Shown one piece after another: positions 1 to 32,764 of a stretch of DNA of 32,764 bases. A program made the translations under genes and the position numbers. This stretch comes from a virus. The notes beneath the pieces are model-generated. The model was not told the origin of the DNA. It was given only the letters and a program-made list of their open reading frames with translations, and did no database searches. The stretch lies in the IMG/VR virus record IMGVR_UViG_3300028819_000052, positions 1-32,764 of that record. One strand, written 5' to 3'. Every line of letters starts with the position of its first letter. Positions within the stretch are counted from its first letter, which is position 1.

Positions 1-480
1 AATTGATTGGACGTTGCCCTCGTTGAGCCCGGCCATGACCAGGTTGCAATGTGCGAACTTGATTTTGGTCTTGGTCTTCTCGCTCCGGTCCACGTCCCTG
101 AGCATTCGCGCGATCGCCGGCACGGATTTGATCAACGGCATCGCCCGTGTCTCCGCGTACAACTTCGCCTTGGGGTCGTCCTCGAAAAGCCAGAGAATGT
201 CGCCGGGGTCGTGCTGGATCCAGTAGGGGACAACGATGTCGGCGATGAGGCTCTTGAGCGTCTGCACCGCCGCGGTGATGGAGACCCAGCGCACCCGCGG
301 GTCCCGGATCGCCTCCAGCGGCTCGGCGATGTGCCGCGCCGTCGCGATGTCGAATTGCCCCTTAACCGCGTACCCCTGCTGCAGATTCAGCGCGCGGGCG
401 TCTTCGTAAATCTCTCCGCGGAAAGGCGCCTGCCAGGCCTGGCTGATGCTATCGGCAAGAAAATCGGTGGCAGGCGGCAT
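1..480 (-). CDS. Phage terminase large subunit, GpA-like (N-terminal part, runs off left edge)
   Basis: This is the DNA-packaging motor of the phage. The 160 visible codons are open to the first base of the window, so the C-terminus lies outside. The start is an ATG 18 bases after the TerS stop, in the same frame; the preceding in-frame codon series contains the TerS TGA, which limits the start. Residues 52-125 match the lambda GpA/Pfam GpA layout: a segment reading AEPLEAIRDPRVRWVSI, then the ATP-binding region, then DPGDILWLFEDD and MPLIKSVP. The Walker A region reads AAVQTLKSL (about residues 70-78). It keeps K-S but lacks the usual Q-V-G-K-T glycine. The nuclease domain is not visible. 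Family assignment is firm; the effect of the Walker change is unknown. Confidence 0.85.
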   Translation of the reverse strand, partial: MPPATDFLADSISQAWQAPFRGEIYEDARALNLQQGYAVKGQFDIATARHIAEPLEAIRDPRVRWVSITAAVQTLKSLIADIVVPYWIQHDPGDILWLFEDDPKAKLYAETRAMPLIKSVPAIARMLRDVDRSEKTKTKIKFAHCNLVMAGLNEGNVQSI

Positions 481-498
481 TCTGCCAGCCGGCCAATG

Positions 499-1122
499 TC
501 AATCCGTTGGGTCGATGAATGCAAACGGGTCCACTGGCTCTGGAGGTTTGGATTTGGCCGGTTTGGCGCCCGGGCAAATTATTGACGCGTCAACAATTTG
601 ACCCGGCGCACCCGGCGCCGGCGCATCGAGCCAGTCCTTGGTGCCGTCCCGGAAGATCGCGCAGATCTCGTCCACCGCCGTGCGTATCCGGTTGAGAATC
701 TCGTGGGTCGTCAGGCCCGCCAGGCTGGGCCCCAACTCCTGCTCGAGCTTGAGCTGCAGGGCGGCCCGCTGGTGCAGCGAGATATTCCGCAGCGCCGGGC
801 CGATCGAATCCTTGGAGATGTATTTCTTCCGAAATTCGGCCAGCTCCTCCTCCTTCATCTCCCTTCTCGCTTTCTTGTATGCGAGTTCCTCCTTCTGCAA
901 CTTGTCGTTCTTCTTCTGGAGCAGTTCCCGTTGGTGCTTGATCACCCCGACCAGAACCTTCCCGACCTGGTAGCGGCCTTTGATCGGTGGCGGAAAATAA
1001 CCCTGCGTCGCCAACTGCCGGTGCCGCCGATCGGTGAGCCCGGTAATCGCGCAGAGCTGCTCGGCCGTGATCGTTCCGTTGGTTTCGGCCGCTGGTTGTG
1101 TCTGCGGAGGAGCTTTCGCCAT
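499..1122 (-). CDS. Terminase small subunit, Nu1-like DNA-packaging protein
   Basis: This 207-residue protein lies directly upstream of the large terminase, where TerS is expected. Residues 18-60 form a winged helix-turn-helix like lambda Nu1 (TAEQLCAITGLTDRRHRQLA, then a wing around YFPPPIKGRYQVGKV). A long charged helix rich in K, E and R follows (about 65-105), typical of the TerS oligomerisation region. In the family this protein binds the packaging site and recruits TerL. The C-terminal 50 residues are proline-rich and unassigned. The ATG at 1122 was chosen; a second ATG seven bases upstream is in another frame. The 278-base gap to the next upstream gene holds only a G+C-rich hairpin. 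Confidence 0.75.
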   Translation of the reverse strand: MAKAPPQTQPAAETNGTITAEQLCAITGLTDRRHRQLATQGYFPPPIKGRYQVGKVLVGVIKHQRELLQKKNDKLQKEELAYKKARREMKEEELAEFRKKYISKDSIGPALRNISLHQRAALQLKLEQELGPSLAGLTTHEILNRIRTAVDEICAIFRDGTKDWLDAPAPGAPGQIVDASIICPGAKPAKSKPPEPVDPFAFIDPTD

Positions 1123-1256
1123 TCACCATCCGACGCCGGTCAATGGCTCAACCGCTGCAGGTTCAGTTCAGCGGCGCCGCAAATTCCGGAGATTGAAACT
1201 GAAACGACTTTTTGAAACTCCGCAACCGTGAAAGCCGGCCTAGGTTGGTAACCTGC

Positions 1257-1273
1257 CGGGGGCCGATCCCCCG
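1257..1273. other. Hairpin in the 1123-1400 intergenic region
   Basis: CGGGGG and CCCCCG flank a five-base loop. No T-tract follows on the minus strand, so it is not a clear rho-independent terminator. The rest of this 278-base gap shows no convincing gene or promoter. Confidence 0.35.
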
Positions 1274-1400
1274 TAAAAGATTTCTTCCGCCGGGGTATGC
1301 ACGGGAAGGCCCCAGGGTAGCGCACAGATTCGATATAGCGCGCTTTGTGTGCGTGAGGCAGGACGGGAAATGATCTTCTGCGGCCTACGGCCAGGCGGTT

Positions 1401-2591
1401 TTAAGGAAGGAGGACGGGGGTTTTGCTGGTGGCATCGGCCCAGCGTTGGAGCGCCACCGCGACGTAGCCGCGATCAATCTCTATCGCGCGGCATCGTCGG
1501 CCGAGTTGCTCGCAGGCGATCAGAGTTGTACCGGAACCGGAGAATGGATCGTAAACGCAGCCCGTCGTGCAATTGCCGATCAGCATCCGAATCCAATCTA
1601 GCGGCTTGCTGTGTGAGTGCTCACCGTTTGCATGGGTTTGCGTGATTGGCTGCGCGAAAATATCAGCCAGATGTTTCCCGCGCGGGTCGGGTTTGAATAT
1701 GTAGCTTCCGCGAGAATTGAAAACCTCGCGCATTTCCCCCGCATCGCCGTAGTGCGCTCCGTCCATGTTGTATGTTTTTACGTCGCCAAACCACAAACAC
1801 AGTTTGCACTTTTTCAACGGACGCGACGGGGTGAACCAGCAAGACCCGCAGTCCCAAACAAACACCCACGCCGGTTTTCCGAACCTATCAACCATCTCCC
1901 CGCAATGCTGCGCATCGGTGAACGCCAATGTGCTCGCCAACGTAACCCTCTGCATTGCCGGAATTGCATTCCATTCAGGATCAAAAACCAGCGCGGAACA
2001 ATCCCCGACATCCACCCGCGCCACATCTTCAGCGTTCGTCGAGTCGCCGCAAAGCAGCCGATGCTCGCCAAGTTCCCAAAGTTGGCCGCGCGCCGTTTTC
2101 CATTTCTTTTGCAACTCGGCGATCTGGTCAATCTGCGGTTCCGCGTCGGCCACTGGCTCCGGCTCGACCACCTTCAAATCGACCAACTCATCGACGCTCA
2201 ATCCGGTGAGGTCCAAGCCGAGCTCGCCGTCCAGGTCCTCCTTGATGACCTTGGCCAATGCCTCGTCATCGAACTCAGCCATCTGCGGCAATTTGTTATC
2301 CGCGATCATGTGCGCGATTTCATCCGCGCGATTGGCGAAGTCCTGAAAATCCACCGGCACGGAAGTCCACCCTTGCGACTTCGCCGTCAGCCAAGCGCCG
2401 TGGCCCGTGACGATCAATCCCGTTTGATTCGAGACACAGATCGCTTTGCGCCAGCCCTGGTGCAGTAAAATTTTCGCGTAAAGCTCTAGCTGCTCCTTCG
2501 GGTGCTTGTTCGGATTCTCCGGATTCGGCTTCAGCTCCGCGACCGTCACGAGCGCGTCGTGCGCGCAATTGATGGGAGGAGAATCGGTCAT
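1401..2591 (-). CDS. ParB-N domain / DNA methyltransferase fusion
   Basis: This 396-residue protein has two parts. Residues 12-110 are a ParB/sulfiredoxin-like N domain (VAELKPNPENPNKHP, then GLIVTGHGAWLTAKSQGW and VPVDFQD). Residues 165-396 are a beta-class type DNA methyltransferase: the catalytic region comes first and the SAM-binding motif DPFSGSGTT comes near the C-terminus (about residues 357-365), with EIDRGYV after it. The catalytic tetrapeptide that is normally DPPY, DPPW or NPPY reads DPEW here (in LVFDPEWNAIP), which is unusual. Such fusions are common in phages and modify the phage's own DNA, often to escape host restriction. The start overlaps the upstream gene by ATGA (2588-2591), so translation is probably coupled. 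Confidence 0.85.
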   Translation of the reverse strand: MTDSPPINCAHDALVTVAELKPNPENPNKHPKEQLELYAKILLHQGWRKAICVSNQTGLIVTGHGAWLTAKSQGWTSVPVDFQDFANRADEIAHMIADNKLPQMAEFDDEALAKVIKEDLDGELGLDLTGLSVDELVDLKVVEPEPVADAEPQIDQIAELQKKWKTARGQLWELGEHRLLCGDSTNAEDVARVDVGDCSALVFDPEWNAIPAMQRVTLASTLAFTDAQHCGEMVDRFGKPAWVFVWDCGSCWFTPSRPLKKCKLCLWFGDVKTYNMDGAHYGDAGEMREVFNSRGSYIFKPDPRGKHLADIFAQPITQTHANGEHSHSKPLDWIRMLIGNCTTGCVYDPFSGSGTTLIACEQLGRRCRAIEIDRGYVAVALQRWADATSKTPVLLP

Positions 2592-3121
2592 GCGGTCAGG
2601 CCCAGCTCCTGGGCGATCGGCCGGATCATCTCCCTGAGTTTTTCGCGGCCTTCAGCCGGCCACTCGCCGAGCGGGTGCTTCGCGATGTAAGCGGTCAATT
2701 TGCCAATCCGGCTGATCGCCTCGAGGAAGGGAGGAAAACTCTTCGTGTTGCCGTCGGCGACGTCGTTGGGTTCAGCCGTGCACAACGCGAGCGCGGCGCG
2801 GAGACTCATGGCCTCGTCGAGTTTTTTCACCTGCCCCCAATTGGCGGCCACGCGCATGTAGGCGTTCGCGGTCCACTGCGTCACGAGCGGACATTGGATG
2901 CGCAGCCATTCACTCCACAGTCCATGCGGCATCGAGGCTTTGGCTTTCAGGAGCGCGTAACCTTGCAGCACCACCTCGCACATCCATTCCGAGGCGGCGT
3001 TCACCGTTTTGTGGCGATGTTCCTGGAGCGTTTTTTCGCGGTGATTGATCTCACGCGCGAGTTGATAGAGTTGATGTTGGTTGGCGGTTTTTGCGGGGGA
3101 GTTTGCGGGGGAGTTTTTCAT
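2588..3121 (-). CDS. DUF3102-like phage protein
   Basis: This protein has 177 residues. The middle resembles DUF3102 proteins: a long helix (EINHREKTLQEHRHKTVNAA) followed by LLKAKASMPHGLWSEWL and a TANAYMRVA segment, matching the family pattern of 'L-K-x-x-x-x-H-G-x-W-x-x-W' and then an 'A-x-x-Y-M' helix. The function of the family is not known; it occurs in phages and plasmids and looks DNA-binding or replication-associated. It overlaps the methyltransferase start by four bases and lies eight bases after its upstream neighbour, so all are likely on one leftward transcript. Confidence 0.6.
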   Translation of the reverse strand: MKNSPANSPAKTANQHQLYQLAREINHREKTLQEHRHKTVNAASEWMCEVVLQGYALLKAKASMPHGLWSEWLRIQCPLVTQWTANAYMRVAANWGQVKKLDEAMSLRAALALCTAEPNDVADGNTKSFPPFLEAISRIGKLTAYIAKHPLGEWPAEGREKLREMIRPIAQELGLTA

Positions 3122-3128
3122 CGATAGA

Positions 3129-3503
3129 TCAATCCTTCATGTGACCGTTGCGGAGCTTGGGGAAAACGCGTTTGAAATCATCCACCCACCGGCCGAGCGA
3201 CTGCTTTTTTTTGCCGAAAGCCCGGGCGAGTTCGGTGAGGCTGACCGGGTTCAAATGATCCAGGAACACCCAGCACACGATGATGGCGCGCAGCTTGAGC
3301 CCCTCGTCATTTTTCATCCCGTCTTGCCACATCCACTCGACGAGTTGGCGGAACGCGCGCGCGGCCGCCTCCAGGTTTTCCACGGAAACCTCGGCTTCTT
3401 TCTCGGGTTCCACATGGAACGCGTTGCGATCGACGGCATCGTAATCGAAGTCGACCGTGCCTTGGGGGTGACCATCTTCATCGAAGGAAAAGAGGGAACT
3501 CAT
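3129..3503 (-). CDS. Hypothetical protein with a possible C-terminal helix-turn-helix
   Basis: I do not recognise this protein. From the ATG at 3503 it has 124 residues. An in-frame TTG at 3599 would make 156 and overlap the upstream 33-codon gene by 35 bases; neither start has a clear ribosome-binding site. The N-terminal half is acidic and the middle is helical (AAARAFRQLVEWMWQDG). Near the C-terminus, SLTELARAFGKKKQSLGRWV reads like a helix-turn-helix, followed by a basic end. A DNA-binding role is an inference. The gene sits just before the DUF3102-like gene, eight bases apart, in the leftward operon. Confidence 0.6.
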   Translation of the reverse strand: MSSLFSFDEDGHPQGTVDFDYDAVDRNAFHVEPEKEAEVSVENLEAAARAFRQLVEWMWQDGMKNDEGLKLRAIIVCWVFLDHLNPVSLTELARAFGKKKQSLGRWVDDFKRVFPKLRNGHMKD

Positions 3504-3564
3504 TTTTAAGTGTGGATCAAACGGTTCAAGAGGCGGCGTGCAATAATGAGCTGCGTCAACTGGC

Positions 3565-3666
3565 TCAGTCGCCGCCGCAGAGATAGATGGCGAGGACAAC
3601 GGACACGACGACGATCAGCAGCAGGCTGGCGAGGTCCTGTTCGAAGGCTGGGATGGGGATGGGCAT
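3565..3666 (-). CDS. Small single-span membrane protein (33 residues)
   Basis: The peptide starts MPIPIPAFEQDL and continues with one strongly hydrophobic helix (about residues 12-29, LASLLLIVVVSVVLAIYL) and a short CGGD end. A good GGAG ribosome-binding site lies 9-10 bases before the ATG at 3666, which supports this start over a longer reading from 3768. The function is unknown. It is one of several tiny membrane proteins in this phage and could be a holin-type, exclusion or membrane-anchoring peptide, but nothing decides between these. Confidence 0.55.
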   Translation of the reverse strand: MPIPIPAFEQDLASLLLIVVVSVVLAIYLCGGD

Positions 3667-3790
3667 GGCGGAATATCTCCGGGCGGGCCTGGGAGACGGG
3701 ACGTGGGTGTTCAATTTATTCCCGACCTCCACACGGCTTCTGCGACTGCGACCAAAACAACACGGCATTGCGCCGGTTAAAAACGAGAAA

Positions 3791-3808
3791 TAGCTAGCCC
3801 CGTGCCAA
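3791..3808 (-). promoter_or_regulatory. Candidate sigma-54 (-24/-12) promoter
   Basis: On the minus strand the sequence reads TTGGCACGGGGCTAGCTA. This has GG and GC separated by exactly ten bases, and TGGCAC matches the -24 consensus fully; the -12 element is TAGC rather than TTGC. It lies in the only A+T-richer gap of this operon, between the 51-residue and 33-residue membrane protein genes. It would drive the methyltransferase and terminase genes leftward. This is pattern matching only. Confidence 0.35.
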
Positions 3809-3830
3809 TTTCAAAAACCGGAAACCACCA

Positions 3831-3986
3831 TCAATTTTTCATCCGGTTCTGCTGCTGCTGGGTGAACAAGCGGCGCAACTCGCGCAATTCTCGGAGCACC
3901 AAATAGCAGCCCACGAACAAACCCACACTCGCCCCGCTCGCGGCGCCGAGCGCATACACCAGGACAAAGATCACCGGCTCGATCAC
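3831..3986 (-). CDS. Small membrane protein with basic coiled tail (51 residues)
   Basis: A GTG start at 3986 overlaps the upstream stop as GTGA and follows a G-rich ribosome-binding site (GGAAGGGGGC). Residues 1-30 form one long hydrophobic span (VIEPVIFVLVYALGAASGAS, then VGLFVGCYLVL). The rest is a charged helix (RELRELRRLFTQQQQNRMKN) likely to lie in the cytoplasm. The function is unknown; the shape fits a small phage inner-membrane protein. The coupled start makes it likely to be a real gene despite its size. Confidence 0.6.
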   Translation of the reverse strand: MIEPVIFVLVYALGAASGASVGLFVGCYLVLRELRELRRLFTQQQQNRMKN

Positions 3987-4207
3987 GACGCCCCCTTCCA
4001 GATGATCGTTTGCAACCGCTCGCGAACGGCAGACAACCGCTCCGTGGCCTCGGTCAACCGGAGAAAAAAACGATCCCGATCCGCCTCCGATTTCAGGTCC
4101 GTGCCGAGGAACTCATCACTCAACTGCGCCAGTATCGCTTGGAGGCGCTGCAGGTCCGCGGCGACATTCAGGTATTCGGCCTCGGTTTCTGGATTGCGAT
4201 CGCTCAT
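3983..4207 (-). CDS. Small helical hypothetical protein (74 residues)
   Basis: The ATG at 4207 forms an ATGA overlap with the stop of the upstream gene, so I prefer it over a longer in-frame reading from 4303. The protein is acidic and almost wholly helical, with heptad-like leucines (LQRLQAILAQLSDEFLGTDL, then RFFLRLTEATERLSAVRERL), so a short coiled coil is likely. I do not recognise a family. Tight coupling on both sides (4204-4207 and 3983-3986) places it in the leftward replication operon. Confidence 0.55.
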   Translation of the reverse strand: MSDRNPETEAEYLNVAADLQRLQAILAQLSDEFLGTDLKSEADRDRFFLRLTEATERLSAVRERLQTIIWKGAS

Positions 4208-4428
4208 GGAGCGGATGACGCAGACGTCTGCGTGGGGGGCGGCGGCGCGATCCCGGCCAGCGCCTGCAGCTCGGCCAGGCGCGATTTTTCCACCACAAAA
4301 CAAAGCCCGGCGCGCGTGAACCAGACCCGCTCCGAATACGTCCAGAACGCCTCCTGCGCGTCGCGATTCAGCGCGGAGAAAACCAATCGGCTCACCTGCA
4401 TCAATCGTTGTTCGGTGCCAATTTTCAT
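4204..4428 (-). CDS. Hypothetical protein (74 residues) with a palindrome-encoded tail
   Basis: The ATG at 4428 overlaps the stop of the upstream gene as ATGA; a longer in-frame start exists at 4449. The body (MKIGTEQRLMQVSRLVFSAL, then FTRAGLCFVVEKSRLAEL) is not recognised. The last 14 residues (APPPPTQTSASSAP) are low-complexity and are partly encoded by a perfect 16-bp palindrome at 4218-4233. That palindrome recurs at two other places in the window, so the tail probably arose when the repeat inserted at the gene end. Confidence 0.5.
   Translation of the reverse strand: MKIGTEQRLMQVSRLVFSALNRDAQEAFWTYSERVWFTRAGLCFVVEKSRLAELQALAGIAPPPPTQTSASSAP
4218..4233. repeat. CGCAGACGTCTGCG palindrome, copy 1
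   Basis: This is a perfect 16-bp palindrome (ACGCAGACGTCTGCGT) inside the end of the 4204-4428 gene. Other copies are at 10850-10863 and 27904-27919. Confidence 0.8.
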
Positions 4429-5645
4429 AATTTTCCAGCCCGATGCCATGCGTTAAACAGTTTCACCGTATACCACAGATCGGCTCCCCAGCTCACGTCG
4501 GGCGTGAACCCCTCCTTGCACCGCGCTTCGCGATCCGCGAGCGCCGCTTCGATGACCTGCGACGGAATCTTGCGCACACAACACATCCGCCAGGCCGCTC
4601 CGAACCCCGCCATGTCCTCCGGCCCCACGTGCGCCGCGATCCGCTTCATCAGCTCCGCTTCCTTCGAGCGTTGAAACGTTGAACGTTGAACCGTTTCCTC
4701 ACTCCCCGATTTGGGGAGCGCCGGTACCGCCGGTACGTTCAACGTTAAACGTTCAACGTTTAAACGTTCCTGCGGGGGAGGGGGTGTGGGGGAGGGGGGC
4801 GACGCGGCGCGGCCCGCGGCGGTCCGACCCCCGTCATTTTCGACCCTCGCCCCAATTTGGGGCGACCTTCGTGGCGCGGTGCCCGCCCCAATTTGGGGCG
4901 GGCCAACCGCGTCGGGCTGAAGAGATGGGAGAGCGACCCTTTGTTTGCCGGAGCGGCTCTGCCCTATTGCTTGGGCATCAGCCGTTTGTTCCATCATCTC
5001 GCCACATTCCGATGGTCGAGCAGGACATGGTGACGGTCCTTCCGTCCCCCGCATTTTCGGGTCGTCTCCCGGCGCCAGGAGGTCTGCTTCCCCCGGCATT
5101 TTTTCCGTGCGTTCCCCAAATTGGGGAACGGGAAAATAGCAGCTCGCCCCAATTTGGGGCGACGTCTGGTTCACCCCAATTTGGGGTGCCGCCCCAATTT
5201 GGGGCGAGAAGATTTTTTGATCGCGTTTGAGCTGGTTCAAATCCTCCTGAATATCCGCCTTCGGCAACACCACGATCCGCGCCGCAGCCAGCGCCAGCGC
5301 CTCGGGCAATCCGGGCGCCTCCGTGCTGATGTCCAGCCTGGATTGATCCGGCCCGCGCTCCCAGGCGGACTCCCACACCGGCCACGGCCGCATCGCCCCG
5401 CGCCACAACGCGAACGGCTGCACCAAGATTTTGATACCCTCATCGATCCGCTGCACCACCGCGGCCCGAATCCGCTCGAGATCATTGCAAGCGGCGGCCA
5501 CGTGCTGCTCGGGGATTCCGGCCCGCACAGCCCACACCAGACGCGATGCCGGGCCGGCATCGCGAAAGGCGGCCGTGACGAGTTTTGCGGCGCGAGGTTT
5601 GAGCGGAAAATTCAGGACCTTGGTGAATTCTGGCATTTCGGCCAT
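4425..5645 (-). CDS. Probable phage replication protein with origin-like iterons inside the gene
   Basis: This 406-residue protein has three zones. Residues 1-150 are helical with an Arg-rich basic character and a predicted ADIQEDLNQLKRDQK helix. Residues 150-310 are low-complexity and contain repeated PQIGA/PQFGE motifs encoded by palindromes, plus ERLNVERLTLNV-type stretches. Residues 320-406 are a second globular part (ELMKRIAAHVGPEDMAGFG, ending WYTVKLFNAWHRAGKL). I recognise no family. Its place after a DnaA-domain-IV-like gene, the globular-linker-globular layout and the palindromes in the linker resemble lambda O, whose gene contains the phage origin. The replication role is therefore an inference. 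It starts three bases after the upstream gene ends and overlaps the next start by ATGA. Confidence 0.55.
   Translation of the reverse strand: MAEMPEFTKVLNFPLKPRAAKLVTAAFRDAGPASRLVWAVRAGIPEQHVAAACNDLERIRAAVVQRIDEGIKILVQPFALWRGAMRPWPVWESAWERGPDQSRLDISTEAPGLPEALALAAARIVVLPKADIQEDLNQLKRDQKIFSPQIGAAPQIGVNQTSPQIGASCYFPVPQFGERTEKMPGEADLLAPGDDPKMRGTEGPSPCPARPSECGEMMEQTADAQAIGQSRSGKQRVALPSLQPDAVGPPQIGAGTAPRRSPQIGARVENDGGRTAAGRAASPPSPTPPPPQERLNVERLTLNVPAVPALPKSGSEETVQRSTFQRSKEAELMKRIAAHVGPEDMAGFGAAWRMCCVRKIPSQVIEAALADREARCKEGFTPDVSWGADLWYTVKLFNAWHRAGKL
4702..5206. repeat. Seven palindromic iterons; candidate replication origin
   Basis: Palindromes with core CCCCAATTTGGGG lie at 4702-4718, 4848-4864, 4882-4902, 5110-5130, 5145-5161, 5172-5188 and 5190-5206. 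Their arms are 6-8 bp (CGCCCC, CTCCCC, CACCCC, CGTTCCCC and others) around a five-base A+T core. Arm changes are compensated on both sides, which suggests selection for the palindrome and not only for the encoded PQIGA peptide. Six share one orientation of the asymmetric core and the 5110 copy is inverted. I noticed none outside this gene. An AACGTT-rich repeat lies at 4669-4770. The origin function is inferred from the clustering and the neighbouring DnaA-like gene. Confidence 0.55.
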
Positions 5646-5648
5646 AAA

Positions 5649-6182
5649 TCAGTGGATTCTACGTCCGGCTGTGCTACGCTTGCAGCGGTCTCCGAACAGA
5701 GTCCGCTGGGGCGTCCCGCCGGTCGCCTTCAGTTTTGGGGGTGGTGTATCCACCCCCATTTTTGTGATTGCATCCCGCGCGCGCCGGGCGCGCAACGCCC
5801 GCTCAGCGGCCTTGGCAATCTCCGGCTCCTCGGCAAACACCAGCACCCGCAACCAAGTGACCGGCAGCTCCTCCACACGCTCACACTCGCGGAGCCGCTC
5901 CACCGTGCTCGCGAATTTTGAGTCCGTATCGATCCGATCCTGGACCGCGCGAAACCCATGCCCCACCGTTCCATGATGGAGACCGAACAACCGCGCAATC
6001 CGCGTCAGACTCCAGCCACGGTCCCGAAGCAAAATGAACAACGTCCAGCGCGCATCCACCACCTCGGGGAACTTGCGCCGAAGAAAAAGCTGGGACGCTT
6101 GGAGACCGAAGGCATAGGCGACCCGCGATAACTGTTGCTGCGTTATCGCGTCGAGCGACAGGACTGGATTGCGCCGGTTCAC
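5649..6182 (-). CDS. DnaA domain IV-like DNA-binding protein
   Basis: The central part resembles the DNA-binding domain IV of the replication initiator DnaA. The segment RKFPEVVDARWTLFILLRDR is followed by SLTRIARLFG, HHGTVGHGFR and AVQDRIDTDSKF. This matches the DnaA pattern of a basic 'R-x-x-A-x-x-L' helix, then 'L-x-x-I-G-x-x-F-G-x-R-x-H-T-T-V', then 'K-I-x-x'. No AAA+ ATPase domain is present, so it would bind DnaA-box-like DNA without ATP-driven opening. The GTG at 6182 (177 residues) is preferred because the in-frame GTG at 6275 would have its N-terminus encoded by palindromic mini-repeats. It lies three bases upstream of the iteron-bearing gene. Confidence 0.6.
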   Translation of the reverse strand: MNRRNPVLSLDAITQQQLSRVAYAFGLQASQLFLRRKFPEVVDARWTLFILLRDRGWSLTRIARLFGLHHGTVGHGFRAVQDRIDTDSKFASTVERLRECERVEELPVTWLRVLVFAEEPEIAKAAERALRARRARDAITKMGVDTPPPKLKATGGTPQRTLFGDRCKRSTAGRRIH

Positions 6183-6203
6183 ACAAGTCTTCGCCAGGGT
6201 AGC

Positions 6204-6244
6204 GCGGGCGACTCGCCCGCTCCGTTCGGCGACTCGCCGAACGG
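6204..6244. repeat. GGCGACTCGCC palindrome pair
   Basis: Two adjacent perfect-arm palindromes lie at 6204-6220 and 6222-6244, each centred on GACTC with G+C-rich arms. The same core with different outer arms occurs at 6548-6589, 13542-13560, 18764-18871, 20137-20176 and 29897-29937. Confidence 0.75.
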
Positions 6245-6293
6245 CTCCGCTGCTCGCGGACAGGTGAGGGGACACCCCCCCACCGAAATTCTT

Positions 6294-6530
6294 TCAGTTG
6301 CGTTGCGGCTTCGGCCCTGAGCCCGCAGGGTTGAGCGCAGACAACACCTCGCCCTGCTCCTCATCCTGCGCATCCCGCCGCGCGCACCAATCCCGGAGCG
6401 CCTGCTCACCCGTCGCGCCCGTGGCATCCACCACATGCTTGAGCGCGAGCGACAGCCGCGTGATGACAAACATCGGGAACGGATGATGCAACGCGCCGGC
6501 CAGATGCCGATTAAATTCCTCGGTGCTCAT
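6294..6530 (-). CDS. Hypothetical small protein (78 residues)
   Basis: The protein begins MSTEEFNRHLAGALHHPFPM and continues with a helical segment (RLSLALKHVVDATGATGEQA). It ends in a charged, proline-containing tail. I recognise no family. The ATG overlaps the upstream stop as ATGA at 6527-6530, a strong sign of a coupled real gene in the leftward operon. The gap to the next gene is filled by a palindrome pair and A+T-poor sequence. Confidence 0.55.
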   Translation of the reverse strand: MSTEEFNRHLAGALHHPFPMFVITRLSLALKHVVDATGATGEQALRDWCARRDAQDEEQGEVLSALNPAGSGPKPQRN

Positions 6531-7033
6531 GACGCCTCCCTGGGTAGCGCGACCGACTCGGTCGCCCTGTTCGGCGACTCGCCGAACAGCTCACCGCCCG
6601 CGCCGCCGTAGTTTGAACAGGAGGAAACAGAGGGAACAGAGACCTCCGTTATCTCCGTTTGCTCCTGTTCACCTTTGGGGGCGTTGGACGTTTCACGAGG
6701 GCCCCTTCTGACCCGACCGCCCCATTCCCGAAAATGTTTCAACCGCTCCGCGCTGCGGCAAATGTTCGAAGCGATCCCGATCTCCACAGCCAAATCCGCC
6801 GCCACTTGCGCGTGGGAAAGCCCGGAGCCGCGATCAAACCCTTTGCAGTAACCGTGCTCCTCATTCGTCGCGGCCCGCAAACAAATCAAAGCGAGACTCG
6901 AATTCCGATCGATCACCTTCAGTATGATCTGTCGATCGCTCATATCCGTGTGCGGCACCTGATACCCCTGATCGAGCAACTCATCCTCGTGCCCCTCGCA
7001 ACACCCCCACTTTGTTTTTTGGAATCGTTTCAT
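6527..7033 (-). CDS. Hypothetical protein (168 residues) with repeat-encoded C-terminus
   Basis: The ATG at 7033 overlaps the upstream stop as ATGA. Residues 1-120 look like a folded protein (MSDRQIILKVIDRNSSLALI, then SHAQVAADLAVEIGIASNIC and SAERLKHFREWGG) with five cysteines, but I recognise no family. Residues from about 121 onward are encoded by two different mini-repeats: an AACAGGAG-type inverted repeat at 6615-6670 and a GGCGACTCGCC pair at 6548-6589. The original stop was therefore probably lost when repeats entered the gene end. A regulatory or DNA-binding role is possible but not shown. Confidence 0.55.
   Translation of the reverse strand: MKRFQKTKWGCCEGHEDELLDQGYQVPHTDMSDRQIILKVIDRNSSLALICLRAATNEEHGYCKGFDRGSGLSHAQVAADLAVEIGIASNICRSAERLKHFREWGGRVRRGPRETSNAPKGEQEQTEITEVSVPSVSSCSNYGGAGGELFGESPNRATESVALPREAS
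6548..6589. repeat. GGCGACTCGCC palindrome pair inside a gene end
   Basis: Palindromes at 6548-6564 and 6567-6589 carry the same GACTC-centred design as the pair at 6204-6244. Both lie in the coding end of the 6527-7033 gene. Confidence 0.75.
6615..6670. repeat. AACAGGAG...CTCCTGTT inverted-repeat element
   Basis: This element of about 56 bp has ends GAACAGGAG and CTCCTGTTC and an interior of purine-rich GGAAACAGAGG and its complement. Related copies lie at 7060-7114, 19090-19146 and 28073-28140; half copies lie near 18553-18573 and 32724-32750. Confidence 0.7.
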
Positions 7034-7425
7034 GCGGCCGTCTCCGGTTGAGGGACAGGAACAGGAGCAAACGGAGATAACAGAGAATCTGCGTTACCTC
7101 TGTTTCCTCCTGTTAGACTTTTAGGCAGGGCCAACTTCCCTTGCTGGACTAATTGCCCCACCAGCCAGATCGCGCGCTCCACGACAGCCGCCTCGAGCGG
7201 ATCATAATTTTTGGGCACCGGCGCATTCCTCACGTTCGCGGCCATCCAGGTCACGAGCCAGGCCTCCGTCGTGAACCGTCTCCGGCCCACGACGATATTC
7301 GGCAACTCCCGCAGCCACGCCTGCGCGGCCCGCGCGGACATGGGGAACAGCCGGGCGAGCGCGTCGGCATCCAGCGGTTTGGCGAGCGGCGCGCCGTGAA
7401 ATTGGTAGGAGAGCGGAACACTCAT
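7030..7425 (-). CDS. Small HTH (excisionase/AlpA-like) DNA-binding protein
   Basis: Residues 20-62 read like an HTH_17/MerR-type DNA-binding domain as found in excisionases and AlpA regulators: DADALARLFPMSARAAQAWL, then VVGRRRFTTEAWLVTWM, where the 'GRRRF' wing and following helix are typical. The remaining 65 residues are helical and then low-complexity. Residues about 104-122 come from a mini-repeat at 7060-7114. Stop and start codons overlap those of both neighbours by four bases. A role in excision or early-gene control is plausible given the integrase nearby, but it is inferred. Confidence 0.5.
   Translation of the reverse strand: MSVPLSYQFHGAPLAKPLDADALARLFPMSARAAQAWLRELPNIVVGRRRFTTEAWLVTWMAANVRNAPVPKNYDPLEAAVVERAIWLVGQLVQQGKLALPKSLTGGNRGNADSLLSPFAPVPVPQPETAA
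7060..7114. repeat. AACAGGAG...CTCCTGTT inverted-repeat element
   Basis: This is a second copy of the element seen at 6615-6670. It lies in the coding end of the 7030-7425 gene. Confidence 0.7.
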
Positions 7426-7943
7426 GCTCGGGTTTGGAGTTCACGCTTTAGCGTGTCCCTCCGGATTCTGGCCCTCGCTACTTTCAGCACTTCCAGGCGC
7501 GCTTGAAGCCATTGGCGCGCGCGCCTAACGTCCTCCGGTGCGATATTGCTCACTCCGGGACGAACTGAGCCGGCTGGAAGCGGCATGGTCAACTCGAACT
7601 CTAATTCGCGGATCAGTGCCGTGGACTGAGCAACGTTGGATGGATTTGCACGATAACTGGCGGGCATCCGTTGACGAATGCTGCCGCCACTTCGCGCGGA
7701 CTGGGGAGTGGATCGTCTTGAGCGACGAGGTCGGCGCCGCAATTTACCCGCGGTTGTTTTGGGCAAAGCACACTGCCCTGCTTTTGACGATGGGAGATTG
7801 GAAACACCGCTCTGTAATCCCTTCGATGCACGGCCGCCAGGCCCGCCGCCGGTTCTTGGAATGGGTCCTGGTTGATACGTGGCACCAAGCCGGCCTCTAT
7901 TGGACTTGGCTGTTTTTCCGGTAGGACTCATCGGTTCATTCAC
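7422..7943 (-). CDS. Hypothetical basic protein (up to 173 residues)
   Basis: The start is taken as GTG at 7943, overlapping the upstream stop by eight bases; an in-frame ATG lies at 7931. The N-terminal two thirds are rich in Gly, Pro, Arg and Ser and probably disordered (GKLRRRPRRSRRSTPQSARS). The C-terminal part is helical and looks folded (IRELEFELTMPLPAGSV, then DVRRARQWLQARLEVLKVAR). The stop overlaps the next start by four bases, which supports this frame. A 128-codon frame on the opposite strand (7538-7924) competes with the N-terminal part. No family is recognised. Confidence 0.45.
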   Translation of the reverse strand: MNEPMSPTGKTAKSNRGRLGATYQPGPIPRTGGGPGGRASKGLQSGVSNLPSSKAGQCALPKTTAGKLRRRPRRSRRSTPQSARSGGSIRQRMPASYRANPSNVAQSTALIRELEFELTMPLPAGSVRPGVSNIAPEDVRRARQWLQARLEVLKVARARIRRDTLKRELQTRA

Positions 7944-8232
7944 ACAGTTCTCGACTGAGTTGCTTTGCCTGTTCGCGACTCAAGGAAAGGGTATTGCCAT
8001 TGAAAACGGTCAGTTGGCGCGTTCCATTTTTGGAGGCGGTCACGGCATACAAAAGCCGGTCAGTAATCACTTTGCCGATCAAGGTCTTTTCCACCTGCTG
8101 GATCTCATCCTGCGGATTCATAGGCTCAAGCACGGCACCGTACGAAGATTCTTCCTCCACAACCGCGGTGGTCTGCGTGCGCACCCGGCCAAACCACCCC
8201 TCGCTCTTCGTCACCGTGACGGTGTATTTCAT
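7936..8232 (-). CDS. Hypothetical small protein (98 residues)
   Basis: The protein begins MKYTVTVTKSEGWFGRVRTQ, with beta-strand-like alternation, and ends in a helix (SLSREQAKQLSRELCE). I recognise no family. It starts three bases after the stop of the ribbon-helix-helix-like gene and is the second gene of the leftward operon. An early function linked to replication or host takeover is possible from position only. Confidence 0.55.
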   Translation of the reverse strand: MKYTVTVTKSEGWFGRVRTQTTAVVEEESSYGAVLEPMNPQDEIQQVEKTLIGKVITDRLLYAVTASKNGTRQLTVFNGNTLSLSREQAKQLSRELCE

Positions 8233-8235
8233 GGC

Positions 8236-8442
8236 TCAGGCTGCTTTTTTCGTGATGCAGCCCTCGCGCAGTTTTTGGAGACCGAGCCGCGCAGCCATTC
8301 GCAGGACAGACGGGAAATCCATCCCGTTCAGCTCTGCGATTTTCGAAAGCTCACGCTCGACACCCTTCTGGAAGCGGACCTGGCGAGGTAAGCCCAACTC
8401 CAGGTCGGCGTCTTCCGTGGATTTGCTTTGTTTCTTGCTCAT
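8236..8442 (-). CDS. Small ribbon-helix-helix-like protein (68 residues)
   Basis: The protein reads MSKKQSKSTEDADLELGLPR, then QVRFQKGVERELSKIAELNG, MDFPSVLRMAARLGLQKL and a lysine-rich end. A short strand (RQVRFQ) followed by two helices separated by a turn is the layout of ribbon-helix-helix repressors of the Arc/CopG type. The ATG at 8442 is chosen because a perfect TTGACA box and possible -10 lie just upstream, and the longer reading from 8550 crosses the control region. As first gene of the leftward operon and divergent from a plus-strand gene, it could act on the shared region between them. Confidence 0.55.
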   Translation of the reverse strand: MSKKQSKSTEDADLELGLPRQVRFQKGVERELSKIAELNGMDFPSVLRMAARLGLQKLREGCITKKAA

Positions 8443-8448
8443 GGTGCT

Positions 8449-8477
8449 ATTTGTAGAAGATTGGAGAAGGTTGTCAA
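8449..8477 (-). promoter_or_regulatory. Candidate promoter of the leftward operon
   Basis: On the minus strand TTGACA (8472-8477) is followed after 17 bases by ACAAAT (8449-8454), or after 16 by TACAAA. The -35 is perfect and the -10 is weak. The start codon at 8442 comes very soon after, so the message would have almost no leader. Confidence 0.4.
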
Positions 8478-8484
8478 TATTTTT

Positions 8485-8498
8485 CTTGAACAAGTTCA
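8485..8498. promoter_or_regulatory. Candidate operator palindrome between divergent genes
   Basis: Two overlapping inverted repeats, CTTG-AA-CAAG (8485-8494) and TGAAC-AA-GTTCA (8487-8498), lie in the 82-base A+T-rich gap between the two divergent small DNA-binding-like genes. They flank the TTGACA box. A small repressor could bind here. Confidence 0.35.
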
Positions 8499-8524
8499 GC
8501 ATTCCTGCCCTAATAGGCACCGAG

Positions 8525-8791
8525 ATGAAAAAAAAGGAGCCCCTGGCCAATTCCCGACCAGTGCGGCTCTGGAAAGAAGATGATGCTCAAGTGGTGCGGA
8601 TCGCCCAACTCTTCAAGATGACGGAACAAGAAATCATCCGACGGATCGTGGCCGCGGGCGTAGCCGCGATCAAAGAGCGGGACTACGTCGTCGAGCTGCC
8701 CTTCAAGATGAAAGTCGAGACGGCTGGCGCTAATCCCCATCGCAACGCAATCACCGTCATCGAAGATCGACCCAGAAAAGACAAACCCTGA
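8525..8791 (+). CDS. Small regulator-like protein (88 residues), divergent from the leftward operon
   Basis: The protein starts MKKKEPLANSRPVRLWKEDD and continues AQVVRIAQLFKMTEQEIIRR, then a helix IVAAGVAAIKERDY. A strand-like PVRLW segment followed by two helices could be a ribbon-helix-helix or simple helix-turn-helix domain. The C-terminal 30 residues are polar. It is transcribed away from the leftward operon and could be the other half of a lysogeny switch. This is inferred from position and size; no family is recognised. Confidence 0.5.
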   Translation: MKKKEPLANSRPVRLWKEDDAQVVRIAQLFKMTEQEIIRRIVAAGVAAIKERDYVVELPFKMKVETAGANPHRNAITVIEDRPRKDKP

Positions 8792-8798
8792 CACACAA

Positions 8799-9239
8799 AT
8801 GAAAGATCCATTTTTCCGCAACATCGCCATCGGAGGCTTCCTCTTTTTACTCGCCGCCGGCGTACTCGGCGTTTGCGGACTGCGCACCGATGCCAAGCTA
8901 GAGCGCGCCTTTCCTACGCCCGCCCAAACGATCACTCCAGCAGTCCAATTCAGTGCACAGAAGCCGCAGCAGCCGTCGCACCCGCAGCCGTCGCACTTAC
9001 CAGCGTGGATGAAGGAGGCAGCTGCGCGAGCCGAGCAAAACTTGAAGCTAGCGGCCGAAGGGAAGGTCCGAGTTGGAATGACCGATGACTCGGTTCGTCA
9101 GGCGTGGGGCGCTCCTGATAGGATTAATCGCACCAGGCTCCGTGGACTGGTTCGCGAACAATGGGTTTACCGCGACCAATATGTTTACCTAGAAAACGAC
9201 GTGGTCACCTCCATCCAGACATTGAACGCTAGTAACTAG
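8799..9239 (+). CDS. Membrane-anchored protein with a BamE/SmpA-like domain
   Basis: The 146-residue protein has a short basic start, one membrane span at about residues 9-28 (NIAIGGFLFLLAAGVLGVCG), a proline/glutamine-rich linker and a C-terminal domain. The domain reads VRVGMTDDSVRQAWGAPDRI and then EQWVYRDQYVYLENDVVTSI. That is the 'G-M-s-x-x-e-V-x-x-x-x-G-x-P' and 'W-x-Y' pattern of BamE/SmpA-OmlA-like envelope proteins. In cells these are periplasmic. Placed between a regulator-like gene and the integrase, it may be a lysogeny gene that alters the host envelope, but this is inference. Confidence 0.55.
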   Translation: MKDPFFRNIAIGGFLFLLAAGVLGVCGLRTDAKLERAFPTPAQTITPAVQFSAQKPQQPSHPQPSHLPAWMKEAAARAEQNLKLAAEGKVRVGMTDDSVRQAWGAPDRINRTRLRGLVREQWVYRDQYVYLENDVVTSIQTLNASN

Positions 9240-9275
9240 ACCCGCCGAGCCGGAGCTTCGCGGCGGCGGAGCCAC

Positions 9276-10622
9276 ATGAGCGTCATACCCATTTTACGAG
9301 CCCCGGGCCTGCGCATCAGCGTCTGCCCGAATCCATCGCGCAAAGGCGGCAAAATTTACGGCGGCTGGCAAGTGCGCGAATCCGTGCGCGGCAGTTCCAT
9401 CATACGCCGCACATTTTCAGCGGCCGCCACAGGCAAAGACCGCAAAGACGCGAAGGACGTGGCCCTCAAGTTCGCCCGGGACCGCGCGAAAGTTTTGATC
9501 GGGCAAGCCACACTGTTGCCCCGCGAAGACCTGTTGCGCTTCCGGGCCGCGCTGGTGAACCTATATGGAACCGGTGTGAACGTCGAACAAGCCACGGCGG
9601 AGTATGCCCTCGCCAAACGCGAGCTGGCCGGATTGCCGGCATCCCTCGTGGACGCCGCCCGCTTCTATCGCGCGCACCACCGCGGCGACTGCCAGAAAAC
9701 CGTCGCCCAAGTCGTGGAGGAACTCCTCGATCGGCGCCGCAAAGAGAATGCCAGCGCCGTCCACGTGCGCGACCTGGAAAACCGCCTCACCCGGTTCGCC
9801 GGCGATCTGCAATGTCCCATTAACGCGCTGAACGCCCCCGTGATCCAGACCTGGATCGATGGCCTGAAGGACCTGAGCAATCGGACGCTGAAAAATTACC
9901 TGGCAGCCATCAGCAACCTGGTTGGGTTCGCCAAAACGAAAAGCTATTTGCCGGCCGACTGGAGCGAACTGGACCGGCTCGACAGAATCAAAGTGGGTTC
10001 ACAACCCATCGAGATATTCACCCCCACAGAGATGCTGCACCTACTCCAGCATGCGAAAGACACCGTGCTGCCCGTATTGGTGCTGGGCGGCTTCGCGGGA
10101 TTGCGCCCCAGTGAAACCCTCCAAATGACGTGGGAAAGAATCGACTGGCAACAGAACAGTCTCATCGCCGACGGCAAGACCGGGCCGCGTCGAGTGCCGA
10201 TGGAACCGAACCTGCGCGCCTGGCTGGAGCCGTTGCGCGGCGCCGGCCCCATCGTGACCATCAGCGAAGCGGCGATCTCGAACCAGTTTACGCGGACCGT
10301 GACGCGCGCGAACAAAGCCCTCGCGCGCGAACGGATCAACCTGAACCTCGCGTGGAAACACAACGCGCCGCGCCATTCCTGCGTAAGCTACTGGTCGCGG
10401 ATCCATAAGAACCCTTATGAAGTCTCGTCCTGGACGGGCCACAGCGCAGCGACGATGAAAAAATACTATTGCAACCAGACCGTGACCGACGAAGCGGCGC
10501 GGGCCTGGTTCGCGATCATGCCGGAGACAAAAGCCGTGCAACTCTCACTTTTCACGGGACTCCAGACAACGGCTGGAGCCCCGGAAAGCTGTCCGGAATT
10601 TGTCCGGAAGGAGGCCTCGTGA
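9276..10622 (+). CDS. Tyrosine recombinase / phage integrase
   Basis: The 448-residue protein has an N-terminal arm-type region, a SAM-like core-binding domain (about residues 140-240, TVAQVVEELLDRRRKENASA, then NRTLKNYLAAISNLVGFAK) and a catalytic domain. Catalytic residues are visible: Arg in GGFAGLRPSETL, Lys in DGKTGPRRVP, the His/Arg region in WKHNAPRHSCVSYW, and GHSAATMKKYY with the nucleophilic Tyr. The box II His is shifted (NAPRHS), as in some divergent phage integrases. A purine-rich GCGGAG site precedes the ATG. A tRNA(Leu)-like 3' end starts 24 bases after the stop, which marks the attachment site this enzyme probably uses. It is not an integron integrase by layout. Confidence 0.9.
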   Translation: MSVIPILRAPGLRISVCPNPSRKGGKIYGGWQVRESVRGSSIIRRTFSAAATGKDRKDAKDVALKFARDRAKVLIGQATLLPREDLLRFRAALVNLYGTGVNVEQATAEYALAKRELAGLPASLVDAARFYRAHHRGDCQKTVAQVVEELLDRRRKENASAVHVRDLENRLTRFAGDLQCPINALNAPVIQTWIDGLKDLSNRTLKNYLAAISNLVGFAKTKSYLPADWSELDRLDRIKVGSQPIEIFTPTEMLHLLQHAKDTVLPVLVLGGFAGLRPSETLQMTWERIDWQQNSLIADGKTGPRRVPMEPNLRAWLEPLRGAGPIVTISEAAISNQFTRTVTRANKALARERINLNLAWKHNAPRHSCVSYWSRIHKNPYEVSSWTGHSAATMKKYYCNQTVTDEAARAWFAIMPETKAVQLSLFTGLQTTAGAPESCPEFVRKEAS

Positions 10623-10646
10623 GTGAAAAACAAGGCGAAGGCGTAG

Positions 10647-10677
10647 TGCCGGTGGCGGGACTTGAACCCGCCGCCCG
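10647..10677 (-). other. Attachment-site core: T-arm and acceptor end of a tRNA(Leu)-like gene
   Basis: On the minus strand the sequence GCGGG-TTCAAGT-CCCGC (10655-10671) is a perfect T-arm, followed by acceptor bases CACCGGC and discriminator A (ending at 10647). This matches the 3' end of bacterial tRNA(Leu) genes. Phage att cores commonly are tRNA 3' ends beside the integrase gene. The 5' part does not form a convincing tRNA. Confidence 0.65.
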
Positions 10678-10849
10678 TTCCACGCCTACCGCCGATTCCC
10701 GCGCCAATTCGAAGGTTCACGCCGAGCCGGCACGCCCAGGGAAACCGATTTTGCCCGGAATCTGCCCGGAAATCCTGCCGGCCGAGGACCGCGCCGGCCG
10801 TGCGGCGATCGCCATCCCGATCCGGTTGCCTTCGGCTTCGGCATCCTCG

Positions 10850-10863
10850 CGCAGACGTCTGCG
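10850..10863. repeat. CGCAGACGTCTGCG palindrome, copy 2
   Basis: This is the second of three copies, here in the att region. Confidence 0.8.
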
Positions 10864-10974
10864 TCGATCGTCCCCTGGACTGATTTTGTCCGATCCGGGG
10901 CCTGGCTTTCCTCGCGCCCGGGCCGCGCGGATCGGGCTCCTCCTTTCCCGAACGCTGCTTAAAGAAAGGTCCGC

Positions 10975-11505
10975 ATGAACACACACCCCCACCCCCAAAC
11001 CCAACCCCAACCCCCGTCCCAAACCCCCATCAGCGCGAAGTTGAGCGAGCCCGCCAAGCTGCTCTTTTGGCTCGCCGCAAAATCCCACACGCTCGCCGAT
11101 CAGTTCGGCATCGAAGTCCGCGAGGAACAATGCTTCCGCTGCGGCTCGTGCCGCGCGGACATCCCCCGCGCCGAGCAAGATTGTCCGAAGTGCGGTTCGA
11201 AAGTCGCCGTGGCCACCGGCGACGTGCGGGAGAGGATGAAGTTCCTGCCGCGGCCGCGGCCGTGGCTCACAGCGCATCAGACGCACCCGAATGAGTTGAC
11301 CTTCGATCCGGATCTCTACGCCGAGACGCTCCATCAGTGCAGTGACGGCGAAAATTATATGCGGTTGTTCATCCTCAATGTGTGGAACCCGAGTTATGCG
11401 CGGACGAAAGGCTGGACGTTTGACCTGTTCGCGGCCACGCGCTTGCTCGATCAAAATAATCTGGAGGCGATCGGGGAGATCATCCGGCATCCGACCTGGC
11501 CATGA
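10975..11505 (+). CDS. Zinc-ribbon hypothetical protein
   Basis: The 176-residue protein starts after an AAAGAAAGG ribosome-binding site. Residues 1-25 are proline/glutamine-rich (MNTHPHPQTQPQPPSQTPIS). Residues about 52-74 hold four cysteines in two CxxC pairs (CFRCGSC and CPKCGS), a zinc ribbon. The C-terminal half is globular (LYAETLHQCSDGENYMRLFI, then WTFDLFAATRLLDQNNLEAI) and unassigned. As first gene of the plus-strand block that leads into the ParB-like gene, it may be involved in nucleic-acid binding. The function is unknown. Confidence 0.6.
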   Translation: MNTHPHPQTQPQPPSQTPISAKLSEPAKLLFWLAAKSHTLADQFGIEVREEQCFRCGSCRADIPRAEQDCPKCGSKVAVATGDVRERMKFLPRPRPWLTAHQTHPNELTFDPDLYAETLHQCSDGENYMRLFILNVWNPSYARTKGWTFDLFAATRLLDQNNLEAIGEIIRHPTWP

Positions 11506-11570
11506 GCGGAAGGAGCAGACGCCCTCCGTGTGAATCCGTGTAATCCGTGTCCAAAAACGAAAGGTAATCC

Positions 11571-13571
11571 ATGAATCAACTGATGAAGACCGGCGAAATA
11601 GAAACCTCAAAAACTCCAGGCCTGTCTGCCCCCCAGGCAGGCGTGCGCGGGGATGGGCAATGGACCATTGGTGATGCAGCCCAAAACACCAAACACCAAA
11701 CACCAAACACCAGAGAAACTCCAAAGGTTCAAACTCCAAACTCCGATGCGGTCGCGCGCGCCGCGATGCTGCCGTCGCCGCCCGACCGGCTGAAGCCGGG
11801 ACTCCAACCCAGCGCGGTCCCCGCGCCGGACAGGCTGAAGCCTGAACTCCCACTCCAGCCCAGCGCGAGTGAGAGTAAGAGCGGGCATACGACCGTCACG
11901 TGGATGCCGATCCAGGTGATCGCGCCGAGCAAGACCAATCCGCGGCGCACGTTTGATCCCGCCAAACTGAAGGAGCTCGCCGAGAGCGTGAAACTGCACG
12001 GTGTCCTGCAGCCGCTCCTCCTCCGGCCACTCGGGCCCTGGGCGAAGAACTTGATCCCGGGCGCCGAGTTGCTCGACGCCATGCGGCGGATGATGACAGG
12101 GGAGCGGAATCGGTTCGCTCCGGACGAACCGCTGTTCGAGATCGTCGTCGGCGAACGGCGCTGGCGCGCGGCGACGATGGCGGACCTGAAGGAAATCCCG
12201 GCGATCGTCCGCATCCTGGATGACAAGACCGTGCTCGAAATCCAGGTCATCGAGAATTTGCAGCGGGACGACCTCACGCCCATGGAAGAGGCCGAAGGGT
12301 ACGAGCGCCTCATCAAACAGCACGGCTACACCGCCGCGCGCATCGCCGAGAAGATCAGCCTGAGCAAAGAGTATGTCTATGCGCGGGTGAAGCTGACGAA
12401 TCTGTGCCCGGAGGGCCGGGCGGCGCTCGCCCAGGGCCACCTCACCACGGAGGTCGCGCTGTTGCTGGCCCGGCTGCCGACCCGGGAGCTGCAGGAGGAT
12501 GTGCTCGAGGAGGAGCCGATCGCCGGCGATGACCGCAATGGGCCGATGCCGGTGAAGCGGGTGCGCGAGTTGTTGCACCGGGAATACATGCTGCACTTGA
12601 AAACGGCCGCGTGGGACCTGGCGGATGCCGCGCTCTATCCGCCGGCCGGCCCGTGCAGCTCGTGCCCCAAGCGCACGATCAACGCGCGCGAGTTGTTCCC
12701 CGATGTGGGCAACGCAGACATCTGCACGGATCCCCGCTGCTTCAGGGGGAAACGGGAGGCCTGGGGGACACGCCAGCTCGCCGCGGCGCGCCTGGCCGGG
12801 CAGGAGGTGTTCGACGGGAAGGCGGCGGAGAAATTGTTCAGCACGTATTCATGGGAGAAAAACAGGCTGAAGGACGCCCGCTTCATCGATCTCTCGGATC
12901 GATGCGAGGCGCTCGGCTACGAGCACAAGCAGCATTGGAAGGGGACGCTGGGCCAGGGCTGTCCGAAACCGATCGTGGCGCTGGATCCGGAGGGGAAGGT
13001 GCGCGAGTTGTTGCGGCGGGACGATGCGCTCAAGGCGCTCAAGCAAGCGGGTAAGAAGCCGAAGGCGGCGACGACGTCGACCCGGGCTAATGATCGCTAC
13101 GCCCAAGAACAGCGCGAGCGGACGAAAAACAAACAGCGTCTGGCGTCGATCGCGCAGACGGCTGTCACGGCCGCGTTGCCCAAGGCAACGTCACTGGCGC
13201 TGGACCCGACGGCCACGCGCCACGAACAATTCTGGCGGTTGATGGCCCGGGCGGCTTATGACCGCACCGACATCGACACGCACGCCTTCATCGCCAAACG
13301 GCGCGGGCTCGCCGCGGTGCAGACCAAGGCGCGCGATGCGCTGCAGAAATGGCTCAAGGGCGATCCGAGTCCGGAAGAGTGCGAGGCGTTTGTCATCGAG
13401 TGCCTGGTGGGGGCGCGCTGGTGGGGCAGTTGGAGCTATGCGACGACGTCATTCGGCAAGGAGTTCAAGGAGTTCTGCGCGTTGGCGAAGGTGGACCTGG
13501 AATCGCTGGCCAAACAAAAGCCAACGAAGAAGACCAAAGCACACGGGCGGGTCGCCCGTGCCACCAAGTAA
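11571..13571 (+). CDS. Large ParB/Spo0J-like protein
   Basis: The 666-residue protein has a ParB-type core at about residues 105-275: VIAPSKTNPRRTFDPAKLKE and LAESVKLHGVLQPLLLRP, then the nucleotide-binding box EIVVGERRWRAATMADLKEI, VIENLQRDDLTPMEEAEGYE and a helix-turn-helix GYTAARIAEKISLSKEYVYA. A cysteine cluster follows (CSSCPKRTINARELF, then CTDPRCFRGKREAW), and a long C-terminal region is typical of plasmid/phage ParB-like proteins of this group. No ParA is visible. About 90 N-terminal residues are encoded by host-type repeats (TKHQTPNTRETPK, DRLKPGLQPSA) and the last residues (HGRVARATK) by a palindromic repeat. It could help maintain an extrachromosomal prophage or regulate genes. Confidence 0.75.
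   Translation: MNQLMKTGEIETSKTPGLSAPQAGVRGDGQWTIGDAAQNTKHQTPNTRETPKVQTPNSDAVARAAMLPSPPDRLKPGLQPSAVPAPDRLKPELPLQPSASESKSGHTTVTWMPIQVIAPSKTNPRRTFDPAKLKELAESVKLHGVLQPLLLRPLGPWAKNLIPGAELLDAMRRMMTGERNRFAPDEPLFEIVVGERRWRAATMADLKEIPAIVRILDDKTVLEIQVIENLQRDDLTPMEEAEGYERLIKQHGYTAARIAEKISLSKEYVYARVKLTNLCPEGRAALAQGHLTTEVALLLARLPTRELQEDVLEEEPIAGDDRNGPMPVKRVRELLHREYMLHLKTAAWDLADAALYPPAGPCSSCPKRTINARELFPDVGNADICTDPRCFRGKREAWGTRQLAAARLAGQEVFDGKAAEKLFSTYSWEKNRLKDARFIDLSDRCEALGYEHKQHWKGTLGQGCPKPIVALDPEGKVRELLRRDDALKALKQAGKKPKAATTSTRANDRYAQEQRERTKNKQRLASIAQTAVTAALPKATSLALDPTATRHEQFWRLMARAAYDRTDIDTHAFIAKRRGLAAVQTKARDALQKWLKGDPSPEECEAFVIECLVGARWWGSWSYATTSFGKEFKEFCALAKVDLESLAKQKPTKKTKAHGRVARATK
13542..13560. repeat. 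GGGCGGGTCGCCC palindrome at a gene end
   Basis: CACGGGCGGGTCGCCCGTG is a member of the GGCGASTCGCC family. It encodes the last residues of the ParB-like protein. Confidence 0.7.
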
Positions 13572-13573
13572 GC

Positions 13574-14203
13574 ATGGGCGAGATCACGAGACATCCGTTG
13601 TGCTGGCCGGACAATGTGGCCCGCCGCGCGCCGCAGCAACGCGGGGTGCCAAAGTTCGAGCCGAAAACTCTGCCGTTTTCCATTGGCTTCGTTCTGGCGG
13701 AGATCAATCGGCTGAACAATCGGCCGCATGACGCGGAGGACGATCGCGTGATCATCTCGCTCAACGTGCCGTTCAAGAAATCGGGCGGACGAATTGATGG
13801 GCCTGAACCGAAGGACCCGGCGGCCGCCGTTTATTTCAAACTGGATTTCATGCTGTCGGGAAAGAGGGTCGAGCGCCACGTGGTCCTCACGTGCGATCGC
13901 TGGATCAAGGTGTCGTGGAATCTCTACGCGATCGGGAAGGACATCGAGGCGCAGCGCGCACGGGAGCGTTGGGGTTGCACGAACATCGAGCAATCCTTCC
14001 GCGGTTACCTGGCCATTCCCGAGCGGACCGGCGGCGGCGCCTGGTGGGATATCCTGAAGGTGAATCCGGACGCCGGGCAAAAGGAAATTGAGACGGCGTT
14101 CAATCGGCTGGCCAAGGTCACGCATCCGGACGTGGGCGGCGATCACGAATCCTGGGTCCGGCTCAAAGAGGCCTACGACCAGGCGCTGGCGAGGTTCAAG
14201 TGA
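13574..14203 (+). CDS. J-domain (DnaJ-like) protein
   Basis: From the ATG at 13574 the protein has 209 residues. The C-terminal 55 residues are a J domain: WWDILKVNPDAGQKEIETAF, then NRLAKVTHPDVGGDHESWVR and KEAYDQAL, with the key HPD tripeptide intact. J domains stimulate the ATPase of DnaK/Hsp70. The N-terminal 150 residues (PKFEPKTLPFSIGFVLAEIN, DRVIISLNVPFKKSG, CDRWIKVSWNLYAIGKDIEA) are not recognised. In lambda-like phages, host DnaJ/DnaK remodel the replication complex, so a phage J-protein could serve replication; here that is inferred. The stop overlaps the next GTG start as GTGA. Confidence 0.75.
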   Translation: MGEITRHPLCWPDNVARRAPQQRGVPKFEPKTLPFSIGFVLAEINRLNNRPHDAEDDRVIISLNVPFKKSGGRIDGPEPKDPAAAVYFKLDFMLSGKRVERHVVLTCDRWIKVSWNLYAIGKDIEAQRARERWGCTNIEQSFRGYLAIPERTGGGAWWDILKVNPDAGQKEIETAFNRLAKVTHPDVGGDHESWVRLKEAYDQALARFK

Positions 14204-14409
14204 ATCCGCTTTGGTCAAAGGCCGACGTCGCGGCGGAGCGCGAGTATCGCTTCACCGAACGGCTCGGGCTGTTGTGCGGAGCGGACGCGGTCCCGCTCCA
14301 CCACTTCGCCGTCGAGCTCGCCGGCGCCGAGGTCCGGGCATGGGAACGGGAGATGGCGTTTGCGCCGGCTACTCCGGACCAAAAATCGGGGCAGATGACG
14401 ATGCTGTGA
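14200..14409 (+). CDS. Small hypothetical protein (69 residues)
   Basis: A GTG start overlaps the stop of the J-domain gene (GTGA), suggesting coupled translation. The protein reads MNPLWSKADVAAEREYRFTE, then RLGLLCGADAVPLHHFAVEL and a polar end. No family is recognised. It may be an accessory to the J-domain protein because of the tight coupling. Confidence 0.5.
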   Translation: MNPLWSKADVAAEREYRFTERLGLLCGADAVPLHHFAVELAGAEVRAWEREMAFAPATPDQKSGQMTML

Positions 14410-14425
14410 GACGCGGATTACACGG

Positions 14426-14659
14426 ATGAACACGGACTACAGGCATCAGGTGCACACGGGCAATGCGCTCGTGGACGCTTTTTTTGCGGAACTGGACGCG
14501 CGCCTGGCGCCAGGCGACACGCGCGTGAGTGACGCGCAAAAGATCCTGCTCCGCAAAGCGCGGCCGGAATTGGCGCGGGCCGCCCTGGCGGATCCGGATA
14601 ATTTCGCGCGCGAGTTCGGCGAGGCGATGCGGAGCCTGCAGGGGTTGGGCTGGGGGTAA
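14426..14659 (+). CDS. Small hypothetical protein (77 residues)
   Basis: The protein begins MNTDYRHQVHTGNALVDAFF, continues AELDARLAPGDTRVSDAQKI and ends in a short helix with GLGWG. The first codons come from a host-type 'acacggatgaacacgga' repeat at 14410-14447 that seems to have supplied the start codon. The family is not recognised. It ends the plus-strand block before the next candidate promoter. Confidence 0.5.
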   Translation: MNTDYRHQVHTGNALVDAFFAELDARLAPGDTRVSDAQKILLRKARPELARAALADPDNFAREFGEAMRSLQGLGWG

Positions 14660-14691
14660 TGAAACCCACTCTCCATCACGATAATTATGTG

Positions 14692-14742
14692 TTGACAATA
14701 TCCCCCAATCTACGAAACTGTCCCTGTCAGATGAAACTGACA
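14692..14742 (+). promoter_or_regulatory. Candidate promoter and operator for the accessory/cassette operon
   Basis: TTGACA lies at 14692-14697; the -10 at 17 bases (AAACTG) is poor. Downstream, TGTCAG and CTGACA (14725-14730 and 14737-14742) form a perfect inverted repeat with a six-base spacer. The 124-base gap is A+T-richer than its surroundings and precedes the gene block 14784-18625. Confidence 0.35.
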
Positions 14743-14783
14743 ATCGCCCCGGCGAATCCGGGAACAGACAACACTGAGACAAA

Positions 14784-15137
14784 ATGAAATTCAAACTTCT
14801 TACCGAACAAGCCCAGGACTGGACAGGCAAAGCCACGCCTGGCGCATGGAAACAGGCCGTGTCCTATCACGTCGAAGCAGCCGACGCAACCGCCGCACTG
14901 GCCATTTTCCGGCGTCAGATTCTCTGGCTGACTCCTGAAATGAATCTGCGGTGCGAGCCGGCGACCGGGCCCAGCCTCGGTGCTCAACTCTGGGAACCCT
15001 GTCAGCAGTGCGGTCAGGAGCCAAGCTACGCCCAGGCCAATGGCCATTTCTGCGCTGCATGTGCTGCGAAACACGACCATCCACGCATCTCAACCAGAAT
15101 CCCTTATCACTCGGTGGAACCCGACGAAAATGACTAA
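14784..15137 (+). CDS. Hypothetical protein with zinc-ribbon-like cysteines
   Basis: The 117-residue protein begins MKFKLLTEQAQDWTGKATPG. A CxxC pair (WEPCQQCGQEP) and a second pair (GHFCAACAAKHDH) lie at about residues 72-94 and probably bind zinc. The first 60 residues look like a small alpha/beta fold. It is the first gene after the TTGACA/inverted-repeat region and overlaps the next gene by eight bases. The function is unknown. Confidence 0.55.
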   Translation: MKFKLLTEQAQDWTGKATPGAWKQAVSYHVEAADATAALAIFRRQILWLTPEMNLRCEPATGPSLGAQLWEPCQQCGQEPSYAQANGHFCAACAAKHDHPRISTRIPYHSVEPDEND

Positions 15138-15540
15138 ATCAGAAATCTGGCGCCAGGCGCTCCGTGTGGCGATCAAATGTGAAAACGCCAACGCGGTCGA
15201 AATTTCTACCGCAATGGAGGCGATCGGCAAACGTTCGCCGATTGTTGAAGTGCGGGTTGCCCGCGCTCTTAGCAAGGCGATGGCGTATGGCGGCATGGAT
15301 CGTCTCAGCGAGGACGAAAAACAACTACTGATCGAAACCGTGGAGGACCTCAACAACCCCGCTGGCCGTCTGCCGACGGGAGATACCCCCGCTGGCGGAC
15401 ACATTCACTTGCGCGTTACGATGGAACGCAAAAACCGCTACGTGCGCGCAGCCAGGAAACGCAAAATGAAACTGAGCGAATGGATGACGGAGACGTGCGA
15501 CAACGCTCGAAGTGAACCACGACGGACCACTGACCTATGA
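15130..15540 (+). CDS. Hypothetical protein, possible C-terminal ribbon-helix-helix
   Basis: The ATG at 15130 overlaps the previous gene by eight bases and gives 136 residues. The N-terminal half is helical (TKSEIWRQALRVAIKCENAN, then VRVARALSKAMAYGGMDRL). After a glycine/proline linker (PAGRLPTGDTPAGGH), IHLRVTMERKNRYVRAARKR and KMKLSEWMTETCDNA give strand-helix-helix as in ribbon-helix-helix proteins. A DNA-binding role is likely but inferred. The stop overlaps the next start as ATGA. Confidence 0.55.
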   Translation: MTKSEIWRQALRVAIKCENANAVEISTAMEAIGKRSPIVEVRVARALSKAMAYGGMDRLSEDEKQLLIETVEDLNNPAGRLPTGDTPAGGHIHLRVTMERKNRYVRAARKRKMKLSEWMTETCDNARSEPRRTTDL

Positions 15541-15803
15541 ATGACCCGAACCCTACGGCAAAACTCGCGGGCAATCCCGGCGTTGGTTCCAGTGAGATTG
15601 TTCGGCGGCGCCGGTCGCAAGGCGAACTGATCAATGGACTGAAGCAGTTCATGGCCGGCGAAACGTATCGCACATTGGATGCTATCGAGCAATCCCGGCT
15701 CAACCGCGTGCTCGATGCGATGACGCGAAAGGCTCGCCACGCAGGCCTGAAGCCGCCGACCAAGCTCAGCGACCGGAGGCGAAATGAGACACGAGATATT
15801 TGA
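15537..15803 (+). CDS. Hypothetical protein (88 residues), C-terminus running into a half attC
   Basis: The protein begins MNDPNPTAKLAGNPGVGSSE and has a basic helical core (LINGLKQFMAGETYRTLDAI, then SRLNRVLDAMTRKARHAG). The last residues (PPTKLSDRRRNETRDI) are encoded by a 20-bp stretch identical to the left half of the attC site after the next gene. It overlaps the following start by 20 bases. The protein end may therefore have been remodelled by recombination. The function is not recognised. Confidence 0.5.
   Translation: MNDPNPTAKLAGNPGVGSSEIVRRRRSQGELINGLKQFMAGETYRTLDAIEQSRLNRVLDAMTRKARHAGLKPPTKLSDRRRNETRDI
15757..15776 (+). repeat. Half attC (R''/L'' side only) at the left edge of the cassette array
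   Basis: The 20 bases CGACCAAGCTCAGCGACCGG are identical to 16023-16042 in the first full attC. No matching L'/R' half follows, so this is a truncated or recombined site. Confidence 0.55.
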
Positions 15804-16050
15804 TGAACGGGGCGCGTTGTCCTACAAAGTGAACGATGGACAACCGGAGAGCAAGCCTCCGGTTCGTCTGCAGCGCGTGGTTCTGCCGCAACCGGACGAA
15901 CCGTGTCCTCTGTGCGAAGCTAAGGGCCGTCGCATAATTCTGACTTTTGAATACGATCCGCAGTACATCGAAGTTGAGTGCTGTGATTGTCTGGGAACAG
16001 GACGTCGCCCGGTGCGGCAGAACGACCAAGCTCAGCGACCGGGACGCTGA
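15784..16050 (+). CDS. Cassette gene 1: zinc-finger protein (88 residues)
   Basis: The protein contains CPLCEAKGRR and CCDCLGTGRRP (about residues 41-75), two CxxC-type pairs with G-x-G as in DnaJ-type zinc fingers, so zinc binding is likely. The N-terminus (MRHEIFDERGALSYKVNDGQ) is unassigned. The stop lies inside the attC that follows, as is usual for integron cassette genes. A related zinc-binding segment occurs in many small phage proteins. The biological role is unknown. Confidence 0.55.
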   Translation: MRHEIFDERGALSYKVNDGQPESKPPVRLQRVVLPQPDEPCPLCEAKGRRIILTFEYDPQYIEVECCDCLGTGRRPVRQNDQAQRPGR

Positions 16051-16103
16051 GCTAAGCATTAAACCCGCGGCGAAACCCGGTTCGCTGCAGCGCATGGTTA
16101 GGA
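16017..16103 (+). other. Integron attC-like site 1
   Basis: R'' GCAGAAC (16017-16023), L'' GCTCAGCGA (16030-16038), inner stem CCGGG...CCCGG, L' TTCGCTGCAGCG (16081-16092) and R' GTTAGGA (16097-16103). L'' and L' pair with extra unpaired bases, the hallmark of attC. It lies at the end of one gene and five bases before the next ATG. Confidence 0.7.
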
Positions 16104-16107
16104 CATT

Positions 16108-16326
16108 ATGAAATCAAACTTCTCGCTCTGGGGACCGCAAGAGATCAATGGGGTCAGGCGGTGGGGTGTGAACGAAAAGCGACTCGGCGGAACCTATACA
16201 GCCGGGCCGCACAATGGTTTTGATAACCGGGCCGATGCGGTCCGACTGCTGGCGGAAAAACGGCAAGAGGAACGCGACCGAGAGGAAGAACTTGCATACT
16301 CAAGAGCCAATCGCGCGAGGTCCTAA
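16108..16326 (+). CDS. Cassette gene 2: small protein (72 residues)
   Basis: The protein reads MKSNFSLWGPQEINGVRRWG, then VNEKRLGGTYTAGPHNGFDN and a charged helix (LLAEKRQEERDREEELAYSR). It starts five bases after attC-like site 1 and stops at the R'' box of site 2, so it fills a single-gene cassette exactly. The first half is beta-rich. I recognise no family. Confidence 0.55.
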   Translation: MKSNFSLWGPQEINGVRRWGVNEKRLGGTYTAGPHNGFDNRADAVRLLAEKRQEERDREEELAYSRANRARS

Positions 16327-16427
16327 CGATAAAGCTGACCGACCCGGATGAGCGCCGCCCAAACTCTGCTATTTCCAGAAGCCGCTGACCGGCGCTCATC
16401 CGGGTTCGGTCCAGCGCCTTGTTCGGC
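16321..16427 (+). other. Integron attC-like site 2
   Basis: R'' TCCTAAC (16321-16327), L'' AGCTGACCGA, a perfect 16-bp stem (16342-16357 with 16390-16405, ACCCGGATGAGCGCCG and its complement), L' TTCGGTCCAGCG and R' GTTCGGC (16421-16427). This is the clearest of the four sites. Confidence 0.8.
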
Positions 16428-16431
16428 TTCT

Positions 16432-16941
16432 GTGCTGGACGCTTGCTGCGGGAGTCGGATGTTCTGGTTCGACCGCAAAGACCCGCGCGCGCTGTTCGTG
16501 GACATCCGCCGCGAAACCTATCTGGCCGCTGACTGCTCGGTGAAAAACGGTGAGCGTGAAATAGTCGTCAATCCCGACATCCTAGCCGATTTCACGGCGC
16601 TCCCGTTTCCAGACAATCACTTCTGGCACGTCATCTTCGACCCGCCGCACATCCAGAGAAACGGCGACACGAGCTGGATTCTCAAAAAATATGGAGTGCT
16701 CCGTGGAAACTGGCGCGAGATGATAAGCAAGGGCTTCGGTGAATGCTTCCGCGTCCTACGTCCGAACGGCACGCTTGTTTTCAAGTGGAACGAGGACGAG
16801 GTGAGCGTGAAAGAAATCCTCGCGCTGACTGCCGAAAAGCCGCTCTACGGCAGCCGCTACGGGAAGCACTTCAAATCACACTGGATCGTGTTCCAGAAGC
16901 CGAACGCAAAGCTCACCGACGCCGGGCCAGAGACGCTATGA
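16432..16941 (+). CDS. Cassette gene 3: SAM-dependent methyltransferase
   Basis: From the GTG at 16432 the protein has 169 residues and begins directly with VLDACCGSRMFWFDRKDPRA, the SAM-binding motif I region. Then come LFVDIRRETY, DFTALPFPDNHFWHVIFDPP (motif IV, DPPH) and FRVLRPNGTLVFKWNEDE. This is a class I methyltransferase, probably acting on DNA, RNA or a small molecule; the substrate is not clear. An in-frame ATG at 16348 lies inside the preceding attC and would add 28 residues encoded by it. The gene ends inside attC-like site 3. Confidence 0.75.
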   Translation: MLDACCGSRMFWFDRKDPRALFVDIRRETYLAADCSVKNGEREIVVNPDILADFTALPFPDNHFWHVIFDPPHIQRNGDTSWILKKYGVLRGNWREMISKGFGECFRVLRPNGTLVFKWNEDEVSVKEILALTAEKPLYGSRYGKHFKSHWIVFQKPNAKLTDAGPETL

Positions 16942-16990
16942 CTTCAACTCAAAACGCATCCCCGGCGTTCGGTGCAGCGCAATGTTCTAC
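16899..16990 (+). other. Integron attC-like site 3
   Basis: R'' GCCGAAC (16899-16905), L'' GCTCACCGA, stem CGCCGGG...CCCGGCG, L' TTCGGTGCAGCGC and R' GTTCTAC (16984-16990, imperfect). It overlaps the end of the methyltransferase gene and the start of the next frame. Confidence 0.7.
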
Positions 16991-17732
16991 CGCGCACATT
17001 GTCGCTCTCTCCGGCGGCAAGGACTCGACCGCTATGGCTCTCCGACTTGCTGAGTCTGAACCACGCGACTACAGCTACGTCGTGACGCCAACAGGCCAAG
17101 AACTGCCGGAAATGCAGGAGCATTGGAAGCGGCTGTCGTGTCTGCTTGGTAGGAAACTCGTGAAACTCCAAGGGCCAACGATGGAAGAACTGGTGATGAA
17201 ATGGAACGCGCTTCCGAACTGGCGAATGCGTTGGTGTACCAAGGAGATCAAAATTAAGCCCTTCATGTCGTATGTCTCGGCGATGGTGCCAGCGGTCGTT
17301 TACATTGGATTGCGCGCCGATGAAGTCGGGGAAGACGCACGAGAAGGAACAAACTGGAAGGGTGTCGAGGGAGTAACGCAAGACTCCCCTCTCGTCCGAT
17401 GGGGCTGGGGTATCTCTCGCGTGATCCAATATCTCAGTGACTGCGGCGTTGCCATTCCAGAGCGCACCGATTGCGATATGTGCTTTTTCCAACGAGTGTC
17501 CGAATGGTGGCGGCTCTGGCATCTGCACCGGGAGAGATTCGAGAAAGCGGCAGAATGGGAAACAATAACCGGCCACACGTTGCGAACCGAGAAGCCTGGT
17601 CCGTGGCCAACCAGCCTGCGCGAACTTGGAAAACGATTTGAGGCGGGATACGTCCCCAAGGGCGCAGACCAGCTAAACATGCGATTCGACATTGCGGAGC
17701 GGAAAACCATGTGTGCCTGGTGTGCGCGGTAG
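16938..17732 (+). CDS. Cassette gene 4: PAPS reductase-like (PP-loop) protein
   Basis: The protein carries the PP-loop motif SGGKDST in HIVALSGGKDSTAMALRLAE, then YVVTPTGQELPEMQEHW, WCTKEIKIKP, a YIGLRADE segment and a C-terminal cysteine-rich part (CDMCFFQ and CAWCAR). This matches the phosphoadenosine phosphosulfate reductase/DndC-like ATP-pyrophosphatase superfamily; cysteines may bind metal. Phage members of this family are common and their substrate is unsettled; DNA or tRNA sulfur chemistry is possible. The ATG at 16938 overlaps the previous stop as ATGA and lies in attC site 3, so about 20 residues are attC-encoded; the homologous part starts near HIVAL. The stop lies in site 4. Confidence 0.75.
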   Translation: MTSTQNASPAFGAAQCSTAHIVALSGGKDSTAMALRLAESEPRDYSYVVTPTGQELPEMQEHWKRLSCLLGRKLVKLQGPTMEELVMKWNALPNWRMRWCTKEIKIKPFMSYVSAMVPAVVYIGLRADEVGEDAREGTNWKGVEGVTQDSPLVRWGWGISRVIQYLSDCGVAIPERTDCDMCFFQRVSEWWRLWHLHRERFEKAAEWETITGHTLRTEKPGPWPTSLRELGKRFEAGYVPKGADQLNMRFDIAERKTMCAWCAR

Positions 17733-17819
17733 AACGCTCCGGATCAGCGACCCGGCGCATCGCGGCCATGACTTCGACCGAGACGGCTCCGCCGGGTTCG
17801 CTGCATCCGGTGGTTGGGC
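17729..17819 (+). other. Integron attC-like site 4
   Basis: R'' GTAGAAC (17729-17735), L'' GATCAGCGA, stem CCCGGCG...CGCCGGG, L' TTCGCTGCATC and a canonical R' GTTGGGC (17813-17819). The 91-bp site starts at the stop codon of the previous gene; the next ATG follows 24 bases after it. Confidence 0.75.
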
Positions 17820-17843
17820 GGACAACATTGCAAAGACTGACCT

Positions 17844-18269
17844 ATGCCTTACGAGGGTAACGCAAGCGACGGGAAACATTACTGGCTCACACCTCCGGAT
17901 CTCATGGAGATGTTGCGAGCGGAGTTCGCATTCGACTTTGACCCGTGCCCGTATCCCAGGCCGGACGGATTCGACGGGCTGACTGTCGAATGGGGGCAAT
18001 CAAATTTCGTGAACCCGCCTTTCAAGGGGCCAACCGCATGGGTGCGGAAAGCCATTGCCGAGCGGCAGAAAGGCAAGCGCGTCGTGTTCGTGTTTCCGGT
18101 GGACAAATGGGTGCTGATGATGCTCGAAGCGGGCGCGAGGGTGCGCAATCTCCGGGACGTGCGTTGGTGCTCAATTGAAGATGGGCAACCGGGAAAAGGA
18201 ACTGGGCGACATATCGCTTGCTTCGTTCTGGATCCAGCAAGCGAGAGTCCGCCCAACACTAGAATATGA
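17844..18269 (+). CDS. Cassette gene 5: phage Dam-like DNA N6-adenine methyltransferase
   Basis: The 141-residue protein matches the short phage DNA N-6-adenine methyltransferase family (Pfam Dam-type PF05869): HYWLTPPDLMEMLRAEFAFD, FDPCPYP, NFVNPPFKGPTAWVRKAI (NPPF catalytic motif) and RVVFVFPVDKW. It would methylate adenines in DNA, commonly to protect phage DNA or alter regulation. It starts 24 bases after attC site 4. Its last residues (SPPNTRI) come from a GCCCAAC R''-like box, so the attC expected after it is present only as a remnant. Confidence 0.8.
   Translation: MPYEGNASDGKHYWLTPPDLMEMLRAEFAFDFDPCPYPRPDGFDGLTVEWGQSNFVNPPFKGPTAWVRKAIAERQKGKRVVFVFPVDKWVLMMLEAGARVRNLRDVRWCSIEDGQPGKGTGRHIACFVLDPASESPPNTRI
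18251..18257 (+). other. attC R'' remnant at the right edge of the cassette array
   Basis: GCCCAAC fits the R'' consensus (RYYYAAC), but no L'', L' or R' follows, so the array ends here. Confidence 0.4.
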
Positions 18270-18625
18270 GTAGCCGCGTACAGTCCGGAAAATTATTTGC
18301 CAATCGCAAGGCTCGACGCGAACGGATGTTGCGGAAATTGGCGAACATGCGCGCAGCAAAAGCTCGGCTCCGACAGGAACGGATTGCCGCCGGCTTGCTC
18401 GATCGCGAACCGAAACTGGTGCGCTGGTTCCCGCTCGAACTCGGCGTGCGCGACAAGGCCTCCGGCGAGGTCGCCTGGACGGACCTGCGCTCGATCCGCG
18501 ACGCCGCCCGCCGGCTGGGCGTCGTGTTGAAATTTTATCAGCCCGGCCTGCCTGCGCCGCCTCCTGTTCCCTCTGTTCAAAAGCCCCGCTGGGGCTACAC
18601 TGCGCCGGACGGGGCGCTGCTCTGA
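18266..18625 (+). CDS. Hypothetical basic protein (119 residues)
   Basis: The start overlaps the methyltransferase stop as ATGA. The N-terminal 45 residues are a basic helix (ANRKARRERMLRKLANMRAA, KARLRQERIAAG). The middle (LVRWFPLELGVRDKASGEVA, then LRSIRDAARRLGVVLKFYQP) looks folded. The last 20 residues include segments from a half mini-repeat (18553-18573). The family is unknown; it is the last plus-strand gene before the convergent boundary. Confidence 0.5.
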   Translation: MSSRVQSGKLFANRKARRERMLRKLANMRAAKARLRQERIAAGLLDREPKLVRWFPLELGVRDKASGEVAWTDLRSIRDAARRLGVVLKFYQPGLPAPPPVPSVQKPRWGYTAPDGALL

Positions 18626-18763
18626 GCGGAGGTCACGCGACTTCCTCCGCGCTCGGAGGGCGTCCGCAAATGCGCGCGGGTGACAGCCGCACAAACCAAA
18701 AAGCCCTGCTGACGCGGTGCTGGAGGTCGTGGACCCCCGCGCGCGCACAACCTTACGGGTGGC

Positions 18764-18871
18764 ACAGGCGACTCGCCTGTTATCATCGGCGACTCGCCGA
18801 TGATTTGTGGCGCGTGCGGTGCCTCATGCTTTTGGGCGAGTCGCCCAAAAGATCGGGCGGGTCGCCCGATC
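18764..18871. terminator. Four-hairpin cluster at the convergent gene boundary
   Basis: Perfect palindromes at 18764-18780, 18782-18804, 18829-18851 and 18851-18871 share the GGCGASTCGCC core with different arms. They lie between the plus-strand end (18625) and the minus-strand end (18877). CTTTTGGGCGAGTCGCCCAAAAG (18829-18851) has T- and A-rich ends and could terminate in both directions. The terminator role is inferred. Confidence 0.45.
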
Positions 18872-18876
18872 TACCC

Positions 18877-18972
18877 TCAATACTTCGTGGTATCGTCCGG
18901 GAGGCCGTGGAGGATCAGCGCCGCCAGAAAACCAAACGCGATGATTGCGGGGATGATCCAGGCTTCGTTCAT
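18877..18972 (-). CDS. Tiny membrane protein (31 residues)
   Basis: The peptide reads MNEAWIIPAIIAFGFLAALI, then LHGLPDDTTKY. It is one hydrophobic span with a short polar tail. The ATG overlaps the stop of the upstream gene as ATGA, which supports it as a real last gene of the late operon. The function is unknown; it could be part of the lysis set. Confidence 0.5.
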   Translation of the reverse strand: MNEAWIIPAIIAFGFLAALILHGLPDDTTKY

Positions 18973-19163
18973 TGGGTGAGGTAGAAAAGCAGGAGGCACA
19001 CTATCCAGTTGCGCAGGCGCATTTGGCGGGCTGTGTATTCGATCAGGTCCCGCGGGTCGTAGGGGCGGAGGGTGGGCAGTTTAATTTTTACAGGAGGAAA
19101 CAGAGAGAACGGAGATCGAGCCTCTGTTGGCTCCGTTTGCTCCTGTTCAGATTCTCCGGTCAT
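18969..19163 (-). CDS. Small protein with C-terminal membrane segment (64 residues)
   Basis: The C-terminal half (LRPYDPRDLIEYTARQMRLR, then NWIVCLLLFYLTQ) has a basic helix followed by a hydrophobic end that could insert into the membrane. The N-terminal half (EQEQTEPTEARSPFSLFPPV) is encoded by a mini-repeat at 19090-19146. Both ends overlap neighbours by four bases. The original start may have lain closer to the conserved part. The function is unknown. Confidence 0.45.
   Translation of the reverse strand: MTGESEQEQTEPTEARSPFSLFPPVKIKLPTLRPYDPRDLIEYTARQMRLRNWIVCLLLFYLTQ
19090..19146. repeat. AACAGGAG...CTCCTGTT inverted-repeat element
   Basis: This copy encodes the N-terminal half of the 18969-19163 gene. 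Confidence 0.7.
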
Positions 19164-19402
19164 TTGGCGGCGTCGTCCTCGATCGGGGGCAATGGGCTTT
19201 GCTTCAAGTAACTCATCGCGCCAAAAAATCCGGAGGCCAGGAACACGGCGATGAGTTGCTTGAGGTCGAGCGCGGCGATCGGCACACCCACGGAATCGGC
19301 CAGCGCAATGCCCGCGCCGGCCGTCACGGCCGTCGCGCCGCCGGTGATGAAGTGCGCCAGCAATGCGCGCAGCCAGTCGCGGGTGGATTTGGGGAGGGCC
19401 AT
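19160..19402 (-). CDS. Holin-like membrane protein (80 residues)
   Basis: The protein has a basic N-terminus (MALPKSTRDWLRALLAHFIT), an alanine/glycine-rich membrane segment (GGATAVTAGAGIALADSVGV), a second span (LKQLIAVFLASGFFGAMSYL) and a charged C-terminal tail (PIEDDAAK). Two spans, about 80 residues and a late-operon position match phage holins, which form the inner-membrane lesion at lysis. The stop overlaps the next start. No endolysin was found beside it, so holin remains a shape-based call. Confidence 0.55.
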   Translation of the reverse strand: MALPKSTRDWLRALLAHFITGGATAVTAGAGIALADSVGVPIAALDLKQLIAVFLASGFFGAMSYLKQSPLPPIEDDAAK

Positions 19403-19441
19403 AGTGCAGTGATCAGTAATCAGTGGGGGCAGTGATCAGTG
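19402..19441. repeat. CAGTGATCAGTAATCAGT-type tandem repeat
   Basis: Short tandem copies of CAGTRATCAGT fill this gene boundary. Other arrays lie at 27299-27352, 29704-29757, 29878-29896 and 30082-30172. Confidence 0.7.
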
Positions 19442-19726
19442 GGGAACGGCGCTGAGGATCGCGGCGACGTGCCGGAGGATCTCCACGGTGTTCGTGCTCG
19501 AGCTGTTCTCGGTCAGGCCGGCCAGCGTCAGGCCCTGGGTTTTGTCCGTGGTGCTGGCGCGGAGTTTGGCCAGGTCCGAGTGCGCATCCCAAAAAGTGGT
19601 CACGGCGATTTTGGTGACGCGCTGCGTCCCGTCGGGCGCGGTCTCCACCTGGCGACTCGAGAGATGCGCGCAGCCGCTTGCGGCCGCGAACAGGCTCAAG
19701 AGACACAAAAGAGAAGTTCGCTTCAT
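19436..19726 (-). CDS. Small lipoprotein (96 residues)
   Basis: The N-terminus MKRTSLLCLLSLFAAASGCA is a lipoprotein signal: basic start, hydrophobic stretch and a lipobox ending in A-S-G-C, with Cys19 as the lipidated residue. The mature part (HLSSRQVETAPDGTQRVTKI and on) is polar. Located between two holin-like proteins, it resembles the outer-membrane spanin (Rz1-like) position, but it is longer than Rz1 and lacks a proline-rich stretch. An alternative is an exclusion lipoprotein. Confidence 0.55.
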   Translation of the reverse strand: MKRTSLLCLLSLFAAASGCAHLSSRQVETAPDGTQRVTKIAVTTFWDAHSDLAKLRASTTDKTQGLTLAGLTENSSSTNTVEILRHVAAILSAVPH

Positions 19727-19897
19727 CAGGATTGGGGGGGAGTCAACAGAGGGGTTCCTGGCGCGGTGGCTCCGGTCGTTTCGGTCCCGCGCCAGGTGCG
19801 TCCGCTGAAACGCCAGCGGATCTGATTTTTAACCGCAGAGAACGCAGAGAGCGGACCGCCTAAAGGCGGAACGCCAACTTCTTTGCGTTCTTTGCGG

Positions 19898-20092
19898 CTA
19901 TTCCTCCCGGTCGGATTGGCCGCGACGCCAGGCGTTAATCAACTTCACGGCGGTGTAGGCGATCATCACGAGGTACAGGATGAACTGCAAAAACTCGTTC
20001 ACGCCGGCGAGGCTCGCGCTGATGGCGCCAATCGCGCCGGTAAACACTTTCAACGGCTCGGGGGTGGCGTGGATGGCGGCGGCAATGGACAT
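19898..20092 (-). CDS. Small membrane protein, holin candidate (64 residues)
   Basis: The protein has a weakly hydrophobic segment (VFTGAIGAISASLAGVNEFL) followed by a strong span (QFILYLVMIAYTAVKLINAW) and a charged tail RRGQSDREE. The size and late position near other membrane proteins suggest a holin or holin partner. A repeat-rich gap (19727-19897, including an ACCGCAGAGAACGCAGAG unit) separates it from the lipoprotein gene. Confidence 0.5.
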   Translation of the reverse strand: MSIAAAIHATPEPLKVFTGAIGAISASLAGVNEFLQFILYLVMIAYTAVKLINAWRRGQSDREE

Positions 20093-20136
20093 TTACATTT
20101 CCGCCAAACGGGGAGCGTCAACGCATCGGAGCAGAG

Positions 20137-20176
20137 TTCTCGGCGGGTCGCCGAGAAGGACAGGCGAGTCGCCTGT
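20137..20176. repeat. GGCGASTCGCC palindrome pair
   Basis: Palindromes at 20137-20157 and 20160-20176 lie just after the end of the tail fibre gene and may act as a transcript-processing or attenuation hairpin. Confidence 0.65.
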
Positions 20177-20183
20177 GCTACCC

Positions 20184-22466
20184 TTACTGCACATCCGCGT
20201 CCACCTCGAATCGGGTCGCTCCGACCACCCAGGTGACGCTTGCGTGATTGGTTTTGGTCGCGGTGAGGCCATTGTAAATCCGGCCGGTAATTCCACCCGA
20301 GGCCACATCGATGCTGTAGGTCGTGGACGCGCCTGTGACTAGAATGCAGTCGCGCAAAATAATTTTCGGAGTGCCGCTAACTCTGGAGAGGCAACTGTAC
20401 CCGGCGGTGTTGCTGACGTTTTCAACGCGCACATGGTCCAGGGTGATTTTGCCGGTGCCATCGACTCGAATGACAGCATCGAAGGCGCCTTCGATGGTGC
20501 CGTTGCGCAATTTGGTGTAGCCAGTCGCGTTGTAGGTTTGCAGGGCCTGGACGCTGGTGGAGTAGCTCTTGATGGTTTTGAATTCCAGGTCGATGGAGGA
20601 ATCGTATTGGAGATAGACGGCCGAAAAGTTTCCGCCTTGCTGGAAATTGCCGTCACCGGTGACCTGGCAGGTGACCGCGGCGGCGACTGTGGTGGTGTCA
20701 TCGAAGATGCCCACGGACGAGGAGCTGTTGGTCACCATCGCGCCGATGAAAAAGTGATAGTTGACGCCGTCTTTGAGCAGGTCGTTTTCGGGGTAGGTCC
20801 CGGGCAAAACAAAAATGGTGTCGCCCGCGGCGGCGGCGGTCTTGGCGGCTGTAATGGTTTGGAAACTGGTCGTGATGCTGCCACGCGCGCCGGTGCCGTC
20901 GTTGCCGTTGACCGCATCGACGAACACACCGTTTCCGCCCCAGAGTGCGCCGCTGGCGTTCACGACGATGCTCGTGGAACTAATTCCGAGTGTGACACCG
21001 GTGCCGGCTTCAATCTGGCGGAACCGCAGGTCGGCGCCGCTCTTATCCGAAAACCACGGTTTCACGGTCGCGTTGCTCGAGCCGAGGTTGCTGGCGGTGT
21101 TGATCTCGCCGGTGGCGTTCACCACGACACTGGTCGTAGTAATGCCCAGGGTTGTCCCTGTGCCGGCCTCGAGCTGGCGGAAGCGCAGGTCCGCGCCGGT
21201 TTTGTCGGAGAACACGGGTTTCACGGTCGCGTTGCTCGAGCCGAGGTTGCTGGCGGTGTTGATCTCGCCACTGGCGCTGACGACGATGGAGGTGGATGTC
21301 ATCGAGAGCCCCGCGCCGGTGCCCGCTTCGAGCGAAAAAAGGCGCAAGGCGCCGCCGGCGATGTCGCTGAAGATAGGTTTTACGGTGGCATTAGAGGAGC
21401 CGAGGTTCGCGCCGCCGGTGACAGCGCTGCCGCCGCTGGAATAGACGAAGAGGTTTGTCCCGCCGCGCGAGATGATGGCCGCGGCGCCGTAGTTCGCGCC
21501 GATCAGAAAGTTGGTTGCACCGTTGATGCGATCGCCGGCGGCTGGCTCGATGCTGATATTATAGCTGCCGGCGGACCCGGCCTGGTCGTGGACGAGCCAG
21601 AGTTGATTCGAGCTTGAGGCCGCGCTCGGCAGGGTGAGCGCGACGGCGTTGGTGGGAATGACGGCCAGGAAATAATCGTTGGTAGTCACGGTGCCGCTGG
21701 CGGTGACTGTGCGGGTGGCGATTTTCTCCGGGCCAGCAAAAGTGAACGCGCCGGCAAACGTTGGGCTCCGGAGAGTCCAGTTTGTGAACGCGCGCGAGGT
21801 TGAGTAATCGTTCAGCCCCGTGAGGAGTTGCTCGACGATGCTTGCGCGCACACCGCTGTCTTCCGCGGAGATCGGCACGCGCACCACGGTCTGCACGGTG
21901 CCGACCGTTTGCGTCGAGTAAGTGACTTTGCCCCAGTTCGTCGGGGAGAGCGTGATGACTAGCGCCGTGTCGTTCGTCGCGCGAAAGGTGACGTTGGTCC
22001 CGCCGCTGGTGGTCATGCTCGGGATCCCCGTGAATGGATAAGCGCCGGCCTGGCCGACCAGGGAGAGCAGGATCGTCGCGGCGCTGTCGTTGGTCCGGAC
22101 GCGGATCTGGGTCGCGGCGCTGGCGACGGAGTTGGTGAATGTCCGGACGTCGCCGTTCAGCGTGTATTTCTGGCCGCTGGTGGCGTTGGTGAGCGCGGGG
22201 GCGTTTGTGATGGTGATCGTCGCGCTGATTACCGTGCCGGCGTGGACCTGGGAAAACCACGAATGGACACTAATGAACACGAATAAAGAGATTATTCTTA
22301 ACCACGGATGAACACGGATGGACACGGATGGGGAGACAGGCTGGAAGCCTGTGCCACTCTGGGTTTTTAACCGCAGAGAACGCAAAGAACGCAGAGGGAG
22401 TCTCCGTAATCCGTAAAATCTGTGTCTCCGATTAGTGTTCATTCGTGTGAATTCGTGGTGAAGCAT
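20184..22466 (-). CDS. Tail fibre / tail spike with triple repeat and beta-helix
   Basis: The 760-residue protein is serine/threonine/alanine-rich. About 77 N-terminal residues are encoded by host-type repeats (22255-22463). Residues about 80-330 form a beta-rich region (TNAPALTNATSGQKYTLNGD). Three 53-residue tandem units follow, each beginning NLGSSNATVKP and holding LEAGTG and a TSxVVxAxGxIN segment. The C-terminal 230 residues are a right-handed beta-helix-like domain (TAKTAAAAGDTIFVLPGTYP, then IEGAFDAVIRVDGTGKITLD), as in receptor-binding spikes. The start overlaps the upstream stop as TAATG. It probably binds the host surface; enzymatic activity is not evident. Confidence 0.75.
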   Translation of the reverse strand: MLHHEFTRMNTNRRHRFYGLRRLPLRSLRSLRLKTQSGTGFQPVSPSVSIRVHPWLRIISLFVFISVHSWFSQVHAGTVISATITITNAPALTNATSGQKYTLNGDVRTFTNSVASAATQIRVRTNDSAATILLSLVGQAGAYPFTGIPSMTTSGGTNVTFRATNDTALVITLSPTNWGKVTYSTQTVGTVQTVVRVPISAEDSGVRASIVEQLLTGLNDYSTSRAFTNWTLRSPTFAGAFTFAGPEKIATRTVTASGTVTTNDYFLAVIPTNAVALTLPSAASSSNQLWLVHDQAGSAGSYNISIEPAAGDRINGATNFLIGANYGAAAIISRGGTNLFVYSSGGSAVTGGANLGSSNATVKPIFSDIAGGALRLFSLEAGTGAGLSMTSTSIVVSASGEINTASNLGSSNATVKPVFSDKTGADLRFRQLEAGTGTTLGITTTSVVVNATGEINTASNLGSSNATVKPWFSDKSGADLRFRQIEAGTGVTLGISSTSIVVNASGALWGGNGVFVDAVNGNDGTGARGSITTSFQTITAAKTAAAAGDTIFVLPGTYPENDLLKDGVNYHFFIGAMVTNSSSSVGIFDDTTTVAAAVTCQVTGDGNFQQGGNFSAVYLQYDSSIDLEFKTIKSYSTSVQALQTYNATGYTKLRNGTIEGAFDAVIRVDGTGKITLDHVRVENVSNTAGYSCLSRVSGTPKIILRDCILVTGASTTYSIDVASGGITGRIYNGLTATKTNHASVTWVVGATRFEVDADVQ
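20935..21411 (-). repeat. Three 159-bp tandem units in the tail fibre gene
   Basis: The phrase GAGCCGAGGTT recurs with exact 159-base spacing (near 21081, 21240 and 21399), giving three 53-residue units. The two C-terminal units are more alike than the first, which suggests recent duplication. Boundaries are approximate. Confidence 0.75.
22255..22463. repeat. Mixed host-type repeats at the tail fibre gene start
   Basis: Units of the forms CACGAATGGACACTAATGAA and ACCGCAGAGAACGCAAAG lie in series here and encode the fibre's first 77 residues. Similar units lie near 19830-19890, 24068-24136 and 24945-25055. Confidence 0.6.
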
Positions 22467-23083
22467 TAAGTGATTCGGACGGTTTTAAAGGTGCCGTCGG
22501 TGTCCGGATAGAGCGCGTAGGTGATGGATCCGTTCTGCAGGATCAGCGGGTTGCCGGCGGAGCAGGGGATGATGCGTTGAAGGAACATCGCGTTGGCGGC
22601 TTCGGCGCTGAGCGGCGTCGGAAGCGCCGGCTCTTCAAGCCCGCCGTCTTTGATGACGGCCGCTTGGACTTTCACGAGTCGCGAGAGGACTGTGCGCGGC
22701 AGGCCGCCGTCGAGCAACTTCACTTCGAAATAAGCGTCGGCCTGGGAATTGGACCCGAGCAAGGTCGCGATCGCCGCCGTGTTCATCGGCAGGTCCGCGG
22801 CGAAATAGGGGTCGGCCAGATCGTCGCTCGCGGTCCAGGTGAATTGCTGGGTGTAGAGGAGTGAGGTATTGCCAACCTTCCGACCCAGGGCGACTTCGAG
22901 AGTGATGCCCGCAACGGGGATGGGCGTGTAACTGGACACGCGCGAGTAGCCGGCCAGCAAATAAACGCGGAGCGCGAGCGTGTCTTCCTGCACGAACGCC
23001 GGCAGGTCCACAATGGAGGAATCGTCCGCGCCGGCAACCGGCAGGCTGCGGTCGGTATCGATGTAGAGTCGGTGAAAGGGCAT
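22466..23083 (-). CDS. Hypothetical tail-tip/baseplate-region protein (205 residues)
   Basis: The protein begins MPFHRLYIDTDRSLPVAGAD. Its middle is beta-rich (YTPIPVAGITLEVALGRKVG, LLYTQQFTWTASDDLADPYF), ending ALYPDTDGTFKTVRIT. I recognise no family. Its place between the LamG-like protein and the tail fibre suggests a tail-tip adaptor or fibre connector. It overlaps the fibre start by one base, so the two are probably translated together. Confidence 0.55.
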   Translation of the reverse strand: MPFHRLYIDTDRSLPVAGADDSSIVDLPAFVQEDTLALRVYLLAGYSRVSSYTPIPVAGITLEVALGRKVGNTSLLYTQQFTWTASDDLADPYFAADLPMNTAAIATLLGSNSQADAYFEVKLLDGGLPRTVLSRLVKVQAAVIKDGGLEEPALPTPLSAEAANAMFLQRIIPCSAGNPLILQNGSITYALYPDTDGTFKTVRIT

Positions 23084-23108
23084 TACGGGAATGGAGGGAG
23101 GTCAACGG

Positions 23109-24062
23109 CTAGATCATGCTGGCGACGCCTTCGGGGAGTAGGTCGTCCGGGTCTTCGAAACGGAAGTACGCCATCGGTTGCCGGCTGATCGCGCCGAGCA
23201 CGCCCGGCCACCCGATGCCAGCGCCGGCGTTCCAATCCGCGGCGCGCTCGGCGCCGGTCCAGACGTAATCGTGCCAGAGGCCGTATTCGTCGAAGCCGTA
23301 ATCGAAATTATTCCAGGGCGTGTTTTCGCCGACCTGCAGGCCCTGGGTCGAACCAGCGGGGATCGGCGCGGTGAGGGTGGCGGTGACAGGCGTCAGGTTG
23401 TCCAGTTGCAGACCGATTTCCAAAGTGTCTTCGTCATACCAAACGATTGTGCGATGCCAGGTGTCCTCGGTCATCTCGATGAGCGGGCCCACGATGCCGC
23501 CTGTGGGCAGACCAATCGTTGAACCGCCTCGCGTTTCCGGGCTCTGGAAAAAGTGGAAGGAGACTTCCTCGAAGGCGGCGCCGGTCCAGACGCCGAAGCG
23601 GATGGTGGGGATATCCACGATCGTCGCCAGGCCCACCGGCGCCGCGACGGCGCGGCTGTTCATGTTCGGCTGAACGAAATAGGTGGAGTCGTAGGCGGTC
23701 CGGAATTGGCCGTGGATACTCGAGCCCAAGGCCAAGGCATCCGGTTCCCTGCCAGCGCGCCACCAGTAACGGATCGTGAAGGATTTTCGGCCCCAGCCCT
23801 CGTCCGGGTCGCCGCCCATCTGCATTCCCCAACGGAAGCTCGGCAGTGGAAAGCTCGGGCTGAACGCATAGAACTGAATCGAGTCGCCGCTGATGCCGGC
23901 GGGGAAATTGATCGCTTCCACGATGTCTGGAAACCCGCTGATGTCGCCGGCGGAGTCGCCGTAAAAAGGATGTAGGAACAACGCGTTTCGCCCGCGGGCG
24001 TTGAAACCGGAATCGCGGAAGGCGTTGCCGGCCGAGTCGAAGGAATTGAAATCGAAGGGCAT
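23109..24062 (-). CDS. LamG/ConA-like lectin-fold tail protein
   Basis: The 317-residue protein has a short N-terminal region (MPFDFNSFDSAGNAFRDSGF) and then a beta-sandwich-like stretch: KSFTIRYWWRAGREPDALAL, FGVWTGAAFEEVSFHFFQSP, MTEDTWHRTIVWYDEDTLEI, then a NFDYGFDEYGLWHDYVWTGA segment and AYFRFEDPDD. The spacing of 'f-t-i-x-x-W', 'W-H-R-t-i-v-w-y' and 'D-E-y-g-x-w' strongly resembles LamG/concanavalin A-like domains that bind carbohydrate. As a tail gene next to the fibre, host-surface sugar binding is likely. Confidence 0.65.
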   Translation of the reverse strand: MPFDFNSFDSAGNAFRDSGFNARGRNALFLHPFYGDSAGDISGFPDIVEAINFPAGISGDSIQFYAFSPSFPLPSFRWGMQMGGDPDEGWGRKSFTIRYWWRAGREPDALALGSSIHGQFRTAYDSTYFVQPNMNSRAVAAPVGLATIVDIPTIRFGVWTGAAFEEVSFHFFQSPETRGGSTIGLPTGGIVGPLIEMTEDTWHRTIVWYDEDTLEIGLQLDNLTPVTATLTAPIPAGSTQGLQVGENTPWNNFDYGFDEYGLWHDYVWTGAERAADWNAGAGIGWPGVLGAISRQPMAYFRFEDPDDLLPEGVASMI

Positions 24063-24067
24063 GATCG

Positions 24068-24136
24068 ATTAACCGCAAAGAACGCAAAGAGAGGATCTCC
24101 TGTCTCTCTCTGCGTTCTCTGCGTTCTTTGCGGTAA
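24068..24136. repeat. ACCGCAAAGAACGCAAAGAG inverted-repeat element
   Basis: An AACCGCAAAGAACGCAAAGA unit and its inverted complement (TCTGCGTTCTTTGCGGT) form a long hairpin filling the gap between two tail genes. Confidence 0.65.
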
Positions 24137-24154
24137 AAAGTCCCATTCCTCAAA

Positions 24155-24925
24155 TCACGTCTTCGCCCAGGCCCAGCCGTCGTTGAGCGCGAGCAGGGTG
24201 ATGTCGGTTGTGCCGCTCTCGGGATCTTCCGGGTCCGTGGGACGGGTGATGCCCAGGCCGGAACAACTCATCGCGTAAATGATGGTCGGGCTGATGGTCT
24301 CGGTGGTCACCGGGCCGTCTTCGGGCTCGTCCAGGATCGCCGGGACAAAACGCGGGATGATCGTTTGGTTCTGCGTGGTCCAGTTGCTGTCGTCCGGGTC
24401 GGTCTGATCGGTCGCGATTCGGAACGTGGCGCTCTTGTATTCGAAGCTGAGAAATTTAGCGTCGCTGCTGAACGTCGCGCCGTCCCAACTCTCGACCACG
24501 ATATCGTAGGTGATCTCGTCCCCGGTGCCGATGTTGCCTGGGTTGTCTGCGTTTAGCACGGCGCGGTCGAACGGGCTTTGGCGCAGGTTAAAGGGTTTGG
24601 CAATGTAAACGTCGCTCGCGCCGATGGCGTTCTCGATGGTCGGATCTTCCGGGTCGCTGGTATCAATGGATACGCCGAGCGTGCGGCAGATGAAGTAATC
24701 GCCGGCGCTGGCGTCGGTGAGGAGGTATTGTTTGACGCGCGAGCCGGCTTCGCTGGATCCGCTTGACAGCGCTTCCACCATCATGCCGCGCGCGGTGCGC
24801 GTGACGCGGATGCCGGGGCCGGCGAACACTTCGTGCTGCCCGCGCGCGAGCCGGTCCCAGACCCATTGATAAAAACGGGCGCGGGCGCTGGAGCCGATGG
24901 GGCGGTTGGGGATGAAGCCAATCAC
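24155..24925 (-). CDS. Hypothetical tail-region protein (256 residues)
   Basis: A GTG start at 24925 gives MIGFIPNRPIGSSARARFYQ, WVWDRLARGQHEVFAGPGIR and a long acidic beta-rich body (TDASAGDYFICRTLGVSIDT, YDIVVESWDGATFSSDAKFL). The N-terminal basic helix and a repeated DPEDP motif are visible. I recognise no family. It lies between the tape-measure-side genes and the LamG-like protein, as expected for a baseplate or tail-tip component. The gap upstream contains host-type CACGAATGGACACTAATGG repeats (24945-25055). Confidence 0.55.
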   Translation of the reverse strand: MIGFIPNRPIGSSARARFYQWVWDRLARGQHEVFAGPGIRVTRTARGMMVEALSSGSSEAGSRVKQYLLTDASAGDYFICRTLGVSIDTSDPEDPTIENAIGASDVYIAKPFNLRQSPFDRAVLNADNPGNIGTGDEITYDIVVESWDGATFSSDAKFLSFEYKSATFRIATDQTDPDDSNWTTQNQTIIPRFVPAILDEPEDGPVTTETISPTIIYAMSCSGLGITRPTDPEDPESGTTDITLLALNDGWAWAKT

Positions 24926-25054
24926 ACTTCAGTGGAGTAACAACCACGAATGGACACTAATGGACACAAATAGGGGACCGGCAGGACCTGCAGGGACGCC
25001 CGCGCTCCCAGATTCGGACATTCGTGTTTATTTGTGTTCATTCGTGGTTGGAAA

Positions 25055-25849
25055 TCATTCGGGCAGGGCGGTGATCTGGCCTGGGTACAGAATGGGCGGC
25101 CAGGAACCGAGGCGCCACTCGATGGAAATCTCCGTGCGATTGTTGCCGATGAACGTGCGGCCCGTCCCGATGCGGCGCCAGCCCCACTTCGCCAACCTCC
25201 CGTCATTCGCGCCATTGACCGCGATGTCGCCCATCAAATCCGCCATGAGTGAATCGGGCGAAACGCCCGGGACCGCGCCGGCGTAAAGAAATGGCACGCT
25301 GATCGCCGCGCGCGCGGAATAAAAGGTGATCTCGAAACTAGTCGTGCCATGGATCATCAGGTCGAGCAAAACCTTTTCATTGCTGTCGGGCGGGAACAAA
25401 CCGTCCTCGGCGGTGAAATCCGCGTAGGTCTGCGCCAGGCCATCGAGCAGCGGATCTTCGTCCACGCCTTCGGTCCGGCTCTTGGTAATCATTTTGATGG
25501 CCGCGTCGATCTGGGCCACCATGACCGGCCCAAGCGCGATCGCCGCCGGGCTTTTACGGATATCTTCCTGATAATCGTTGGTGAACAGTTGCCATGTGGA
25601 CGTCGTTTTTTCCGGGATGCCCGCGCCGGTTGCGGCGCCGGTGGTGGTCGCAATGAGCCGGGATTTGCAGGCGTTCGCGGTCCAATCCACCTGCATCCCG
25701 GCGGCGATGCTCTGTTGCGCGAGACCAGCGAGGTTGTCGCCGGCGGATTCGTATTCCTGCGTGACGGTGTAGCCCTTGGTCGGATCGTAGCGGGTGCTCA
25801 GCTTAGTCCGGACGGGTTGCAGCGTGCCGTTGATTCTCGGTTGGGGCAT
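25055..25849 (-). CDS. Hypothetical tail protein (264 residues), probably distal-tail region
   Basis: The protein begins MPQPRINGTLQPVRTKLSTR, contains beta-rich segments (YDPTKGYTVTQEYESAGDNL) and ends with NNRTEISIEWRLGSWPPILY. It lies immediately after the tape measure gene in transcription order, where siphophages encode distal tail proteins. The position suggests a Dit-like or tail-tip role, but no motif proves it. A hairpin element of about 106 bp separates it from the tape measure gene. Confidence 0.5.
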   Translation of the reverse strand: MPQPRINGTLQPVRTKLSTRYDPTKGYTVTQEYESAGDNLAGLAQQSIAAGMQVDWTANACKSRLIATTTGAATGAGIPEKTTSTWQLFTNDYQEDIRKSPAAIALGPVMVAQIDAAIKMITKSRTEGVDEDPLLDGLAQTYADFTAEDGLFPPDSNEKVLLDLMIHGTTSFEITFYSARAAISVPFLYAGAVPGVSPDSLMADLMGDIAVNGANDGRLAKWGWRRIGTGRTFIGNNRTEISIEWRLGSWPPILYPGQITALPE

Positions 25850-25900
25850 TTGCTAGTTGGTGTTCAGGGGTTGATGGCCTGGAAACCGGATCGAAGTTTT

Positions 25901-26006
25901 ATGGAGTGCGGTGGCAAGCGTAGCGGCGACACCGCTTTGGCGCTGCGCGCGGGCGGGCCTGAGCAAAAGCGGTGTCGCCGCTGCGCTCTGCCACCGCACT
26001 CCAAAA
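25901..26006. repeat. GGAGTGCGGTGGC hairpin element, copy 1
   Basis: This imperfect inverted repeat of about 106 bp has ends TGGAGTGCGGTGGC and GCCACCGCACTCCA and inner arms ACACCGCTTT/AAAGCGGTGT. Copies 2-5 lie at 29083-29185, 30573-30672, 31376-31468 and 31856-31959, all between late genes. It has no gene of its own. Confidence 0.8.
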
Positions 26007-26013
26007 GGGGACT

Positions 26014-27297
26014 TCACGAGAATTGCGTGTCGTCCACGGAAGCGCGCGAGATCGCGGTGAGGCGGACGATTCCTTTTTTGATCTCGGCCAGGTGTTGCTC
26101 GGATTTTTTTTGCACATCCAGCGCGGCCACCTCCGGCCCGGCCGCCAGCGCGCCCATGCCCACGAAAAACCCGGAGCGCGCCAGGGAGTTCACCTGCATC
26201 TCGCCCGGTTTGAAGGGCATTTTGTCCTGGGCGTCTTTTGCCGCTTGGGCGGCGGAGCGTTCGGCTTCTTTCGCGGCTCGCGCGGCTTCGCGTTCGTCTT
26301 CCTTTTCCTGAAGTGCGAGCTGCTGATCAGCGATCTTTTGCTCGCGTTCGGCTTTCTTATCAGGTTTCTCGTCTTCGTCACTGCCGGCGTGCATCCGGCC
26401 TTGTTTCAGCCGGTCCGCTTTAGCTCTATCCGCGTCTTCCCTGGCTGCGGCTTCCGCCACGCTGCCCTGGAACATTTGCGCGGCATTCTCTTTTCCGGCA
26501 CTTAAAGCATCCGCCAGCGATGTGGATGGGTCGCTCCGAATCTTTTCAACCACGCCAGTGACGAATCCCATTCCGACACCAGCCGCAGTGTTTAAGCCTC
26601 GCCATAACCCGTCGAACAAAGACGCAACACCCGCGATGGCTGGCGCGAGCCCGCTGATGAGTTCGGCTTTCATTCGCCCGAACGCATCGGTGGCTTTGTC
26701 GAGTAACGCGATGTCTTCCGGGCTGATGAGCGGCGCTTCGTCCAGCAAGTCCGTCAGCCCGTCTCGGAACGCGGCGGACAATTCTCCGGCGGCCTTGCCT
26801 CCGACAGCTCGCAGCGATTCGATCAACGCCTGCGGATCGCCTATCTCGTACGCCTTGGAGATCGCCGCCCCGATGTCGTTTGTCCGCATCGAGGCCAGTT
26901 GCTTGACGGACAGGCCCAGCTTCTCGTAGTGCGCGATCAACTCCGGGTTTCCGCGCAGCGCTTTGTCCCGGCTGATGGCCAGCTTTTCGAAGAATGGAAC
27001 CGCAGCGTCAATCGAGCTGCCATTTTGTTTGAGCGCATAATCCCACTCCTGCACTGCCGTTGTGGAAATGCCGAGGCGATTGGACAGGTCCTGGACTTTG
27101 CTTGCGTATTCAGCCGTCCTGCGAACCGTCTCCTCGATTGCACCCAAGGCCACCAAACCTTTGAGTTTGCCGGTGAGTTCGTTGCCGAGCGCGGACCCGA
27201 TGCTTTCACCGGATTTCTTCGCGTGGCTCTTGGCTTCCTGCATCCCGCTGATGAAGGGGGCGATATTCGCGCCGATGCTGGCTATGAGGGAGGGCAT
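26014..27297 (-). CDS. Tail tape measure protein
   Basis: The 427-residue protein starts MPSLIASIGANIAPFISGMQ, EAKSHAKKSGESIGSALGNE, the usual opening of tape measure proteins. A helical region with KVQDLSNRLGISTTAVQEWD follows, as in many TMPs. Glycine/alanine-rich segments (ISGLAPAIAGVASLFDGLW, GVGMGFVTGVV) may be membrane-active. A long charged coiled coil follows (KAEREQKIADQQLALQEKED, EREAARAAKEAERSAAQAAK). It sets tail length and acts in DNA entry. At 427 residues it is short for a siphophage. It overlaps no neighbours. Confidence 0.8.
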   Translation of the reverse strand: MPSLIASIGANIAPFISGMQEAKSHAKKSGESIGSALGNELTGKLKGLVALGAIEETVRRTAEYASKVQDLSNRLGISTTAVQEWDYALKQNGSSIDAAVPFFEKLAISRDKALRGNPELIAHYEKLGLSVKQLASMRTNDIGAAISKAYEIGDPQALIESLRAVGGKAAGELSAAFRDGLTDLLDEAPLISPEDIALLDKATDAFGRMKAELISGLAPAIAGVASLFDGLWRGLNTAAGVGMGFVTGVVEKIRSDPSTSLADALSAGKENAAQMFQGSVAEAAAREDADRAKADRLKQGRMHAGSDEDEKPDKKAEREQKIADQQLALQEKEDEREAARAAKEAERSAAQAAKDAQDKMPFKPGEMQVNSLARSGFFVGMGALAAGPEVAALDVQKKSEQHLAEIKKGIVRLTAISRASVDDTQFS

Positions 27298-27298
27298 G

Positions 27299-27352
27299 GG
27301 TCAGTAATCAGTAATCAGTAATCAGTCGGTCAGTCGGTCAGTGATCAGTCAT
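27299..27352. repeat. CAGTAATCAGT tandem array
   Basis: Four or more copies of TCAGTAATCAG and related TCAGTCGG units lie between the tape measure gene and the preceding gene. Confidence 0.7.
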
Positions 27353-28057
27353 CGGTGAACTGCCGCGCTGTTTGCGGAGGGCTTCCATTTTCGACACGAA
27401 GGCGTCGTGTTGCGCGTCGCGTTCGCCGTAGATGTCCAGGCCGCCTTCTTCTTCCCAGTGCGCGGCCCAGCGCATTTTGGCCAGGCCAAACGGGTAATCC
27501 CACGCCGCCGCTTCGCTCAGCTTCAACGCGGTCATGAGCCATTGTTGCAGGCGCAGGACGAAGGGCGTGCCGGGAAAGCGCGTGGCGGAGACGCCGTCCG
27601 GGCGGGGAATGTCAGACAGGGGAAATTCGAGCGCGCCTTCCAACAGGTAACCGCGGAACTTTGCCAGCTCCTGTTCCCAATAAGGATTTTCAAACCGCGG
27701 AATACGCGGAATACGCGGAAGGGGGTCTGTTTCTTTTTTCTGCGTGGTCAGCGTATTCTGCGGTTTAGACTCTTTTGCCACGCGGCGGCGCCAGAGCCAG
27801 AGTTTGATGGGCAACAGCCAGTCGCGGCGCTGCGCGAGGTTCTCTTCCCAGGTCTGGCAACAGATCAGGACGGCAGCGGGAAGTTGGGAGATGGGAGATG
27901 GCGACGCAGACGTCTGCGTGCCGGGGTCGGTGGCCAGGGCGAGGAGATCCTCGCGGGTGAGCCAGAGCAGGTGGCCCAGGGAAAAGGGCCGCAGGAGCAG
28001 GCCCAGGCAGACGGTCGGAGCGGGCAGAGCCGCCCTCGCAAGAACGGCTTCGTGCAT
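27338..28057 (-). CDS. Probable tail assembly chaperone-like protein with repeat-encoded insert
   Basis: The ATG at 28057 is preferred over one at 28084 because the protein then begins MHEAVLARAALPAPTVCLGL, LLRPFSLGHLLWLTRE, a pattern seen in phage proteins placed directly before the tape measure gene. The C-terminal part is helical (PFVLRLQQWLMTALKLSEAA, RDAQHDAFVSKMEALRK). An internal stretch of about 25 residues (PQNTLTTQKKETDPLPRIPR) and a GTQTSASPS stretch are encoded by two mini-repeats (27692-27770 and 27904-27919). The chaperone role is inferred from position; I saw no ribosomal slip site for a frameshifted partner. Confidence 0.5.
   Translation of the reverse strand: MHEAVLARAALPAPTVCLGLLLRPFSLGHLLWLTREDLLALATDPGTQTSASPSPISQLPAAVLICCQTWEENLAQRRDWLLPIKLWLWRRRVAKESKPQNTLTTQKKETDPLPRIPRIPRFENPYWEQELAKFRGYLLEGALEFPLSDIPRPDGVSATRFPGTPFVLRLQQWLMTALKLSEAAAWDYPFGLAKMRWAAHWEEEGGLDIYGERDAQHDAFVSKMEALRKQRGSSPMTDH
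27692..27770. repeat. ACCGCGGAATACGCGG inverted-repeat element
   Basis: Tandem GGAATACGCGG units followed by the inverse form (GCGTATTCTGCGGTTT) lie inside the 27338-28057 coding region. A related element lies at 32505-32560. Confidence 0.65.
27904..27919. repeat. CGCAGACGTCTGCG palindrome, copy 3
   Basis: This is the third copy of the 16-bp palindrome. It encodes TQTSAS inside the 27338-28057 protein. Confidence 0.8.
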
Positions 28058-28072
28058 AGGGACTCTAAGTCG

Positions 28073-28140
28073 AACAGGAGGCAACAGAGGGAACGGAGAG
28101 ACTGAAAATTCGACCTCCGTTCACTCCGTTAGCTCCTGTT
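28073..28140. repeat. AACAGGAG...CTCCTGTT inverted-repeat element
   Basis: A complete copy of about 68 bp fills the gap between two tail genes. Confidence 0.7.
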
Positions 28141-28153
28141 GAATCTTCCAAAA

Positions 28154-28582
28154 TCACACTTCGATCGCGGCCACCAGCAGGTTCACGTTGTCCGTGTCCT
28201 TGCAGGCGAACCAGGTCACGCTGATCGCGAGGAATTGCGCGCCGCCGCCCGGCGTCAATTTGTGCATGGCGTTGCCGGAGTTGGTCGGGTTCGCCGTGCC
28301 GATATACACCGTGTTCTTGGTGTTGTAATCGGCCTCGCTGGCATAGCCCGCCTTCTCCTCGGTGGTGAGGGTGGACCATTTCGGATTGAGATTTTTGAAG
28401 GCGACATGCGCCGGCGCACTGACGTCGCCAAAGGTCAACGCTTCGCTGACGCCCTGGATGACCTGGACGTTTTCGATCGCTTGCTCGCCCGTTTGATCGA
28501 GGGTCTCGTCCACGTTTACCACGATCTCCGCGCCGCCTTTGCTCCAGGAGAGCTTGGTTGTCTTTTTGATTTCTTTGGACAT
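28154..28582 (-). CDS. Hypothetical tail-tube-region protein (142 residues)
   Basis: The protein begins MSKEIKKTTKLSWSKGGAEI and is beta-rich (VVNVDETLDQTGEQAIENVQ, then FLAISVTWFACKDTDNVNLL). No family is certain. It lies between the 145-residue protein and the chaperone-like protein, so a tail tube or minor tail role is likely by position. The upstream gap is only 20 bases. Confidence 0.5.
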   Translation of the reverse strand: MSKEIKKTTKLSWSKGGAEIVVNVDETLDQTGEQAIENVQVIQGVSEALTFGDVSAPAHVAFKNLNPKWSTLTTEEKAGYASEADYNTKNTVYIGTANPTNSGNAMHKLTPGGGAQFLAISVTWFACKDTDNVNLLVAAIEV

Positions 28583-28602
28583 GTTTGAAAGGTCTTGGTG
28601 CT

Positions 28603-29040
28603 TTAGCTCGAGACGGTGGTGGTGAGGGAGGCGTTCTGATCTTCGTCCGCGTATTGGCGGATCTTAAAGCTCATCTTCCCTTGCTTGTGGGAGAGGTCGA
28701 TGGATTGGTCGCCGACGTAAACGTAATCGCCGTTGAACGTGTCCACGGCGCAATGCGCGATCGTCACTTTGGCCAGCGGCTCGAGAAAGGCGACGGTGGC
28801 TTCCGCCGCGGCGCGCGTGGCGCCGGCGGGCGTCCAGGCGATGTCCAGCTCGGTGTAGGGGTTGGTGGCGATCAGGGAACGATCGAACCCGATCTCATCT
28901 TCGATGGCGTCCAGCTTGAATTTGTGCTGGCCTTTCATGCTGTCGACGATGAAGGAGGCGTAACCCTCGATGGTGATGGGGGTGCCGTCGTTGCGGATGC
29001 CGTGCAGGAGCGCGAGACCGTTTTGTACTTCTTGTGACAT
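28603..29040 (-). CDS. Hypothetical tail protein (145 residues), tail-tube region
   Basis: The protein begins MSQEVQNGLALLHGIRNDGT, PITIEGYASFIVDSMKGQHK, and ends FKIRQYADEDQNASLTTTVS. Small beta-rich proteins with such a 'DxxG...SxKGxxK' region in this gene position are often tube or tube-capping proteins. I cannot name a family with certainty. The neighbours are the tail-terminator-position protein upstream and the 142-residue protein downstream. Confidence 0.5.
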   Translation of the reverse strand: MSQEVQNGLALLHGIRNDGTPITIEGYASFIVDSMKGQHKFKLDAIEDEIGFDRSLIATNPYTELDIAWTPAGATRAAAEATVAFLEPLAKVTIAHCAVDTFNGDYVYVGDQSIDLSHKQGKMSFKIRQYADEDQNASLTTTVSS

Positions 29041-29082
29041 TCTGCGAATAGCCGGGGGTCAACGCGGGGCGAGACACGGATG

Positions 29083-29185
29083 TGGAGTGCGGTGGCAGAG
29101 CGCAGCGGCGACACCGCTTTGGCTCAGGCCTAATGACCACCTCCAAAAAGCGGCGTGGCGCTTCGCTTCCCGCCGCACTCCAAAA
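29083..29185. repeat. GGAGTGCGGTGGC hairpin element, copy 2
   Basis: This is an inverted repeat of about 103 bp of the family described at 25901, between two tail genes. Confidence 0.8.
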
Positions 29186-29196
29186 GATCTCAACCA

Positions 29197-29700
29197 TCAA
29201 CTAACATTACTGGGGCAGACGACCAGCTTGAGGTTGAGCGTGTCCACCCACACGTTGCCTTTGGAGTCGAAGCCGGCTTCGGGACCGTCCACGGTCACGG
29301 CCTGGCAGGTGAAGTCCGCCAGGTCCTCGTCGCCGATCGCTGAGCTGGCGCGCGCGGCCGCCGTGATGGCGTCCGCCAGCTTGTCGCTCGCGGTATCCAA
29401 CCCGGCAAAGAAGAGGTCGAACGTTTTTCCCACGCGCTCTTCGCTCGCGGCTTTGGGCGCGTCCGGATCTTCGTCCACGTCCACGGCCGGCACGGTCTTG
29501 ATCAGGATGGCCGCGGTGACTTCGTACACGCCGGAATACGGCGGGTCCTGCACGGCGCGCTCGGAATAACACACGGTGCAGGGCACCGCTTTGTCCGCGG
29601 ATCGTTTGGCGGGGTAAACGTCGTCGATCGTGCCGGCGTCTTCGGACACCAGATAGGCGACCAGGGCGCGATCGGTTTTGGAAAGGATGTTGTGAGACAT
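29197..29700 (-). CDS. Hypothetical protein in the tail-terminator position (167 residues)
   Basis: The protein starts MSHNILSKTDRALVAYLVSE and continues with an alpha/beta layout: TVCYSERAVQDPPYSGVYEV and TAAILIKTVPAVDVDEDPDA, then helical RVGKTFDLFFAGLDTASDKL and a beta end (VWVDTLNLKLVVCPSNVS). Size and position between neck-like and tube-like genes fit a tail terminator or completion protein, but no motif proves it. Confidence 0.5.
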   Translation of the reverse strand: MSHNILSKTDRALVAYLVSEDAGTIDDVYPAKRSADKAVPCTVCYSERAVQDPPYSGVYEVTAAILIKTVPAVDVDEDPDAPKAASEERVGKTFDLFFAGLDTASDKLADAITAAARASSAIGDEDLADFTCQAVTVDGPEAGFDSKGNVWVDTLNLKLVVCPSNVS

Positions 29701-29703
29701 GTG

Positions 29704-29757
29704 GGCAGTGATCAGTAATCAGTAATCAGTGGTCAGTAATCAGTGATCAGTCGTCAG
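29704..29757. repeat. CAGTAATCAGT tandem array
   Basis: Six or so CAGTRATCAGT units lie between genes; the end overlaps the stop of the 41-residue membrane protein gene. Confidence 0.7.
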
Positions 29758-29872
29758 TGGGGCGGCGTCGGCGGCGGCGGCGGGTCAGCGTGAGGGATTC
29801 GCGGCAGAGCGCGACCCATAACACCAGGCTGAGGTATGCCACTGTGCCGAGGATGATCCAGATACTGTCCAT
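29747..29872 (-). CDS. Tiny membrane protein with polyarginine tail (41 residues)
   Basis: The peptide reads MDSIWIILGTVAYLSLVLWV, then ALCRESLTLT, an Arg-only stretch of eight residues with one Thr before it, and PTDD. It has one membrane span with a strongly basic cytoplasmic tail. The stop codon is formed by the CAGT-type repeat. The gene is small but the span is clear. The function is unknown; the arginine run might bind nucleic acid or lipid head groups. Confidence 0.5.
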   Translation of the reverse strand: MDSIWIILGTVAYLSLVLWVALCRESLTLTRRRRRRRPTDD

Positions 29873-29883
29873 TTGGGCAGTAT

Positions 29884-30081
29884 TCAGTGGTCAGTGCTGT
29901 TCGGCGAGTCGCCGAACAGGACGGGCGAGTCGCCCGTGCCACCCAGGAGTTTGCGGACCATGGCGAGCCGGTCGGCGGGGGAGGCGTTCGGGAAAAACTT
30001 CGCGGCGTAGAGATCGAGGTCCTCGGCGGTGAGCGTGGGTCGCGCTGCGGCATGCGGACCGTCCGGGTGGTAGGCGCTCAT
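29884..30081 (-). CDS. Small hypothetical protein (65 residues) with palindrome-encoded tail
   Basis: The protein reads MSAYHPDGPHAAARPTLTAE, then DLDLYAAKFFPNASPADRLA and MVRKLLGG. The body is helical and looks real; no family is recognised. The last 17 residues (TGDSPVLFGDSPNSTDH) are encoded by two GGCGASTCGCC palindromes (29897-29937), so the original stop has been displaced. It lies downstream of the 109-residue gene in a stretch usually holding tail assembly genes; it could be a small tail chaperone. Confidence 0.5.
   Translation of the reverse strand: MSAYHPDGPHAAARPTLTAEDLDLYAAKFFPNASPADRLAMVRKLLGGTGDSPVLFGDSPNSTDH
29897..29937. repeat. GGCGASTCGCC palindrome pair in a gene end
   Basis: Palindromes at 29897-29919 and 29921-29937 encode the tail of the 29884-30081 protein. 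Confidence 0.75.
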
Positions 30082-30172
30082 TTCAGTCAGTAATCAGTGT
30101 TCAGTAATCAGTAATCAGTGATCAGTGGTCAGTGGTCTGATCTGATTACTGCCCACTGATAACTGATCACTC
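30082..30172. repeat. CAGTAATCAGT tandem array with inverted copies
   Basis: Repeated TCAGTAATCAGTG units run in one direction, followed by complementary TGATTACTG and TGATAACTGATCAC units, giving a hairpin of about 90 bp between two late genes. Confidence 0.7.
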
Positions 30173-30184
30173 GGCTGCTGCTGC

Positions 30185-30514
30185 TCAGACCAGCGGCTTA
30201 AACTTTTTCACGGGCACGTCGCGCTTGAACTGCGCGTGGGTCTCCGGCTGCGCGAGCTGAAAGGCGCCTTCGTCGAATTTGTTCATCTTACCGATTTCGA
30301 TCAGGGCCACGCCTTCGATGCTGATCAGTTCGCCGATGGCGAGCGTTTCGATGTCGGTTTCGCGTTCGGTCTTGAGCCAGTCCGCTAGAGCGGCTTTGCC
30401 GGCTTCGACCATCTTTTTTGCGGCCGCAAACATGCCGTTGCCGGATTTGATGGCGAGAGCGGCGCGACGGAGGGATTCGGCGGCGGTGGGATCGGTTACT
30501 TTGAAGGTCTTCAT
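30185..30514 (-). CDS. Hypothetical late protein (109 residues)
   Basis: The protein is helical (SLRRAALAIKSGNGMFAAAK, KMVEAGKAALADWLKTERET), followed by an acidic beta part (DIETLAIGELISIEGVALIE) and a basic end (FKRDVPVKKFKPLV). I recognise no family. The neighbours are the 232-residue neck/minor tail protein upstream and a 65-residue protein downstream. The position suggests a tail-assembly or connector role only. Confidence 0.5.
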   Translation of the reverse strand: MKTFKVTDPTAAESLRRAALAIKSGNGMFAAAKKMVEAGKAALADWLKTERETDIETLAIGELISIEGVALIEIGKMNKFDEGAFQLAQPETHAQFKRDVPVKKFKPLV

Positions 30515-30572
30515 TTTTGCGGTTTTCGATTTGCGCTTTGCGCGTTCACCGAACGGGCGGGGTCAACTCTCT

Positions 30573-30672
30573 ATGGAGTGCGGTGGCAGAGCGTAGCGGC
30601 GACACCGCTTTGGCAATGCGCTCGGGCCTGAGCAAAAGCGGCGTGGCGCTACGCTTCCCGCCGCACTCCATA
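30573..30672. repeat. GGAGTGCGGTGGC hairpin element, copy 3
   Basis: This is an inverted repeat of about 100 bp of the family described at 25901. It ends just before the stop of the next gene. Confidence 0.8.
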
Positions 30673-30674
30673 AG

Positions 30675-31373
30675 TCACGCAAGGGCGCGGTTGGCTTTCT
30701 CGGTGTCTTTCTTCAGCTTGTCCTCGATGTATTGCAGCATGCTCTGGGTCTCGTCGTAAAAGGCTAGGTCCAGCGCGCGCGCGCCGAAGGTGGTGAGCGC
30801 GTCTTTTTTGTCGTGCCGCGCGATCGCGCCGTTGATGATGATCGCCACGGCCAGGGTCTGGCCGTGCACGGCCGCCTGCGCTTCCCCTTTCGGATTGCCA
30901 TACTGGCGCGCCGCGGTGTCCACCACCGGTTCGCCTTGTTTGCTGGGGACAAAATTGGCGAGCAACCGGATGGCGGTCAGCCAGCCGGATTTGAGGAAGG
31001 CGATCGAGCGCAGACGCGACTGGATCAATTCGCGGATGGCCGCGTCCATCGCGCGCCCGCTCAGGCCCGGCTTGTGCGCGAGGCCGCGGCGTTTGTTAAT
31101 GATCAACGCGGCCAGGGGCGCGTCGTGATCGCGCGCGGCGGTGAGCTCGAGTCCGCGCCGGTTCACGGTGCGGCCGCTGCGCGTGGTGTGGCGCGTGGTG
31201 ACGAGCCGGCCGAGTGTGCCCTGGATGTTCGAGGGTTTGGCTTTCTCGGTATACCAAAGGGCTTTGCGCGCGATGAAATAGGCTTTTGTGTTGAGCGCGT
31301 CCACGGCCGTGCGTGAGGTGACTTTCAGGTATTCCTCGAGCGCGGCGTCGAATTTGGTTTGGTCCCAGCTCAT
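30675..31373 (-). CDS. Probable neck / minor tail protein (232 residues)
   Basis: The ATG at 31373 is preferred because an upstream in-frame reading to 31463 is encoded by a hairpin repeat. The protein begins MSWDQTKFDAALEEYLKVTS, RTAVDALNTKAYFIARKALW and is basic (VTTRHTTRSGRTVNRRGLEL, INKRRGLAHKPGLSG). A helical C-terminus follows (YDETQSMLQYIEDKLKKDTE). Basic proteins of this type, located between head-tail joining and tail genes, are often HK97 gp10-like neck proteins. This is a tentative match by position and composition. Confidence 0.5.
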   Translation of the reverse strand: MSWDQTKFDAALEEYLKVTSRTAVDALNTKAYFIARKALWYTEKAKPSNIQGTLGRLVTTRHTTRSGRTVNRRGLELTAARDHDAPLAALIINKRRGLAHKPGLSGRAMDAAIRELIQSRLRSIAFLKSGWLTAIRLLANFVPSKQGEPVVDTAARQYGNPKGEAQAAVHGQTLAVAIIINGAIARHDKKDALTTFGARALDLAFYDETQSMLQYIEDKLKKDTEKANRALA

Positions 31374-31375
31374 TA

Positions 31376-31468
31376 TTTTGGAGTGCGGTGGCAAGCGTAG
31401 CGCGACACCGCTTTTCGCGAGCTCAAGCCAAAGCGGTGTCGCCGCTGCGCTCTGCCACCGCACTCCAT
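31376..31468. repeat. GGAGTGCGGTGGC hairpin element, copy 4
   Basis: This is an inverted repeat of about 93 bp of the family described at 25901. It exactly fills the gap between two neck-region genes. Confidence 0.8.
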
Positions 31469-31472
31469 AGAA

Positions 31473-31832
31473 TCACGCCCCTTGCGCCGGGTCTTCGCAT
31501 TCGAGCAGGAGAACCGCGTCGTAATAGTTGGTGACGGCATCGATGCGATAGCGGCGCGCTTCGCCGTTCGCGCTCAGTTTCACTTGCACGGTCTGTTTTT
31601 CTTGCGGGAACCCGACGCCTTCCGGGAACAGGACGGTGCGCACCTTGACTTTGAGTTGGGCGTGGGCGCGCCAGCCGCCTTCATCGATGCGTTTGCCGCG
31701 ATAGGCCGGACCGGCGGTGCAGGGGTATTCGGCGCCGGCCCAGGTCAGGGTGCAACGGAGGCTGGATTCGGAGAGCGCCAGGCTCTCGAGCATGAGGGCG
31801 ACGGTGTCGCCTAGGTCTTCGGCTTCGGCCAT
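31473..31832 (-). CDS. Probable head-tail joining protein (119 residues)
   Basis: The protein begins MAEAEDLGDTVALMLESLAL and contains a beta-rich body (SLRCTLTWAGAEYPCTAGPA, HAQLKVKVRTVLFPEGVGFP, then RYRIDAVTNYYDAVLLLECE). Size, beta-rich content and a 'f-x-I-x-x-v-x-x-y-d-a-v' ending resemble head-tail joining (lambda FII/HK97 gp9-like) proteins, which have such a final strand pair. The position upstream of the neck protein supports this. No catalytic motif is expected. Confidence 0.5.
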   Translation of the reverse strand: MAEAEDLGDTVALMLESLALSESSLRCTLTWAGAEYPCTAGPAYRGKRIDEGGWRAHAQLKVKVRTVLFPEGVGFPQEKQTVQVKLSANGEARRYRIDAVTNYYDAVLLLECEDPAQGA

Positions 31833-31855
31833 TCTGGGAATGGCCGCGCGTCAAT

Positions 31856-31959
31856 ATGGAGTGCGGCGGGAAGCGTAGCGCCACGCCGCTTTGGATCGCG
31901 TCACGCTGGGGAAATGCAAAAGCGGTGTCGCCGCTGCGCTCTGCCACCGCACTCCAAAA
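31856..31959. repeat. GGAGTGCGGTGGC hairpin element, copy 5
   Basis: This is an inverted repeat of about 104 bp of the family described at 25901. After it, a direct GGCCCGACCGGCTAGGTC repeat lies at about 32003-32039. Confidence 0.8.
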
Positions 31960-32038
31960 TAAAAGCGGCGCTCTTACGAGGCGCCGCCGCGGGGGAAATT
32001 GGTGGCCCGACCGGCTAGGTCTGGCCCGACCGGCTAGG

Positions 32039-32488
32039 TCACTTCTTGAAACCGTATTTCACCGTCAGGTTCGTCGAGGCGACGCCTTCGGTGTTGCCTA
32101 CCGGTTTGAGAAAATAATGCGGAACAGGTCCGGCGGTGATGTTCGTGATGAGCGACACGCTCGATGGCGACGCGGCATTCGTGGTGCCGGACAAACTGAC
32201 GATCACCGGTTCGGTGCTGCTGTAGGTGGTGCCGTCCAGGCTCGGATAAAGCCAGAACCGCAGGGTGACCACGTTCGTGGTGAGCGGTTTGGCGCTCACG
32301 TGAAGCGCGAATTCGCGCGTGCGCGGGACGTCGATGCGCAGGCTGTAGGTGTTCGTCGCCGTGGCGGCCACGTTGTTGGTGCCGCCGGAGATCAGGGTGG
32401 TGGTGCCCGCGTAGGATTCTTGCGCCTGGCCGGCGAGCGGCAGGGCGAGGACGGTGAGGACGCTGAGGAGACAAAGGATTTTTTTCAT
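32039..32488 (-). CDS. Secreted beta-rich protein in the head/neck gene block (149 residues)
   Basis: The N-terminus MKKILCLLSVLTVLALPLAG ends in QAQES, a classical Sec signal peptide with AQA cleavage before E. The mature part is beta-rich and Thr/Ser/Asn-rich (YAGTTTLISGGTNNVAATAT, PSLDGTTYSSTEPVIVSLSG). No family is recognised. It lies among virion assembly genes, where a signal peptide is unusual. It might be a surface-decorating or exclusion protein made in the lysogen, or a host-derived gene. A repeat-rich gap flanks it on both sides. Confidence 0.6.
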   Translation of the reverse strand: MKKILCLLSVLTVLALPLAGQAQESYAGTTTLISGGTNNVAATATNTYSLRIDVPRTREFALHVSAKPLTTNVVTLRFWLYPSLDGTTYSSTEPVIVSLSGTTNAASPSSVSLITNITAGPVPHYFLKPVGNTEGVASTNLTVKYGFKK

Positions 32489-32504
32489 AGGGGTTGGTTG
32501 GGTT

Positions 32505-32560
32505 TAACCGCGGAATACGCGGACCACGCGGAAGGGTTCGGTTTCTGCGTGTTCCGCGGT
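32505..32560. repeat. ACCGCGGAATACGCGG inverted-repeat element
   Basis: Units ACCGCGGAATACGCGG and the inverse GTGTTCCGCGGT lie between the secreted protein gene and the next gene upstream. A related element lies at 27692-27770. Confidence 0.65.
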
Positions 32561-32597
32561 GTTCACTGTAACAGAAACAAACAATGGGGACAAAACT

Positions 32598-32764
32598 TTA
32601 GGCGGACTTGCGCGATCGCCGGGGCCTGGGTTCGATCTCGGGCGCGTTCGCGGGGTCGACCGCGAAGCCTCTGATTTCCACCGGCACTTCGTCGGCTTCC
32701 GGTTCCACAGAGACCGGAATATTAACAGGAGGCAACGGAGACAACGGAGGAGACGAAGGTTTCT
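32598..32764 (-). CDS. C-terminal part of an unknown protein (runs off right edge)
   Basis: A frame that is open to the last base ends at TAA (32598-32600). The visible 54 residues read KPSSPPLSPLPPVNIPVSVE, then PEADEVPVEIRGFAVDPANA and PEIEPRPRRSRKSA. The first part is encoded by a half AACAGGAG mini-repeat; the rest looks like a genuine proline-rich, basic tail. The start and the main domain lie beyond the window. Its place before neck genes suggests a head or connector-side protein. Confidence 0.5.
   Translation of the reverse strand, partial: KPSSPPLSPLPPVNIPVSVEPEADEVPVEIRGFAVDPANAPEIEPRPRRSRKSA

Follow-up and report, generated by a model that had tools for sequence, protein, structure and literature searches.

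A confined array of compensated palindromes in a phage gene, a candidate lambda-like replication origin

A virus record of 32,764 bases (32.8 kb), analysed here over its whole length and referred to as the window, carries, between positions 4702 and 5206, seven palindromes built around CCCC-[AG]A[AT]TT-GGGG, all of them inside one 406-codon gene. We propose that these palindromes are the iterons of a phage replication origin that follows the lambda O design and lies within an early replication gene, and we put the probability of this reading at roughly 0.6. It is the best supported explanation of the array, which is confined to its gene, lies next to a DnaA-domain-IV-like gene, is constrained at the DNA level, and belongs to a class of sites that recurs in the initiator genes of other phages. 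Matches to a terminase small subunit, an integrase, a ParB-like protein, a ParB-methylase and a tape-measure protein indicate that the window derives from a temperate phage.

The palindrome array and its gene

A previous reading of the sequence alone had placed seven palindromes at 4702–5206 within one gene, and all seven are present there. Every match to CCCCN5GGGG in the window is an array site (7 of 7, within 505 bp of a single gene), while 100 shuffles of the window gave a mean of 1.21 matches and a maximum of 5. The array palindrome, which can also be written CCCCRAWTTGGGG, appears as CCCCAATTTGGGG on the + strand at five sites, as its reverse at one (5114) and as CCCCGATTTGGGG at one (4704). 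Two 21-mers inside the array are identical. The features of the region are as follows.

4425–5645, minus strand: P0001, the 406-codon gene holding the array; its C-terminal part is kept in a relative, L007
4669–4769, no strand assigned: a further kind of repeat, AACGTTNAACGTT, also in the linker, with all five of its window matches here; 60% A+T 40-mer
4702–4718, no strand assigned: imperfect palindrome (site 1), CTCCCCGATTTGGGGAG; in another frame (PKSG) and damaged in L007
4847–4865, no strand assigned: palindrome TCGCCCCAATTTGGGGCGA, encoding SPQIGA
4881–4903, no strand assigned: palindrome GCCCGCCCCAATTTGGGGCGGGC, encoding PPQIGA
5110–5130, no strand assigned: palindrome CGTTCCCCAAATTGGGGAACG, encoding VPQFGE
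5144–5162, no strand assigned: palindrome TCGCCCCAATTTGGGGCGA, encoding SPQIGA
5172–5188, no strand assigned: palindrome CACCCCAATTTGGGGTG, encoding APQIGV
5190–5206, no strand assigned: palindrome CGCCCCAATTTGGGGCG, encoding SPQIGA
5206–5245, no strand assigned: A+T-rich 40-mer, candidate unwinding element (60% A+T versus 37% for the gene)
5649–6275, minus strand: P0004, the gene upstream of P0001, whose product carries a helix-turn-helix resembling DnaA domain IV; its length is 208 codons if read from the first start and 177 if read from a GTG at 6182

The candidate unwinding element abuts the four-site cluster and is among the A+T-richest 40-mers of the 406-codon gene. The tandem AACGTTNAACGTT repeats at 4669–4769 are themselves A+T-rich and may be part of the origin.

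The protein encoded by P0001 is predicted to consist of a helical N-terminal part (residues 1–145, low confidence), a disordered linker (approximately 146–315) and a helical C-terminal part (316–406), so that the palindromes, at about codons 147–315, fall in the linker. Searches of P0001 against PHROG, whole or in parts, gave no match up to E = 2, and Pfam gave none under E = 0.1 and no helix-turn-helix match, the N-terminal part included; an N-terminal winged helix of the Phage_rep_O or HTH_36 type was thus recognised by neither resource. The full-length structure model was poor (pLDDT 44), and searching BFVD and PDB with a model of the C-terminal part (four-helix, pLDDT 72.7) returned nothing below E = 2.

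When viral_contigs was searched with P0001, with its last 74 residues and with a 177-residue protein (2588–3121), one contig only was retrieved (3300043313_002270, carried in our lists as L007, L077 and L079). Searching P0001 against 50,697 phage records with tblastn gave no match, and the array DNA gave weak, short matches only among phages and plasmids. The C-terminal part of P0001 is 94% identical in L007, and the 115 shared codons differ by 11 synonymous and 7 non-synonymous changes, which suggests, on sequence grounds, that this part is under purifying selection and that the gene is real. Because the L007 contig starts within the P0001 gene, at the array boundary, six of the sites lie outside its view; only the weak site 1 is visible, and it is damaged.

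Constraint acts on the DNA rather than on the peptide

The arms of the palindromes co-vary, as had been proposed from the sequence alone. Summed over the seven sites, 21 base pairs extend beyond the 13-bp core before the first mismatch, whereas 200,000 draws from elsewhere in the gene gave at most 19 (mean outer pairing there, 0.38 per position). The first outer position is paired at all seven sites, by T-A, G-C or A-T pairs. Permutation of the right-hand flanks among the sites gave p = 0.009, 0.005 and 0.002 for one, two and three outer positions, and p = 0.016, 0.008 and 0.005 when one of the two identical 21-mers was dropped. Arm compensation is therefore real but of moderate strength (p 0.002–0.016).

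The 406-codon gene contains eight odd-centre palindromes with arms of at least 8, whereas 2000 synonymous-codon shuffles gave a mean of 0.19 and a maximum of 3. Six of the eight are array sites; the remaining two are an AACGTT palindrome and a palindrome at 5542–5564. Since shuffling synonymous codons destroys the palindromes, the DNA, and not the peptide, carries the pattern. The P0001 gene also contains 11 stem-loops against a null mean of 3.25, a count matched by none of 40 shuffles.

These results make it very improbable that the repeats are kept for a PQIGA peptide, as a linker motif, with the palindromes arising as a side effect. The in-frame PQIGA and PQFGE peptides noticed earlier do exist, and six sites out of seven specify PQ[IF]G in a common frame; yet at site 4704 the palindrome is kept in a different frame and encodes PKSG. 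In addition, the residues that precede PQ[IF]G (S, A, V, P) and those that follow it (A, V, E) vary while the arms stay complementary.

A DnaA-domain-IV-like neighbor and comparison with known origins

Adjacency of the array gene to a DnaA-domain-IV-like gene was likewise claimed from the sequence, and the adjacency holds. P0004 matches the PHROG annotated as 'DnaA-like replication initiation' (E 4.8e-4); its Bac_DnaA_C match (E 4.9e-6, 26.9 bits) falls below the Pfam cut-off of 31.5 bits. With a weak domain-IV match alone and no AAA+ match, P0004 is not counted as a DnaA. The 177-residue protein of the earlier reading is probably this gene read from the GTG at 6182, a start that puts a repeat pair at 6204–6244 outside the gene (counted by hand). 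A search of viral_contigs with the P0004 protein gave no match, and EBPR podovirus 2 (JF412295) is the only phage record that matched P0004, its gp7 being 37% identical over 63 aa.

The array recalls the lambda origin, in which the annotated iterons lie inside the O gene (39034–39118 of J02459). In both cases inverted repeats consisting of a C-run, an A+T centre and a G-run are reiterated in the part of a replication gene that encodes the protein's linker, and the spacing of 18–36 bp within the array clusters compares with 20–24 bp in lambda. Lambda iteron 3 reads ATCCCTCAAATTGGGGGAT, with the core CCCTCAAATTGGGGG, so this plan is not foreign to phage origins, and an iteron type first regarded as unfamiliar proves to be close to lambda's own. 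The two systems differ in that P0001 lacks a Phage_rep_O domain, that the array spreads its seven sites over 505 bp, as two clusters and a single site, that six of its palindromes are perfect whereas those of lambda are imperfect, that the A+T flank is 60% at the array versus 78% beside lambda iteron 4, and that a DnaA-IV-like gene lies beside the array. By analogy, the best reading is that the array would work like lambda ori, although, judged by its protein domain, P0001 does not qualify as a member of the lambda O family.

EBPR podovirus 2 shares the gene order: the DnaA-IV-like gp7 is directly followed by gp8, which carries a repeat array in mid-gene. The gp8 repeats, unlike those of P0001, are 14-bp direct repeats resembling AAACCCGGAAYGA and not palindromes. 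Furthermore, gp8 has an HTH_36 domain and a PHROG initiator ('replication initiation') match, neither of which P0001 has, and shows no similarity to P0001. Wider synteny between the two phages was unsupported by BLAST: the methylases did not match, and the terminase small subunits gave E = 0.005 over 32 residues.

The same class of sites in other phages

A scan of viral_contigs for doublets, defined as two CCCCNAWTNGGGG sites 2–32 bp apart, returned 17 stretches besides the window. Five of these doublets lie inside initiator genes recognised by Pfam (Phage_rep_O or HTH_36) together with PHROGs, namely in L082 (Phage_rep_O, E 3.7e-22) and in L084, L092, L094 and L095 (HTH_36, E 5e-7 to 2.1e-9). 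They represent four lineages, as L094 and L095 look homologous. These IMG/VR genes resemble P0001 in having at least two CCCC-NAWTN-GGGG palindromes in the initiator linker, mostly encoding P-x-x-G; they differ from it in their recognisable Phage_rep_O or HTH_36 domain and in having fewer sites of the class. In L059, the doublet precedes an initiator gene by about 740 bp, and that gene is followed by one for a DnaB-like helicase. The other 11 doublets are neither in nor near a recognised initiator gene: three (L081, L088 and L089) are in one Eco57I-type methylase gene, one (L090) is in a short ORF with no family above the cut-off, and seven (L058, L083, L085, L086, L087, L091 and L093) have no gene assignment, the longest ORF of L083 having been searched against families and giving no match. 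The methylase sites are 15-bp tandem CCCCGATTAGGGGTT units in two or three copies (L081, 3821–3848; L088, 880–922; L089, 2112–2154), the copy number differing among the three contigs.

Doublets of reverse polarity (GGGGNAWTNCCCC) were found in 12 stretches: one in a PHROG initiator gene (L099), seven in one unassigned gene family, one in an unassigned gene (L106) and three elsewhere. This set was rejected as a negative control, with one doublet in an initiator gene and seven in a single gene family, and it suggests that base order in the palindrome is without importance. The seven genes (L097, L098, L100, L101, L103, L105 and L107) encode proteins of about 298 residues with GGGGGATTCCCCC-like palindrome doublets in the linker and the same domain-linker-domain look; L097 and L101 are the two that were searched against families. 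We regard these genes as candidate unrecognised initiators. No helicase was evident by eye among their neighbors, a profile comparison with P0001 gave a probability of 0.4%, and BLAST showed no similarity of the L101 protein to the protein encoded ahead of DnaB in Akkermansia phage Chantilly.

A general excess of palindromes in phage initiator genes was expected and was not found. In a sample of 19 named-phage initiator genes (lambda, EBPR podovirus 2, 16 of the 255 records matching gp8 and one of the two matching the L094 protein), only five had a stem-loop excess that at most 4 of 40 shuffles reached: lambda, Vibrio D75, Gordonia Dardanus, Mycobacterium Krakatau and cyanophage KBS-S-2A. Such arrays are therefore not general. 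The excess in P0001 exceeds that of all 19 genes, P0001 also being the longest gene.

Integrase comparisons linked the window to Akkermansia phages, which accounted for three of the four matches among phage records (24–27% identity). On the basis of these matches and of repeat words that we presume to point to Verrucomicrobiota, a host in this phylum is our guess. No palindrome array was seen in the candidate initiator genes of Akkermansia phages Chantilly and Chambord (the latter in part), and neither the integrase nor a GGCGACTCGCC repeat pair of the window had a match among plasmids.

Other repeats in the window and alternative explanations

Confinement to one gene applies to the array family but not to compensated palindromes at large, which also occur in other families spread over the window. 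GGCGACTCGCC-type palindromes form pairs at 6204–6244, 6549–6589, 18764–18872, 20137–20176 and 29897–29937 and occur also at 13542–13560; their arms are compensated (CGGGCGACTCGCCCG, CGACCGACTCGGTCG, GTTCGGCGACTCGCCGAAC), the members of a pair lie approximately 18–24 bp apart, and judged by their sequence the pairs are a REP-like dispersed repeat. A further palindrome, (A)CGCAGACGTCTGCG(T), has three copies (4218, 10850 and 27904), one of them also present in L007 near its position 575, and arrays of a CAGTAATCAGTGAT-like 7-bp word lie in the right half of the window at 19414–19444, 27301–27350, 29706–29759 and 30087–30134. Short tandem repeats (TCCGTGTGAA, AAACACC) at 11525–11550 and 11684–11712, before or at the start of the ParB-like gene, lie near the cumulative GC skew minimum and are candidates for a partition site or a rival origin.

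Rickettsia palindromic elements are inserted in frame within genes, and the array could similarly be a dispersed palindromic repeat of host or phage, REP-like or of the Rickettsia type, multiplied in a tolerant disordered linker with no role in replication. We consider this unlikely, though it is the main alternative. The window holds other dispersed, partly paired palindrome families: at least three others, compensated or perfect, are scattered over it (the GGCGACTCGCC type with 12 copies in six pairs plus the copy at 13542, ACGCAGACGTCTGCGT with three and the GGCTGAAGCC type with three). The two identical 21-mers are what a recent duplication would leave, and the six PQ[IF]G-encoding sites are all in the same frame. 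In genome_contigs, moreover, CCCCAATTTGGGG doublets occur in 17 stretches, 13 of them from cyanobacterial assemblies; their flanks give them the look of repeat elements, and in the four stretches whose ORFs were listed no doublet falls in a replication gene. The array family nonetheless differs from the other families of the window in that all seven copies are in one gene and none is in the rest of the window, a count that covers the phage only. Single GCCCCAATTTGGGGC sites occur in 50 stretches of the viral contigs, about the estimated chance level for a 15-mer, and none has a second core site nearby. Where doublets fall in recognised phage genes, these are initiator genes in five contigs versus one methylase gene in three.

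An array of regulator-bound operators, or of transcript hairpins that slow or end transcription of an early operon, is an improbable explanation. Compensated arms would keep hairpin potential while the sequence varies, one site (5144–5162) scores as terminator-like on the coding strand, and another extends by eye into a longer imperfect hairpin around 5105–5136. Against this, the other six sites are not terminator-like, the count of four for the region is close to that of shuffles (mean 2.4), the sites lie in mid-gene, and the link to initiator genes elsewhere would be left unexplained.

For the origin reading, the proposal of iterons within an initiator gene gains from confinement, DNA-level constraint and recurrence in initiator genes; it is weakened by the lack of a known initiator family or fold in P0001 and by the GC skew, whose cumulative minimum lies near 12 kb and not around 5 kb, which argues against an origin at the array. 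The stretch 4001–6700 contains no DnaA box when up to one mismatch is allowed, and no DnaB-like or helicase-loader gene was recognised among the window proteins searched, a subset of the ORFs.

Proposed mechanism and implications

Based on these findings, we propose a plausible mechanism for an origin at the array. A dimeric phage protein, either P0001 or the DnaA-domain-IV-like protein, would bind each palindrome, with the four-site cluster at 5110–5206 serving as the core and the pair at 4847–4903 and the weak site at 4702 as auxiliary sites. The protein–palindrome complex would distort the DNA and might open the A+T-rich DNA next to it. Helicase recruitment may then be aided by the helical C-terminal part of P0001.

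Tentatively, and with rather less confidence than we place in the origin itself, we suggest that P0001 founds a new family of phage initiators or replisome organisers without a recognisable winged helix, in which a lambda-style origin of perfect compensated palindromes lies in the protein's own gene and a DnaA-domain-IV-like protein acts as partner, in phages that may infect Verrucomicrobiota. No description of the array appeared among the literature listed on phage origins with intragenic iterons, on palindromic elements and on dispersed palindromes of Verrucomicrobia (PMC7466680 and PMC5043065 included).

If the origin reading is right, a lambda-type origin would lie in a gene whose product shows no known initiator fold, in a phage group for which we found no replication study. 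Arrays of C-run/A+T/G-run palindromes in gene linkers may then flag initiators and origins that profile searches miss, and the array would allow the reason for co-variation in iteron arms to be tested cleanly.

Follow-up and report, generated by a model that had tools for sequence, protein, structure and literature searches.

Integrons are currently viewed as bacterial systems that enter phage genomes only by chance. Qi et al. 2023 described both integrons and CALINs, that is, clusters of attC sites without a nearby intI, in phage genomes, where DNA methyltransferase genes are frequent cargo, and showed that the attCs can be used by IntI1 in an assay (PMC9892861). A different departure from the usual arrangement is known from the 'reverse' integrons of Treponema, in which intI is transcribed toward attI and the cassettes away from it (PMC3607928, PMC4909258). 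Here we analyse a window of 32,764 nucleotides, positions 1 to 32,764 of the IMG/VR virus record IMGVR_UViG_3300028819_000052, a linear fragment, against a comparison set of about 100 related virus contigs. PHROG profile matches to terminase small subunit, tape measure, ParB and phage integrase genes identify the window as phage DNA; its host lineage is probably Verrucomicrobiota.

An array of attC sites in a phage genome

Judged from their sequence, the four sites attC1 to attC4 (Table 1) are genuine attC sites that form an integron cassette array. Each carries the R''/R' boxes, the paired L''/L' boxes and the unpaired C in L' that the initial annotation had reported at these positions, and, as it had also proposed, pairing in the inner stems is kept despite sequence change, the loops being different. 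The covariance-model check that it recommended was carried out with a model trained on 35 bacterial attCs from outside the window; searched over the whole window on both strands with filters off, the four sites reached E values of 1e-11 to 3e-7. Across the 35 model sequences, 81% of cells are paired in the named attC structure versus 28-46% when the structure is slid, with a covariation score of 0.354 versus 0.14 in shuffles. Folded in isolation as single strands, the sites are more stable than shuffles (z -2.8 to -7.5); the minimum-free-energy structure of attC1 is a competing pair of hairpins. In Markov-resampled sequence, about 2 sites per 33 kb pass the strict layout scan by chance. An Rfam gathering scan of the window returned no match, which indicates that Rfam holds no ready-made attC model.

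The four sites, however, constitute one chain, successive termini being exact reverse complements over 7, 11, 14 and, for the last cassette, 10 nt, so that the unit ends are exact inverted repeats (7-14 nt) with the complementarity required of cassette ends. Upstream lies a degenerate fifth site, attC0, whose R' box GTTCTGCCGC is complementary to the R'' box GCGGCAGAAC of attC1 over 10 nt. A reading of the repeat at 15757 as a half-site duplication was rejected, because the covariance model recovers a degenerate full attC there, the 'half-site' being its 5' arm. The array closes at a free R'' box with no further attC beyond it. The sites do stand between genes, as first annotated; they are not strictly intergenic, however, given that cassette genes end or start inside them. 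Near copies of attC4 are found directly 5' of g24-like genes in the phages G013 and G017 (86% and 78% DNA identity).

Table 1 Coordinates of the array, its cassette genes and the phage genes discussed in the text
Feature	Coordinates	Strand	Evidence
Phage-type tyrosine integrase, not IntI	9276..10622	+	PF00589, phrog_1; without NCBIfam TIGR02249 match
attC0, degenerate fifth attC	15755..15886	+	covariance model 24.7 bits, E 0.0035
Cassette gene 1, small Cys-rich zinc-ribbon protein weakly resembling anti-termination Q or Lar	15784..16050	+	PHROG 6060 E 0.0025
attC1	16017..16103	+	covariance model 60.0 bits
Cassette gene 2, 72-aa protein without assigned function	16108..16326	+	ORF
attC2	16321..16427	+	covariance model 45.4 bits
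Cassette gene 3, phage DNA methyltransferase	16432..16941	+	phrog_954 E 1e-68
attC3	16899..16990	+	covariance model 68.4 bits
Cassette gene 4, PAPS-reductase-like	16941..17732	+	PF01507 E 5e-6, phrog_424 E 1e-33
attC4, GGAT.CAGCGA type	17729..17819	+	covariance model 54.7 bits
Cassette gene 5, Dam-like DNA N6-adenine methyltransferase	17844..18269	+	PF05869 E 5e-8, phrog_111 E 9e-17
Terminal R'' box GTCCGCCCAAC	18247..18257	+	10-nt inverted repeat of the other end of the last cassette
g24, right flanking phage gene	18266..18625	+	tblastn; homologues right of attC arrays in G017 and G013

All cassette genes of the window lie on the plus strand. The product of cassette gene 1 also matches PF14354 at E 0.012, under the cut-off, and cassette gene 2 has a coding score of 7.7 in sense versus 4.4 in antisense. 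The methyltransferase of cassette gene 3 occupies an R'-to-R'' segment of 484 bp, with equal ends and length in the phage arrays G001 and L015/G010; no relative of it was found among the 84,980 bacterial genomes searched. Collectively, the DNA methyltransferases, the PAPS-reductase-like and the Lar/Q-like genes suggest a swappable module that may serve anti-restriction and host takeover.

Cassette genes are inverted relative to their attC sites

In the window sites, the gene strand carries the extrahelical base in its L' box; in a class 1 control and in bacterial arrays, the opposite strand carries it. An ORF-length test of gene orientation proved ambiguous in short GC-rich cassettes and was therefore replaced by codon log-odds, complemented by a few recognised domains. 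By this coding-strand test, which left 20 phage cassettes ambiguous, phage arrays with intI comprise 40 inverse and 0 canonical units and those without intI 15 and 1, compared to 3 and 54 in bacterial arrays with attCs of this type, the bacterial loci having been chosen by a single attC pattern (Fisher 4e-24 and 9e-12). The recognised cassette genes of the window are likewise inverse, and its architecture is thus not that of usual cassettes.

The attC preceding a gene also tends to supply its start codon. A coding-frame ATG lies inside the preceding attC in 31 of 49 units, versus 8 and 7 of 49 for the other frames (p 1e-8); among bacterial units the figure is 5 of 38. In the window, attC0, attC2 and attC3 each contain such an in-frame ATG. 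That of cassette gene 1 (15784) is within attC0, and the gene has no ATG of its own past the attC0 R' box; the ATG at 16348 in attC2 is in frame with the methyltransferase; and the ATG at 16941 in attC3 opens the PAPS-reductase-like frame. Since the stretch from the crossover to the conserved PAPS-reductase N-terminus lacks a start codon, translation of this gene would start at the attC3 ATG.

Related phages carry arrays at the same locus, and some contigs attI and intI

The syntenic relative G018, which has INT, g26, TF, TMP, g35, g40 and g42 in common with the window and in the same order, holds a 7-attC array with different cassettes in the place of the window array. Different cassettes are also present at the corresponding locus of G017 and G013. 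A scenario raised at the outset, in which the spacers are conserved sequence in relatives that always keep this gene order, fails on the differing cassettes of G018.

In several related IMG/VR phage contigs a bona fide intI follows the array, in the order genes → attI, intI →. In L238/G010, L239, L315 and other such relatives, an intI scoring above the TIGR02249 cut-off immediately follows the right end of the array, on the same strand as the genes, and its N-terminus adjoins an attI with the core (T)AATCACTG↓TT, which begins at the position matching the terminal R'' box of the window. This attI set includes only sites that are separated from intI by no more than a few hundred bases and have a TAATCA-like core, a restriction adopted because several automatic array-end calls pointed to internal attCs missed by the strict scan. 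That the contigs with intI belong to phages is supported by TerL, detected in 14 intI contigs among those tested with two TerL families, and G010 encodes TerL, protease, capsid, RecT and a phage integrase. The virus Rctr41k has IntI and no attC by the strict scan.

The 32.8-kb window record itself contains no TIGR02249 match anywhere, in line with the initial observation that its sole recombinase is of phage type. Its terminal flank, considered as a candidate attI, is not significantly attI-like, its attI PWM score being reached by 15.7% of AAC sites. Accordingly, the window, with neither intI nor a significant attI, may carry an array that is itself immobile. It has the attC cluster with no intI nearby that defines a CALIN; the intI that a complete integron includes is absent from the record.

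Natural breakpoints point to a mobile unit of attC followed by gene

Evidence on the unit that moves comes from the L271 group of viral contigs rather than from the window. In this group, for which we found phage-like replication genes and no terminase, the differences between near-identical contigs are entire cassettes, bounded precisely at R'' (A↓AC). L271 and L283 have a 99.8% block in common that extends from AAC to AAC and includes the upstream attC, the downstream one being outside, and three L271 junctions, R''-to-R'' or R''-to-attI, recur exactly in L270 and L266. These breakpoints indicate that the moving unit is an attC plus its downstream gene. A comparison of the methyltransferase cassettes of the window and G001 was not decisive as to which attC travels (identity 0.71 upstream, 0.75 downstream); the L271/L283 pair settled the matter.

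A proposed inverse-cassette integron of phages

It is very likely, on evidence that is sequence-based throughout (attC identity, the terminus chain, gene orientation, the position of intI and attI and the breakpoints in relatives, and start-codon enrichment), that the region is the array of an inverse-cassette integron specific to phages, whose integrase has been lost or lies outside the 32.8-kb fragment. An attC and the gene behind it would move as one unit: IntI would act on the attC folded from the gene-coding strand and cut it at the R'' box (A↓AC, equal to G↓TT on the other strand), in trans on the window array and in cis in its relatives. Units could then be excised, inserted or reordered at the R'' points, next to the attI at the array 3' end, where the relatives keep intI. 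Because the attC stands in front of its gene, the array reads along the direction of the phage operon; the attC loop would usually provide the ATG, and the ribosome would read through L'/R' into the gene. For the window phage, we infer activity of the array, provision of IntI in trans and the function of the cargo.

Could the array instead be a CALIN of the ordinary kind, with canonical cassettes that a phage captured from a Verrucomicrobiota chromosomal integron, as in Qi et al. 2023? We regard this as unlikely. The attC type of the window is indeed frequent in Verrucomicrobiota integrons, the record lacks intI, and phage CALINs are known (PMC9892861); yet bacterial arrays of this very attC type are canonical and phage arrays inverse, canonical cassettes are also the rule in the nearest published phage integrons tested (Vibrio p16, Shewanella M16-3 and TJE1), and the cassette methyltransferase did not turn up in the 84,980 bacterial genomes searched. 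Furthermore, the arrays of the relatives keep a constant position in the phage genome, and phage contigs possess their own intI. Of the initial reading as a CALIN in a phage, the attC array, the phage genome and the absence of intI stand, but the genes are inverted, the unit is attC-then-gene, and phage CALINs had already been published. Given the comparable phage contigs with intI at the array end, we favour reading the window array as a degenerate representative of the phage integrons and not as a bacterial CALIN caught by chance.

A labelling artefact, whereby the extrahelical bases were moved to the other arm and the crossover is still at R' of canonical gene-attC units, is highly improbable. 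The extrahelical base is C on the scanned strand and G in class 1, as such an error would have it, but cassettes are canonical in the bacterial arrays that have this attC type, C included, intI and attI are located at the array 3' end, and where near-identical contigs differ, the breakpoint is at R'' and the upstream attC belongs to the unit. Even less credence can be given to conserved intergenic phage hairpins, such as terminators or REP-like elements, in place of recombination sites: the sites fold as hairpins and stand between genes, but 45-68 bits on the attC model, the exact inverted repeats at unit ends and the differing cassettes at one locus in G018, G017 and G013 all speak against it.

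Beyond the window, we consider it likely that the inverse-cassette integron represents a separate and widespread phage lineage, with attC-then-gene units, genes facing attI and intI, and attCs serving both as hairpin and as translation start; some of its arrays would borrow IntI in trans, and anti-restriction and takeover genes would be traded among phages and occasionally with host integrons. If so, integrons are also a native gene-swapping tool of phages, in which intI, attI and flipped cassettes occupy a set genomic position, and through which cassettes can pass between phages and bacteria. The textbook rule that gene and attC have one orientation, with new genes placed beside the promoter at attI, would be broken, and attC would gain a second job in translation initiation.

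Comparison with known integrons

Like the window, the phage CALINs of Qi et al. (PMC9892861) are attC arrays in phage genomes that often include DNA methyltransferase cargo. In the examples tested (Vibrio p16, Shewanella M16-3, TJE1) the genes are canonical, in contrast to the inverted genes of the window with attC before the gene; for P12002L and M16-3 the strict scan yielded no resolved array, and the M16-3 orientation is from published annotation only. The sedentary chromosomal integrons of Verrucomicrobiota, in which IntI scores above the cut-off in 10 of 20 genomes, have the attC type of the window (GCT.CASCGA plus the extra base), but their cassettes are canonical (3:54 inverse to canonical). 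One of them, the Verrucomicrobiales integron L134, contains an inverse methyltransferase cassette with an attC2-like site (79% identity to attC2 by blastn), which suggests exchange. The class 1 integron on the control plasmid L319 resembles the window in the R/L-box attC layout and the extrahelical base, but its genes are on the opposite strand relative to that base. Finally, in the 'reverse' integrons of Treponema (PMC3607928, PMC4909258), as in the phage relatives, intI and the cassette genes point the same way; in the phages, however, intI starts at attI and the cassette genes point toward it, which implies that it is the genes within the phage cassettes that are flipped.

An array of gene cassettes in a phage genome

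The window, an IMG/VR virus record of 32,764 bases in which phage genes for a terminase small subunit, ParB, a phage integrase and a tape measure protein are recognizable, contains five units arranged head to tail at 15,755-18,257 (+ strand). The four attC sites proposed in the initial annotation were recovered at 68.4, 60.0, 54.7 and 45.4 bits by a covariance model (R1, filters off) built from 35 attCs of bacterial genome contigs, with the window attCs excluded. The unit ends are exact inverted repeats (TTAGGAC, TTCGGCTTCTG, TTCTACCGCGCACA and TTGGGCGGAC), with complements at the following R'' box; the inverted-repeat match between attC0 and attC1 spans 10 nt. The genes encode, in order, a zinc-ribbon, Q/Lar-like protein (weak match), an unknown protein, a phage methyltransferase (phrog_954, E 1e-68), a PAPS-reductase-like protein and a Dam-like protein. 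Because the window record contains no intI and the likeness of the array end to attI is not significant, we only infer that the array may be active in the window and that IntI may be supplied in trans.

Features of the window and of comparison records
Record	Coordinates	Strand	Feature
Window	15498-15606		Weak R1 match (25.2 bits) bordering the array on the left, perhaps the remnant of an older attC
Window	15755-15886		attC0, degenerate (R1, filters off, 24.7 bits)
Window	15784-18269	+	Cassette genes 1-5
Window	16017-16103		attC1
Window	16030-16053		Second short inverted repeat within attC1, GCTCAGCG...CGCTGAGC, competing with the attC fold
Window	16321-16427		attC2
Window	16899-16990		attC3
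Window	17729-17819		attC4
Window	18266-18625	+	g24, right flank of the array
Window	25900-26007, 29083-29186, 30574-30674, 31376-31471, 31855-31959	both	Repeat of ~105 bases, five copies about 80-85% alike, between tail-region genes
G013 (L051/L025)	9683-10165		Lar-like restriction-alleviation gene, derived from a truncated cassette and continuing in frame into the 3' half of the g24 homologue (fusion)
G020	24463-25163		Phage-type array ending in a strong attI core
L134	430-1309	-	Verrucomicrobiales MAG: phage-type inverse methyltransferase cassette within a chromosomal integron
KX853513.1 (Virus Rctr41k)	4680-5678		IntI scoring above the TIGR02249 cut-off; annotated as 'integrase-like protein'

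Cassette turnover in related phages

Were the spacers conserved non-attC sequence, related phages would be expected always to keep this gene order. G018 shares with the window the integrase, g26, tail fibre, tape measure, g35, g40 and g42, with the structural genes in the same circular order, and its own array, in the position of the window array, comprises seven attCs and holds different cassettes. In G017 and G013, a site-4-type attC lies directly left of the g24 homologue. Different cassettes thus occupy one genomic place among these related phages, which answers that alternative. MuA/MuB-like genes, judged from sequence, lie near the Lar-like fusion of G013. Among viral contigs, the cassette methyltransferase has 23 relatives; that of G001, a TerL-, capsid- and DnaB-encoding phage, lies within an array of 11 strictly scored attCs, in a unit of 484 bp that has the same ends as the window unit and is 88% identical to it in DNA sequence.

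Natural breakpoints were found in relatives outside the window's own group. The related viral contigs L271 and L283, with intI regions 81% identical, have in common a block of 1,011 bases (99.8% identity) that is bounded at either end by the AAC of an R'' box; it takes in the upstream attC and leaves out the downstream one. L270, 99.5% identical to L271, links position 2857 of the latter straight to 5480, and L266 links 4267 to 5480 and 5996 to 7797 (attI), all junctions falling at R'' A|AC. On this comparative evidence, the mobile unit is an attC together with the gene that follows it.

Inverse orientation and start codons

In class 1 attCs (control plasmid L319), the unpaired base lies, read along the gene, on the R''-adjoining arm, whereas in the window and the other phage arrays it is on the opposite arm; these phage arrays are inverse, with attC 5' of the gene. 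Of the non-redundant cassettes in phage arrays with intI, 40 code on the same strand as intI and none on the opposite strand (9 undecided). The ratio of inverse to canonical to undecided is 15:1:11 in phage arrays without intI, as against 3:54:38 in bacterial arrays selected for the same attC type (Fisher 4e-24 with intI, 9e-12 without).

Of 49 junctions whose coding frame is clear, 31 have that frame open from an ATG of the preceding attC, compared with 8 and 7 for the other two frames (p 1e-8); the figure for bacterial canonical junctions is 5/38. Window genes 1 and 3 have in-frame ATGs within attC, gene 4 lacks any start codon from the crossover to its conserved N-terminus, and in G013 an ATG located in the attC loop opens the Lar frame.

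Integrases and hosts

An IntI alignment retrieved 80 viral loci; at those with a recognizable array, intI is to the right of it, and the array terminates in an attI-like core, (T)AATCACTG|TT or GTCTAATGATTG|TT, mostly 15-250 bases from intI. In the phage contigs G005, G007 and G010, the integrase follows directly past the last R'' box; its N-terminus faces the array end, and it is transcribed in the same direction as the cassette genes. The IntIs of G010, G005, L239, L271 and L300 score above the TIGR02249 cut-off; the window integrase has no match to this model. A search for two terminase families detected TerL in 14 of the tested intI contigs, including the inverse-array carriers G056, G010, G078 and G085, and the G010 integron lies between a group of terminase, protease, capsid and RecT genes and a phage integrase. 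In Virus Rctr41k, genes upstream of IntI lie on the same strand, and the strict scan finds no attC; G020 has no intI across its 57-kb record.

Bacterial genomes matching the attC pattern are mostly Verrucomicrobiota, with IntI over the cut-off in 10 of 20 such Verrucomicrobiota genomes. Tape-measure relatives occur in 10/388 genomes of this phylum, and copies of the ~105-base repeat in several, with weaker partial copies in other phyla. Of the three bacterial cassettes that are inverse, one belongs to the Verrucomicrobiales contig L134; it encodes a DPPY methyltransferase whose start, MSAAETILSPEAV, lies inside an attC 79% identical to site 2, which suggests that phage and host arrays may exchange cassettes.

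Comparison with known integrons

We found no description of inverse-cassette phage integrons in the open-access papers searched, which bounds the claim of novelty without settling it. Unlike the arrays described here, the published phage integrons of Vibrio p16, Shewanella M16-3 and TJE1 have their genes in canonical orientation, and the 'reverse' integron of Treponema differs from the inverse phage arrays in its arrangement.
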